This document shows positions 1-64,000 of a DNA stretch of 64,000 bases, piece after piece. Position 1 is the stretch's first letter. The number at the start of each line of letters is the position of its first letter. The notes beneath the pieces are model-generated. The model was given only the letters and a program-made list of their open reading frames with translations. It did no database searches and was not told the DNA's origin. Location: contig NW_023501039.1 of assembly GCF_014066305.1 (NCBI RefSeq), positions 1,116,001 through 1,180,000 of the forward strand. The letters run 5' to 3'. Origin of the DNA: Letharia columbiana (taxonomy: Eukaryota > Ascomycota > Lecanoromycetes > Lecanorales > Parmeliaceae). The translations under genes and the position numbers were made by a program.

Positions 1-227
1 TGTGAGGAGAAAAACGTCATGGTCTCAGATATCAAAAGAGCCGGAGCCGGATCATCGTGTACGATATCAAATTAGGGTTGGCAAAAGCCTGTCTATCCTA
101 GGAGTCCGAGTCTATAAAGTTGTCGTTATCATGGCGTAGGCATCTCATTCAAACACAGATAACATAATACCGCTTCTTCCCAAACGGTACCGACTATTGA
201 TGCAATTAGATCCGTTCCACACTCCAG

Positions 228-2199
228 TTACTGCCCATGGCCGTTCGCGGCCTCCAAATGGAAGACAGCTCTCAACGCAGTACCAAACCTCTCAATTGCT
301 TCAGCCACTTGGTCCGCGGGGGCAGCAGCAAAGGTAGTCCGGAAGAACATGTCGTCTCCCGGATTGCCAGTCTCAGCCCGGAACCAGCTGCCTTTCGATA
401 TCAAAGTTCCTCTTTCAATGGCAGCATGAAAGATCTCGTCCTCAATCTCAAGCATCGATTTTCCCTCTTTCGAAGGATGCTTTCGCCAATCAATCTTGAT
501 CCAGTGAAACATGCCCGCCATCGGCGGATTCCAACTCGCTACTTCCCTCGGTAGGTATTCTTCACAAGCGTAGCAGATGTTGTCTCTTCTTTTCGTATAT
601 TCCAGTCTGATGTTGATCAGCCAGTCAAGGTAGCCTGCATGTCCCCACGTCTCTTCTAGCAACTTGAACATGATCAACTGAGAAGGCCCGCTGGGAGTCT
701 GGGTGCACGTTTCGGAGTGCCGCACGAAACGCTCAATTATTTGTTCCGAGGCTGTGATCCAGCCTAATCGCATACCAGGAGCGATGACTTTGGAGAAGGA
801 GTCCAGGCGCATGACTCGACCGTCAATGTCCATGCTGAGCAGGGAGGGAACCAGGGCGTCTATGAAGGCGCTGTGAGAGGATGGAGGTGGGACGTCAGGA
901 GCATTTGGACCGGTGTAAGGTTGCATTTGTAGAAAGAAGTATGGCTCGTCTTCGAGTATGTAGATATCGTGCTTTTGGGCCATGCGGTAGATATCTCTTC
1001 TTCGCTGCTTGGACTGTGTGGCACCTGTGGGGTTCTGGCCGGAAGGTACAGTGTAGAGCAACCAAGGTTTGGGAGCACCATTGTGAGCGGCTGAATCCCA
1101 ATTGCTAATGATCGAATCTAGGTGTGAGGGAAGAAGACCTTGTTCATCCATCTTTACGCCTATGCATTGCACGCCCATCGGTCGAGCTGTTTCAGCGGCT
1201 GAGGAGAAGGTGAACTCTTCGGTCAGGATGCAATCGCCACGCGTGCAGAACATGCGGTATGCTATATCGAGAGCAGAAGTGTTGCCAACGGTCATAGAAC
1301 ATTGCCAGTCTTTGTATGGCGGATGGTGTACAATCTGGCAAGGCTTCATCAGCATCGATTTGGGCGCTTCATTCAGAGTCCCGCACCTCTGTATGCTCTG
1401 TGATGAATCGCAACATCTGTGCCGACCCTGTCGACTGACCGTAGTTAAGGGCCACATGGATGTCTGCACCCTGTATCTCAGTCGCTGTTGTAGCTCTAAC
1501 TCGTCATCTGTCGAGCGTACCGTATATGCTCTTTCCTTCCGCAATATCATGCTTTCCTATCCTCTTGACTACCCCAGACTCTTTCGTCTCCTGCTCTGAG
1601 AAGTGTGGTGGTACGGGTACTTTGATATCGATGTGCTCTAGAGGAAAATACTGGCTCGAAGGTAGACCGCCGCCCAGAGATATTAGGCCTTCAATGTTTG
1701 AGAACAGGTCCTGTGGTTTCGGTAATCTACGTGGTAGGCCACTCACCAGGGATTGTCAAATATTTGGCAGCTCCTTTCAAGGAAGACGGCTGTCGCAATG
1801 TCAGTAATCGGCAACGAATAGTCTGACCCCTTCCTCATTTCGATCTTGTTCTGACCTGTCTTGCCAAGCTTTCTTCACTCAATCGATCTGCTACCCCATC
1901 AGCTCTATGCCCACTGGTCCTGACACAGGTGGATGGATACGAACGTACGATCCCATCTTTTCGCCTTTGGTTTACCATGTCCCTATTACCCGATCAGAAC
2001 GTCGTCCCCCCAGAGCCAAGCTGCAAAGCCTCACGGGACTCTTGAACATGTCACTACTGGCATGCGCCGCTATGCCTCCAGCAATTCTTGGCGCCTTGGA
2101 GCGTCGCGCTGCAACGCCATTGACGCTGAGCTTATCAGAAAAGGTAGCGATCTGTGTATCTGTCGTGCTTCGCACGTCCAGGGCCGATGGAGGCACCAT
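228..2199 (-). CDS. aro8: Aromatic amino acid aminotransferase (Aro8/kynurenine aminotransferase type)
   Basis: PLP-dependent class I/II aminotransferase of about 541 aa, likely acting on aromatic amino acids or kynurenine/aminoadipate in the cytosol. I build seven exons: 2199-2035, 1982-1949, 1887-1856, 1789-1747, 1688-1521, 1463-1387 and 1334-228. They sum to 1626 nt. The joins restore family blocks such as KPKAKRWD, ISLGGGLPSS, ALNYGQSTGSAQ and TEHTEIVHHPPYKDW. The PLP lysine lies in SFSKVIAPG (about residue 355); YTVPSGQNPTG carries the substrate and cofactor asparagine region. The ATG at 2199 begins MVPPSALDV, which fits the N-terminal extension of fungal Aro8 proteins. No lesion is seen. 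The stop is 227 bp from the left window edge. Confidence 0.9.
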
Positions 2200-3313
2200 G
2201 GTAATCTTTTGGCCGGAGATGCTGGAAAAGAGTTCGTAGACTGTTAAGAATGGGGGAAAGGCGATAAAATGTGCGGATTGGCGAGATGTTTATTGGATGT
2301 AAATTTGTGGAATGTTTGCTACAGAGAGATACCTACCCAGCCATAGCCATAAAACGGAGAAGCTAAAGCTGTGGCGGAGATAGAGTTTTTTTTGCGTGAT
2401 GGTGTAGCAGCCGTTTTGGATGCGGAGCATTTGTGCTGCAAAAGTGCGTCATGGGCGGCGGACTTTCGGAATGCCGAGGCTAGCCGTAGGCAGCGCAATT
2501 CGATTCGTGCTGTTCTACATTTGATCTCTTCTTGTCGCGTCTGTCAAGGTACCAAAGGATATTGGAGCGCGTGGAAGGAGGAAGGAGGCAAACCGAAGTT
2601 GGACAAGGAAGTGGGGCTCATGTTCGTCTTTCATGCAGGTACAAACAGCATGTGAGACATTTCTACCAGGCTGTCAAATTCCGAAGCGCTGATTGGTCAA
2701 TGGCTTGGGATAAGATAGGTGTGTCCACTTTGAGCGGATTCGCTGCTGGAGCAACCCAGCTTGGGGATGGAGGATGGAGAGTTGAAGGTGATGGGGTTTG
2801 AGCTTGGGCTTGAGGCATTCGATAAGCCCAAATGGAAAGGACGATTGATGAAATCCATCTAATATAAAAAAAAATCAGTATGGTACATAGACATCCAGGT
2901 CTTGGTATCTCGCAAGTAGAAATCCCAAATTCCTTCCTTCCAGATCAATTGCCCTTTCCCTTGATCTAATTATGCAAAAAAAAAAATCCTTTCACTCCAT
3001 CGCTAAGATCCTTCACGGCGAAATGCTCCTCAGTGCTTTTCCCTGCTGCAACTATCAGATCGCTCCCTTTCCAGAGCATGCTCGATGGAATATACAAATG
3101 TGTGAACGCGTCCATCCAGGTACACGTGGTCCTAGAGGCGCCCCACAAGTCCTGGCTGCAAATAATCACAATGAAATTCAAGTTCCCCATGGAGTCTCGA
3201 GTGCGAGGGGACAGTGCCGTTCCATGCTCCTCGGTATTGGCAGAGCGGGTAGACAGTAGAAGAGGACCATCCTTCTCGACTCGAATGCAAAAGACGCTGG
3301 TAGGAGGAGGTCA
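2200..3313. other. Intergenic: aro8 5' side and hapC 3' side
   Basis: No supportable gene. It must hold the aro8 promoter and the hapC 3' end. A run of A residues lies near 2972. Short open frames here lack family similarity and code on both strands, so they are treated as chance. Confidence 0.6.
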
Positions 3314-4457
3314 CTAATAAGGGTCGTTACCGACGCCGTTATTGCTCGAGCTCGGCGGGTACACGTTGCCGTAGCCGCTCAATTGCTGAGAGGGATCTGG
3401 TCCATGGGGACTGAGGATGTTGTTGACACCCTCTTCTTGTCCTTGATAGGCGGTTGAGCTTGATGGATCCGACTGCCCAGCTGTGCTCGCACTGGCTGCA
3501 CTCGGCTGCGACGTTTGAGCGCCGTAGCCACTGCTCGGCCGCGCCTGCTGTGCCTCTCCTCGTTGTGATTGGGACTGTAGACAGCGGTCAATATGATTGA
3601 TATGTCTTACCCAAATGCAAGTGAGAAGGAAAGGAAGAAAGGACTGTCAAGGAAAGGCTGGGGAGGCAAAGGGCGGATGAGCTTACTTCTCGGTACTTTG
3701 CCAGGTAAATCTTTAGTGCCTCAGCGTAGTTTTCGAAGCCGGTAGATGTCATAGCGAATAGGATGTCTTCTCCATTAACCGTCTTCCTCTTCTCTTGTTG
3801 GCATTTCTCCGAGGCTGAAGATCAGATTAAGTCAGGCAATTGGTCATCGTAGAGGATTTGAATGTGCAAACCTTCGGAGGTAATAAATGAAATGAATTCG
3901 GAGACACATTCTTGCATGCACTCCTTCGCTTCCTTCGCGATTTTCGCGTTTTCTGGCAACGCCGTCTTCATGATCCGGGCCACTGGAGCAAAGTTGCGAA
4001 TGTTAGCATCCGAGACATGGCTGTGAGGTCTTGAACCACGGGGAGGAGGTGATATAGAGTGCGGGGAATTTCGGGACATTGTGTGTGCCCACTAAGCAAA
4101 TGGGCAAATATTTGTTGACCATAGAGATTAAAGAAACAAGATGCTGGCGCAGATCTTTAGACTGTGGAGAAGGAAGCCAACGATTTTGCGCGCGTAGGAA
4201 TTGGAGAAGCGACGGCAATACGATATTCCATCATCATGCAGCGTCGCAAGACGAAAACGCGCAAATTCAGTGGACGAGAATGCATGAGGAATTGAGCGTG
4301 ACCAACCATTCGCTATCGGCAACCACCTATCTTGTTCCTTCACCTCAAAGTCGTACGCTTCCCTCACTTGAGCTTCTTCTCCTCTCTCCATACTTTCCGA
4401 GTGTTCTGGGGTCGCATCTCCTTGCTCGACACCCTCTTTGGGCGGGGATTCCGACAT
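3314..4457 (-). CDS. hapC: CCAAT-binding factor subunit HapC (NF-YB)
   Basis: NF-YB/HAP3 subunit of the nuclear CCAAT-binding complex, which pairs with HapE (NF-YC) through a histone fold and with HapB for DNA binding. Four exons, 4457-4307, 3982-3872, 3814-3687 and 3574-3314, give 216 aa. The conserved core reads [25 protein letters not shown], then [28 protein letters not shown] and [20 protein letters not shown]. The C-terminus is rich in Gln, Ser and Pro and ends [12 protein letters not shown]. The first intron is 324 bp, long for this window. The start at 4457 (MSESPPKEG) follows an in-frame stretch without another ATG. Its CCAAT targets probably include promoters in this window. Confidence 0.93.
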
Positions 4458-6682
4458 AATAATATATGAACCGCTGCAGCCTAAGGCAACCAACAGAATA
4501 ATCGGGGGTCAGCTTGAGAATGGGGTGAGCTGTGAATTGGCACGTTGGGCTCTCGAAATGACGCACCGCAGCTTTGTGCTGTGCTGTTCAACAACAGTTA
4601 CGGTAGGTACTTTGCGAGACTTTGGCTTCAGAGCAGGGCTAGTGATTTTCTCCGCGTGCGCCGATCTAGATGAGGCTGTGTTATGGACTGGTATCGAAGC
4701 GCCAATTTACCCCAAGGCCTGCATACCGATTCGACAATATGAAGCGCGATCGAAGTGAATACACTCCCGCGCAAGAGCGTGGGTTAACAACCACTAGACC
4801 CAAATTCGTCTTCACAATGGGATTATTATGACCGGGTGCCCGCAGTCGCTCGTCCACTGGCGTGGTTTTGTGAAGGAGGGTGCCGCCGGGCAATTGGGCT
4901 CCAATGGCGGTCAGAGAATCTAACTCAGCACTTTAGATTTCCACGAGAAGGAGCTTGACGTTGGAGGCGCATACGATTGCTTCCTAACTTTAGTAGCGCT
5001 GGTACTGGAAGGCCACGTCTTGCTTCAGGCGCAACTGGGCGGTGGGTGTGTCGAGAGAAGTGTCGAATGTCGAATCCGAGTGCAAAGTGAAGCTTGGTCT
5101 GAGTCAGAGATGGCTTCGCTGAGCTTTTCGGAGCTTAATGTAGAGAGTGAAGCTGCGATTCTAACTGGTCGCGTCAAACGCGTGTATGGTCGCCTCAAGG
5201 AGTGTATGATGGTCTGCTCTGCTGCTTGATTCACACCAATTGAGAGGTGGGAGAGGGAGGTACCGTGTTCACCGTTCAACGACATGGCACGGCTTCGAGC
5301 ACGGTCTCGGACTGAAACCTTGGGGCTAGCTTCTAGAAACCAGCAAGGATCCCTACCCGTTGAGCACACCTCCACACTTCCACCACAAACGCGGTCGACG
5401 CGGCAGTCAACCAAATCAGCATGGCATTACTTAAAAGTGTCGTCTCCCAATGACTACTGGCATGGATACCCTAGGGGGCTGCGCCCAAAAGCCCAACAAA
5501 GTCCTCGGGAATCTGGTACCTAAAGTCAGTGCAACTGGGCAGCATGTGCTCCACGCGCGGGGCATGTGGCACCCACACCTCATGTAAAAGAGGGGTTTCA
5601 AGTCTCCGGCTGGGTATCAATACTTAAGGTCCCAACGGCACTACATGAAACGGTCTTCGATGTATGCTGGCTACATATATGTGTTGGCTACGTCAAGGAT
5701 CTGAGGAAACTCTGCAGGATCTAAGATTGGAGAGCTCATGTCGAGTGGCGGCTATCACATCAACGCGTTTGCACTTTACAGACACAGCCTCAAACAGCAG
5801 CCCATCGCATCTCCAAGGCCCAAGGGTATCCGCTGATGCGCAAATGACTGACCTTTCATTGTACATACATCCTCCCATGATCATGCAATGCTTTTGACAC
5901 TTGGAAGCATGGAGCGTATTTTGCACCATGCAGCGGCGACTCCGTTCCGATCTCTGCACGTTCAACGTTCAAAAAACCTTGGTTCGGATGATGAGGCTGG
6001 GCTGCATATACGACGCAGGGTAGGATTGCCGGGAATGCTGTGTTGGCTGCCTCAAGATTTGGGAGCACATGTCCGTGCCCGTGTCCGATGACGCGTAATT
6101 TTATTTTGGAGAAAGCAGCAAACTCGCTCCCTGTCTCCTAGACATGTCGAAACTCATATGTATAACAGCCATATCTCCCCAAGCAAAATTCGGGGTGACG
6201 TTGATCCGTCCAGTCAAATCAGTTTCGTACCTTGAATTAGCATCCTATGACCGCTCCTCCCACACTGAACTAGTCCTGCATGACCACCGATCCAGTCATT
6301 CATACCCTGATTTCATGCCAACGCACCTGCAAGCCATAATGTTCCGATGGTATCGAATAACCGTTGTAACGGTAATTCTTGTGGCTTGACGCTCGCCCTA
6401 GAGAATAACCGTATGACCTCGTGGACGAGAACTCAGGCATCAACGCATCCCGATTCTGGCTAGCAAACAGTATGCTCCTGCCAAGGACACCTTGATGACA
6501 CGGCACCGATAACACTAATCGAACAGTTCGCTCGTCATCCACGATGCTGCGATTTCGCCATATTGCACATCTTCAATGCAATGAAAGTGCCTTGTCATGG
6601 GCCCTCGGTCCCTTAGTAAGGAATTCTTGTTTAGTGACGAAGGCGGACATGAAGCCGCTTGGATTGGAAATTTGTGTAGAGG
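4458..6682. other. Gene-poor 2.2 kb upstream of hapC
   Basis: I find no open frame with recognisable domains or a convincing exon series. An overlapping pair of frames around 5020-5414 is open on both strands but low in information. It may hold the hapC promoter, a non-coding RNA or decayed DNA; the sequence does not decide. Confidence 0.5.
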
Positions 6683-7327
6683 CTATTGTTGCACGACTTG
6701 GATGTTATTTTTCTTCTGCGTCCCATGTAGACTCATCAGCAAATTCCCGAATGGTAGGTCCACGAATCAAGGCCCTAAACTAAATCGAGACGAGAACCGT
6801 GTGCCCATCGTAACTGTGGCTGTAACATTCTCAAATAAAGAAACTCACCTTCCACTTCTCCATGTCATCCTGCTGCCGCTTATACTGCTTGACCAGCTCC
6901 TCCAGAACTTTCTTCAATCCTTCCGAATTTGTCTGAAGCGCGGGAGTAACATCCTTTACGGTTTTTTCAACTAAGACTCCATTTATCATTCGAAAGCACT
7001 TGCGGTCCGGAGGAAGGGGAGCCAGTGTCTCTAGTACAAGTCTGTTTGAACAACGAATGAGCGGTGTGGCTTCCGAAAAGGTCTTCGCCAGCAAGCCGAG
7101 TGCTTGATCCTAGATGTTAGAGATCGAGAGCCACGTAGATTACGTACTTATGTTCTTCAGTATCTTGTTCAATGTCGCCGATCTTCTGAGCTAACTGTTG
7201 AAGGCTGTTCTTGTAGTTGGTGTATTGCTGCTGTAGCTCTAGCCAAGGCGGTCAGCAGCGAGAGAACAAAGCAGTACGGTAACATACCTTGCTGCTTTCT
7301 GACAGTGATCTGTGATTGTGCCATCAT
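6683..7327 (-). CDS. GIM4: Prefoldin subunit 2
   Basis: Beta-type prefoldin subunit of the hexameric cytosolic chaperone that hands nascent actin and tubulin to CCT/TRiC. Exons 7327-7288, 7238-7148, 7041-6849 and 6715-6683 give 118 aa. The joined protein runs SQITVRKQQ|ELQQQYTNYKNSLQQLAQKI, then LVLETLAPLPPDRKCFRMINGV and EELVKQYKRQQDD, and ends KKNNIQVVQQ. This is the expected helix-hairpin-helix (coiled-coil) layout and length. Two adjacent in-frame ATGs (7327 and 7324) are both possible starts. Divergent from CMC2 with 208 bp between start codons. Confidence 0.92.
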
Positions 7328-7535
7328 CGTTTATCGAGCCCGACACAGCAGAAGCGACGTTTGGTGGGGAGGAGAGAGTTTGATGGCGGAGCATCACAAG
7401 CTTTTGGACGGCAACGGATTTCTTCCGCACCAAACATGCCGCAAGAGGCTCTCCGACTCCGAGTCTCCACCACTACTCAGCGCCCAATCATTCTGACCCT
7501 GCAATTCGCGGTACCCTGTCACTATTGATACTGCA
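7328..7535. promoter_or_regulatory. Shared GIM4/CMC2 promoter with CCAAT box
   Basis: Intergenic stretch between two divergent start codons. It contains a CCAATCA box at 7484-7490, about 50 bp upstream of the CMC2 start, a canonical target of the HapB/C/E complex whose HapC subunit is encoded in this window. The regulatory role is inferred. Confidence 0.45.
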
Positions 7536-7838
7536 ATGCATCCTCATCTACACACCAAAGACAACAGGGGTCTGCGCACTCATACAAAGTTGTCTCCACT
7601 AGAGAATCCGTACTGACCTCTCCACCTAGGCTGCGAAGAAGTAATGGCTGCCCTCGACGAATGCCACGCCCAAGGCTTTCTACACAAAGTCCTGGGCAAC
7701 TGCAATGGTGCCAAGCGGGAGGTCAACAAGTGTCTACGAGCAGAACGGCTTGAAAGGACGGCTAAGAACCGAGAGAAGGCGAAGGAAAAGAAAGAGAGGA
7801 TACAGAGAGTTTGGAAAGAGATCGATGAAGAATCGTGA
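7536..7838 (+). CDS. CMC2: COX assembly mitochondrial protein 2 (twin CX9C)
   Basis: Small intermembrane-space protein that helps cytochrome c oxidase assembly. Exon 1 (7536-7569) starts MHPHLHTKDN, the family hallmark. After a 60-bp intron, exon 2 (7630-7838) continues CEEVMAALDEC. The total is 80 aa. Both CX9C motifs are visible: CEEVMAALDEC and CNGAKREVNKC, which are expected to form two disulfides through the Mia40 pathway. The charged C-terminal helix (KEKKERIQRVW) is typical. An ATG in exon 2 at 7644 gives a shorter frame that would lose the first cysteine, so the exon 1 start is preferred. Confidence 0.93.
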
Positions 7839-8144
7839 CATTGACGTTGAGGTTGTAGAGATCCTGGAGGTATTTAAGGGAGAGGATGGCATGCTGGACT
7901 TCATAAGGCTACACGACGGATTAGAGAGGGTGTACTTGGGAAGCATAGCGCGGCGTTATGCATTACTCGGGGACCAAGGAACACGCCGTCAATGCTTTCG
8001 AAGAAGACCAGGAGCCTTGAATCGAGCGGAGACGCGGTCAAGTGGATATCTTCTCTACTCAGGTCATTGGCGCGAAAAGTCACAGCCATAGTCTACTCAC
8101 TGAAGAAACCATTGAACGGGGTATCAATTCGATAGCATTCTGCC
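7839..8144. other. Convergent 3' spacer between CMC2 and UTP23
   Basis: Shared 3' region of two convergent genes. No gene or clear terminator structure is seen. Confidence 0.6.
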
Positions 8145-9220
8145 TTATTCGGTGCCTTCATTGCCATTATTTATCGCAGCGGTTAGCCCTTCAAGCTGTT
8201 TCGACTTGTGTTTCCTCTTTCTTTTTCGCTTTGCTTCACGATCTTGTGTCTCGTCAAAGGGTCCGTCAAGATTGCCTACAGCGGAGACTCTGATCTCTGA
8301 CTTTCTCTCTTCAGCGTCTGGAAAGCTTAGAGCTTCATCCGATCTGCCTTCCCTCCTCGTTTCCTCTTTACGGTCGCTAACCGTCGCCTTCTTCGGTCTC
8401 TTCACGCTCAACGGATTCGGGCCTTTAGGCCCTTTCACTTTCTTTTTCTTTCCGGCTCTCTCCTCACTTTCAGTCATGCTCTTCGCATCTTGGCCCTCTC
8501 CCGTAACTGCATCACCGTCATCTTCATCCCTCTTCCTCTTTCCAATGAGCCCTATGCCTCTTGTCTTCAGCCCGCTCCTAAACTTTTCCCTTTCCATACC
8601 TTCTCTGGCTTTGACACTGCCCGCAGCCATAGGCTCCATCACCATTACACTCCTCTTCACAAAGACCAGCGGCACCCCCTTGATCCCCCTGCAATGCCTT
8701 CTTACGTCATCATCCTGGCTTGCAACAATATAACGGTTCTTGTTTGTGTGCGAGTTCTTGGGGTCAATAACAGAATTGTAGCATTCGAGAGTTGAGAGCG
8801 GTTCGTCAAGGACATGGTGGTTGCAGCGTCGTCTTTCCATTGACTGAGCGGTGAGGATCAGAGCATCTTTTGTTGGTTGAGGGAGGTGCTTCAAAAGATA
8901 TAGGTGCCGCATAGAGCATTGTGTAATCACTATTACAAAACGCAATGATTAGCTTAATTCCCATGACTGTAGAGACTGGAAATATACTTGGCTTCACCTT
9001 GGCGCTGAGTGTACGCTCCAATCCACCTACGAGGTCCATCTTAAATTTCTCGGTATCTTGAATGATTTGGGCATCGACTGTGAGAAGCAGCGTCAGCTGC
9101 AGAATATCAAGGGAAAAGGCTTGCAAACGGACTGAGAACTTGGTATGGGCCCCGGAAACCAAATGTCATCTCAAATTGGGCCATAAGCTTCCGGTATTGT
9201 TTACTACGCTTGCCCCTCAT
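8145..9220 (-). CDS. UTP23: rRNA-processing protein UTP23
   Basis: PIN-like SSU-processome factor of the nucleolus, needed for 18S rRNA maturation and release of the snR30/U17 snoRNA. Exons 9220-9133, 9077-8988 and 8929-8145 give 320 aa. The start MRGKRSKQYRKLM is typical. The joins give PYQVLIDAQIIQDTEKF and VKPMITQCSMRHLY; the latter carries conserved residues of the PINc fold. ECYNSVID and NKNRYIVASQD follow. The C-terminal third is basic and low complexity (KRKRKRKHKSK), as expected of nucleolar proteins. Divergent from RRN3. Confidence 0.93.
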
Positions 9221-9469
9221 CTTGACTGTCGATAATTAATGTGGTCAAGAAAGAATTGTTCAGGTAACCATCCAGAAAGATATATATTTCCTAAGACCAA
9301 ACTTCACACAATTGCACTAGCAATCCCAGCCCTACAGTCGCGTGCCTTCGCTTGCTACCGCAACTTTTTCTTCCTCCGCACAGAAGAGTCATAGTGAACA
9401 ACGCCCCGTTTAACGTCATTAGTTGACTCTTCTCGATTGTTGATATGTATTTCAGTGTTGACCTCAGCT
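9221..9469. promoter_or_regulatory. Shared UTP23/RRN3 promoter
   Basis: 249 bp between the start codons of two ribosome-biogenesis genes. I see a pyrimidine-rich tract around 9360-9385 but no certain factor site. Co-regulation is inferred from geometry and function. Confidence 0.4.
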
Positions 9470-11502
9470 ATGTCCACTATCCAGCGCCTCACGGGCGCTA
9501 TCGCTGCTACGACACCAAAACCACTCCTCCGCCGCCCTACATTGGTCCGCAAGCGAGAAGATGACAATGAAGCACCTCCCTCTAGCCCCAGAAAGAAAGC
9601 CAAAGTCACTTTTGATTCGGATGTCGAGGTGAGGGTGGTCGGCGATTGGGAGAAGGCGCCGCATCTCATCCAAGAAGAAGTGCGCCGCGCCTTTGCAAAG
9701 CGAGCATTGGGCGACGACTCAGGCTATGACAAATTGAAGGATGTCTACTCCAAGAAGAATGGCAATGAAGAGGAGTTCAGTCCTGTCACAATCAAGAATT
9801 ACACTATCTCATTACTCGCAAACGTTTCAGTGCTCAACAAATCGAATTCTGACTTGGTTCATGCTGTCTTGAGTAGCGACTGGCTGGGACGAACAGAAGA
9901 CTATGTGGCTCTGTTTGTGCGGCTAATAGCAAATGTTTCATCAGCACAGGGAGTGTTCTTAGGAGACGTGGTGCAGATGTTGGTGAACAATCTGACAGCT
10001 GGTCAGACCCATCCTCTCTAAATGCTGGGGGCCTTTTCTAACGGTCAACAGCACCTCCATCTAACGGCCGAATAAGAGATCTACCGGTGGTTACACGCTT
10101 GATGATCTATGCTCGAGTACACAGGACCTTGCAGTACTTGCTACAGCTAATACCTTCCGCTGGTCGCATATTCTCCTCCACAATGACCACCGCATTTCCT
10201 CATCCAACGGACTCAAGGCGCTCTCATGTCGTTTACGTACAAAACCTGCTCAAACTCGTTGGGTATTCTCCGGAATTACGAGGGGAGGTGCTGGCGCTTA
10301 TCACGGAACGCCTCGTCAAAATAGATGTTCAGGTGCAGGTTGACCTTGAAGACTTGGCGGAGGATGTGGGAGAAGGCTTGGTGGATCAGATTCCACCAGC
10401 CCGACCGGATCTCATGGATGACATGGAGGATTCAGACATGAGCGATGAGGAGGACTCTGACGAGGATGAGGAGGACGAAGAAGCGCAGAGAGCGAAAGAA
10501 ATCACAAAGAATGTAGAGAAGATGGATGCGATCTTGGACATTCTGTTCTCGCATTACGAACAAAGCTTTAGTCATCCTTCCGTCGAGGAGCAAGTGGGAT
10601 CCCTCAACATCCTTCTATCTCAGTTCGTTACCACCATCCTACCTACGCACAGATCTCGCCACACACAATTCCTTCTCTTCCATTTCGCGCAGCAATCTTC
10701 CGAGTATATCGACACTTTCGTTGGGACTTGTGTACAAATAACCTTCGACAAAGGCCAACCAGCTATTGTACGCCAAGCATCAGCAGCCTATCTCGCAAGC
10801 TTTGTTGCCAGAGGGATGCATGTGCCGTCCAATATCGTGCGAGATGTCTTCGGCTATATTGGCGGCGAGCTTGCGAGACTCCGTCGAAACCATGAGCCCA
10901 GTTGCCGCGGTCCGGACATGAGACGATACTCATCATTCTACGTCCTTGTACAAGCTCTACTTTATATTTTCTGCTTTCGATGGCGAGATCTCGAGTCTGC
11001 TCCAGACGATGATTTTGAAGACGACGATCTGAACACTCCCTACGGTCAACAGCATCAATGGAAATCTGGGGTCAAAGAAGCTCTCTCTCAGAACGTCTTT
11101 TCAAAACTCAACCCACTCAAAGTGTGCTCGACGGCAATCGTCACCGAATTCGCCCGGATAGCGAATCATCTCAGCATTGTCTACGTCTATCATCTACTCG
11201 AGACCAATAAAAGAGTTCGGGTTCTGCAGTCTGCCGGCACCGGATATGGCCAACCAAACCGGGAGACAGCGCTCTCAGCTAGGAGAGACGAAAGCTACCA
11301 GCACCTGGACGCGTACTTTCCTTTTGATCCTTACCATTTGCCGAAGAGCAAGAGGTGGATAGAAGGCGACTACAGAGAATGGAGCGGCATTCCCGGTTTG
11401 GACGACGAGCAGGCATCAGAGACTGACAGTGATGATGAGGAGGGGCTAAAGAGTGAGGCAGAGGAAGGGACTGAGACTGACGAGACTGGCGGATCTTTCT
11501 AG
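9470..11502 (+). CDS. RRN3: RNA polymerase I initiation factor RRN3 (TIF-IA)
   Basis: Bridges RNA polymerase I to the core factor at the rDNA promoter; nuclear. Exon 1 (9470-10001) and exon 2 (10052-11502) are separated by a 50-bp intron and give 660 aa. The N-terminus is basic and disordered (SSPRKKAKVTFDSD). HEAT-like helical repeats follow: YTISLLANVS, ALFVRLIANVSS, PVVTRLMIYARVH and YLLQLIPSA. An acidic insert (DSDMSDEEDSDEDEEDEE) at about residues 300-320 and the conserved segment AYFPFDPYHLPKS near the C-terminus are both expected for Rrn3. The C-terminal tail is acidic. The start MSTIQRLTG at 9470 is the first good ATG in frame. Confidence 0.92.
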
Positions 11503-12212
11503 GCGTGATTGACACGATTCATGAGTCTCCAATTTCACGATCTTGCATAGCATGCATAAGGCGCGGCGTATTCCATTGTTTTCTATTCCCGGTGTGGATT
11601 TAGGGAAGGCATAAAAGTTGAGGGATCTGGAACAGCTGGACAATGGCTATTCACTCGTAAATACTTTAGCGAAGGAATTGAGAGATTCGACCATCGTGCA
11701 TTTCCAGGCCACGAAATCTTTCAAGCATGTTGGCAGCCTTTGCCATTGGCGGCTTTTCCGTACGCACAATTATGAGTATCGAAAAAAAAGAAAGGAAAAG
11801 AGGGAAATCAGGGAGGTGGATGCATTGCGGTCACCGCTGTGTAGAAGCTTAGCGCTCAAGATGCTTTTGCCTCGCTCACGGCTTTAAAACAATACATAGA
11901 AGTACCTATGAATGGGAAATACTGCTGGTAGGCGTCCAAATGGGCCTCTAAATCTCTTCTGAAAGAGCTTCAAAACTGCAAAGGAGCAGGGCAAGGCAAT
12001 TGGATTCCCTAGCGTATTCAAAGGTAGACCTTTCCGAGGCAGCTCGATGGCTGTGGCGCATCGGGATTCGAGCTCATCAATCCAAAAGAATGAAAGAAAA
12101 CAGCAATCACGGTTTTCAGAGGGTCAATACAAGTGTGTTTGTGCCGTCACGGCTTCTCTAGAATAAGGTACTGGCCACAGGCCCTTCTCGGAGGCTGCAC
12201 AGCGGGCGGCTC
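11503..12212. other. Convergent spacer RRN3 / DUF1993
   Basis: 710 bp without a supportable gene. It contains the 3' regions of both flanking genes. An A/G-rich stretch occurs around 11783-11815. Confidence 0.55.
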
Positions 12213-12891
12213 TCAGGGCTTCTCCGCCTTCATCTTAACACTCCCAATGTAGTCCAATTTCCCGACAGGCACCCCGTTGTGTCTAAGGATGTCATAGGCC
12301 GTCGTGAGGTGGAAGTAGAAATTCGGCAGCACGAAATCCAAGACGTAACTCTTCGCGGTGGTAAACTCCAACGTCGCCACTTTCACGTTCAGGACTATCT
12401 CCTCCTCCTCCTTCCCGTCCATGCCGTCCTCCGGCACCGTCTTCAGGAAGTCAATCGTCTTCTGAATGCGTGTCTGTAGCTCTTCAAAGGTGGTTTCGTC
12501 GTCTGGCATTGGGACGGCTTCGACTCCGGCGAGGCGGGCGGCGGAATCTTTGGCGTGATCGCTGACTCTCTGGATTTGATATGGTAGAGCGGCCATGTCT
12601 TCGATCAGGCGGGCTTCGAGAAGGTGGGCTGGGGGGAGGTTTCTGGTGGAGTGGTGGAGTCAGCGCTTTGTTATTTCAGATGAGCATTTCGGGTTCTCGA
12701 AGGATGTTTCTGGAGTACGGAAGTTGGGAGATATGTCTCAGGACTCCCGAGGATGCCCAAAAAGGAGAAATGGGGCTGGAGGATTCATACTGTGCATCGG
12801 CGTAGGTTGAGCCCTTAGAGAGGATGGCGGAAAGGTTGGTGAGGCCGCGGATGAAGACCGGGACAGTGATGTCGTAGAGGGAGAGAGGCAT
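12213..12891 (-). CDS. DUF1993 family protein
   Basis: Protein of 176 aa from exons 12891-12791 and 12642-12213, spliced through a 148-bp intron with donor GTATGA. It starts MPLSLYDITVPVFIRGLTNL, the typical opening of DUF1993 proteins, which are predicted helical bundles related in fold to DinB-like proteins. It continues QNLPPAHLLEARLIEDM and ends with FYFHLTTAYDILRHNG and a GKLDYIGS turn. These blocks are conserved in fungal and bacterial members. The biochemical function is not established. No catalytic residues can be named. Confidence 0.85.
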
Positions 12892-13466
12892 TTTGGGAAC
12901 TTCGGTGGGTTTGAATTGCAAAGTGTGAGAGAGGGATATTGGAGTATAATATCATCCTGACGTTTGGAGGCAGGCAGATATTCATCCCTTCACCGCCCTG
13001 GTTGATTTCAAAGCAACATTTGCTAGTCCTTTGAATTATAAATCACCTTTGTATGTTTTGATTGTTTGGTCAGGTAAAAGGTACCCTCAGGCGACTCGAG
13101 AGCTAGGGAGATGGCCCGGGTCGAAGCGCCAACTCTCAAATAGCGGCGGGCTGGTGCACCGGTTCTCCTTGGGGGCATGGGGGGGTGTTTACTCGAGTCG
13201 GAAGGTGCTTCCTGCGGGGTCTTTCTTGCTAGCCATATGTAGTATAGCTTGCTTGGCTGGATCCTTTTAAGATCCTTAAGGATTCTTCCACAGAAATCTA
13301 CATCCTCTTCCTCTTCTACCCACACGAGCTGATTCCTTGCTACCGTACCTTGTTGTTTACTCGGAGTCGGTGCCAGTTTCCAAGCGAGCGCGAATAATTG
13401 GTTTGTAAGTACATATGCCTCTAAAGTAGCTCTGTAGATTATACTGATTACCTTGCATACCTAGCT
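12892..13466. other. Intergenic, no confident gene
   Basis: A 100-codon minus-strand frame (13325-13023) begins with an acidic run coded by a CTCTTCCTCTTC repeat and shows no family signature, so I do not call it. The rest shows nothing recognisable. Confidence 0.5.
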
Positions 13467-14156
13467 TTAGCTTTCTGGCAATCGCAACATGTACCTAAAT
13501 TTATACATCCCCCATCCCCATCCCCCTTCCATGCCACCAGGAGCAAACTCTCTAAGGTCGACCTCGAAGCTGCCGACGTCCTTGAATGCTGCCTTCAGGT
13601 AGATGCCATGAGCGGCTTGCGAAGACTGCAGCCAGCAATACAAGCCATGATCATCAGCCTTGTCCGTGACCCAGCGTACCAACGCAGTGCCAACGCCATG
13701 ACCTTGCGCAGCTGGGTCAACGACGAGCGTGTCGAAATGTATGTACTTTCTGTTGGCCATCCAATCCTTCTGGACTCTGACGTAGTCCTCCTTGAGCACT
13801 GAGCGGAGAGTGCGGCCATCATCTTTCTTATCTTTCGTCTCGCCTTTCACTCCTTCGACCCTCGTAATCCCTCCCTTGCTCTCCAAGTGATCATCCTTGT
13901 CAAGGAAGCGGCATGCTTGCCATCCCAGGATGTTGCCTGTACCTTTGCTGATGGCCTTGATCACTGCGAATTGGGGGTTGGAAAACTGTGCCTTGAGCAT
14001 GTCCAGCAGCATGCTTTCGTACTCGTCGTTGTTCTTGAACATGAGCCGTGCCGAGTTGTCATGCGAAAAGGCGGCCATGTGGACGCGTATGAGTGATGGT
14101 ATATCATCTTCCGAGGCTGGGAGAAGGAATGTTGCGGCAGAGCCAGGTGGATTCAT
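13467..14156 (-). CDS. GNAT-family N-acetyltransferase (copy 1)
   Basis: Single-exon 229-aa protein with a GNAT fold. The N-terminal helix region reads DIPSLIRVHMAAFSHD. The acetyl-CoA motif A is intact as AAQGHGVGTALV (Q-x-x-G-x-G pattern). The C-terminal strand ends FRYMLRLPES. It differs from the 22-34 kb paralogues in keeping motif A intact, but shares their overall plan: AAF/xxSARLM near the N-terminus and a final YMLRLP strand like the zinc-finger fusion protein. The substrate is unknown. It lies immediately downstream (3') of the repeat precursor on the same strand, so it could act on that product, but this is speculative. Confidence 0.85.
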   Translation of the reverse strand: MNPPGSAATFLLPASEDDIPSLIRVHMAAFSHDNSARLMFKNNDEYESMLLDMLKAQFSNPQFAVIKAISKGTGNILGWQACRFLDKDDHLESKGGITRVEGVKGETKDKKDDGRTLRSVLKEDYVRVQKDWMANRKYIHFDTLVVDPAAQGHGVGTALVRWVTDKADDHGLYCWLQSSQAAHGIYLKAAFKDVGSFEVDLREFAPGGMEGGWGWGMYKFRYMLRLPES

Positions 14157-14753
14157 GGTGAGACAGTAGGCGGAGGGAATGGCAGCCTCTGGAAGCTAAC
14201 CCGATGCCCCGTATATGCTAGAGACAAAGATTGGGGGTTGACTATTAAGAGTACGATAATTGCAAAATCTATGGCGAAACCGCCTTTGAGACGAAGCGCT
14301 ACTATGAACATGGAATCCCTACCTACATAGCGTAAGCAGTCCTGAGGTGGGGTTCCCCAACTCTTTGTGGAAGGTACTTGAGACTTTGTTGACTCCTCCT
14401 TTGAGAACGACGTGCTCCTTTCTACGCTCATTGGAACGGATTCTGCATTGCCGTCTTTCGAAAAGTGTTTGATTCGGCAAAACGAGCATAGTCTCATTAT
14501 CTCGGGACCGAGCCCAAATTCGCCAACATTTATTATTATTCTATCATACAATGTATCCATGGCGGAAAGAAAGGGCATGAATGTTCCGCTCCTCTTTGCC
14601 CACAACCACTCCGAGCTACATATGTTCCTCAACAAGACATCGGTAGGTCATCTTTGGATCATGCTATCTATCATCGTTAGTCAACGCCAGAACTTTAGTG
14701 GCAAAAGACCTACGTCCGGGAACTCTTAGCTGTTCACGCCTACGCGGCTGGCC
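14157..14753. other. Intergenic between GNAT copy 1 and repeat precursor
   Basis: A 160-codon minus-strand frame (14635-14153) crosses this gap, but it has no domain, no signal peptide and biased content. I do not call it. It probably contains the precursor 3' UTR and the GNAT promoter. Confidence 0.5.
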
Positions 14754-15139
14754 TCAGGGCTGAGGCGTAGGGTAGTTCGCACGCTTGAGCTGCTTGGATT
14801 TGGCAGCCACAGGTGCCCTTTTCTCGACCGACCAGATCCCAGGCGCGCCGGGTTCATCATCCGCCCTTTTCTCCACTGACCAGATGCTAGGCGCGCCGGG
14901 TTCATCATCTGCCCTTTTCTCGGCCGACCAGTTCTTAGGCAAGCCGGGTTGCTCATCTGCCCTTTCCTCCATATGAACCACCGCAGTCTGCTCAGCGCGT
15001 ACCTCTTCGACCATAGCTGTATGGTGTGTTAGCATCGTGATGGCTTTCACTATGAAGATAACGTACCACCGCGTCTGCCGATAGGAGTGCCAAGGACACT
15101 GAGGGCCAGGGTTGCCAGGAGGACAATCGTGAAAAGCAT
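14754..15139 (-). CDS. Secreted Kex2-processed repeat precursor (candidate RiPP precursor)
   Basis: Predicted 111-aa pre-propeptide from exons 15139-15067 and 15016-14754 (50-bp intron, donor GTACGT). Residues 1-18 form a signal peptide (MLFTIVLLATLALSVLG). A short spacer leads to three 16-residue tandem units of pattern ADxxPGxPxxWSxEKR, each ending in a Kex2 dibasic site. A further KR precedes the last eight residues. The unit sequences are ADEQPGLPKNWSAEKR, ADDEPGAPSIWSVEKR and ADDEPGAPGIWSVEKR. Repeated cores bounded by KR are the design of fungal KEP/dikaritin precursors, and a UstYa-like gene lies 1.4 kb upstream on the same strand. The units lack Tyr; Trp is the only aromatic residue. 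Alternatives are a pheromone-like or repellent-like precursor. Confidence 0.8.
14817..14960 (-). repeat. Three 48-bp tandem repeats in the precursor
   Basis: Units at 14960-14913, 14912-14865 and 14864-14817 code the three 16-residue peptides. Units 2 and 3 differ by a few bases; unit 1 is more diverged. The repeat stays in frame, which shows selection for the peptide repeat. Confidence 0.9.
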
Positions 15140-16551
15140 CGTGTCGATCGTCGCTTTCAAAAGGGCGCTATCAGCACACTGACTGCAATAGCAGGACAAA
15201 CAGCTGACTTACTAAATTATTTATCGTATTGGGGTTGGATGTGAAATCGATGTGAACTTGGTGGTGTCGTTTCTACTTCTGGTGTTTGGCTTTGATAAAA
15301 GCGATTGCTTCTGAAAAGTGAGGCAAGGGAGAGAGAAGGAGGAGGATCTTTGCTTTGTATAATAGAGCCTTGGGTCTTCGGCTCCTCTTCTCGATCAAGG
15401 GTGACTTGGATTTTAGCCCCAAGAGAGTTTTTCCGATCAATGTGCGTCGAGGCTCCTCGCTCGTCTTGCTGGGATGAGGCAAGCAAATGACTGTCAATGT
15501 TTCAAAAATGATGAGTCGAGACCACTAGGCGGGTAGGTGCACACCGATGATCTGATGTCTAGCCCGGAATACTTGTGGAGACATAATCGTCCGCGGCCGT
15601 ACAGGACCCTGCTTCTCCCCTCTGGACCGCCAATGTGCGAAGGAAGAGTGCCTGATACGGCGAAGGTAATAGGCCAGGACTTGCCAGGTACCTCCGTCAC
15701 CGCCTCCCGAGTCGCCGGGCTCGTGATTTTTGGTAATTCTATGTTCACCAAACGGGTCGGTGCTACGATGTTCAAGTCCGACTTCCTAGTTCGGAGACTT
15801 CCTGATTGACAGAGGGGTTTTAACGGCCGTTCAGGACCCTGCTTCAATTATGCGGGCCGCCACTCGGTGGAGAAGAAGTCAAACATATTGGAGATGATCT
15901 AGCAGGTCCGTAGCATTGGCAACCCTGCCTAAAGGTGCTTGACTAGCTTCGTGGCTCTGGTGGAAGATGCCGTTCCTTCACTAGGATGACGGCGCAGACC
16001 TTATTCGGGGTACTGTAGGCTCGTTGAAGGCCCTTCACCACGAGATACCAAAATGCAGCTTTGATGGCCGTCTGGTAGGCGGGTCTAGCTTTGGTGTTCT
16101 GGCGCAGATGGAAGGCCTTGTAGATGAAACAGAACCAGCTTCCCTGTTCCGGACCGCCACACTGATTATCTCTTGGACAAGGTCACAATTTGCGAACAGT
16201 CGGCTACATGCGTCAGAAAAATCTCCAAGAGTATGTATCGTCTTGTCTGTTGTGGTGGCAATTGTTAATGAAGGCTTCTGGCAGATTCTACGTGGATGAA
16301 TGATCGTCTCAAGGTATCATCAGTAACAGCATCATCATTAAACGACGATGAATAAGAAATTCTATTACTTGCTCTTAGTGCTGTCATGATCGAGGCTTTG
16401 TGTCCGTGGACAATTGGGCGGAACTGCGGGACAGTTTGCCTGAAGGCCTAGCACTAAGCCAACGCATACAACATCAAATGTAAGCAGGGTCTACCATACA
16501 CAATAGGATCAAATTCTTAAGAGGTCTCCCCAGACTAAAATGCCGGTCCGA
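15140..16551. other. Intergenic 1.4 kb between precursor and UstYa gene
   Basis: No supportable gene. It contains the precursor promoter. Two direct copies of a 22-bp sequence (CGGCCGTWCAGGACCCTGCT followed by TC) lie at 15594-15615 and 15824-15845 with one mismatch. The frames that remain open here do not resemble a known cluster enzyme. Confidence 0.5.
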
Positions 16552-17462
16552 CTATTTAGGTTCTGGATCTCCTCGAGATGAGACATAGTCGTAGTTGATA
16601 ACTCGACCGGGGATTGTCTCTTCGTCCGAGATCTTGATCCACTCGCTGGCATTCTTGCCATCATAGACCCTCCATTTCTCCGCGAAACGAAACACTCTAT
16701 CAAAGTCTCGACACTTGTGCTCGCCGTATCCTGTAAACGCCGCGTCCCGTGTCCCCAACGCCACTCGAAATTCCAGATTCGTGTCGACGTGGCATTGGAG
16801 TGCCTGGCGGATGTAGTCCAGACAGTGCACCATGTGCTTGTCCGTCTCGGTTGTCGCGGCGCGCTGTTGACCGGCGAAGTAGTTCTTGCGTATGGTAGCC
16901 TTGTGGGTCGGATCAGCAAAGGTTTGTCCTGGAGATGGGAATGGAATAACTCACAAGACAATGAAGCTGGTGGACGAAAGCTAGATTGACTATTTCTGGA
17001 CCAATAACCGGATGCTGCACAACACCAAGACCGTCTAAGCATTCATCAGTGCGGCTCTTTCCATCGTGGGCTGAATTAGACATACTTGGGAGAATACTGC
17101 GCCATGCTTCATCACTCTCCGGCGACGGTTTCATCCTGAACTTCTCGTCGAGCGTAAATTCTGTGGAGAAGAGACCAGGGGGAACTGTAACGCGAATCTC
17201 GGTTAGCTACGATCTCTTTGGCAGATGCCTTCTCCGGAGACGTACTCAGAATCGAGAGGTCTTCCGCAAGTGCTGTCTCGTTTGAAAAGACGTATTGGCC
17301 GGCGACGAGGCTCATAATCGTGAAGACGCAACCACAAAGAAAGCAGGCCAAACTCGAGACCCATTTCCACAGCTTCCGGCTGACATTTCTGGTACCAATT
17401 CTCGAGGGAGTCGCGACTTCTTCGTCGTGCTCCTTGTTCTGGAGAAGATGATATGCTGCCAT
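16552..17462 (-). CDS. UstYa-like oxidase (DUF3328)
   Basis: Predicted 247-aa single-pass membrane protein from exons 17462-17246, 17184-17086, 17034-16955 and 16899-16552. A transmembrane helix lies at about residues 33-55 (VSSLACFLCGCVFTIMSLVA). The globular part has both family HxxHC motifs, VHQLHC and HMVHC, followed by LDYIRQALQCHVDT, the usual setting of the second motif. GLGVVQHPVIGPEIV and the C-terminal HKCRDFDRVFRFAEKW also fit. UstYa/UstYb proteins catalyse oxidative cyclisation of dikaritin RiPPs (ustiloxin, asperipin, phomopsin types). The nearby repeat precursor makes that role likely here. A second UstY gene is not seen in the window. Confidence 0.88.
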
Positions 17463-19776
17463 GCTTCTATGTCCCTTAGTACGACTGAAACTCCGGATGC
17501 TTGGAGCTGATCAGAATCTGGACGATTCCTTGAGCTTTCCGACTGCGTACTCCGAGAACCGTCAATGGTAGCATAGGCCTTACAGTGCCTGGGATGCGTC
17601 CACTCGGGCGGTATTCTCCGGCATCTCCCCTGTCCATATGGCGATTTCGATCTTCATTGAAGTGTCGGACATACGTCCAAGTTGGGGAAAGAGTGTCTGT
17701 CATTGCCGAGTCATGTATGTTCTCCTCGCTTGAAATGTGTCAGCTACTCAGCATCCGAGAGCCCGTCCGTTTGACAGCGGAGTTTGAAGTGGGGCGTCGC
17801 GTATGGAGTAAGGCGGCAAGCAGCGTTCAGGCAAGGCCGCCTACATATGCGTTCCGTAATAATCTCGGGCCGTCGGCGTTATCGTCGCTTTAAGCCTTGG
17901 CTGGTGGTGGCCCAGTTGAGAGGACAAGTCATGGAAGACGCGTTCCAGGGCCAGATACATACCGTATTCAAAGCCATGGCTCTCTTGGATTTTCTAGATG
18001 CACAAGATTCAGAGCGCGCGGCTCCAAGATCGCAGACAAAATCAGCACCGAGTCCGTCAAAGTACTCGCCGGTTTGCACAGCTCATCGCCTCCGTAAGCC
18101 ATCTACACCTGCCCGTGCTAGCTTTAGGATCGAGTGCCTATACTCTTCCAGTCGTGCAGCGGAACGGTATGATGGGTCTGTTTCAAAAATGATACCGCTG
18201 ACTTCCTTCAGAGAAAGGCCCTGATGCTAATCCCGAGCCGCTGGTGCCGCAAACTTGGAAAACCAAGTAGGCTCTTGCGGGAGGCCTACAGCACTTCTGG
18301 CGCTATCTACTGCGGAACGTTATCGGATGGCTGTTGTTGGGCTGCAGAAACGCGGTTCCACCGATGTATCTAAAAACATGAACGCGAATGCCTAAGGCCT
18401 GAATCAATCACAATACAAAGCGTTGTGCCACATTTCCGTCTGAAGAATGATCTGCAAAGAGTGTTGGTATAGGTACCCAACTCCCCAAGATTGTACCGTA
18501 CTGTCTTCGGTAAAAGCTGCCGCTGTTCTGCAGAACTGGCACGACTGAGAGCTTTGGCCAAAAGTAAAACTCATCAGGGCCTGATTTAGCCGTGGTATTC
18601 CATTCCTACGGCCTAGAGTCTGGTCGCGAGAAGGGAGCTTGATCCGGACGTGTGCATGGCTAAAGGGCGGCGAAAGAACAAAGTGGCGGGCCAAGTGCAT
18701 ACTGCCAAAGAGGTAGAGTTACTGGTACACAGCTGGATCTCGGTCACGCACGGAAGCACACTGGAGCGAAAGTACCATTGACAGCGTTCTCCCGAACTCT
18801 CCAGAGTCTCATCCAGAGCATTGGGCTCTACCCCTCTTCCAAGCTTCCAAGCTGATGATTCGTCTTCCACCCTCCCGATACTGCATTGCATACTCGCATA
18901 CACGATACTAGCCTATGATCAGCATAAAAGGCTACCGACAAGGCATCTCTTCGTTCGAGCCGAGCCACATTCGTGCAAGCGCTCGGGTACGTGCCTGTAT
19001 GATGTGCATGGCGCTAGTTTTTTGACGACCGACCATCGATGATGAATTTGCTCATTGCGGTGTAACATAATCCCCAGCGTCCAGCTCTTCGCCCACTTCC
19101 GACAAAAATGTTTGCACTCTAATTCGGTGTAGATGACTAGGAGAAGTATTGGCATCATCATCTCGAAAAATGTGCCAAGCGTTCAGGACTGTCCCTGAAG
19201 AAATCCCACTAGCCGGATTATCGTAGGACTTTCGATTTGAGGCTGTGCAGGACACAGCTTTTGACTGGACGAAAGCTCAGCGATAAGGCATTACCACGCA
19301 GCCTGATCTTCCCAGTTGAGGAAGATCCTGCATCAGCATAAGCGTCCATGATGCCTTCCTGCTTCCTTGACGCTTGCCTATGGCCGTAGGCTATGAGCGA
19401 GACGCGGGCACCCGCAATCGTTGTAGCTGGAAATCCAATGATGGGGTATCTAGACGCCGCCTGGTGCGGTCACTTGACCCAGATCCGCACGAACATGGAC
19501 TTGGGTGAAGCTGTCCCCATACTACGGACTTCTACAGCTACCCCATGCGCCTGAGTGAGGACCGTGACCCTCAATCTTTGCACACCCGGTAAGTTACAGA
19601 GAAATGCGATGGCACTGAAGGCTCCCTTCAGCAAGTCTCCTCTCTCCCCCATCAAATTTTGAAAAGGACAGTATCCACCGACCTCCATAATTCTTTCTCT
19701 CATTTCATTCCAAGACCCTATATTTGGTCATCCTTTGCTTGTACTCCTTGCATTAACCACACCATCACCTAAAGCC
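17463..19776. other. 2.3 kb without confident gene; possible decayed coding DNA
   Basis: On the minus strand near 18220-18080 there is a 45-codon frame (KEVSGIIFETDPSYRSAARL, then EEYRHSILKLARAGVDGLRR) that looks coding but ends in a stop. A second open piece (GEYFDGLGADFVCDLG) continues in the same frame after it. I cannot name the family or join exons, so a decayed gene is possible but unproven. The rest shows nothing clear. Confidence 0.4.
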
Positions 19777-21199
19777 ATGGGAGACGGTCAAACTGTAAAC
19801 GGCCAAGCAAAGGTCATCGTCGCTGTTAGTGCCGTCCTATCAGCTTTAGCCATCCTAGCCGTCGCTCTCCGCTTCTACACCAAAACTTACAAAAGCGCAA
19901 GAATCCATAAGGAAGACTGGCTGATCCTTGGTGGTCTGGTAAGATCATTCTACCCTGGCTGATTTGAGTGGCTGCATTATTTTCTCTCTCAAATTCGCTT
20001 ACAGAACGTCAGGCTCTCACGCTTGGTGTTACTATCAACAACATCGTCGGAGTCGCAGTCGGTGGCATTGGCGAGCAGGAGATATGGACCAACATTTACG
20101 CTGGCGATGGTGTTCCATTGTTCCCCACTCCCAAAGAGTTGCTGCCTGATGGCAAGGTCATGTTTGTGATGCAAATCATGCATACATGTGCCATGCCGGT
20201 CATCAAAGCTTCGGTCCTGACTTTTTACTGGCGTATCTTCGTCACTCCGGTCAACTCCTCTCGCAACCTCAGAATTGCAATCTGGGTGATCGCCACCTAT
20301 GTGCTCCTCTGGTGGATCAGCATCTTTTTCGCCACTCTTTTCCAGTGCAATCCGATCTCAGACAATTGGGGAACCAATCCCTTGCAGCTACCAGGCTGTC
20401 CGAACAACATCAACGTCATGTATCAGACTGCCGCATTCACAAATCTCGTCAGCGATATAGTAATCCTGGCGCTTCCCTTTTTCCCTATGAGGAAGGTTCA
20501 GCTTCCCCTGGAGAAAAAAGTCGCAGTGCTATGCATCTTCATGACTGGTGCCGTGTAAGCAAACAATGTCACCGTCAATGAGAGAATGGAAAGCTAAATT
20601 TGTTATCTAGTGTAGTCGTAGCTGGTATTGGTCGAACGGTGTCCTACTTTAAGCTTCGAGACCTCGCAGACTTCAACTTTTCATGTGAGCAACTAATTCA
20701 TCCTCTTCCCGCTCAACGATCCATCTTCAAGTCTTCTCTCCGCCCTCCACCTCAGCTTTCTCACTAATTCTTACGCTTAGTCCACTATTATTGGATCGTG
20801 CTCTGGACCTCCATCGAGCCTACTCTTGGCGTCATCGGCGCCTGCCTCCCCACCCTGCGCCCTTTCTTCAACGGCGTATCGCCAGAGTCCGTCATCCGTT
20901 CCATCCGCAGCCAGATCAGTCTTCGCTCCTTGCGCTCTCCCAAAAGTTCCCCAAAAAGTTCCCCTAAAAGCTCTCCCAAAGGTTCCCACAATACGACCAG
21001 TCGCCCCGGACCTGCAAGCGAATCGAACGAGAGATTTGCGCACTCGGTTGAGGCCGTGGAGGGTTTTGGTACCGTCGACAATCATATCACCTCTATGGAA
21101 TTGCAGGACAGGAATCAGTTGGAGAAGATTTCGGATGGCAGGGGGAACAGTATCCACGTTAATCGGGACATTCATCAGCGCACTGAGGATATGGTGTGA
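19777..21199 (+). CDS. Rhodopsin-like (SAT4-type) integral membrane protein
   Basis: Predicted 398-aa seven-helix fungal plasma-membrane protein of the SAT4 family. Exons are 19777-19938, 20013-20554, 20611-20684 and 20781-21199. Hydrophobic segments include KVIVAVSAVLSALAILAVAL, the ALTLGVTINNIVGVAVGG region, IWVIATYVLLWWISIFFATL, LVSDIVILALPFF and VAVLCIFMTGAVVVVAGIG. The family hallmarks HKEDWLIL (loop 1) and FQCNPI..W (loop 4) are present, with a GIWTxxE-like segment WIVLWTSIEPTLGVIGACLP near helix 7. The C-terminus is Ser/Lys/Pro-rich with a KSSPKSSPKSSP repeat. Such proteins are common near secondary-metabolite genes. The ligand is unknown. Confidence 0.87.
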
Positions 21200-22417
21200 T
21201 GGCTCCGACGGCCCTCTTGGGTACTCTTGCGTGGAGACAATCAATATTACACGCGCGGGATGCTTCGATGGGGTGGGTGGAGAGGTGCTCTTACGCTTGG
21301 AGAAGAACAATGCCACTGATCGAAGTCATGAATCTATGAACGGCAACGAGAAAAGAAACTATGACTTGTTTGCGGGTGGGATGGGAGCAAGCCCTTCCTC
21401 CTTCCTGCTTGCTTCGGGTGGTTGTGGTAGCGTGTCATTTAGAGCTTACATACCTTAGCGATAATATACTTTCTATTGATAAATCCATTCTTTGAAAGAA
21501 GTCGTGTCTCACTCACAGATCCTTCTCACATGGCGAATATCCCTGCCACCCAGCACTGCTCAATTGCTCAGTATGCCGCCCTCATACTCTGCCTTTGCCG
21601 GGATACCACCCTTCTGAAGTTCCCATCCACTGACTCTCGTATCTTGAGAAAGACCATTGATTGCTTCGCTCAAGCCTTCCTTATACGGCCATCTAAGAGC
21701 AAGGTTCTGCTCGAGCTATGTGATACATTCAAGCTTACGGTCTCGATGTCTTTCACACTCCCGGTCCTCCTTCACTAAGGCTCCCACCTGCACAGGGAAG
21801 TGAAAACCTCCGCACTGTACTCAACGTTATCGCACGGTACTTCTATCGGCTCGAAAGAGTCTTATGGATGTCAGGATTCCTACGCTATTTGCAGCTTGTG
21901 GGCCTAAAAATTCTGCTTGTTGAAGGGTTGTACGATTTGTAGTCTTATCAGTCCGCAAATTTCTCGAGCTTCTAAGAAAAGCTTCACTTCGCCAAGCCGC
22001 CAAGACGCTAGGCTGTATCATCTTTTGAGTTTCGAGGTTTCTACTATTTATTTGGACAGGGTGCTTGAAACAACGCTTTGCTCATCGCTGAGTGGGCTAC
22101 TTATACCCCTATTTGCCACCATGTGGGGTAGCTTCAACACAGGTGCTGCAGCAAATCTCAACCCAATGCGTCAAGTGTAGCTTCAGATTCAACACAGCCT
22201 TCGTGGGGAGGGACTGCTTCTTTACGGTCTCAGCTTGGGAAGCTCGGAGACAGCGACTTTTAGTTTGTTGCCACAAGGGCCATCGAGGAGGCATAATATC
22301 CACGTTTCTAATCTAAGTCGACCGCATGTTCCAATAGCTCCCAATCGCATTTCAGTCTATCCGCCGCATACACTCATACTTCCCTGCATCAAACCAGTCC
22401 ATCAATCATCGACCACC
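21200..22417. other. Intergenic 1.2 kb
   Basis: No frame with recognisable domains. A 100-codon plus frame (21476-21778) has no signature. The stretch probably holds 3' regions of the rhodopsin-like gene and GNAT copy 2. Confidence 0.5.
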
Positions 22418-23587
22418 TCAGAAGCTCAGTCTACGTCGCCTCTCACCTCGACCTCTTGGCGAGATCGACCTTGCGCGCCTTTCTTCCGGAGCACGATACA
22501 CCATCTGCACCCACTCCTGCGTCCCCCAATCATCCCTGGATTCACGAGGCTTGTAGTCGTTTAGGTTCAAGGTGAACGCTCTCACATCTCTGAAGCCGGC
22601 CTGATGGAAGAAGGGCCTCTGGCCCACAGGGATTTGTGTCCAGATTGGCCAATTGTGTCTATCTGCATACTCCACAGCCCATCCCAGCAGTTTAAAAGCC
22701 ATCTCCCACGTCGAATCACTATGTGAAAATGGCCACATAGCAAGAGTATTGACGACTAGATGTGGATTGGTGATATACCTGGCTTGGCCATCTTTTGACC
22801 GGGTTCTAAGCTCAAGAGCTAGGCGAAAACCAGGTTTATCGACGATCAGCTGTCGTGGATCCTCACCCCTATCTCGTGCTTCTGTAGCTAACAACTTCAA
22901 CGATGCACAGACGGAAAGATCACTGGCTGCATAAGAATTCATCGAGGTGCTGTCAGGTACGAGCCCTACTGATATCCATCCGTAGCCTGGCACATTTTGG
23001 AGTTAGCATTCCCACTCAATGATCAAGGTTTAAGTAAGAAGACGTGTTTGGAGAGTAGAAAGAGTGGCAAAATGGCTAACTTGTTCCTCCAACGTATCTC
23101 GCGACTCAAGAAGCACTTTCGAATAGGAAGAGATAACTCCGAAAATTGCCTTACTCATGCCTTCGTCTTCGTCAACACCCTCCATCTCACAGCCCGGGTC
23201 CGGGACCAAACCTTGCGTCACGTCGTAGGCGATCATGAATCTATTGTACTCGGAGTGCAAATAGGTCTTCAGTATGTCTTCAACCGCCGGTCCGGGATCG
23301 GATCCGGCGTACATGACTCGCGCGAGCTTGGGGTTCTCGAACGGGAAGGCTTCCCCAAAGATAGCGTACATGCCGACGATCTCTGACGTTTCGGCTCGGT
23401 CGATTTCAATCTCCAAGCGTCCTGGATTGTAATTTCGGAATCAGTATTGCCTATTCGAGGGGTTGCATTGAGCCCTGGAACATTTCTACAGAGTAGAAAA
23501 TCCCAAGACATGTCTCAAGAATCAAACCTTGGTCCAAAGGAGGAAAGATGGACTCAAAATATACGTACGAAGAGGTCGGGGAGGCAT
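22418..23587 (-). CDS. GNAT-like protein (copy 2), motif A degraded
   Basis: Predicted 284 aa from a 19-nt first exon (23587-23569), 23421-23155 and 22986-22418. The first exon (MPPRPLR) is short, so the start is less certain. The body reads RAETSEIVGMYAIFGEAFPF, then GWISVGLVPDSTSMNSY, HLVVNTLAMWPF, WPIWTQIP and AGFRDVRAFTLNLNDY. It ends EWVQMVYRAP plus a basic tail. Layout and motifs match copy 4. The acetyl-CoA motif A expected after the LVVNTLA strand is replaced by FSHSDSTWEMAFKLL without the glycines, so catalysis is doubtful. It is the most 3' member of the tandem array. Confidence 0.8.
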
Positions 23588-24052
23588 TACGGAGATTCGT
23601 ACTGGTATGCTCAAAGCTCGACGATGTCACTTCGAAATAAGTTAAGGTATGGGAGGTGGTTAGTAGGATAAGTCTTGCAAGTCACATCCGGGGCGAATGA
23701 TAAAAGGATGAGGATAAAGTGTTATGCCAGAGGACGTAAGCATTTAACACAAATAAATGCGGCCAGGGAATACTGTGATTGGTTTCCAGTCGGCAATCAC
23801 GGCGTGGAGGCAGCCTCACTTCTTGATGTCGAGCGGGGTCGTCAGGAGAAGTACGCGGTGATCGCCTCACGCTCAAAAGACTGATTGGGGGAAGGACGAG
23901 TAAAAAGAAGGTATGCAGAGAAGGTCCCATGTGGCCCGAGCTGAAACAGCTATGCAGTGCATCTCTGATTCTAAAGTGTAGACCAGGCCAGTAATCTATC
24001 AGATTCATTCGCTCACCCGACAAATTGAGAAATGATCGACTGTTTGAGAAGC
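23588..24052. other. Spacer between GNAT copies 2 and 3
   Basis: 465 bp, no gene. It contains the promoter of copy 2. Confidence 0.55.
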
Positions 24053-24911
24053 CTAGTACCGTCGTCCGCATTCCCAGTTTCCGATTTTCAATACCCACTG
24101 CGTCCACTTCTGCCACCCCCAATTCCTCCTTCTCCTCCGATGTTCTTCGTTGGTGTACCCGGTGAGGTTCAACTCGAAGGAACCCACTTCGGCGAAGCCA
24201 ATTTCTTGGAAGAGTTCTTCCAGGTTGCCCAGGGAATTCTGGGGCAATTGCGCCCAAAGGGGCAGACCCTCTCCCTTCGCGAGGTCCCTGGTATCATCCA
24301 TCAATTTGTAGGCGATCTCTGGAATCTCTTCTTCAAATACATCCGGATGGATGGCGAAGGTGTTGATGACCAGGTGTTGTCCATCAATCTCTCTTTTTTG
24401 ACCATCGCGGTTCCTTCGGCAGAAAATTAGTGGAAGCTGCTTTTTTCGGCCAGTGAGTAGAAGTGAACCTTCTGCTAAGTTGCGTGATCAGACCAGCCCG
24501 CCTCACCTCGTCCACGTGCAGTGGGCCTTCGCTTCTTCCCAAGTGTAGCAACCGGCGACCGGCCCAGACGGTCGAATCGCAGAACTTGAAGTGGTCCTCT
24601 TGATCCGAGGCCACGAGGCTTACCGACGTCCATCCGACCGTCGTGTCGGTGTATCTGTCCTCGGCTACTATGACGTGGGTGTAGTCGTCGTCCAGGTAGT
24701 TCCTCAGCATCTCAACGACCACGGGCCAGATTTCGTCGTGGGGGTACAGGAGCTGAGCGGTCTTGTCGTCTTTGAACGATTTGATGAAGATGTTGGCCAT
24801 GGCGCCGACGTCGCCCCTTTCGGCTTCACGGGTCATGATGAACAACTCGTCCAGCTCCGTAAAGTCGAGTTCGGCCGGTGAGTCTCCTCCGGACTCTGTT
24901 CCTCTGGGCAT
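24053..24911 (-). CDS. GNAT-like protein (copy 3), motif A degraded
   Basis: Predicted 246 aa from exons 24911-24507 and 24388-24053 (118-bp intron, donor GTGAGG, acceptor AAGAG). It opens MPRGTESGGD. Family blocks are MANIFIKSFKDDKTAQLLYP, VVEMLRNYLDDDYTHVIVAE, GWTSVSLVAS, HLVINTFAIHP, LPLWAQLP and IGFAEVGSFELNLTGY. The helix that should carry motif A (DVFEEEIPEIAYKLM) lacks the Gly pattern. The C-terminus WQKWTQWVLKIG matches the WVQMVYR strand of copies 2 and 4. The intron sits near the one at 22987-23154 in copy 2 in gene order but not in phase. Other splice choices around 24390 exist. Confidence 0.75.
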
Positions 24912-25401
24912 GGTAAAGAGTTGGTGGGTACCTGTGTACTTCTTTTGGGGTACGTCGAAAATGGCGTGGAGTCTCGTTTGCTGAACTCAAATTCAGAGCT
25001 TCCAGTGGTGAAGAAGATGAAGGAGATAGGATACCTCTTCTAGGACTACAGTTTATAATGGAAACAGGATCAGACTAGTATATGAGCAGTCACGCATGAT
25101 GGCATAGCTACACCTCACGGAGCTGGCGTCCAGTGAATGGCCTGATCGTAACAACGCGTGACCTCCAACTCACGTCCAGAGCCGAATGAAAGCAAGATAC
25201 GGCAAGAAGGCTGTACGTGGGCGAAGAAGGGTCAGTCAGGCAGTTTTATTCTTCATTTCTCGGTATGGACCAATCAAACATCGGTTACATTCGCACACCC
25301 GACAGTGTTATCCGTCAACTATTGGCTAACTCAAAAGCGGGTCTTACTCGCCAGCTACTCGCCACCCGTAAAGCTGGTCTCTCCGTCAGCTATCGGCCAG
25401 C
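24912..25401. other. Spacer upstream of GNAT copy 3, duplicated promoter block
   Basis: 490 bp, no gene. A 45-bp block at 25176-25220 is clearly similar to 26456-26502 upstream of copy 4. Confidence 0.5.
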
Positions 25402-26211
25402 TCAGAAGCTCTCCCTCCGTCCTCTCCCACTTCGATGGCCCCGCAGATCTTCCATCCGAACATTACTCCTCCCTCTAGGATTCCGATACACCATCTGCAC
25501 ATACTCCTCCACCCCCAAACCAGCACGACGAGGCGCAAACTCGTCCAAGTCCAAGCTGAAGCCCCCGACTCTCACGAACCCCGCACGTACCAAAGGGCCG
25601 ACGTGCCTTGCGGGAAACTGCGCCCAGATCGGCCAGTTACGTATCTGAGCAAAGTTGATGGCCCATGTCAACAGGCTTTGGTAGATTTGCCCGGTAGAGC
25701 CTTCGAGATCAGCGGCAAAGGTGTTGAGAACCAGATGTGAGCGACCGATGTATCGATCCTGGCCCGCACGGGAGCGATTGTCGACCACGTCCGACAGCCC
25801 TAGCCTCGCGTCGGTCAAACGCCGTGGATCCTCGCCTCTGGCGCTGGCTCGCTCGGCCCGCATCGCCCAGTTCGCGTACACGGAGAGTTCGCTGCCCGTG
25901 TAGTCGTCCACGTGGACGCCATCGGGGACGACGCCCACGGAGATCAAACCGACGGGGATGCGCGTGTCGATGTCCATGGCGATCATGAACCGGACTTCCC
26001 TCTCGAAGTCGATGTAGCTCTCGATGGTGTCGAGGATGGTGGGCCAGACTTCGCTTGTGGTGTACATGAGCCGGGTGGCTTTGTCTCCGCCGTACTTGTC
26101 CAGGAAGAGGTCGGCCATGGGGGTCACGTCTGAGGGGACGGCTTTCCAAATTTCGATGTCTGGGGGCGGAGACGTGGTGGCGGGTCCTGGCCGAAGCGGA
26201 AGATTTTGCAT
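25402..26211 (-). CDS. GNAT-like protein (copy 4)
   Basis: Intron-less 269-aa member of the array. It starts MQNLPLRPGPATTSPPPD, then DIEIWKAVPSDVTPMADLFL, EREVRFMIAMDIDTRIP, VGLISVGVVPDGVHVDDYTG, HLVLNTFAADLEGSTGQIYQ, WPIWAQFPARH and AGFVRVGGFSLDLDEF. The last core strand is EYVQMVYRNPRG. Motif A is partly kept as EGSTGQ. Lack of introns, while copies 2, 3 and 6 have them, suggests either intron loss or a retro-like origin. Substrate unknown. Confidence 0.83.
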   Translation of the reverse strand: MQNLPLRPGPATTSPPPDIEIWKAVPSDVTPMADLFLDKYGGDKATRLMYTTSEVWPTILDTIESYIDFEREVRFMIAMDIDTRIPVGLISVGVVPDGVHVDDYTGSELSVYANWAMRAERASARGEDPRRLTDARLGLSDVVDNRSRAGQDRYIGRSHLVLNTFAADLEGSTGQIYQSLLTWAINFAQIRNWPIWAQFPARHVGPLVRAGFVRVGGFSLDLDEFAPRRAGLGVEEYVQMVYRNPRGRSNVRMEDLRGHRSGRGRRESF

Positions 26212-26642
26212 GCTGGGTGGAGGCCTTGTGGTGTATGTAAGTGGGAAGACTTTGCGGACGTATTGAAAATTGTAGAGACGGTCTTGCTTTGCTAGGATGG
26301 ACTCTGAATCTTTGAGATAGGAAGATGAATGCTCAGACGGCGTAGCTATTATACCTATTCAGAGCACAAGATCGGGCAGACATGTGACGACACCTCGTGA
26401 TGGCTGGCAGCGCATAGTCACATCGAGAGCCGACGTAGCCCGCGGCACTCCATGGCCAGAGACGAATGGTTGCAAGATGCGGAGCGAAAGGCGTTACGTG
26501 GCGAGTGTAGACCAATTGCATTTCGATCGATCCCCATGGTCCGCCCGGACACACTGAAACAAGCATTGACATTATACAATCTCTGCTGAACTCATCCGAT
26601 ACGCTCACTACACGGCTACTTCACCCCTCGCCCCCGTGACCT
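26212..26642. other. Spacer upstream of GNAT copy 4
   Basis: Contains the copy 4 promoter, including the 26456-26502 block shared with copy 3. No gene. Confidence 0.5.
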
Positions 26643-26770
26643 CTACGCATTCCGCATCGGAGCCCTCAACGCCATCTGCGTCCACGACTGAGTACCCCAC
26701 TCCCCTGCTCCCCCAACACTCCCCTTCCCTAGCCTCTTGCCTATATGTTTGAGAGTGTGTGCTTGTGTGG
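26643..26770 (-). pseudogene. Relic of a GNAT 3' end (copy 5)
   Basis: A short minus-strand piece reads EWGTQSWTQMALRAPMRNA and then a stop at 26645-26643. It aligns with the C-terminal strand DWGTQEWVQMVYRAP of copy 2. The expected AGF..V..F.L.L block and the catalytic core are absent upstream, so this is the tail of a decayed tandem copy. I cannot fix the upstream limit. Confidence 0.6.
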
Positions 26771-27583
26771 GAGATACAATGTAAGAATGGAAAGTCGTAG
26801 CGTGAGATTTTGTTAGGTGAGCGGGAATGTCGACTGCTTTGGTGACGGGTGTAATTTCATGCTTTGTAGGTATGTAGGCATAGAGTACGCCCTGAAAGGA
26901 GTATCACCAGGCAGCGAAATGATGGGGTTTGGCTAATTGGGACGGCTGACGGACGCAGGTTGGCGTACGAGCTCGCCGAAAAAAGGGTCTGACTACCGCC
27001 TCACGGACACAGACGAGTGGGAGACGATCGAATATGAATCCCGGACGCACAAGGGAGCGGGGCTGGGTCCCGCTGAGGTCGGCTTGAAAAGCTATATCCA
27101 TGTGAGCAGTCCGGTAGGTAAGTTGTAGAGCATTATTGCATGATGCCTGGATTGAGAAGAATAGACGCTGAATGATGTTCTTATGTGAAGATGAACTTGA
27201 TGGAGTCTTGCTGCTAAGGGGGCTTATCGCTATTCTAGAGGATGCGGGAGTGTAGACATCAGCTACCGATCAATCTCCCTCAAGTCTTTAATTTTCTTTT
27301 CCAAAAGAACCAGCCATCTCCGTCTGTCCACAACTTCTTCCGTCGTAACGATTGCTGTTAGACGACGGTGACGTGCGGCTCCGTCCTGAGAAGCCGTTTC
27401 GATGAGCGCCGAGCTCGAGCTCGATTCCACCATGGACATATGGATGACTAGGGGACGCTGGATAACAGCCACAGCCGTTCAGACCCAATCCCTCAGGTCG
27501 TTCTGTGAGCCGTTGGAATGTCCGTCCGTTCACGACTACTGCCAGCGCAGTTTCACCTTCATTCTGTCCAAGGAGGAAGTTGA
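26771..27583. other. Intergenic within the GNAT array
   Basis: No recognisable gene or further GNAT block in any frame. Confidence 0.5.
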
Positions 27584-28546
27584 CTAGTGGGTCGTAGTGT
27601 TTGCAGAAGCCGAGGACGGAGGGGACGTGCTCCTCGGATTGGGCACATGTCCACGAGTACCTTCGGCCTCGGCCGTCTCAGCTATCGCCCTTTCCAGCAG
27701 CGATTCGGCTCTGCTACCTAGCTTCATCTGCCTCCATGTCTGTATGCCGAGTTGTCTCCCATGAACACCCATAGCCACTTCCTCCGGAGGCTTGAAGGCA
27801 TTGAGATCCAAACCGAAGGTACCGACGTCATGAAATCCGTTACGCCCTTGATGATATCAAAGTCAGCAGTACTCTTTCGGGAGAAACTCTGAGTCGCGAG
27901 ACATGTCTTAGGAGCAGAGAAATCTTGAAATATGTCTGACAATCCGTAAAACCGAGTGGATGGGGAAGAATTTCCTCGGAAAGTATCACGTACAGAACAA
28001 ACCCTCGTATACAGTTGGGGTCTGGACCCATATGGCCCAGTCAGTGCTTCTAGCACGGTCCACGGCGCACCTCAAGAGCTTCCCAGCAACGCCGAGACGC
28101 CTGTACTCTGGGTCGGTGACGATGGTGTTTATCACTAGCCTATGTCTGAGCATGTGGAGACTCTGGCCATGGCGAGATCTGTCTTCTAGCTGCGCGGCGA
28201 GAGGGTAGCGATAGTCGCTCGCGTAGCTATGTATCAATTTCTGCGCTGCCCAGCTTGTCATCTCGTTGAATGCAAATTCCGGCACTCGCCCCAGTGCAGG
28301 TATGACGCCAAAAGACATCCAGCCAGCGAGGCGTCTTGTATGCCGAGCCACAGCTAGTCTGAACTGGATGGCGTCATCGTCGATGTAGTCGTGGAGGATC
28401 TCTTGTATAATTGGCACAATTTCATCTTTTGTATACATGAGTTTGACGGAACCATCTAGGTCAAATGAATTGATGAAGACGTGGGCCATCGTGGAAACAC
28501 TGGAGTGCTGGGCTGGCAGAATGTCGATGTCCAGAATACTTTGCAT
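27584..28546 (-). CDS. GNAT-family N-acetyltransferase (copy 6)
   Basis: Predicted 271 aa from exons 28546-27994 and 27846-27584 (147-bp intron, donor GTACGT). Blocks: MAHVFINSFDLDGSVKLMY, IIQEILHDYIDDDAIQFRLA, HRLVINTIVTDPEYRRLGVA, then WAIWVQTP and, across the intron, LFWRNGFHDVGTFGLDLNAF. Motif A RRLGVA is intact, so this is the best candidate for an active enzyme among the stand-alone copies of the array. The C-terminus is longer and Ser/Thr/Pro-rich and lacks the usual final strand. Confidence 0.82.
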
Positions 28547-29609
28547 GGCGGCAGCTGTCTAGGGGTAGGAAAGCGTTTTTGGCGGTCCCTGGTTGAGTAT
28601 GAGGAAAGCCTTTTTGGTGGCAGCTGGTTTGGTAGGTGGAGGGTCTTTTGTGAGCTGATGACAGCGAAAAGGCTTTTCGAGGCGTTTCCCAGTGGTAACG
28701 CCGAGTCGTGGAAGGATGGAGTAGAATTGTGGGGAAGTATGTGAATGTCTAGAAGACCGGAAGCCAGGAGGCAACAACAAGGTCCATGCAGTCCAGCATA
28801 GCTGGCAGCGTATGAGATCATCACGATAGGGTCGAACCGGCCTCTTGATGAGAGGAAATGGTAGTCATCGCAATTGGACGTTGAGGTTCACGTGCCAGGA
28901 AGGGTGAGTGCTGTGGATGGTTAGGGTAACTCGTCAAGACCGTGCAAACCTGGTCCTGAGCTCTCACTGCAGGACCGCGGACCCGAAGAGCTCATAGGTT
29001 GAAGGGTAATTCAGGCACCAAGTGTTATGAGGACGTATCATACGACTGGCCAATTTTGAACACGATTCGATGTCAAAGCCTACCCTTCCGACACTTTGAC
29101 CCCTCACGGCTGTTGTCCGTGTAGGAACCTAGCTCAAGACATGGCTTGCCGAAATTGACTATCGTCTCGAAACGTCGAGCCGCATAATTGGCCAAGTCTG
29201 AGAGGGTTTCCGTACTGTACTGATGTTCTATTGGAGTACAGCGCTGGGAAGCGCTGAGAAATACTTGCCACCTGGTGCTGGCTCGCCATTTGACGGGTGA
29301 AAGCCGAACCAACCTGGGTCCAAAACTGCTCCACCCCCAGGTACATTGTTTCTTGAGGGATTGTCCCCTCTTGCTTTGGGCGTAGGATCATCGAGCAGAG
29401 CTATTTTAGTTCTGCCCTGCTCCCGGTCTTATTGGTACCATTGGCTTGTTAGTTTTGCGAATACTGGGGGCGGCCAACAGGCCACATAGCTCCCCGAAAA
29501 AAAGTGATAGCTCATTTTCAAAGAGAAAACACAGCATAATCATGGGACCGCCAACCGGACAAAATGTGCGCTATCCAGGCGGCACACTGGGGTTGAGACT
29601 TATTTCTTG
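28547..29609. other. Intergenic 1.1 kb
   Basis: No supportable gene. It contains the copy 6 promoter and the 3' region of the fusion gene. Confidence 0.5.
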
Positions 29610-32309
29610 CTAGGCTGATTTCACTTTTACCGGCTGAGGCAAGCGCAGCATGTAGTTCCATTTGTAAGTACCAAGCGAGACTCCTTTCCCCTTATCGCAC
29701 TGCCGAGACCCCGAGGCATAGGAATCCAGATCCAAGTTCAGCTCACCAGCACATGTGAAGCCTGCTCGCCGAAAAAGCCCCTCCTTGAGCGCTCCCTGCG
29801 CAACTGCAGGGTCTTCCGGTGCCTGAACCCAGATTGGTCTCTTTCTCATGTCCGCGATCTCTGTGATGGAATTGAGTAGCGCAGAGGCGACTCCACGTCC
29901 TTGGTGTAGAGGATGAACGACGAGGGCATTGATGACCAGACGACCAATGGGGACAAGGTACATTTGGGCCTCGGTGGCTCGAGCCTGGATCGTCGACGCG
30001 AGACCTTGGCCGACCTTTCTCTGCTTCGAATGCTCAGCTTTCTCCTTTGCGCTTTCCTTCGTTGTTGTGAATCTTGATATTTGCGAAGGCAGGACGTGTG
30101 CAGCTGTCGTCCAGTCCAGGTACGCTGATGGATCTACGGGCCTTGCTTGATGCGCATCTACCTCCTGACATGCGACCCATCCAACAACCTCGCCAGTGGA
30201 TTCCCTCACGGCAGCATGGAGCACAAAGTCCCGTTCATGGTAACCTCGTTCGAGCATGGTGAATATGGCAGCCCAAAGGTCCCCGTTACTAGACATGAGC
30301 CTAGCAGACGGGTCGCGATCAAAGACGCTTGCGAATATAGTCGACATTGGGCCAAAGTGCGTCTTTTCTGGCAAAACCACCCTGAAGGGGACTTCATGGT
30401 GAAAGACGCCCGTTTCCGTTGAAGATTGTGACGAAAGAGGGGACGATGCATCGTAGTACCACTGGGCCTTGTTGAATTCAGATTCTTCTGTATCTCCCTC
30501 GGCTTCGGAAGCCTTAGGAGCAGACTGTTCTGGTTCGGCTTCTTCTTCTTCTTCTTCTTCTTCTTCAGCCTGTCGTTCAGGTTCTTGCTGAGCTTCTTGC
30601 TCAGGATCTACAAGATCCCATCTGAAAGTGCTCATGTTCGACTCAAGATTAACAACTCTGGATCTTTTCCGTAGTATGTCCAGATGAGCATTCAGTGGAT
30701 CCATAACAGGATGGCTTCCCATTGCAAGCAGGACATCTCTAGCGATTGTCTCCGCATTGTATTTCGAGCGCCTGAGGGCGTCTCGACGCTTGTGTATAGG
30801 CTGTACGATATCTTTCTGTTGTAAGACGTCCTGTCTAGGTGGCGTGTACACTGGCTCGACACTCCCACTATTTTCTTCGACAATAGTAGACAGCGGTTTA
30901 AGTACGAGGGAAGACGACTTTTTCTCGTTTCGATGTAAGTCCGCTGCCTGCGGTACAAAGACATTTTCCTGACGTTGGTGTCCGCTGCGAGCATAAAATT
31001 TGACGGTTCCCTCAAGACTCGGGTGATCAGTCCACTTCAATCTGTCGGGATTGCCATATTTGGTGATGCACCCAACAAAGTGTCCCTTGACACCGCGTGC
31101 TCGTGTAAACTGTGTATCGCATCTTGGACAATGATGCCGACCGCCGTTCGTTCTGACCTTCTTTGGGGAGGCTTTCTCCTTGGAATAGACGCCGCAGGCC
31201 TTTGTATAGACAGTGGTGTCAGTCCTACTAGACTGTCCATCGGTACAATATCTATAGTCCTTGTGTTCGGCAGATCTTAAACTGACTGTGAGCTGCGATA
31301 TAGGAGCTAGTGGGCGGACATTGGGCGTGGGGATACGCGGTGCAGCCGTTGGGGTAATTTTGGAGCCATGGCTGGAGACCTGACATTTGCCGCTGGCGTC
31401 TGAAGTGGATCTAGTACTGAAGCTAGAGTTCGACGGGCAAGCATTGTCATGTCCATTTCCTCCCTTGATACGAATGGTAGGCCGTTTGGCAAAACTTTTC
31501 GACTCAGAGCAATGTTCGTGAGCTTCCGTTGGATCTGAAGTCGACGTGCCACTCAGGGTCTGTTTCGTAGGAAGGCGTATAAGCAGGCCTTTTCGTGGGC
31601 TATCCTCCAACGATTCAGGGTTTTGTCTCTTGGGCTGACTCAACCGAAGCCGAATGGGACGGACCTCCTCCACTGGTGTGACGGTCTCTTCATGTCCTTC
31701 ACGACAGTGGCGGGGGAGTTGCAAAGGCTTGCTGAACGTCTGATGGCGAGACTCGTATCCGCACGGCTGGAGAATTCTGCTCATATGACTATTCTCATGG
31801 TGGATCAATCCCCCACGATCACAGAAACTTTTGTTGCAACCTTCGTGAGTGCAAGCAAAAGGTCGCTCTCTTGTATGCATCTGCATATGGGCCTCCAAAG
31901 ATTCCCTTCGAGCGAATGTCCTGCTGCAAGAACCATGTTCGCAAGCCAAGGGGCGCTGCTTGTGCGCGCGGTGATGCTCAGTCAGTTTTTCACGATCCTG
32001 GAAAGCCTCGCCGCACGAGTCGTACTTGCAGGCGAAAGGCCGCTCGTTTGCATGAGTTAGGTGATGCTGATTCAAGGCCCCACGGTCATGAAAAGCCTCG
32101 CCGCAAGACCCGTAGTCGCAAGCATAAGGACGCTGATCCGTATGCCTGCGGTAGTGGGCCTCGAAAGTTGATATACTCTTGAAGCTCTGCCATTGAACAA
32201 AGACTAAATCAGCATATATTTATTCAAAGAATTGGATAGCTTTGTTGCTTACCTTACTACATCCATCCCACTCGCACTGGTACGACCAAAACTTCCGAGC
32301 ACTGGCCAT
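29610..32309 (-). CDS. C2H2 zinc-finger / GNAT fusion protein (copy 7)
   Basis: Predicted 877 aa from exons 32309-32253 and 32186-29610 (66-bp intron). Five consecutive C2H2 fingers of the Cys-X4-Cys type occupy about residues 10-155: YQCEWDGC, YACDYGSC, FACKYDSC, LACEHGSC and FACTHEGC, with degenerate linkers such as HTRERP. A decayed sixth follows (CGYESRH). A single C2HC-type finger (HHCPRCDTQFTRARGVKGHF) lies in the middle, then a Glu-rich run near residue 560. From about residue 627 a full GNAT domain follows: MSTIFASVFDRDPSARLMS, INALVVHPLHQGRGVASALL with intact motif A, RPIWVQAP, AGFTCAGELNLDLDSY and KWNYMLRLP. The second exon is open across the whole fusion, so the joint is real in this sequence. 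DNA binding plus acetyltransfer is inferred. Confidence 0.85.
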
Positions 32310-32964
32310 GGCAGCTCTAGTTTAGCACGCCACTGGTCTCTACCACAATTGGTTTAGTTGCCTGGAATCTGCCCAAAGGGAGGAGCACAATGCGAGTTTT
32401 TTGCTGTGGTCGTACACAGGCCAGGTAAGCGAGACTATGTGGATCAACCCAAGGTAAGCAGCGAGGTGGGGTGTACGTGGAAAGGCTATCCGTGTTTCAA
32501 AGGTCTCCTAAGTCGATTCAGTATAATAGAAAAGAAGATAGATATTGGAAGGGAACGGGAGCACGAGTGGAGAGAAGAACTGAGACGTAGGGGACTGACA
32601 GTCGAGGAGGCTGCTCGTGGTAACCGTACGGCGAGGTGGTAGGCTTTCGGAGTTGTAGTACAAACTACTAGAATGACGTGTTTAGCGAGCTTATTTCGAA
32701 GAGGATGGAATCTCAAATCTGGCAAACAAGACACCTGAAGTATTTATATCGATGGGCAATATAAATCGTTGGTTAAGTAACAGTATTTGAATGGCACCGA
32801 CCACTCCATGAGAGATCCGCCACCAGACACTTCCCACCCTCACCGGCGCCCTCTTCACAAATTGCACAAACCTCCAGCAATCCTGCAGCCGCAGAGTCCA
32901 TTCGTAAAGACCCATAGCTTGTAAATCTATCGTCTCAATTTCAAATATGTTTGAGATCGAGACA
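32310..32964. other. Intergenic upstream of fusion gene
   Basis: Promoter region of the fusion gene. Open frames here show no family signature. Confidence 0.5.
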
Positions 32965-33190
32965 TCAACCTTCATGCATTTCCTTCTGAAGCGTCAACCC
33001 TTCCTTCTCGGCGTCTTTGCATGCCGACTCGCGCCTTGTTCTGCGAACGATGAATTTGAGCATATAGCTTCCCGAGAGGGAATAGTGTTCCAAAGCCGCT
33101 GTCAGTCGTGCTATATTGCGGAAGCCAGCTCGTTGGAAGACTCCAGCTACGGATGGCCAAGCTTCGAGGCGGGCAACCATTCACTCCTAG
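32965..33190 (-). pseudogene. Relic of a GNAT 3' end (copy 8)
   Basis: The minus-strand frame reads GVFQRAGFRNIARLTAALEH and then SYMLKFIVRRTRRESA before the stop. It parallels the end of copy 9 (DFEWAGFQQIAGFEPQLDI, LKFMVRRPKAR) that lies only 12 bp away. No upstream GNAT core precedes it, because copy 9 occupies that position. This is a truncated tandem duplicate. Confidence 0.65.
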
Positions 33191-33202
33191 CGTCCTTTCT
33201 TA

Positions 33203-34036
33203 CTATCTGGCCTTGGGCCTGCGCACCATGAATTTGAGCTGATGTATGTCCAATTGCGGCTCGAATCCGGCAATCTGTTGGAACCCAGCCCATTCAAAGT
33301 CCGCCACAGCGAAGAGCGGAACTTGGGCAAAGACAGAGAGTCCATCTTTGTCGGCACTGTCCGTAACCGAACAGATGAGCTTGGGCGTCACACCGCCAAG
33401 ATCATTCTCCGGATCCGTGGCCACATTGTTGATGACCAAGTAAACGTCATCGCCCATGGCGAGCGATTGCGCTACTTTCGTTCTGGACACGATCGCTTCT
33501 CGTAACATCTTCCGCTGTGCCTGACGAGAATTGCGCTCGCTCTCTCCAGAAGTCCTACTAAGCTTCCTCTGAGCCTCCGCCGCCTTGAATGCTGCTGCTA
33601 CCGTCCATGCAAGCTGAGCAAGTCCGTCCCATTCTGAAACTCCCGGGTACCCCACGACACTACAGCAAAGCCAGCCGACGACACGACCCAGTCTTTCGTT
33701 CATGGCTACACTAATCGCGTAGGGTCGATTTTCGAGACGCTCGCCGAGCATCGTGTTTACAATAATCCAATGGATTTCGTCGCTACATAGAAACTTCACA
33801 CAATCGTCGTTGCGGAAGGCAGCCAGATGAATCCTGGCCATCGGAGTAAGATGTTTGGATTCTGCGGGCTGAATGCTGATAGGATTTTCCGCATGCACCC
33901 TTGCAATCTGAAGCTCCATACTTTCCAAGGTATATAAAGGTGGGCTTTGAGGCGATTGTGAGCTTTCAAGAGGAGCGGAAATGGTGGGTCTTATATTTCC
34001 TGAGCAGAGAAACTTTAGCATTCGTGCTAGAGGCAT
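33203..34036 (-). CDS. GNAT-like protein (copy 9), motif A altered
   Basis: Intron-less frame of 277 aa from the ATG at 34036. A second ATG at 33922 (MELQIARVHAE) would give 239 aa and may be the true start. Blocks: LTPMARIHLAAFRNDDCVKF, VVGWLCCSVVG, YLVINNVATDPENDLGGVTP, LSVFAQVP, WAGFQQIAGFEPQLDIHQL and FMVRRPKAR. Motif A (ENDLGGVT) is altered but keeps two glycines. KFLCSGNI near the N-terminus and KFLCSDEI about 75 residues later hint at a small internal duplication. It is the most 5' gene of the array. Confidence 0.78.
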   Translation of the reverse strand: MPLARMLKFLCSGNIRPTISAPLESSQSPQSPPLYTLESMELQIARVHAENPISIQPAESKHLTPMARIHLAAFRNDDCVKFLCSDEIHWIIVNTMLGERLENRPYAISVAMNERLGRVVGWLCCSVVGYPGVSEWDGLAQLAWTVAAAFKAAEAQRKLSRTSGESERNSRQAQRKMLREAIVSRTKVAQSLAMGDDVYLVINNVATDPENDLGGVTPKLICSVTDSADKDGLSVFAQVPLFAVADFEWAGFQQIAGFEPQLDIHQLKFMVRRPKAR

Positions 34037-35044
34037 GATGATCGTCGGCAAGATGCCTCGACTGTTTGTCAAGCCCACCGATCAGTGCTTGGGACTCTAG
34101 TAATCGAAGGGATGACCTCGAGATCAAGATCTTGTTTGCCCTTGCCGACGTGTTAGCAGGTTTCTGGAGACACGTAATCCTACGTACAACAAATGGAGTC
34201 TCGATGTCCTAGGTTCGAGTCTTTTCACTGATGCAACAACTGACACTCTCGCAGTGCAACGACGTCATTCTCTTCGTATTGCGAAGAGCCTTAGTGGCTA
34301 GGGACCTATTGATTTTGCGCAAACCCTACAAATTCCTAAAGCCGCTGTACAGCCTGTGGCTGTAGAGTCGGTACTGTACACGGCCTCGTGGTTGTACGAC
34401 GAATTCGATCACTAGTGGTTTTTCCAAGGATTCTTCGACGTTGTTTCTCTTCGTTCCTGACGTGGCAGACCAGGGTCGTACCATGAGGTGGTTGCTCCGG
34501 TGTGGTTCTGATTCAGAGATACCCAAGGCAGAGTTTGAGATTCTGCATCACACGAGGATCCTAGGTTCATCAGCATGAGGTAATGGTCCAAGGCTAGGAA
34601 ATCTAGAGTGCTGAACCCAGTGGGGTGACTCACAAGTTGATCTAAGAGTGAAACATGCTCGACGATGCGTTGTCCTGCCGCGTGATGAATTTGTCAGCTT
34701 CACTGTAACGTTCGAAGGTCAGAAGACCACTGCAAGCGGGGCCAGCAACATTGTACATCCCCAGCGTCCTGGAGATCGTCGACGTCCTGTTTTGTTTCGA
34801 AAACTGAATACCCGAACACCGATGATAGAGTCTCTAGAAGCTCAATGCCCTAGAAGTGGTATGCTACAGTCTTTCGGTGTTTACCTCAAGGTGAAATTAA
34901 GCCTATGAGACGGCATTGGTCCAGGTTGCAGCGCGCTGGATCCGATGATCGTCAGCCACCTCGCTTCCGACATAATGCTGCCACGACACTAATATCATCC
35001 AATTTGCCTAGCGTTTCTTCAGCCAGATAAGAGACCCTCAAGAA
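34037..35044. other. Intergenic 1.0 kb
   Basis: No supportable gene. A GGTTCGAGTC string near 34211 resembles a tRNA T-loop, but no A box or cloverleaf fits. Confidence 0.5.
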
Positions 35045-36177
35045 TTAGTGGTTTTTACCTCCTTCCATTGCTAAACCTTCTTCCACTGCTCTTTCCATGA
35101 AGGGGCTTTCAGCATAAGGGTCTTCGGCGACGATCCGAGCAGCTTTCATGAGCTCTTCCGCTACAAAGAGCATACCACCAGCAGCACCACCTGCTCTGTC
35201 TCCGGAAGCCTCCCCGCCTGCTCCAGACTCCCATTTTCGTATGCTGTCAACGACATTCGCGAGAACCTCATGTTCCCAGAGATTGTCAACGACACCATCA
35301 GACATGGCGAGCACCACGTCGTTCTCTTCAATGATTACCTTGTCCATAACAGCGTTAGCAATGGGCGTATCTGGACTGTTGGTACCCAGTTGCCGTGGGC
35401 AGTCGAACCAGTGCCATTGCTCGCTAGTTTTGTAAATAAGGCTCTGATTTTTAGGGCGCATAACTAGACACTGGGAGTCTCCTAAATTCGTTACATAAAG
35501 GAGTGGTATTCTGGGTTCGTTGGTACTGTAGTGAAGAAGAGCGGCACAGGCAGTTGTAGTACCATTCCACTCATTTGGTGACGAAGTCGCTGCTATTGTC
35601 TGCTCATATGCTTTCTGTAGATATTCGACCGGGTCAGGCTCCGAAGACGTAGCAGCAGCGTCTGTGACAGAAGCATCCCGTTCTGCCTCCAGAGCCCAGA
35701 AATGGAGGATTAATCTGGACCAGAGCCTGTGAATGTCAGCACACAGACATCCATTGACCATTCAAATGGCATCGCTTACGCAGCATGACCCTTTTCCCTC
35801 GCAGCCCAAGCCCCGACCCCATCGTTTGCCCCTATAAAGTTCTCTCCTACAAGAACAGCGTCATCTCCGTTGGTGATACCCCTTATGAATTCTCCATTCA
35901 CGTAGGTTCTCCTATCTCTGCTTCGGTTGTGCGTGCTCAACGGGTCTGAAAAGGATCCCGAAGGCGGAGAGAAGAAAGGTGGAGGGAATGGCCGAGAGGG
36001 GCGTTTGGCGAAAAGAGAATATCCGGTGTCGAAGTAGAAAGGCGACTTGGGTTTCTGGTTAAGGGCATTGGCTGGCAAGGGGGTAGTCGTGCCCGAGACG
36101 GAGACTGTAGGTGAGGAAGTGACCCATCGCTGCTGCGTGGGAGATTGAAAGGCACGGCTTCGGATGGCAGCTCTCAT
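35045..36177 (-). CDS. PTC7: PTC7-like type 2C protein phosphatase
   Basis: Mitochondrial-type PP2C of 359 aa from exons 36177-35780 and 35726-35045 (53-bp intron). The basic N-terminus (MRAAIRSRAFQSPTQQRW) looks like a presequence. PP2C metal-site motifs are visible: GANDGVGAWA, TNLGDSQCLVM and VLAMSDGVVDN. FDTGYSLFAKR is a typical Ptc7 feature ahead of the domain. Yeast Ptc7 acts in the mitochondrion on coenzyme Q and metabolic enzymes. Divergent from EMC6 with 292 bp between starts. Confidence 0.88.
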
Positions 36178-36469
36178 ACCAGCTGTTGGCAGAAGAGGAC
36201 GTGTCGAGGGAGAGACCGATGTTCTGGGTCCAGGAACTTCTTGTTCATGGTCGAACAGGATCAGGTACGATCGTTGTTCGATTCCATTGTATACAATTGC
36301 TCAATCGAAACGGAAATCTAGACAGTCTCGAAAAATGGACGCAAGAATCCTCCCCGCAAAATACACTTATTTAGCCGCTCGGTAGGTTAGCGCACGTCGG
36401 CATACCAAGTGACCACACCTCTTATCCAAATGTTGAACTCAGCTTCATCGAAGCTTCACCAAGTCAATC
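36178..36469. promoter_or_regulatory. Shared PTC7/EMC6 promoter
   Basis: 292 bp between divergent starts. No specific factor site is certain. Confidence 0.35.
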
Positions 36470-36869
36470 ATGCCGACTGAGCGCGAGCTGGCCATTTCCC
36501 CTCTAGTCCAGGAATCAGTCCAACATAACACCCAGGTATGTGTACTTCCTACATCTCTCTTGCAACCCAATTCCAAGCCCTGCAACCACTGACTCCTCCC
36601 CATAGGTGATCTCCAACATCCGCTCCCTGACCGCCTCTCTCTTCGGCGTCGCCTCCGGTATCCTCGGTCTCGAGTCCTACTCTGGTTTCCTCTTCTACCT
36701 CCTCGGCACCTTCTTCGTCTCGATACTCATCTGGAGCATATTAGCAAAGGGCAAACAAAGGGATTACTTCCAGGGAGTGTGGAGCGAGCTGTGGGCCGGA
36801 GATGTCTTGAACGGCGGTATGAGTTTTGTGCTGACGTGGACGCTGTTCTACGGGTTAGTAAGGGCTTGA
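36470..36869 (+). CDS. EMC6: ER membrane protein complex subunit 6
   Basis: 109 aa from exons 36470-36535 and 36606-36869, spliced by a 70-bp intron. It opens MPTERELAISPLVQESVQHN and continues VISNIRSLTASLFGVASGIL, the conserved EMC6 block. Hydrophobic helices follow (SGFLFYLLGTFFVSILIWSI and MSFVLTWTLFYGLV). EMC6 is a core membrane subunit of the insertase that inserts tail-anchored and multipass proteins into the ER. Length and topology fit the family. Confidence 0.93.
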
Positions 36870-37659
36870 TGGGTTTCTGGGGAGCTTTGCGGGAAATAAC
36901 ACCAGGAGAGAAGGGGGAAGGGGGGGTTGAGACGACGGGGACTACCAGCGTCCGTGGTGGTTTGGGGGCTACGGCCCAAAAGAATGACTGCAGGGGACCG
37001 GGTTGCGTGATACCCATTGAATTTGCTCTTTTCAAGCATCCCGGGACAGGTCTCGACCTGACGATGGTGACTGGTTTGGTCTGAATGACCGGACTAGTAG
37101 TCATTACGATTTGACCAAGATCAACATTCTGCCACTTAAGCCACATATGTATCATTGCCGAGCGAACGATATGTCAATGAGCGTCCGTCCGCATCCCATC
37201 GATACACCCCTGAATACTCTTCAACCTTACATACCACACCAAAACCGCCAAAGCTCTCCTCCCCCCAAACAAAAATATTGGGGGCCTCCAATCTTTTAGG
37301 GAAATCATCTCGTATCTGACTAAGATCAGAGCTCACTTCCAAAGGACCTATCGGGCCTCAATTGATTAGCTGCGTGCGTGGTGGACTCTAATCTAACTGA
37401 TGCAGCGCCTTTGCCGTTGAGCCATTGTCGCTCCGTTGCCCGAACGGATCTATTGTAATGTGCCCTGATTTTCGATGCGTGAGCTTGCTTTCCTTGACTT
37501 TGGAGGTCCTGGCAATGCGTGGATACCCTCAAAACTGTGCCAATGGACAAAATGCACCCTTCAACCTTGTAGATGAGAGAAAGAGATATTCACGAGAATA
37601 AAGGGCACACTATACGTCTTGAGCATTTTTCTTTGGATCTTATTGGTTCTACAGCAGCC
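36870..37659. other. Convergent spacer EMC6 / UTP12
   Basis: 790 bp with both 3' regions. A C-rich run occurs at 37258-37266. No gene. Confidence 0.55.
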
Positions 37660-40600
37660 TCAAGCTACATCAATAAATCCCCTCTTCTTCCTCCCCTTAC
37701 CAATCACCTCTTCTTCCTCCCAGACTTTCTCATCCACATACTGCTTTTGACCCATCTCTCCCATTCTTCTTCCTACAAACCGCAACGCCGCAAGATTAAA
37801 TCCCATCTCATCCTTCTGCGCCTGTAACGCTCCTCTCAATTGCTCGCGGATCCCATCCAACATCACTTTCAGCGATTTGCTTGCCACGAGCTGCTTATGA
37901 TGCGTCTTAAGCATGAAAAACAGGATACGGCAGGTCAATGGCATGTTCCACTGCCTCTCAGCCCAGATGCGCAGGAAGGTGAAGAGGGAGACGACTTTAT
38001 CAAAAGGGAGGACTAGGAGAGCGTCTTGGAGGGCGGCAGCTTTGATCTTTTGGATAACGTTGAGGAGATGCGATTCGGCGGAGATTTGGTTGTAAGCTAG
38101 GAAGATGGGATCGCGCTGTGGTAGTGCTAGATTCGGCTGCGTCGCCTTGGCTCGATGATACTCATTCATGATAGCCAGATCTGTGATGCCGACTTCAAGT
38201 GCTTCGGCAATCTTCTCGCCCGCCATGAGCGTTTCAACGGTCTGCTTGCCAGCAGTAACGGCTTCGCTTTTCTCATCGCCGGCTTCTTCTTCTTGCTCGA
38301 GGGAAGTAGTGAGTGTGCTTTCGTAGAGCTCCTCCAATTCCTTTTCTCGCTCTTCCTCCAGAAATATCTGCTCGTCGGTCTGATTCCAGGTTCGGATACT
38401 TTTGTCATGACTTGCGCTGACGAGGAACTCTCCCGTTCGGCTCACGGCTAATGCCCAGATCTCTCCGTGATGACCTTCAAGTTTTTGTATTTGTTCGAAT
38501 TTGTCACCGTCCCAGTATTTGATGATATTGTCTTTGCTTGCACTAAAGAAGTGATGACCATTGCCGTCTTGGTTGTGAGGAACGAATGCCACTTGCATGA
38601 TACTGTCTTGGTGTGCAAAGAACGCCTTATGGCAATCGCCGAAGTCTAGACCCCAGAGCCGTACGTTCTTGTCGGCTGAGCAGGTAACTATCAGCTTGCT
38701 GTCGTAAGAGATGTCCATGCTTAGTACGGGCAGCTTGTGGCCATACAAATTGAGGAAGAGTTTCAATGAGTCGACGAAGAAGACTTTGACAGTGTTGTCA
38801 AGGAGCGAGAGAGCAAGGAGCCGTGAGTCGGGAGAGAAGCGCAAACTGAGTATGTCGTCGGCGACTTTGAGGGTACGGGTATGGGCGAGCTTAAAGCGAG
38901 GCGTTGAGCGTTTTGTCCCAGGTATTTCCTCCTGGACGACCTCGAAGTTGAAGAATTTGGCGGACTTGTCAGCACTGCCAGTAGCCATAGATCTGCCATC
39001 CGGGTGCACATGTAGTGTCCACACAGGTCCCTCGTGGGCCTTGACAGTGTCTATTAGCGTAGACGAAGCTATGTCAAAGATCTCTAGCTCCCCATTCCGA
39101 TTGCCGACAATCACAATCTTGTCTCCGGGTAGAAAAGTGGCACAAAGCGCGTAGCCACAATCGAGTGTTCGAATGCAGCTTTGTGTGCGTATGTTCCATA
39201 GTTTCAAGCTACCATTACTTGCAGACGCCAGCATCCTGTCGTCAGAGCTGAGAGCTAAAGATCGCACATCTGTGCGATGTCCCGGCATATCGACAGAGAA
39301 AGGCCGAGTATAGTCCGGTGGCTCATCAGCTTTAGAATGCTTTTCCTTTTGCCTCGTCGTCACGTTGTAGAGTTCCAGCTGATTGTTCGTAGTCGCCGCC
39401 AGTAGATGGAGACTTGTACCTGATCTTCGGCCAGCCCAACTGAATGACCGGACCTTACCAGCGGTTCGGACTATAACATAGGGAACGATGACGTCCGTTA
39501 TGAGTGCTGATGACAGGTCTTCGGATTGCTTTTCGCTGTCCATTAGCTCATCAATTCCTTTGGTGTCTTGACTTGCTGCAGCCACGGCTTTCTCCTTTCG
39601 TCTCTTCCTCTTCCTTGCCAAGGTTTTCTGTACTTCGCTCTCGCTCCGGATTCTCCAAAGCTCTACAGCTTTTTCGGAGCCATGTGCTGCAATATAGCTG
39701 CCGCGCGGATGAAAGCTCACGCCTAGGGTGCGGTCTTTGCCTTGTCTGTACAGGATGCCTCTTTCTTTAAGAAAGGTCTTTGGAGAGCTTTCGGAAACTT
39801 CACTGGCGGCCTCGCTCAGACCTACCAGGTCTATTGACCAGACTTTTAGCTCGCCATCGTTTCCTGCTGTGATGGCACCTGATTGATCAGCCGATACTCC
39901 CATTGACCAGCACTCGCCATTAGTCTGAGCAACATGCGTTTCTATACAATGCTGCGATTCGATGTCCCAAAGCTTGATGAGCGCATCTTTGCTGGTAGAT
40001 ATCAGGAAGCCTGCGTGCTTCTCATCGTCTCCGTTATAGCTGTCGGTATGTACTCCGTTGCCATTTGTGTCGCCGTTCACGGTCGAATGTCGATGACTTG
40101 TATAAAGGTAATGAAGGCCTGTGATTTGGTCCTTGTGTCCTCGAAGTTTGAAAAGTCCAACCTCGGCAACTAGATCCCATACGATGGTGTCCGTATCTTT
40201 TGCACCACTGGCAAGGCGAACGCCTTCTTTGTCGAAGGCCAATGCAGTGACGGCAGACTTGTGACCGTTGAAGCCTATTATGACCGTAGCTATTCTGGAG
40301 TCCCATACTCTTATGCTTCCATCTCCATACCCTACAGCGTAAATCTCTGGATCGGCGTTACTGCGGGCTATAACTGTGACCTCTGCGCTGCAACTACTAT
40401 CTTTCCACCTTCCCAGGAGCTCCCCCTTCTTCAGGTCCCAACATAGTACCTCCTCATCGGCGCCCACAATGGCTCTTCCTGCACCCGAGGAACGTAGCGC
40501 TGCAGTATGAACATTTTCGTCCTCACACCAGACAGCGTTGGAAGAAGCAGACGTTATGAGGCCAAAGGTATTGGAATACTCATACTTTCTACGACGGTCA

Positions 40601-40660
40601 GCAAAGCAACAAATAGGGTGTGGAAATTGGTAGACGCACTTACAGATAAGACTTCACCAT
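37660..40660 (-). CDS. UTP12: U3 snoRNP / SSU-processome WD40 protein UTP12 (DIP2)
   Basis: 981 aa from a 17-nt first exon (40660-40644, MVKSYL) and one long exon (40588-37660). It continues KYEYSNTFGLITSASSNAVW, the usual N-terminus. Two WD40 propellers are evident, with repeats such as GHKSAVTALAFD, GHRTDVRSLALSSD, GHKLPVLSMDISYD and GHHGEIWALAVSRTG. The C-terminal Utp12 domain follows (HLLNVIQKIKAAALQDALLV, FLRIWAERQWNM, LKTHHKQLVAS). A basic loop KRKRRKEKA sits between the propellers. UTP12 is part of the UTP-B complex for pre-18S rRNA processing in the nucleolus. Confidence 0.94.
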
Positions 40661-40865
40661 GTTGCAGTGACCTTGTCAAATATCGATGTCCCGTTTGTCT
40701 TTTTTCGCACTCCCGATTCAACTGCCGAAGATTTACCGAATTAAAACCGACGCGTTATCGCGTCGCGTGAAACTAGGCCTACGTGAAATAACCTCGAAAT
40801 GTAGCCCCATCTCGACCTCATGTACTTATCTGAAGACCCAGGGCCCACAGAAACATGTGCAGAAG

Positions 40866-41290
40866 ATGGCTGAGCCGGAAATCATCAGTATCGAACGGGC
40901 ACGTTTGCCCAAGATCTGGAATCCACGGCCCAGCTATTCGCAGCATACGCTGATTCACTAGGATTGGATCTTCCATTTCAGGAATTCGATAGGGAGCTCA
41001 AGTCCCTTCCAGGAAATTGTGCTCCTCCGACTGATGAGACTTTAATGGCTCGTGGCAGTCATGGCACTGTTATGGGATGCGTTGCTGTACGCCCGCTTTT
41101 CCCGCCAGACTTCTGTGAGATGGACAGGCTTTACGTTCTACTCGCAGGACGTGGCTTAGGCGTTGGGGAGAAGCTGCTGCACGAAATTCTTGACATAGCA
41201 GCCTCGTTGGGATGTAACGAGATCAAATCAGACGACTTGCCGTCTATGATTTAAGCCATATCTCTCTATAAATCTGCTCCTAACACACCG
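40866..41290 (+). pseudogene. Decayed single-domain GNAT (other subfamily)
   Basis: Pieces of a bacterial-type fungal GNAT lie in shifted frames. The first is MAEPEIISIERA. A 1-nt frame change follows near 40900, then DLESTAQLFAAYADSLGLDL, EMDRLYVLLAGRGLGVGEKL with intact motif A, and EIKSDDLPSM. A TAA stop then interrupts a continuing AISLYKSA block at 41252-41254. At least two lesions (frameshift, nonsense) and a lost C-terminus argue for a pseudogene. It is divergent from UTP12 and unrelated in subfamily to the 22-34 kb array. Confidence 0.65.
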
Positions 41291-43143
41291 TATTAGCCAC
41301 AAGACTCCTCTCATTGGAACGGTATTCTTGGCTCGAGAGCTGAAGACATCTTCCGCAACAGCCGATTGGTCGTTCCTGGGGTGCTGAAGAGAGTAAACAC
41401 CGTTGGCACGATAACGGTTGTAGCGGTACAGATCCACCAAGAAGACACTTCGCCTGACTTGCCTGAACATATTAATAGCCAATGCTTTGGCTTGGAGATC
41501 CGTGAGCCTTCGCACTTCTAAACTGACTGAGTGCAAGAAGGCCTTGGTCTGGACTCGTTGGCTGACTGTCAATGCTCAGAGCCTTCGTCCCCTACGTGCT
41601 CTACCTCTAGTGCTCGCCATCTACTAGTCCGCACTAGGCATTGAAATCTAGGTACATTTGGAAGGAATGTGCTTGTTCGGTGTCGTCAAAAGCAATGCAC
41701 ACCGGTCAAAAAGGAGTCTGAGATGACCTGAGGAACCAGCTCATGCATGCAAGACCCGAACTCTCAATTGCTCTTCAAGACCAAATTTACACCTGGCCTC
41801 AGCTGCTTCCTCCCTGAAATGCTTCTAAACCCAGCGAACCATCCTCCGTGCGCTAGCCCCCAGGAACCCAGCCGTGGATCCGGCAAGAGATGCTCAATAA
41901 TAGAGCCGGTACTGAAGTGGAGATTGTCAAGCACCATCGCTTGACCCGCTATCCCTACCCATCTCCTGCAAGCCACCAGCTGCAACCCAGCTGAGCCCGA
42001 GCAGGCGTTCCATATACACGCGGAGATCAACGTTGGCGTTCGCACTCGCGAGGAGCGGAAAGCTACATGGAGCAGGGCCCAGGGCCTGGACGTACGCCTC
42101 ATCCGCATCACAAATAACGATTCCACGGATAGAAACACGTACCGGCCGTGTCTACGATTGCGTAGAGAATTCCGGAATGACGGTCCGGTAGATTACCAGT
42201 CAGCCTCTGATCCTCTCCTGCTTTGAAAGTGATGGCATCATCAACACCACCTCTGGAATGACCCGTCGGGGCTCCGTACAAGCGCGAGTCGTGACGACGT
42301 TTTCAAAACCTCGAGGCTGTAGATGATCCTTTCGCATCGACGCATACTAGTACCAAGGATCCGGAAGGAATTCGAAGGTAAAAAATGACATGCTGCAAAA
42401 GCGGCCCACGGATTGGCTTTCGGAGGACCGGTCATCTCGAAGAAAAAAGGGGGCTTACTTTAGGGTTCGTGGAGATGGTGGCAGACAGGGATGGTAGTGG
42501 GGATAGATTTCATCAGAAGGATTTCAGGTACAGTCAGATTGTGGGTTAGTGTCAGATTTTGGTGCTTGTTCCTTGCGGACGGTCGACTACGGTATGGCAT
42601 TCGCGAACGGTAGCTGGGGAAGTGCGTCTTGCCGCAATCCTTCAATCTGCGAGGGAAAGGGGTCAGAGACTACCGACGTGAGACGATGGAGTAGGTGGAT
42701 GCATAAGGATTCGAATACGGGAACATCGATGCCTCAGGATTTCAAGCTGAGCAAAGCTGACACCTTTGACTCTCTGAAACGGTGATTAGTGAAGATGTGG
42801 CTTCTGATGCCTGAGGAATTTATGTGGTGTGAGCTTCTCGATGCTCATGGACGCATGTGCCCCGAAGCTCCAGGCTTGGGCTACGGCAAGCCCTGTGTGC
42901 ACGCCGGATGCTCCTCCCAACCAAGGTCCCATGCTCGCTAAATCTCATCGCAACGAACGAACGAACGAACGGTAGTAGCCCACGCGGGGACATATACTCC
43001 AAGCGCTTTTTCCCTCCGAATGCGTCGCTAACCAATCAATCCTACAATGCCGTAGGTAGAAGAATCGCTATCAATAAATCGTAAGAATGGAAAAGAGCAA
43101 GAGCTCGCTCGCTTCTTTAGACCTTATACGGATCCGACCTGCT
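41291..43143. other. Intergenic 1.9 kb
   Basis: No supportable gene on either strand. A short (AACG)5 tract is present at 42952-42971. Confidence 0.5.
42952..42971. repeat. (AACG)5 microsatellite
   Basis: Five perfect tetranucleotide copies. Confidence 0.9.
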
Positions 43144-45163
43144 CTAGGATGGAACATGTGTACTCGGCGGAGCATAGGTGGTCGCTGGATCCCAGTCATA
43201 TGCTGATGAGAAAGTCGATCCTCCGCTTTCTCTTCTTGTTGGAGGAGAAAAGGGCCTCCCTGGGCTGGTACTGCCCATTTGCGGTTGGTAAGATCTCCCG
43301 TAGCTCTCCCTTGAGAAGGACCTACCCGCACTCGGCGGTCGTGGGGTTGAAAAGCTCAAAGTTGGACTCTTGTAGTCTGCTTCTTGAGGCAGGGAAAAGC
43401 TCAGTGTTGGACTCTTGTAGTCTGCTTCTTGAGGCAGGGAAAAGCTCAGGTGCTGGCTCTTGGAGTCAGCTTCTTTATTGAAGTAGTCGCTTGTATATTG
43501 ACTTGAGGGTGATGGTGGCGATTGTGGTAATCCCTCCTCGTGTTCTGAGCGTGGGCTCGTGACGACGGGGTCGGATGTTTTGGGCATACCAGACGTGGTT
43601 GGTGGTGAGGTTATCATTTCGTAATTTTTGGGGCTGTTAGAGTAACCGCGGGCATCGACGGAGGCGAAGTCATTTCGCTTTGTGAGGGGACGTCGGACGA
43701 GGTCTATCCAGCCAACGAGCATGGAGGTTCGGCCGATGAAGAGCAGAGTCCATATGCCATTTAGCTGGGATGAAAGTCAGCCACAATCAATATTTGTCTT
43801 TGGACTAGGTCCACTCACGGAGAGCAAGACCAAGGCCGCCATGACCGTTCCTTCGTTCGCTACTAAACCTTCTTGCTTCACTTTGTCCAAGCAGGGGGTC
43901 TTGTCGCCGCCATTGGTGACCAAGCAAAGCAGCCATGGCTCTGCCTTTTGTAAATCCTGCACAGCCGATGTGACGGTATTGTCCATCTGGACGAAGACGA
44001 TTGACAAGAACACAACGTTTATGATAATGATAAGCACTATGGCAGTTCCTCGCCATTGCAACCGAATGACTTTCTTTACTCTCCGATACGCTTGTCCGGC
44101 AGTTACAGTCCTGATGCTGCCACTGTGAGATGAATGGGTGGGGAGACCGGAATTGACTTGCGTTATGGAGTTGGTGCTTCCATCGTCAAATAGTGATTTG
44201 ATGTATACCTTGATACAGTAGCCGAAAGTAGCAAATTGCAAAATCGTCGAGATGGCGGCGAAGGCCAAAAGAGGTCCCCAATAGTCTTGCACAGCTTTTG
44301 TGTGGTTGATGTGACATGTGTTCCCGAATCTGTACGAGGTCCCGGTAAGTGGAAGTGTGATTGCAAGGAACAAGCCCGGTAGACCCCATCCTGCAATGAG
44401 CGAAGACCAGAAGAACTTTTTCCCCGTCACAACTTGCCAGCAGATCTGCAAGTGTATCGATAAGGAACGAAGAAAGCCTTCAACGGCCGGTATGTCAGTA
44501 TGTCAGTACCTAAGATTAGATGGATGTACTCACCCCACAAAATCGCTGCAAAGCCTCCGAACAGCAGAAAAGCGCCGGAGAAAGCACAGGTCATATCTGA
44601 ATACATATCGTTTGGTGTGATAGCATCATAACACTGCTCTGGCTCGACACCCAAAGGAATGATGAAGCCCAACTACGGTGGTCAGCTCCTCTGTCTGAGT
44701 ACTTGGCATCGGACGACGTACTTGCAAGAAGCATATCGCGACTACCAGGCCAATTGTAAGGTAATGCCGGTTGGTTTTCTGCACCGGTAGGACGATGAAG
44801 CTGAGGAGCAGCGACATTGAACACACCATACCCGCAACATTGAGCCAGTTTGCGGCTTTCGGTATCGTATTGAAGTCTATGCATGCTCTTAGTTCCCCGT
44901 ATCAGATTTCTCGATCCAGCTACCACGCACCGTCAGAGTATACCCATTCTGTTATAGGACATGGTAGGCAACAATCGACGGTGCCTTCGGCGGACGGTAC
45001 AGGAGCGCAGAATCGGCCGTCGAGATCTGAATGCACGTCAGCAAGAAATTGAAGAGCATTCAAGATTCTCTAAAAGGCACTTACATCCCACAGTGCTAGG
45101 GAAATTTGACAGTTGCAAGAAAGGCGCAGTGCAAAGTCCTCGCGCCACCGTCAAGTTTGCCAT
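43144..45163 (-). CDS. Fungal seven-helix receptor, secretin-like (GprM type)
   Basis: 582-aa predicted G-protein-coupled receptor from six exons: 45163-45085, 45026-44931, 44876-44722, 44672-44534, 44477-43819 and 43764-43144. The extracellular N-terminus is Cys-rich (GRFCAPVPSA, VDCCLPCPITEWVY). Transmembrane segments include VAGMVCSMSLLLSFIVLPV, YLTIGLVVAICFLQLGFIIP, FSGAFLLFGGFAAILW, WSSLIAGWGLPGLFLAITL, WGPLLAFAAISTILQFATF and WRGTAIVLIIIINVVFLSIV. The layout matches fungal GPCRs of the class related to secretin-like receptors. The cytoplasmic C-terminus is Ser/Pro-rich and holds three 15-residue repeats. Ligand and G-protein are unknown. Confidence 0.83.
43350..43484 (-). repeat. Three 45-bp tandem repeats in the receptor tail
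   Basis: Units start at 43350, 43395 and 43440 and code QEADYKSPTLSFSLP-like peptides. Two units are almost identical and the third diverged. They stay in frame within the receptor C-terminus. Confidence 0.85.
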
Positions 45164-47786
45164 TGGATAGAGAGCGCTTGCCGTTTTCGCGTCGAAATAT
45201 TTTGGCAGTTTGATGGCAGTATGTATGTTCTGGTCCAAGGTCCATCAAAGACTCTCAACATCTCATCATCACAAAACACATGCTCCAAGTTTCAATGTTC
45301 TGCATCCCAATGTTTTGTGTCATAGATTTTGAAAAGGCTTTTGTGAGTCTAGAAGAGCAACAACGCGTCGCAGCACAGGCATATGGAGTCTATAGAAGCA
45401 CGATGGAAAAGGCACCAGAAGCTCATTTGAAGATGCTGCAGGACGTCACATAGATTGCATAATTGAATTGAAAAGAGAAACGGTGATTAGAGATTGGGAA
45501 TTAAAGTGATTAATACAAATAGAGATATCACCCGCCATTGTCAGAGCTATGACTCTATTGGGGAACTCGCACGATGGCGTTTTGGCAAAGTCTGATCCAT
45601 ACTGATCCCTTGTAGACCGCGGTTAGAAGGGTGTGCCCATCGAGCGTATCTCGAGGGAGCCAGTAAGCACGAGAGCATGGGTGCAAGGTGATCCTGAGGA
45701 CTGCCATGTTGAGCCTCGTCGAAGTCCGGGCCCAACGGCGCGGGTTGAGCATGCGGCCAATGAGCTGAATAATGACAGGGTGGATTAAAATGACTTTCAC
45801 ACCTGCGAAGCCTCCTTCGGCTCATGTGTCGTTGAAGAGTTGCAGGCTAGAGCAGGTTAGGGAAGAGCGAAGAAGGGCGCTAAGGCGCAACATCACAGTC
45901 GAAGTGATTGAATGGGTGGGAGATCAGTCGCTGGGTTCTGTGGCGAGGCGCCGGAGGAGATGCGACTTTGGAAATAGCGCAGCGGAGCCCTGGAATCCGA
46001 TTGGAGGACCACCCAAAGAGCCCCGAAAGATTGGGGCAATCCTTACCTTCCTCCGGGCAGGAGGTGGCTAATAGGTCCAGGCCGCAAGGCTGATCCACAC
46101 CAGCGCTCTTCCCATCGCCGAGCTCCGAACCCTCTGCACGATGGCGCATGCCATGCAGTAGACAATGCGTATTTAAAAGTCGCTTGAATCCTCTCGCAAC
46201 TTGCACTCCGATAGACTGCTGATGGAATACGCTCCAACTGTCGGCCTGACCGCAAATAGCAGTCAGCTTGGCCAACACGGTCCGTCGAACGGCCCAGGCC
46301 AGAGGAATTCCATGAAGGAGTATTACGAAAGGCTGAGCCTCTCAGCTTTCGTTTTCGTGTCTAGGTAGTTCAGCGTTCACGCGTTGGAGGTCCTTTCGTC
46401 TGATGTAGCTTGCCCAGCGAGCTGACCTGTAGGAGTACATGCAGACACTTCTAGCGGAACGATGGACCCGCCGCATGGTTTACTCGTAGGCATGAGGATC
46501 CCATTTCTCGTGATCAGGCCAGTCACGTTACGAATCACGGGTTTGCCAGGGTCGAATGCTTGCAAAGAACATTCGATATGATGACCGTTGGTGATCTGAG
46601 TTCTGACTGGTAAGGGTATGGGGCGACTTTCTTTTATAAGCGTCAGCGGCAAGAATGAAGGAGCTAGGCTTAACGGGCTTCCAATCATTGTGCATAACAG
46701 AACTTTTCTCTTCGTACCAACTGTGGGGTCATGCTGGCCGAAGGCTCCCTTGTGGAGACTCTTAAGGTTTCTATCTCATCGGAAGGGAGAGCGGAGCCTC
46801 CTGACTAGCGAAATTCTTACAGTTCATGGTTACGAATGCGAGTGTGGCTCCTGCAGTAATCTTAGCAGTGCCGACTCGACTTCGCGGAAATCAAAATTGT
46901 CGAAAGTCGAACTTGAAAAAATTCTCAACGCCCACCAATTGCTTCAAAGGCTTCAAAATTCGTCGACGTTGTTCATCAGATTGTGAGAAATACTCAACAG
47001 AAGTTCAACCCTTTCAGCTCGTGTTTTGATAGAGTTATACATTGTTCAACGATACTAGCGGATATCTGAAGTCGGCAATGTACTCTGACACCGACCCTCG
47101 AGCGCGCCGCTCACAATGGAGACTTCCCCCTTCGCAGACCTCTCAATTTTGGGAGAGAGAGAGTGGCGACATCTTTGGCTGGAAAAGATGGCAGACCGGG
47201 CCGGTCATAAGGAAATTAATGGGTGTCTGCCCTATCGGTATGGAGTCTCTGCATTCCTGCCTCAGACATTCCCGTGCAGCCTATCGTGCTGACTGAAGCG
47301 GACGGCTTCATGGTGGTGCACTTTCCACCTCCTTCGTACAGTCAGCAGTTGCAAGAGTCTGGAACCAATCACAGAGATCAAAACGCATCGAATGGGATCG
47401 AGGCGATTATGCAAGACCGATTGCCACCACGACTCTGCCGGTTCTCTTATCGTCGTGAACGATGTGTCTATGGAAATTGCGAGGTACTCTCACGGCCCCC
47501 ACTACGCTGTCAATCAACATGAGTGTGTAAAGAATTTTTTCTTTGAGCCGGCGAGTGCAGCCGAGACGTGAGACCCCTATGACAGGCAGTGTTATCACAT
47601 CGATTGTGACGAGATAGGCTTGTGATGCCAGGCCGCTTTGGCCTTCTCGTAATGCCTACACAACAAAGTTACTTGGGAATGGATTCCGAATGACACGTCG
47701 CCGCATAAGTCTGCCTGTAGGTGTACCAGGCATGACTGTACATTGGAACAAAATACTTGGACATTTATAATACAGAATCTCCAAGA
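45164..47786. other. Intergenic 2.6 kb
   Basis: No frame carries a domain I recognise and no exon chain could be built. The open frames at 45772-46278 overlap on both strands and look like compositional artefacts. Confidence 0.5.
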
Positions 47787-49275
47787 TCACCGCTGATGCA
47801 ATTTCTTGATCCTCGTAGCACCCTCGTACACCCCCCGGTCTATCGCCGCAGCAACAGTCAGAGTACCTCCTATGACCGCGCAGACGCCCGTTAGGAAACC
47901 TGCAAAAGTCTTCGTTCGCTCTTCTCTGTTAATAACCTTCATCGGCGATATGTCGTAGCTGAAGAAGACGCCTGGGATGCCGCCCCTGGTACACCGTTAG
48001 CCAAGATTATTTGGGAAAGTCAAAGGGGGCGGCGATCTTACTTCGCATGCAGCCTCTCCTTATGCCCCTCCTGCGAATCGCTCCCCCCACTCAGACTCCT
48101 CTTATGACTAGTCACCGAATACTGGTGCGTCTCCAAGCTCCCATCCTCGCCCCTCCCATGACTTCCCACTGGCAAAAGATCATTCAACAGCGCATCATCC
48201 TGGCCCCCAAACGCGCCGTTCTTCCCCTGCCACCCAAGTGGGAGATAGCTCGTACTAACCACCTTGACAAAATACATATAATTGAACGCGGGATCGTCCG
48301 TGAGCTGCTCCGTCTGATCCAGCGGGTTCAGATGATGATTCGTCCAGGGCATCGCATTCTTTGCTCCGAGCCTCTGTGTCACACTTTCCGGTACCTGGGG
48401 CCCAAAGCGCAGATGATGGATGTGATGCGTAAAAGTATGTGGGTTCCCATCTGGCGTATCCAAATAGTTATTCAGATCATGCACATGCATCGCTCCATTG
48501 CTGAAACTCCTTCCTGGCGCAATGTGGAAGTTTCCAATGACCTTGTTGACGCGAAATCCGCCTTCGATTCGGCAGCCTTGGCCACGCTGGGCGTCTAGCT
48601 TTTCGCTGTAGTGTTCGCGTTCGCATTGTTCGACGTTTTCGCCACGGCCAAAAGCCCAGGAGACAGAGGCGTAGGCTTCACGCACTTCTTCGCAGGTGTT
48701 GCAGCAGCCGGTTTTGATCGCTGTGGGGGGTGCGATGGCGCCGTAGCAGTTGCCGCAATAGTCGGGGTCGAGGTGGGAGGCCGATTCTTCGCCGTGACTG
48801 GGAGGTTGTGAGAATGCCAAACTCGGGCACGGGTTGGGGAAATCTTACAGATTCAATGACGAGACTGAGATTGGGAGACCACCTTGAGATACTGGTGCAA
48901 GCTGGACCTTGCTTAGACCATCTTTGACGCCTGTTTGTTGCTCGCCAGATACGTCCATTACGTCGAGTGTGAGGAGTTCGCAGGGTATCCGGGGGAAAGA
49001 GACATTGAGATGTATCTCCATTCGCTCTCCTGCAAATTGCTATATTAGCACTTTTGGCTTCCACCACTCTCTCATTGCCTACCTCGCCCCTTATCCACTA
49101 TGAGCTCAGGATGCACCGTCACCCGTCTGTAATCTGACCATTCTCCCCATACCAAATAGAAGACAATGAGCAAAGAAGCTATTGTGACAATGCCCCCTGA
49201 TGTCGTCCGTATTCTTGCATCTTCTACTGTCTTAGTAAAGGCGTCTAGCCGAGTGAAACGGGATTTGGCGGGCAT
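47787..49275 (-). CDS. ERV46: COPII vesicle protein ERV46 (ERGIC3)
   Basis: 442 aa from exons 49275-49083, 49029-48849, 48797-48042 and 47985-47787. The N-terminus has FTRLDAFTKTVEDARIRTTS and a first membrane helix (GGIVTIASLLIVFYLVW). The lumenal domain shows MEIHLNVSFPRIPCELLTLD, HLDPDYCGNCYGA, GCCNTCEEVREAY and GNFHIAPGRSFSN. The last helix, FAGFLTGVCAVIGGTLTVAA, precedes a short tail ending KKLHQR. Erv46 pairs with Erv41 to cycle between ER and Golgi and retrieve escaped ER residents. All family hallmarks are present. Confidence 0.94.
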
Positions 49276-49608
49276 GTTTGCTCAATGAATGTGAGCTCGA
49301 GCCTCGAGGCTGGTCGCCGAATCGGGTGCCCAGTCAGAGGCAAGCCTCCTGGGCTTTGACGGCGAAGAAAATATGCAGCAAACAAGTCCAAGGCGAAGAG
49401 AACGATAACCAGCACGGCTTAACGCTCTTGGAAAGTTGTTTGTCAAACAAAAGTCAATTGCTATTCGTTGAGAGATTTGGACACTTCTAATTTCTCCAGT
49501 GCATGTTTTGGCGCGTGGCACGGTGAAGGTTTCCGCGCGCTTGCAGCACCCCCCGGATTCAGAAAGCAAACTCCACATTCGCTTCTGTCTTAACAGCTGT
49601 ATTCCGTC
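49276..49608. promoter_or_regulatory. Shared ERV46/LCL3 promoter
   Basis: 333 bp between divergent starts. No specific site is certain. Confidence 0.35.
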
Positions 49609-50446
49609 ATGCGATGGCCACCCTGGACGTCCAAGGACCCAGACGAGAAGAAGCCCGTCAAATGGAGCGACACCCTCAATGCAACAGACTGGACCCACTA
49701 TACCGATCCTCGCAACGTGATCCCCGTCGTTCTCCTAACAGCAACGGTCCTCGGTAGCTACTCATTCTACCGCTCCTACCTACGACGCATACCACAAGCT
49801 GCACTGATAGCGCCGAAATTCTGGAGAAAGAGGAGCCTTTTCGGGAGGGTTACGACTGTGGGCGATGGAGATGGCTTCAGATTGTTTCACATGCCTGGGG
49901 GCAGATTGGCGGGATGGGAGTGGTTGCCTTGGAGAAGGGTGCCGGAGGGAAGAGCAGGGTTGAAAGACAATACCGTACGTGTGGTAATGGTGTAATTGGG
50001 CGATTAAGAGGCTGATGGCAAAGGTCTCAATACGAATAGCTGGCATCGATGCTCCCGAAGGCGCACATTTCGGCCACCCTGCGCAGCCATATTCGAAGGA
50101 AGCGCTGGATTGGCTTACAGGATACATACTACACAGACGCGTGAGGGCCTATGTATACAAAAAAGATCAGTATGATAGGGCGGTCGCCACTGTGTATGTG
50201 CGAAAGTGGTTGCTGAGGCGAGATGTGGGATACCGGATGCTGAAGCTGGGCCTGGCGACGGTATACGAGGCGAAGACGGGTGCCGAATTTGGTCCAGGAC
50301 TGGAAGAAAAATATAGGACGGCGGAGTGGTGGGCGAAGATGAGAAGGAAAGGTCTCTGGGGAGGCGCCGACGAGAAGGAGTTTGAGACTCCCAGAAATTA
50401 CAAAACCAAGCATGGACAAAGTGACTCAAATAGCAAGACCGGTTGA
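49609..50446 (+). CDS. LCL3: Probable mitochondrial endonuclease LCL3 (SNase-like)
   Basis: 262 aa from exons 49609-49974 and 50024-50446. The N-terminus [19 protein letters not shown] leads to one membrane helix ([18 protein letters not shown]). The staphylococcal-nuclease fold shows [38 protein letters not shown], the catalytic-type [10 protein letters not shown] and [20 protein letters not shown]. This order and length match fungal Lcl3, a mitochondrial membrane-anchored nuclease. The second ATG at 50015 is in the intron and not used. Confidence 0.93.
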
Positions 50447-50528
50447 CCTTTGATAATTGAGAAGCATGAATGTTGCCCTGTCGCCGTGATTTGGCTACCT
50501 CTTGATCGGTAACATACATATGGAACAA

Positions 50529-51754
50529 TCATCCCTGGACTCTGAACGTTCGACCGCTTGCTGTCTTCCGCTCTTTCTCCTCGTTCTCCGGTCTCGCCCT
50601 GTTGAGTACTATAAGGGATCAGCGTCATTGCAAAGGCCAGAGAATCCTTAAGCTACTTACCCTGCAGGAAATCCGCCGTCCGTCGTCGCATTCTCGAGTG
50701 GATGTAAGCCTGCAGCATGTCATCTTAGCTTGGGCTTCGACATCATATTTGCGGAGTACCCTTACCTTTGAGGCTTTGATATGATAATGGAAGTAGTCTC
50801 GAAAAGTCTGGATGTGGGAGATGGTTTCTTGCCTCCGTTGCAGCGTGAGATGCCTGGGGAATAATACTACAGTCTGTTAGCTGCAACCTCACCACGATCA
50901 GCCAGTCCGCATTACCAAACGTCACGTAGCCCACTTCTCCATTTGTTCCATCCGCCAGCCCTCTCACACCTTGTAACTCGAGCGGCGGCTCATTCCTGAA
51001 GAGCACTTGAGGAGCATTCTGTATTGCCCTTCTCCTCGCATCGACAAATTCCTGCAAGAACACCTTCCCGAACACCCGGTCCGTCTCTTCTCGGAAGATA
51101 GTACTGAAGATGACCGTAACCCTGTCGTGACTCGCTTTGATGTAGATAGCCTCTTCGTCTCTGTAGTGGATCGCCATCACCTCTCCACCCTCTCGTACGC
51201 CTTCTGGCGCAGACTCGCTCGTAAACTTGGAAGCCTCCTCTTGCCTGCGGGCGAAATCGGCGAAAGCTCTTTCGAAAGGTGCGGCCATGGCATTACGCTT
51301 GAGAAGTGAGACTCGGCGTACTAAGTCCTCTCGTGCTTCTGCGACGTGTTTCATGAGCTGTGCTCTCGTAGCCTTCAATCCCAAAACAGCTCACCTTGGT
51401 CGGCAGGCAGGTTGTCCAGATCAATCAGCACGGAAAAGTCATAGCCCGCTTCCGGAGATACAATATATGTGCCGTATTCTCTCTCGAGGACCTCTTGAGC
51501 GCCATACTGGAGGAGCTCTTTGTAGCATTTGACTGCAATAGAGATGAGGATTTTGGATTTCGTTTCGGGCGTAGAGACGTGAAAGGCGACATTGTCGAAG
51601 TCTGAGACTACTTGATCAATGGATACTGGAGGGGCTCTGGTCTCCAAATCAGCAACTGCATTGACGCAGACGTTGGAGGGAAGGAGGGCCACCCTGAGAA
51701 GCGCTCTGTGAGCAGGGATTGGATGAGCACATTCTGGTAGTCTAAGAGAAGCAT
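50529..51754 (-). CDS. ARC35: ARP2/3 complex p34 subunit (ARPC2), with apparent 1-nt frameshift
   Basis: Scaffold subunit of the actin-nucleating Arp2/3 complex. Exons 51754-51395, 51338-50916, 50866-50766, 50709-50661 and 50608-50529 read MLLLDYQNVLIQSLLTERFS, then after a frame change NAVADLETRAPPVSIDQVVS, YGAQEVLEREYGTYIVSPEA, LLKRNAMAAPFERAFADF, VLFPRHLTLQRRQETISHIQ, AYIHSRMRRRTADFLQ and VLNRARPENEEKE. The exon lengths sum to 1013 nt, one short of a multiple of three. The frame breaks in the C/T-rich stretch 51672-51691. The gap is too small for an intron. Since the gene is normally essential, a sequencing or assembly indel is likelier than true loss. Confidence 0.85.
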
Positions 51755-52110
51755 GGTGCTGGTATGGGTTTTTCACAGCATGTTGTGGCATTCAAACTGA
51801 TCATACGAAGAAAGTCGAGAAAGTCGTTGTGGGGGCCTCGTAGGCATGGGCTTGGCGTAAACCTGTCATGAGAGGCAAATCTGGTCTCAACGAAGATTGG
51901 AAATTATTTGAAAGGCAGAATAATCAAATCGAAGTGAGCATGACGCCATATGCGAATAGTGCAGTTGTTTGGATAGTTCTTTTGCGTGGTATTATCTAAA
52001 TACACATTTTCACAATTCCATCCCCCAAGCCAACGCTCTTGCGCCGCAGAGTAACGAACAATACTGTCGTCTAGGACAATAACATGATGGACACCCCTCC
52101 TGACTCTCTC

Positions 52111-52177
<67 letters not shown>

Positions 52178-52533
52178 GAAGTACATGAAGGTTATAATCA
52201 ACCCGTGTCTCGACGTGGTTCGTTGAAGGTGATGGTAGAGAAACGATGAACACTCCGTGGCGATGCATCGCTCTGCGGAGACATGATCCTGCGACATAAG
52301 AGACATTATGAGTAAACAGTAGAATTTCGCCCCGTAGCCCTCCGGATTAAATTTTACCGCCTGTGCCGACTCGCTTTCTGGGAGTGGCTAACCAGCATTA
52401 AGTAGAATTTTTCCTATACAATCACGATGATGAAAATGAATCGTTACGCCGTCGCTAGAGGTCTGAACGCCCCGAAGAGAAACGCCGATATATTAAAGGA
52501 GTGGGTATCATGTCGTCAGATCGCTGAAAGCTG
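51755..52533. other. Spacer ARC35 / RAX2 with CT microsatellite
   Basis: Holds the ARC35 promoter and RAX2 3' region. Long arginine-glutamate frames here are only translations of the CT repeat. Confidence 0.6.
52104..52174. repeat. (CT)n microsatellite, about 71 bp
   Basis: Continuous CT dinucleotides with a single extra C near 52121. Confidence 0.95.
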
Positions 52534-55500
52534 TTAGAGCAATGGAGGTTCTCTACTCGCGCCCAAGCGGCCGAAAAGATGTTCCGGCGGTATTCGACCC
52601 ATGTTGCTGGTCTTGTCGAAGTAGTGGGTCGGAGCTGGGGTGTAGCCCTCATGCTTGCGTCTATAACGCTCGATGAGAATGCCAGCGACGACAAGCAGGA
52701 AGATGGCGCCTAGAGCGCAAGCGAGGGCAATGAGTACAACGAAGCCAACAGCCATGTGGCCACCTAGATTAACATTAGCATAGGGATTGGGTGTATATGT
52801 GGAAAGGCGTGAATCTCACCTGGGTTCTTGAAACTGATTGCTTTCTCGGAAAACAAACTAGACAGAGTTCCTGGACCATTGCCAGAAGTGGACAGTATAA
52901 ACGGAGAGAACGTGGTGCCGTTGAAGAGTGCGGCAGAAACATTGCCAAAGGTAGGAAGATTCAATTGACCGGTCACCAGGAGGACCAGGTTACTTTGGAC
53001 GAGGTCACTGTTCTCGTGGTTCTTGCCCAACTGAAGCACCGACAGGCCCAAGATCGTGGTTTCCTTTCCTAAAGAGTCCCCAATCGACCTGAATTGGCTG
53101 CCGTCGTACTTCATAAGAAAGGCAGATCCATTAGTGCTTTTACCGGCAACCCAGAACTCAGAAGCATCATTGTTTGCCGGTCCAAGTGCTGTCACCGGTC
53201 CTGGAACGTCGCTGGCGGCATCAAGAGCTGTCCATGCAGTCTTGGAAGCGTCGTAGGTAGCTAGAGTTGTGGCATTGTTGTTGATTGTCAGGTTTCCACC
53301 AGCAAGTAACTGGTTGTTTCCTTGCCAAGCAAATGCGGAGACACTCCCACCAAGCTCATTGCCTGGCTGATTCCAAGCCCCGTTCCGGAAAACGCAGACA
53401 GCGGGACAGCCTAATGACCCTGCCGTGGCAAAGTTGCCACCAACGTAAATCTCGGGTTTATTTGGTCTTACAGTAATCGCATTTACAGCAACGTCGATGC
53501 CCCCAAAGGCTGGCGGCTGAGGGTATGAATAGTTCGCTAGTCCCATATCATAGACAATGAGTCCGTTGACAGGAGCATCATTGACGGTTCCTGAGACTGT
53601 TCCACCAGCATACAGGACAGTGCCCGTCGTAGCGAGAGCGAGAAAGGTTGAGTCTGAATCCAAGCCTATGGGTAAACCGGAGACAATGCCAGGGTTGCTG
53701 CCAGTATTATTCAGGAGAGCGAGGTTGTCGATTGTAGTACCATTGGTCGCGATGGCTGTGAAGGCGCCTCCAAGAACAGTCACGTTCAAGCCGCCATTGT
53801 TATAGAAGAGCCCTGTCAACACACCGGTAGTATTTTGTCCGCTGATAGCTCGTTTGCGGGTCACTGGCCCAATCTGTTGGGGCTGAATGCCCACTTTGAG
53901 AGCATTGATGGCGACAGGATCTGATGTGAGAGAGACCGCGTCCTCAGCAGACATGTCTTGTGAAGACAGTGTCCCTGCGAGAAGAGTTGCGCTTCCAGTC
54001 ACATTGGTCATCGCACTTAGCTGACCAGAAATCGCAGGAGACTGGAGATTCAGATTCTGCAGCCAGTTCTGTTGGGTAGGTACCCAGATGGCGAACCCCG
54101 CCACCGAAACCGCTTTGCTCGATCCTGTAGGCAGTATCTGATCGAAGAATCCGTTGACGGATACACAAACTTCTGGCTGATCGGTCGTAATGTTGACTTG
54201 TAGGGTGACTACACTGTAAACAGCTCCGCTGACTCCGGCACCAAGGGCTTCCCAAGTTTGGCTTGTGGTATTGAATATGGCGATATTGCTCAAACCAGGT
54301 ACACTTCCGTTCATGGTATTTGTGAAATTGCCTCCGATGAATAGCAGGTCGGCGTATGGTATCATACTGGAAACCTCGGCGTTGAGGCCGCCATTTGGCA
54401 AAGCTGTAGAGTTGCCATTCCCGATCGAAAAGATATTTTCGAAGCCAACGTCCTGGTTTGAAAAGTTACCACCAACGTACGTAACGTTGTCCTGCACTTG
54501 GATGGTTGTAATGATGGCTCCTGCACTCAACCCCATGCCTGCACTGTCAATGGCAGAATTCGAAAAATCACTTTCAGTAGTGTTGGCATTGGGATTGAAT
54601 TCGTATAGACCATTCAACCCACCAGCCGAGTCTGTGAGATTGAACTGGACTCGTTGAGCCACAAGTGTGACGCCGTCCTTTTGGCCAGATAGAGCTGCAA
54701 GTGTGACTGTAGGTCGGAAACTATCGCTGTTCGCATCAACCGGACCTTGATATATTATGTCATATTTGTCGTAGTTGTTGGTTTGATAGATGTTTGTCGG
54801 CGTCGATACGCCCGATATACTATAAATTCCAGTGACGTTGACGATACCGCGAGTACCGCAAGTGTTGTCTTGCATACAGCCTGGAGTGAATAAGGTAACA
54901 GAATAGTTGCCTTTCTGTCTAATGTCTGGCTCAAAGGTTACCGAGACACCATTTGTGCTGACGCCTGGCCCAACAAGATTCGCAGTGAGGTATTCCGAGT
55001 TGCTTTGCAAAGATGGCGTTACTGTCCATGGACCAGTGGAAGTGGCATTGGAGCCATATTGGATGTTCGCGCAGCTCGGTTCGTTGGACGTGTCTACGGC
55101 ATAGGCAAAGATATCTGGAAGGATTAGCGAGCTGTAAAAGTGCACATGGAAATCGAACTTACCATTCTGGAACAGCTCAATTCCATCAAGCCCACCTCCT
55201 TGGCCGTACCAGGCGGATACATCAATTCGAAATGCGCTCATACCGACGGTATTGATGAATCTGAAGTCCTGGTATGGCACTGATGTCCGTGATGACAAAG
55301 GACATAGAGCATCACAGTGCCCTTCTACGCCAGTGTCCGGGTCTGTATAGGTAAAATTCATGATGCCGTTGATTGGTATGGCTGTGAACCGGAATGTCTG
55401 CGTCCCTCGGCCATCCTGGTGCGTGTTCCATATCCTTAGCAAGCTCGGCTCGTACCCAAAGTTCATGTCCGCTCTCCACCACCCAGGCGAGTTGTCTTCG

Positions 55501-56327
55501 AGGAGCCACGTATTACCAGGTCCATCATCCCCATTCGTCTTGCAAATGATGTTTGATGGGTTGTTGAAGCCGGGTGCGCTCGTGTTCGATGATGAGGAAA
55601 TGTTAGCAGAGGCGATGTTGATTACTTGCTGGTCGAGCTGTTCAGGCATAACTGTGGTCGAGTTCCCAAGTCCAGTAAACGATCCGCCAAAGATAACATT
55701 CCCATTGGATTCCTTGATGATCGAATTCACTGGTCCATTGAAGCCTTCAAAAGGCAGATTCGCCCATCCAGACATCCCAACCCAAGCGACCGCGTTCGTT
55801 GAATTTGCGCCTGTGAACTGGCCGCCAACGTAGACTGTGTTTGTGTCTTGATCGCAGAGAATTGCGTTGACCGTGCCATCAAGGCCAGGCAGGGGGGTGA
55901 TGTCCCCAGTCGTTGTGTCGTACATTGCAACACCCTGCGCCGGTATGCCACCCAACTCGGTGAAATTTCCTCCGACTACTACTCCTGCCAACTTTCCACT
56001 TGACATAACGAAAGGACACAAGGCCTTGATATACCCGTCGGCCGCGGCCGTAGTCGCAAAGTCTCCATTAGGTAGTTGTGTGATGAGCGCTTGCGTGCCG
56101 TTGGTCGTGAATGCATTCTCCGATTGCTGCTGGTAGGTATATAACGAGATTGAGTCAAAGTCACCTGTGAGAGCGACGTGACCTAATTTTGAGAGGTCGA
56201 GGTCTGGAGATGGAACAGGCGTGTAATTGACTCCTTGCGTCGGTCGAATAAGAGTTATAATCGGCCATAGCTGTATGATACACGCGAATTCAGCCGCCGT
56301 CGGGCCAAACAACGAGGAGAGCCTCAT
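52534..56327 (-). CDS. RAX2: Cortical polarity marker RAX2
   Basis: 1245-aa type I membrane glycoprotein from exons 56327-52820 and 52763-52534 (56-bp intron). An N-terminal hydrophobic segment (FACIIQLWPIITLI) may be a signal anchor. The large extracellular region has kelch-like repeats of the form VYVGGQFTGANST, VIFGGSFTGLGN, TYVGGNFSNQDVG, LFIGGNFTNTM and IYVGGNFATAGSL with many N-glycosylation sites. Near the C-terminus lies the membrane helix FVVLIALACALGAIFLLVVA, followed by a short basic cytosolic tail (ERYRRKHEGYTPAPTHYFDK) and PPEHLFGRL. Rax2 marks cortical sites for polarity, septation and hyphal growth. Confidence 0.93.
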
Positions 56328-57263
56328 CGGTCAGGACGACGGTCAATGGAGGAGTGGTGGTTATGAAGCCAGGTTGGCGGATCTTCGAGCGATGTTTAGG
56401 GGTTCTAGGGTGTTACAGGTACCTCAAGTTAGGCATTAATTAAAGCGAGCGACAGTGAATCAATGCACTGTGTCTCACTTTCAAACCTGTCGCTGTCGAG
56501 TAAGGAGAAATTAATGATGTCGATGTCGTGGAAGTTATGGAGGAAGTCAGTGAAGTGAGGAGGAGGAGGAGGAGGAGTGTTCCCGTTTGCCCCGTTGAGT
56601 ATTTTCCTATGAGGTACCTCTACAAGTCTACTTTACTCCTACCTCCCGGCCGACCTTTTCCTTAGATCTGCGGCTAAATGCACTAGTTAGATTAGGCCAA
56701 CACCAATCGCAATGCAAGCATGACAGGATAGTCCCTACCCGTCCCTTGAATTTTAACATGAAATTGCGCTCCCTATGTGCCTTATATCATATTATTATTT
56801 GGGTATTCAATAATCACGGAACGATTCTCTTTACGCAGGCTCGTAAACCAGATACCTAGGCCTTTACAGGCTTTTGTTATGGTCAGACTCGAGGACACAT
56901 TCTTGATATAGTGGGGAGAATCCAGAATACCTTATCCCAACTGAACGCTACATTAACGTGGGCTGGCTTGGCCTGCCCACTTTCCGTCGAACCTTCAATT
57001 CTCCTTCCTCTTCAGGTGGTACGGACGCACGCGTTGGTCCCAAGGCTGCAAGGTCCCGGTCGCCTATTGGCGAGGAAGACGCAACGGCACCTGGAATCTC
57101 AGATGATCGATTGGGCCTTGAGCTACCACGCAGGCATGCGCTGTTGATTAATCGACGTATAAGAAGTCAGACTCAAAATAGTCAGGCATGAGCATAAACC
57201 CACCATCATCATCATCACCGATTATCAGAAGACGCAGTGAGCAAATCGCGCAAATAACAATCA
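56328..57263. other. Intergenic RAX2 upstream / OGG1 downstream
   Basis: 936 bp with the RAX2 promoter and a short GAG/GGA triplet tract around 56559-56577. No gene. Confidence 0.55.
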
Positions 57264-58708
57264 TTACTCTATCGGTGACCGAGTTATTTCTGTATACGCG
57301 CACGTTGTTCGTTGTCGCTTCACTGGTCTCTTTGCTGTGACTGCCTCGACAGCAATCAGTGGCTTCTCTTCATCCTTAAACTCTCGCTTCACCTTGATCG
57401 GGGTCAAAATCTCAGCTTTAACTTGAATCTCTGTGAGGACCAGTGCATCTTCGTCTTCCTTGATCTGTTTCACTTCAATTTTGGCGGTAAGTCTTTCTGA
57501 GAACGCTCTTAGATCCGCGGTGAACAAGACGCTGTGAGCCCAGCCAGCCTCTTTCCCCCAGAGGCCCCGGAATTTGTCACCAACAGCATCATAGGTAGCT
57601 TTGGTCAGACTGCTGTGCTTCCCTTTGCCGAATTTGTAGTCGCGCTGAGCGATTTGCCAAACTTGATTGGCGTCATCAGCAAAAATGGTAACAAGTCAAT
57701 ACCAGAAGCTGAATGAGAGGTCATACCATGTGTATCAACGGGGACGGCTTCTCCCCATCCAAGACCCATAAGGCAAACGCAGTCGGCGACTTTAGGTCCT
57801 ACTCCTTGTAAGGTTAAGAGCTCTTCGTGAGCCCTGCGATATCCCTCCCTTCCACCTGGCAGCATCTCACCAGCATCGGAAGGCTGGGCACCCATAATAG
57901 GGCTTTCAGGATTCCTCAGACTGTCCAGCCAACCGGCCCCATGCTCTTCTGCCACCATGACTGCTGTCCGATGTAAGTACTTAGCTCTGTACCCGAAGCC
58001 TAGCTGCCGGAGATGAGCTTCAACCCCAGGAGCCGTAAGTGCAGAAGGCGCAGGCATGTCATGGAATGTTTTTGCGCCGATATGGCCGACTTCAGGTCCA
58101 TAGTGAAGGCACAGGTTCTCCATCTGCAGATAATCACTTGTGTCAGAAGCATGGAGAACTGTATCTAAGCAGCCCGACGTACCATCTGGGATATCCTTAT
58201 TATGTTGTTGTTGCTGCTACAGATGAAGCCAATCAATGCCTCCCAAGCATCCTGCTTCAGTATTCGCACGCCTGTGAATTTTGGCGCTTTCTTTTTGAAA
58301 TTCGCATCTGCGGTCGACCATTGCTCGTACAGTTCCGTCAGATTCGGAGCGAGATTGAGGTAGTGGTGCACCAAGGCTTCAGTGTCATCGTCTTCGAGCG
58401 AGGATACTGCCGTCGATTTTGGCGCCGAGGAGGGAGGCGTCAATGGAGCCTGGGCTTTACTAGGAAAGATAGCTTTGTAGTGCAGATGCGTAGAGTCCTG
58501 GCATAAACAAAGTATACGTCCATGAAGAGCACAAGACCAGACATTGTCCTCGGACTTTCTCCACCTAGATCCATTATAAATATGGAGAAGAACAGGATAA
58601 GTGGACTGAATACCTGAAGGATTGCCCACAGCGCAGTGTCGTATCCAGTGAAAGCTCTGCCAGACTCACAGGTATCTTTCGCCATTGCAGCGCACACGTT
58701 GTAGCCAT
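57264..58708 (-). CDS. OGG1: 8-oxoguanine DNA glycosylase/AP lyase OGG1
   Basis: 423 aa from exons 58708-58614, 58564-58183, 58123-57727 and 57661-57264. The N-terminal block LSLDTTLRCGQSFR|WRKSEDN is typical. The helix-hairpin-helix/GPD motif reads LLTLQGVGPKVADCVCLMGL then EAVPVDTH. The Schiff-base lysine falls at residue 270 and the catalytic aspartate at 289, a spacing of 19 as in human K249/D268. ILKQDAWEALIGFICSSNNN and LCLHYGPEVG also fit. The C-terminal extension is basic with alternating Lys/Glu, probably nuclear targeting. Divergent from the U2AF gene. Confidence 0.94.
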
Positions 58709-59027
58709 GATGGAATACTTATGTTTCAGCAATCATAGTGAAGGGCCCTGGAGTAAATCGCGAAAACACGCCTTGCCCCTGGCGCGTCCGTATTCATTAG
58801 TGATTGATTGAACCGAGTGTCCTGCTGCTAAGAATTTCTAGCTTAGAAATTTGCGAACCACTCGAGCCACTCTCCCGTTTGGTGCTGCACCTCAGAAGGA
58901 TTCCGATCACAATACAATTCTCTGCCTTTGCCTTGTTCGTATCAGGCCAGTATTCACCACTATTGAGCTCTTGGCTCTGCACCTGCTAGAAAAGTTGGTA
59001 CTCAAGCAGTTACAACACTTGCGCAAC
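58709..59027. promoter_or_regulatory. Shared OGG1/U2AF promoter
   Basis: 319 bp between divergent starts. No certain factor site. Links a DNA-repair gene to a splicing gene only by geometry. Confidence 0.35.
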
Positions 59028-61116
59028 ATGAACGGCGACAGCTACTCGTCAAGAGGCATGGCAACAAACGCCCTACCGAGGATTCGGAAACATGAGACTG
59101 ATACAAACAATCCCATGAGCGCAGATTCGGGCAGACATGGCTCATCTAGGGATCACTATGTAAGCTCCATGAAACCTTGAATCGTCCTCAATTCACTGAA
59201 AGATAATCTGTACCTAGTCCTCAAGAGACGATCGCCGAGACAGAGATAGGGATCACCAACGAGGCGGCGACAGAAGACGTTCGAGGTCTCCCAGACATCG
59301 AGATTCAAGACGCCGCGAGCCTGATGTAGACTCGTACTCCTCCAGCCGTGACTATAGAGCGCGCGAACGTGAAGACCGCTACGGTCGAGAAGGCACTCGA
59401 GATGATAGGGCATGGGACCGGGATAGGGGAGACAGAGGTGGCAGAGGCGATAGGGAAGACCGAGGAATGTCACGGCGTGATGCTAGGCGTGACGACTATG
59501 ATCGCCCACCGCGGAGGGACAGAGATCTATTTGAGGGTCGCATGGACCGAGGGCCAGGTGCCGGCGGCCGTGGAGGTCCCCCGAGAAGCGATCGTGACGA
59601 ATTCGCAATGCAAATGGGAGGTAGAGATAGGAAGAAGAGCGCCAGTCCTCCACCAAAGAAGAAGGAGCCCACACCTGATCTGACTGATACTGTACCCATT
59701 ACTGAAAGAAAGCGGAGATTGACACAATGGGACATCAAGCCACCTGGCTACGAGAATGTCACGGCAGAGCAGGCAAAACTTTCAGGCGAGTGATTTCAAT
59801 CTCAAGCGATCAAGAACGTCAGGATTAACATTCAATATGAAGGCATGTTTCCACTACCGGGCGCACCTCGCCAGCAGCCGATGGACCCAAGCCGATTGCA
59901 AGCTTTCATGAACCAGCCAAGTGGTTCCGCCGGCAACGCGGCACTGAAGCCATCAAATGCTCGCCAGTCGAAGCGCCTGTTCGTTCACAATCTTCCATCA
60001 TCGGCTACGGATGAAGGCATTATCAATTTCTTCAATCTACAGCTTAATGGACTCAATGTCATATCCGCACCAGATCCTTGCATATCAGCACAAATCTCGA
60101 AGGATAGGACGTTCGCACTGTTGGAGTTCAAGAACCCCACCGAGGCTACCGTTGCCTTGGCATTGGATGGCATCAAGATGGAAGATAATGACAACATGGA
60201 GACCTCGAATGGCACCGCTAACGGCAGCTCTCAAGGTATCTCGGTCCGACGGCCTAAAGACTATATTGTACCATCCGTTGTCGAAGACGAGGAGTACCAA
60301 GAAGGATTGGTGTCGCCTGTGGTACCTGACACGCCCAACAAGATAAGCGTGGCAAATCTTCTTCCAAGCCTGGCGGACGAACAAGTAATGGAGCTTTTGA
60401 CAGCTTTTGGACCGCTCAAAGCCTTTGTCCTAGTCAAAGATAGTAGTACCGAGGAATCTAGGGTAAGCGATAAGTACATTGCCGTTATCCATTATTAACG
60501 TCTTCGCAGGGTATTGCCTTCTGCGAGTACGTCGATCCCGCTGTCACAGACAATGCGGTCGATGGCCTCAATGGTATGGAGCTTGGTGACACGCATCTCA
60601 AGGTTACGAGAGCTAGTATCGGAGTCACTCAAGCTGCTGGACTTGAGATGGGTGTCAACGCAATGTCTATGCTTGCGGGCACGACGTCGAACGACCTTGA
60701 TGAAGGCCGAGTCCTACAGTTGCTCAATATGGTCACACCAGAGGAGCTCATTGACAATGAGGATTACGAAGGCATGTTGGACTACGTGCTTTTCTTCGCG
60801 GCGAGTGACTAACATATTTTAGAAATCTGCGAGGACGTCAAGGAAGAGTGTGACAAGTACGGCGAAGTGCTTGAGATGAAGGTCCCAAGACCTAGTGGTG
60901 GAAGTAGGCAGTCGAATGGTGTTGGCAAGATTTACGTCAAATATGACACTCCGGATGCTGCGCGTAAGGCCCTGCAAGCACTGGCTGGTAGGAAGTTTGC
61001 AGACCGAACTGTGGTCACTACCTACTTTTCTGAAGTAAGTTTGGCGCCTGACTTCTATGGCCTTACAAGATACGCTGACCCATTTATAGGAGAACTTCGA
61101 GGTCGGCGCCTGGTAA
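59028..61116 (+). CDS. U2AF2: U2AF large subunit (U2AF65), two GC-AG introns
   Basis: 606-aa splicing factor that binds the polypyrimidine tract. Exons: 59028-59159, 59218-59785, 59843-60462, 60510-60771, 60823-61034 and 61090-61116. The N-terminus is an RS/RD-rich domain (RRDRDRDHQRGGDRRRSRSP). The UHM-ligand segment follows (RKRRLTQWDIKPPGYENVT). RRM1 has KRLFVHNLPSSATDEGIINF, RRM2 has KISVANLLPSLADEQVMELL, and the C-terminal UHM has CDKYGEVLEMKVPRP and GKIYVKYDTPDAARKAL. The protein ends ENFEVGAW. Two introns, 59786-59842 and 60772-60822, only keep the frame with GC donors (GCGAGT, GCATGT). The second has a perfect GACTAAC branch site. Confidence 0.93.
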
Positions 61117-61528
61117 GACTGGAGGAGAATGCGATGAGCAATTTCTTTCATACAGGGAGCCTTGAGCGAGGGGAGGCTATGTAGCCAGGAATCTCAGCAT
61201 GCTGTTGCGTCTTCCAGGCTTGTGTGTCGTCCTCTGAGTTCAAACTCGTTTGAGGTGCTTGAGGCCTCTGCTCATTGTAATTGTACTCTATCTGCGAGTA
61301 GTTGAGAACGAAATCAGGAGGAAAAGCATTGCAATGAGGCATTTTCCAACCTTACTGACTTATGGTAGCTAATATCAGCCAACATATGTCAATGTGTCTT
61401 CATTTTCCGTAGCTACTTGCTTATCACAAAAAAAACAAATTTGACGGAGAAAGACAAGGCCGTTACAAGAGCTGAACAAGATGGGTTGACGACTGGCTGC
61501 GAACAGGGCTATGATGCTGTCGGTGGCG
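61117..61528. other. Convergent spacer U2AF / secreted protein
   Basis: 412 bp, both 3' regions, no gene. Confidence 0.6.
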
Positions 61529-62889
61529 TCAAAGCGACAAGGCGAGTGCGAGTCTACTTACGAGTGCTGGCGAGGCTTTCAAAGAATCTGGAAAACCATT
61601 GCAAGCGTAAGCTGTCACATTGCTATTATGTGGAATGATAACGGTAATGTTGGTATGTGGGGAACAGTCCTGGCCCATTTGGCCGACGGTCAGAAAGCCA
61701 TACGCTTCGATATTAATATGGTTTGAATATTCGACACCTATGCTCCCACAAGAGTTGCCACCCAGAACACTGTGCATTTTGTTCAGCAAATCATATGTTG
61801 TGGATCCGTTGCCGGTAGCGACGCCTCGGTAGAAGACACAGATGTCGGGGCCGCCATTATCATTGCAGTATATAGGTTGAGTGGTCAGGGCCCTGATGTC
61901 AGAATCCTTGTAGTACAGTTTGACGGCTTCCAGGAGTATCCCAATAGCGCCGTTGTTGTTAGGTCCACAATCGTTGCCCCATCTATGATTGTTGAGGCCG
62001 GAATTGTATTCATTACCTCCGGGTGCGGGCAGGGTAGTAGGGGCCGTTGCGACGCAGTCGTAGAGGTAGTTGACGACGATGCCGGCGACATGAGTACAGG
62101 GAGGTTGAGTGGCTCGCTTGCAGTCGAACCATGTGTTGGTGGTGCCACGCTCGTTCAAGGTTTGCTCCTGGCTCAGGTAGTCGAGGAGGGTGTAGCCACT
62201 GCCGGGCCCGTAATTATTTTGGTGAGTATCGTTCCACCACGTGAAAGCACCGTATTGTTGTTCAGTGGCTGCGTCAAACGGAACCCAAGGTGAACCGGCA
62301 TTACCCCAAAATCTAATGATGAACGTTAACTAACTACAGGGCCTGGCACAGTGGAACAAGGCGAGTACCTACGCGCAGGGCTGGTCATCTTGACATGCAT
62401 ACTGTGTGCATGTGTTGATGTCGAAAGGTGTGGGAGTGTTGGTGTCGGAACCAGGTAGAGGAGGATAAAACTGGGCCGGTTGAGCGTTTTCATCCGACCC
62501 GGGGTATACTCCGTATTGCATTGTATTGATCCAAAAGCCAGAATCCCAGGGCTGCGGAACCGCTACAGTGGGATCGCTGCCTGCCGTGAGGAAGGCCGAG
62601 TATAGCGAGCCATTCATGTAATAAGTACGCATACCCTGATCTGGCGTAGTCGTATATTTAGTTGTGCCAGTGGTGCAGATTTGTAAGGCCTGGGCAGATT
62701 TATTTGTCAGATCACGGAGACAGGACTGGAAGAAATGCGGTTATTGTTACTCACGGTGAAATGATAGCCGGGTTGCGGCTCAACAACGCATTGCCCCGTG
62801 TTTCCAGGAGGGTACGGGGCCCACGGGGAGCTTGCTACAAGCCCGAGTTGAGCAATGACGGTTGCTGTAGCTATTGTAAAGTAATTCAT
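61529..62889 (-). CDS. Secreted Cys-rich protein, possible KP4-like C-terminal domain
   Basis: 411 aa from exons 62889-62755, 62689-62373 and 62312-61529. A signal peptide is clear (MNYFTIATATVIAQLGLVAS). The middle part is Pro/Asp-rich with several cysteines (CTQYACQDDQPCA). The last 120 residues contain an arrangement of cysteines and short blocks (ICVFYRGV, then LNKMHSVLGGNSCGSIGVEY and GFLTVG) that resembles the pattern of the KP4 killer-protein family: an ICxF-type strand, a Leu-rich helix, GC/CGS and an LTV strand. I rate the family call as tentative. No break is seen. A role as secreted antimicrobial or effector is only a hypothesis. Confidence 0.6.
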
Positions 62890-63112
62890 GGTAAGTGGAG
62901 CCAAGGCTTGATGGTAGAGACGGATTATTGTTTTGGAGACTGTGGAGCGATCGCTGTAAAAACGACCAAGTCATGGGTGAGGGCGATGCCAGGCAGCTTT
63001 ATGTCGAAGTGATCAGTAGTGAACCGCGCCATATGCTTCCAAACACGAGGCGCCACATAGCAGGTGAGGCTTCCTCGCAGGCTGGGCATTGTGCATATCG
63101 TACGGAGGTATG
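62890..63112. promoter_or_regulatory. Promoter region of the secreted protein gene
   Basis: Stretch between the start codon at 62889 and the fold-back element. No specific site identified. Confidence 0.3.
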
Positions 63113-63244
63113 TACTCGTATAATCCAGAAGTGAGCTCTTTGATAGAGTGAGGACACCAATGAACCCTTCCACTTAGCCGAATATCGGTTAATCTATTGG
63201 TGTCCTCACTCTATCAAAGAACTCACTTCTGGATTGTACGAGTA
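63113..63244. mobile_element. 132-bp fold-back element
   Basis: Two 49-bp inverted arms at 63113-63161 and 63196-63244 pair with only two mismatches around a 34-nt loop. Each end carries TA, which could be a TA target duplication as in Tc1/mariner-type MITEs. No coding capacity. It sits about 225 bp upstream of the secreted-protein start and could affect its promoter. Confidence 0.75.
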
Positions 63245-63379
63245 GATGGACAAGCCTTCGACACCATGCCTGTTGCTGTCAATAAAAGATGCTAATCATT
63301 ATAAGTTGGCTTTTGCGGGGAAGTCTGGTCGTTGAAGTAAAACAGGCTAAAAGCTCGGATACGAACCTCGTGTTGGAGG

Positions 63380-63899
63380 TAGTGATGTGATTTTGACTTT
63401 GCAGTAATTACACTTTACAGTAATTACACGTGTAATTACTGTAAGACACATGAGCCTGACGGTCACGCTAGTAGGGCGCTAGTAGGTACTGGCCTGAAAG
63501 CCTCCTATTGGGAGGTACCATTTCCGTGCCATTGACGGCAAGATTCGAATATTTAGTGCGAAATTTGCAGCTGGTAAGTATAGCCGAAGCCCCTGAAGGA
63601 GGACGAGACTCGATGAAGGCATTTCAGACCGTCTGGTCTCTTGTATTGCTTGGTCCATGACGAGGCATGCTTGGTAGAAGGCCTAATGGTGAAAGGATGA
63701 CTGTAAAAAGGTGGATTTGAATAGAGAAGGCAAAATTTCTCCGCAGAGAATTGCCAAGACCATGGATTTGACCAATCAGAAGGCTTACATAAGGATTACT
63801 AAGTGTTTTACATGATTTACACGCTGTCACGCAGTTTTTGCCTTACATTACTGTAATTACTGTAAGGCACATGGCCTTACATGTAAAATCACATCCCTA
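63380..63899. mobile_element. 520-bp non-autonomous hAT-type MITE
   Basis: The element ends TAGTGATGTGATTTT on the left and AAAATCACATCCCTA on the right, inverted repeats with 14 of 15 matches. They fit the YARNG hAT terminus. It is flanked by a perfect 8-bp duplication GTTGGAGG at 63372-63379 and 63900-63907. Subterminal TTACAGTAATTACA-type motifs recur in both orientations. No transposase frame is present, so mobility would depend on a hAT transposase elsewhere. Confidence 0.88.
63415..63444. repeat. 30-bp perfect palindrome inside the MITE
   Basis: TTACAGTAATTACAC followed directly by its exact reverse complement. Similar TTAC/GTAA motifs recur near the right end of the element. Confidence 0.9.
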
Positions 63900-64000
63900 G
63901 TTGGAGGCTCTCACTGCATGACTGTGATCCTATCGAGCGAAGACAGCAGGGTAAAAGGGCCCCTTCTGCAACCACCATATTTTGGAAATAACCCCTACAT

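Follow-up and report, generated by a model that had tools for sequence, protein, structure and literature searches.

A Kex2-repeat precursor gene paired with a UstYa gene in Letharia columbiana: a probable dikaritin-like locus with Trp-centred repeats

Results and Discussion

The window analysed here is a 64-kb stretch of DNA of the wolf lichen fungus Letharia columbiana (contig C4, 1116001-1180000; the assembly comprises 52.2 Mb in 161 contigs). It contains a gene for a putatively secreted Kex2-repeat precursor and, close by, a gene for a UstYa/DUF3328 protein. We consider it probable that this locus is a dikaritin-like RiPP pathway in which the UstYa protein oxidises a Trp-centred core of the precursor. 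An unstudied lichen peptide pathway may have its missing substrate in this precursor, which gives an orphan lichen cluster, Clan R2, a named candidate precursor with putative processing sites and peptide masses that are testable.

Gene Model and Repeats of the Precursor

The precursor gene (HO173_001841; 14754..15139, minus strand) has two exons, 15139-15067 and 15016-14754, separated by a 50-nt intron (15066-15017) of the form GTACGT...CTAAC...CATACAG. The coding sequence, 336 nt with the stop codon, specifies 111 residues. In a protein search the product was identical over all 111 residues to the public model HO173_001841 of Letharia columbiana, so that an independent annotation agrees on the splice. 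The protein begins with MLFTIVLLATLALSVLG (15089..15139, minus strand), which hydropathy and alignment mark as a signal-sequence-like start and which has a similar counterpart in P0004, the precursor of Alectoria sarmentosa; its assignment as an ER signal sequence was judged from hydropathy alone. Three 16-residue repeats, ADEQPGLPKNWSAEKR, ADDEPGAPSIWSVEKR and ADDEPGAPGIWSVEKR, occupy residues 44-91 (14817..14960, minus strand; coordinates derived from the exon limits), and are followed by the C-terminal part APVAAKSKQLKR, the last Kex2 fragment ANYPTPQP and the stop codon (14754..14816, minus strand). All three repeats end in KR, giving the protein the Kex2-repeat character of a dikaritin RiPP precursor, and [KR]R sites are found at residues 22, 58, 74, 90 and 102. 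Tyr occurs in none of the three repeats and is present in the non-repeated fragment ANYPTPQP. The Letharia precursor stops at this fragment (14754-14780); several relatives run on to WRPDA or similar.

The best tandem identity within the precursor is 0.94, against a shuffle maximum of 0.58, and it was not reached in any of 2000 protein shuffles. The gene model and repeats of the preliminary description, which had reported a secreted 111-residue precursor with three KR-closed 16-residue repeats, were reproduced in this way. A six-frame Kex2-repeat detector (score >=6) marked the precursor as the single place in the 64-kb window; 20 control windows, shuffled in blocks of six bases, gave none. 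In a search of the 52-Mb Letharia genome nothing but the precursor itself matched. For the predicted linear peptides ADDEPGAPSIWSVE, ADDEPGAPGIWSVE and ADEQPGLPKNWSAE the computed [M+H]+ values are 1472.654, 1442.643 and 1541.723, respectively, and for ANYPTPQP the value is 887.426.

A signal-like start followed by KR-bounded repeats is also the architecture of alpha-type mating pheromone precursors, whose repeated unit resembles W-C-x3-G-Q-x-C. No unit of this kind is present in the Letharia precursor, the repeats differ strongly among its relatives, and mating-factor and pheromone KEPs, three exceptions aside, are not found beside DUF3328 genes in the published survey (PMC7329392). That the gene encodes the alpha-type pheromone precursor of Letharia is, on these grounds, extremely improbable. 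When the fixed-spacing pheromone pattern was searched for elsewhere in the genome, it gave three matches (two of them letter-identical) versus two for the reversed control; the frames at these matches contained no KR-bounded repeats, and no alpha-pheromone gene of the Letharia genome was identified by this route.

The UstYa Gene

The UstYa/DUF3328 gene (16552..17462, minus strand) consists of four exons (17462-17246, 17184-17086, 17034-16955 and 16899-16552) encoding 247 residues, and its introns of 61, 51 and 55 nt are all GT...AG. The protein contains HQLHC and HMVHC, with both motifs intact, carries a hydrophobic segment near its N-terminus (residues 35-53), and matches the Pfam family UstYa (PF11807) with 83.3 bits against a cut-off of 25. 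It lies on the same strand as the precursor gene across an intergenic gap of 1,412 bp. The four-exon DUF3328 neighbour described earlier, about 1.4 kb away and with both HxxHC motifs and an N-terminal hydrophobic segment, is thereby borne out. No second UstYa match was found in the 64-kb window.

The gene probably encodes a copper-using peptide oxidase. In CctR, a DUF3328 dicopper oxidase, two coppers are held by the HxxHC pair, which thereby supports the hydroxylation of C-H bonds (PMC12435403), and UstY enzymes, which have a dicopper site, make the ether between Tyr-O and Phe-C-beta of asperipin-2a (PMC12186524). An AlphaFold model of the UstYa protein (P0006 with eight relatives) was discarded, as its mean pLDDT was 42.6. 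A search of solved structures by sequence returned two weak matches, with E values of 0.3 and 0.43, which we regard as chance.

Pairing of the Two Genes in Relatives

A single-sequence search recovered five precursors, and a profile of those five recovered 18, the Letharia precursor being counted both times. The UstYa search returned 15 proteins, among them proteins from Alectoria fallacina, Puttea exsequens and Lecanora helva. Linkage between the two sets was read from exactly equal contig sizes, not from contig DNA. By this measure P0004 and the UstYa relative P0008 share a contig of 40,611 bases, and the precursor P0026 and the UstYa protein P0007 of Alectoria fallacina share one of 48,292 bases. 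The other 15 of the 17 precursors showed no link to a UstYa relative by equal contig size, and the UstYa contigs of Puttea exsequens and Lecanora helva matched no precursor found. By equal contig sizes, the expectation that the pair recurs in relatives holds for two of 17 precursors, both from Alectoria, and the proposed pairing of a KEP-type precursor with a UstYa homologue is supported by the window pair together with these two cases. Several of the UstYa relatives are fragments. HxxHC motif 2 is kept in all nine aligned relatives and motif 1 in six; in the remaining three, the region of motif 1 is absent from the predicted protein.

The alternative on which these data bear is that the precursor is an ordinary secreted Kex2-repeat protein releasing unmodified linear peptides, and that the UstYa gene is a mere neighbour or serves something else. 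Such an arrangement would be in keeping with fungal KEPs at large: DUF3328 genes lie near 22% of 7878 of them, so that 78% are not linked, and the two groups contain W at similar frequencies, 20.5% of 1758 DUF3328-linked KEPs versus 24.5% in the other group (PMC7329392). Because W is not enriched in the linked group, Trp alone is no argument for modification. The Tyr-free Letharia repeats, the N-glycosylation-like sequons in 11 of 56 family units and the 15 precursors without a shown UstYa linkage point in the same direction. Weighing against it are the two additional pairs of relatives, one of each gene, on contigs of equal size, the retention of both catalytic motifs by the window's UstYa protein and of motif 2 (9/9) and motif 1 (6/9) by its relatives, and the plausible repeat precursors in five of the 15 remaining neighbourhoods of Letharia UstYa genes, described below. 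We therefore regard an ordinary secreted protein as unlikely and the precursor-UstYa pairing as likely to be meaningful.

A Trp Cassette Shared by the Precursor Family

Fifty-six repeat units were picked by eye from the 18 precursors, and a script confirmed each in its protein. Fifty-five of them were kept from 70 listed cassette matches, overlapping, leader and tail matches being dropped, and one was added, the first unit of P0027, which the pattern had missed. Trp is present in 51 of the 56 units (45 of the 50 distinct units) and missing from five, and is thus the aromatic residue that the family repeats conserve; Pro is present in 45 units and Tyr in four. Since some of the 18 precursors are near-duplicates (P0001/P0002, P0004/P0005/P0026 and P0025/P0029), these unit counts are not independent. 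In 40 of the 45 distinct units with Trp, this residue is preceded by I, V or L; after it come V or I at +2 in 42 units, E at +3 in 39, K at +4 in 39 and R at +5 in 42. The main cassette shared by the 18 precursors is [IVL]W[SA]VEKR, and the rest of the unit varies.

The stretches preceding the cassette differ (EPGAPSI, ENGTPDL, ENGTI, EPDTHGV and others), and because the residues there are variable, PGxPxxW, the core proposed in the preliminary description, is the Letharia version only. It is present in just two Letharia-type sequences, P0001 (the Letharia columbiana precursor) and P0002, and we rejected it as a family motif in favour of the cassette. The accompanying claim that the cores lack Tyr and have Trp as their sole aromatic residue is correct for the Letharia repeats, but does not extend to ANYPTPQP or to the four Tyr-containing units of the family.

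The Tyr of the last fragment could mean that the true product is this C-terminal Kex2 peptide, ANYPTPQP in Letharia and longer in relatives, with the Trp repeats serving for recognition or as spacers. All of the first five aligned precursors carry KR-ANY without change, and it is Tyr from which the ether ring of ustiloxins, asperipin-2a and phomopsins is made (PMC7329392). However, the tail is present once per precursor, as against two to five repeat units, P0026 and P0027 have lost both its KR and its Tyr, and no tail of the KR-ANY type is seen in the predicted proteins P0030 to P0033. Because two relatives have lost KR and Tyr at this position, we keep the tail as sole core as a minor and quite improbable reading, and take the repeat units to be the substrate of the UstYa protein in what follows.

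Kex2-Repeat Genes near Other UstYa Genes of Letharia

The Letharia genome gave 35 exon-level matches to PF11807, which we grouped into 16 neighbourhoods, and 16 ten-kb stretches were read, covering the 15 neighbourhoods besides the window's. Run with a cut-off at 7 identical residues, the Kex2-repeat detector was positive in seven of the 16 UstYa stretches and in one of eight controls (none of six other window tiles and one of two random stretches). On these raw matches the association of UstYa genes with Kex2 repeats inside the Letharia genome is only suggestive, and the published genome-wide enrichment is the stronger support (PMC7329392). The one control match (L052) was a low-complexity RERD-rich frame. 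The detector was also negative on three 3-kb stretches taken from the pheromone search.

Five matches were accepted as plausible precursors: L034 (QDFDAVYDHDHGEHLDSDAIYDHA), L036 (SDPAKDYIYPFKTYPEEE), L038 (DAAYGVYE), L044 (EEPDGDLYEYKKA) and L049 (ADVDNAWGGGTE). A plausible Kex2-repeat gene is thus found in five of the 15 other UstYa neighbourhoods, or in six of 16 when the window's is included. Signal-like starts precede the repeats in four of the five; in L038, the fifth, one was judged by eye to lie within the open frame. Overlapping-frame shadows in L036, L044 and L049 were excluded from the count of plausible precursors, as were the matches in L042 and L043, which we judged to be Arg-rich non-KEP frames.

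Four of the five accepted precursors have Tyr repeats, located at 5343-5879 of L034, 7418-7750 of L036, 7159-7485 of L038 and 7570-8010 of L044. In the fifth, L049, Trp is the repeats' only aromatic residue, so that repeats of this composition are found in two of the six plausible neighbourhoods, the window's and that of L049. The KR-closed units of L049 (2317-2883, minus strand; about 28.3-28.9 kb on contig C70) lie some 2 kb away from a further UstYa gene of the genome.

Comparison with Dikaritins and Proposed Pathway

Dikaritin loci combine a UstYa/DUF3328 gene with a neighbouring gene for a secreted Kex2-repeat precursor (PMC10512285), and the Letharia precursor adjoins its UstYa gene as do those of ustiloxin, phomopsin, asperipin-2a, epichloecyclin and victorin. 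It differs from them in that the repeats of its family are Trp-centred and mostly Tyr-free. Ustiloxin-like peptides have been described as unable to cyclise without a conserved Tyr (PMC6339444); Tyr in the repeated core, expected of a dikaritin, was found in none of the three Letharia units and in 4/56 of the family. The Letharia locus has one UstYa gene, and no tyrosinase was recognised among the frames scanned. In carrying W and P, the Letharia repeats resemble the type P-3 KEPs of Umemura 2020, which are DUF3328-linked repeats with these two residues (PMC7329392), a likeness drawn from the description of P-3 and not from its sequences. Since repeats with Trp had been described close to DUF3328 genes as early as 2020, the Tyr-free Trp core is less exceptional than the departure from described cores that it was first taken for. 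We regard the Letharia locus as a variant within the KEP-UstYa kind and not as a kind of its own.

In the dikaritin-like pathway that we favour, the precursor would enter the secretory pathway via its predicted signal sequence, and the membrane-anchored UstYa protein would use its paired HxxHC dicopper site to oxidise the repeat units, presumably at or beside the conserved Trp as the most likely site. To judge from the positions of the KR pairs, Kex2 would then cut after each KR and a carboxypeptidase would remove KR, so that peptides some 14 residues long, for example ADDEPGAPSIWSVE, or trimmed forms of them would be released. Linkage and motif retention together make it rather probable that the UstYa protein acts on the repeat units. 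We propose only tentatively that the outcome is a ring or other oxidation involving Trp. It is likewise possible, though doubtful, that this lichen UstYa lineage makes a Trp-centred oxidative modification, with the flanking GNAT as a tailoring enzyme; an example may be a bond from the indole to the neighbouring Ile, Val or Leu side chain of the [IVL]W pair. Trp crosslinks are known from other enzyme classes, and no UstY product with a Trp crosslink was found among the literature matches listed. If true, the indole-[IVL] bond would be a dicopper fungal counterpart of such crosslinks. The family represents a set of naturally varied Trp cores, maybe of one enzyme lineage, and would be useful for studying DUF3328 action beyond Tyr.

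Neighbouring Genes and Clan R2

Clan R2, a RiPP cluster of Parmeliaceae described by Pasinato and Singh in 2025, has one ustY homologue and flanking GNAT copies, with aminotransferase, DUF1993, prefoldin and cytochrome c oxidase biogenesis genes among its less conserved members (PMC12048977). Its authors identified no conserved repeated regions, and their lichen RiPP survey left the precursor as an open question; the main text of the survey does not name Letharia or Alectoria, and to its date no RiPP had been characterised from Lecanoromycetes (PMC12048977).

Like Clan R2, the window has a single ustY homologue with GNAT on both sides, namely a GNAT acetyltransferase gene adjoining the precursor (13467..14156, minus strand) and a GNAT-containing frame on the far side of the UstYa gene (27989..28558, minus strand). 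A DUF1993 gene (12213..12596, minus strand) and a class I/II aminotransferase gene (231..1556, minus strand) are also nearby. By their Pfam matches and the gene content of Clan R2, the two GNAT sequences and the DUF1993 gene are possible cluster members; the aminotransferase, 13 kb distant from the precursor, may be ordinary flank. Because GNAT, DUF1993 and aminotransferase match the published gene content, we take the window to be a Clan R2 locus. It is likely that the precursor is the unrecognised precursor of Clan R2, the match being one of described gene content and not of clan sequences. What sets the window apart from Clan R2 as described is its three-repeat precursor, 1.4 kb from the ustY gene. 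No earlier link of this precursor to Clan R2 was found among the literature matches listed or in passages of PMC12048977 and PMC12711211.

The preliminary description had called the locus minimal. The pair itself stands, but since the GNAT and DUF1993 genes next door fit a published conserved cluster, the term is doubtful. The GNAT open frame has no signal-like start, as judged by eye, and a role on a secretory peptide is therefore uncertain. Prefoldin and cytochrome c oxidase biogenesis genes were not seen in the window frames scanned with Pfam, nor was there a Pfam match to a tyrosinase, methyltransferase, peptidase or transporter, the types of gene looked for in ustiloxin/phomopsin-type clusters, in 49 chosen frames and the spliced UstYa gene, a frame-based scan that can miss intron-split genes and frames not chosen. 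The asperipin-2a locus, whose core is Tyr-rich, is similar in having one ustY homologue per cluster. It also has a reductase and a transporter, which are absent from the description of Clan R2 (PMC12048977); genes of these types were not recognised among the window frames scanned.

Three further frames of the window were noted in the same scan. One at 29613-32219 (minus strand) combines C2H2 zinc fingers and a GNAT domain in a single frame of 869 residues, one at 61532-62329 (minus strand) has a weak Pfam Kp4 match below the cut-off, and one near the UstYa gene (19968-20555, plus strand) encodes a membrane protein with a fungal rhodopsin domain.
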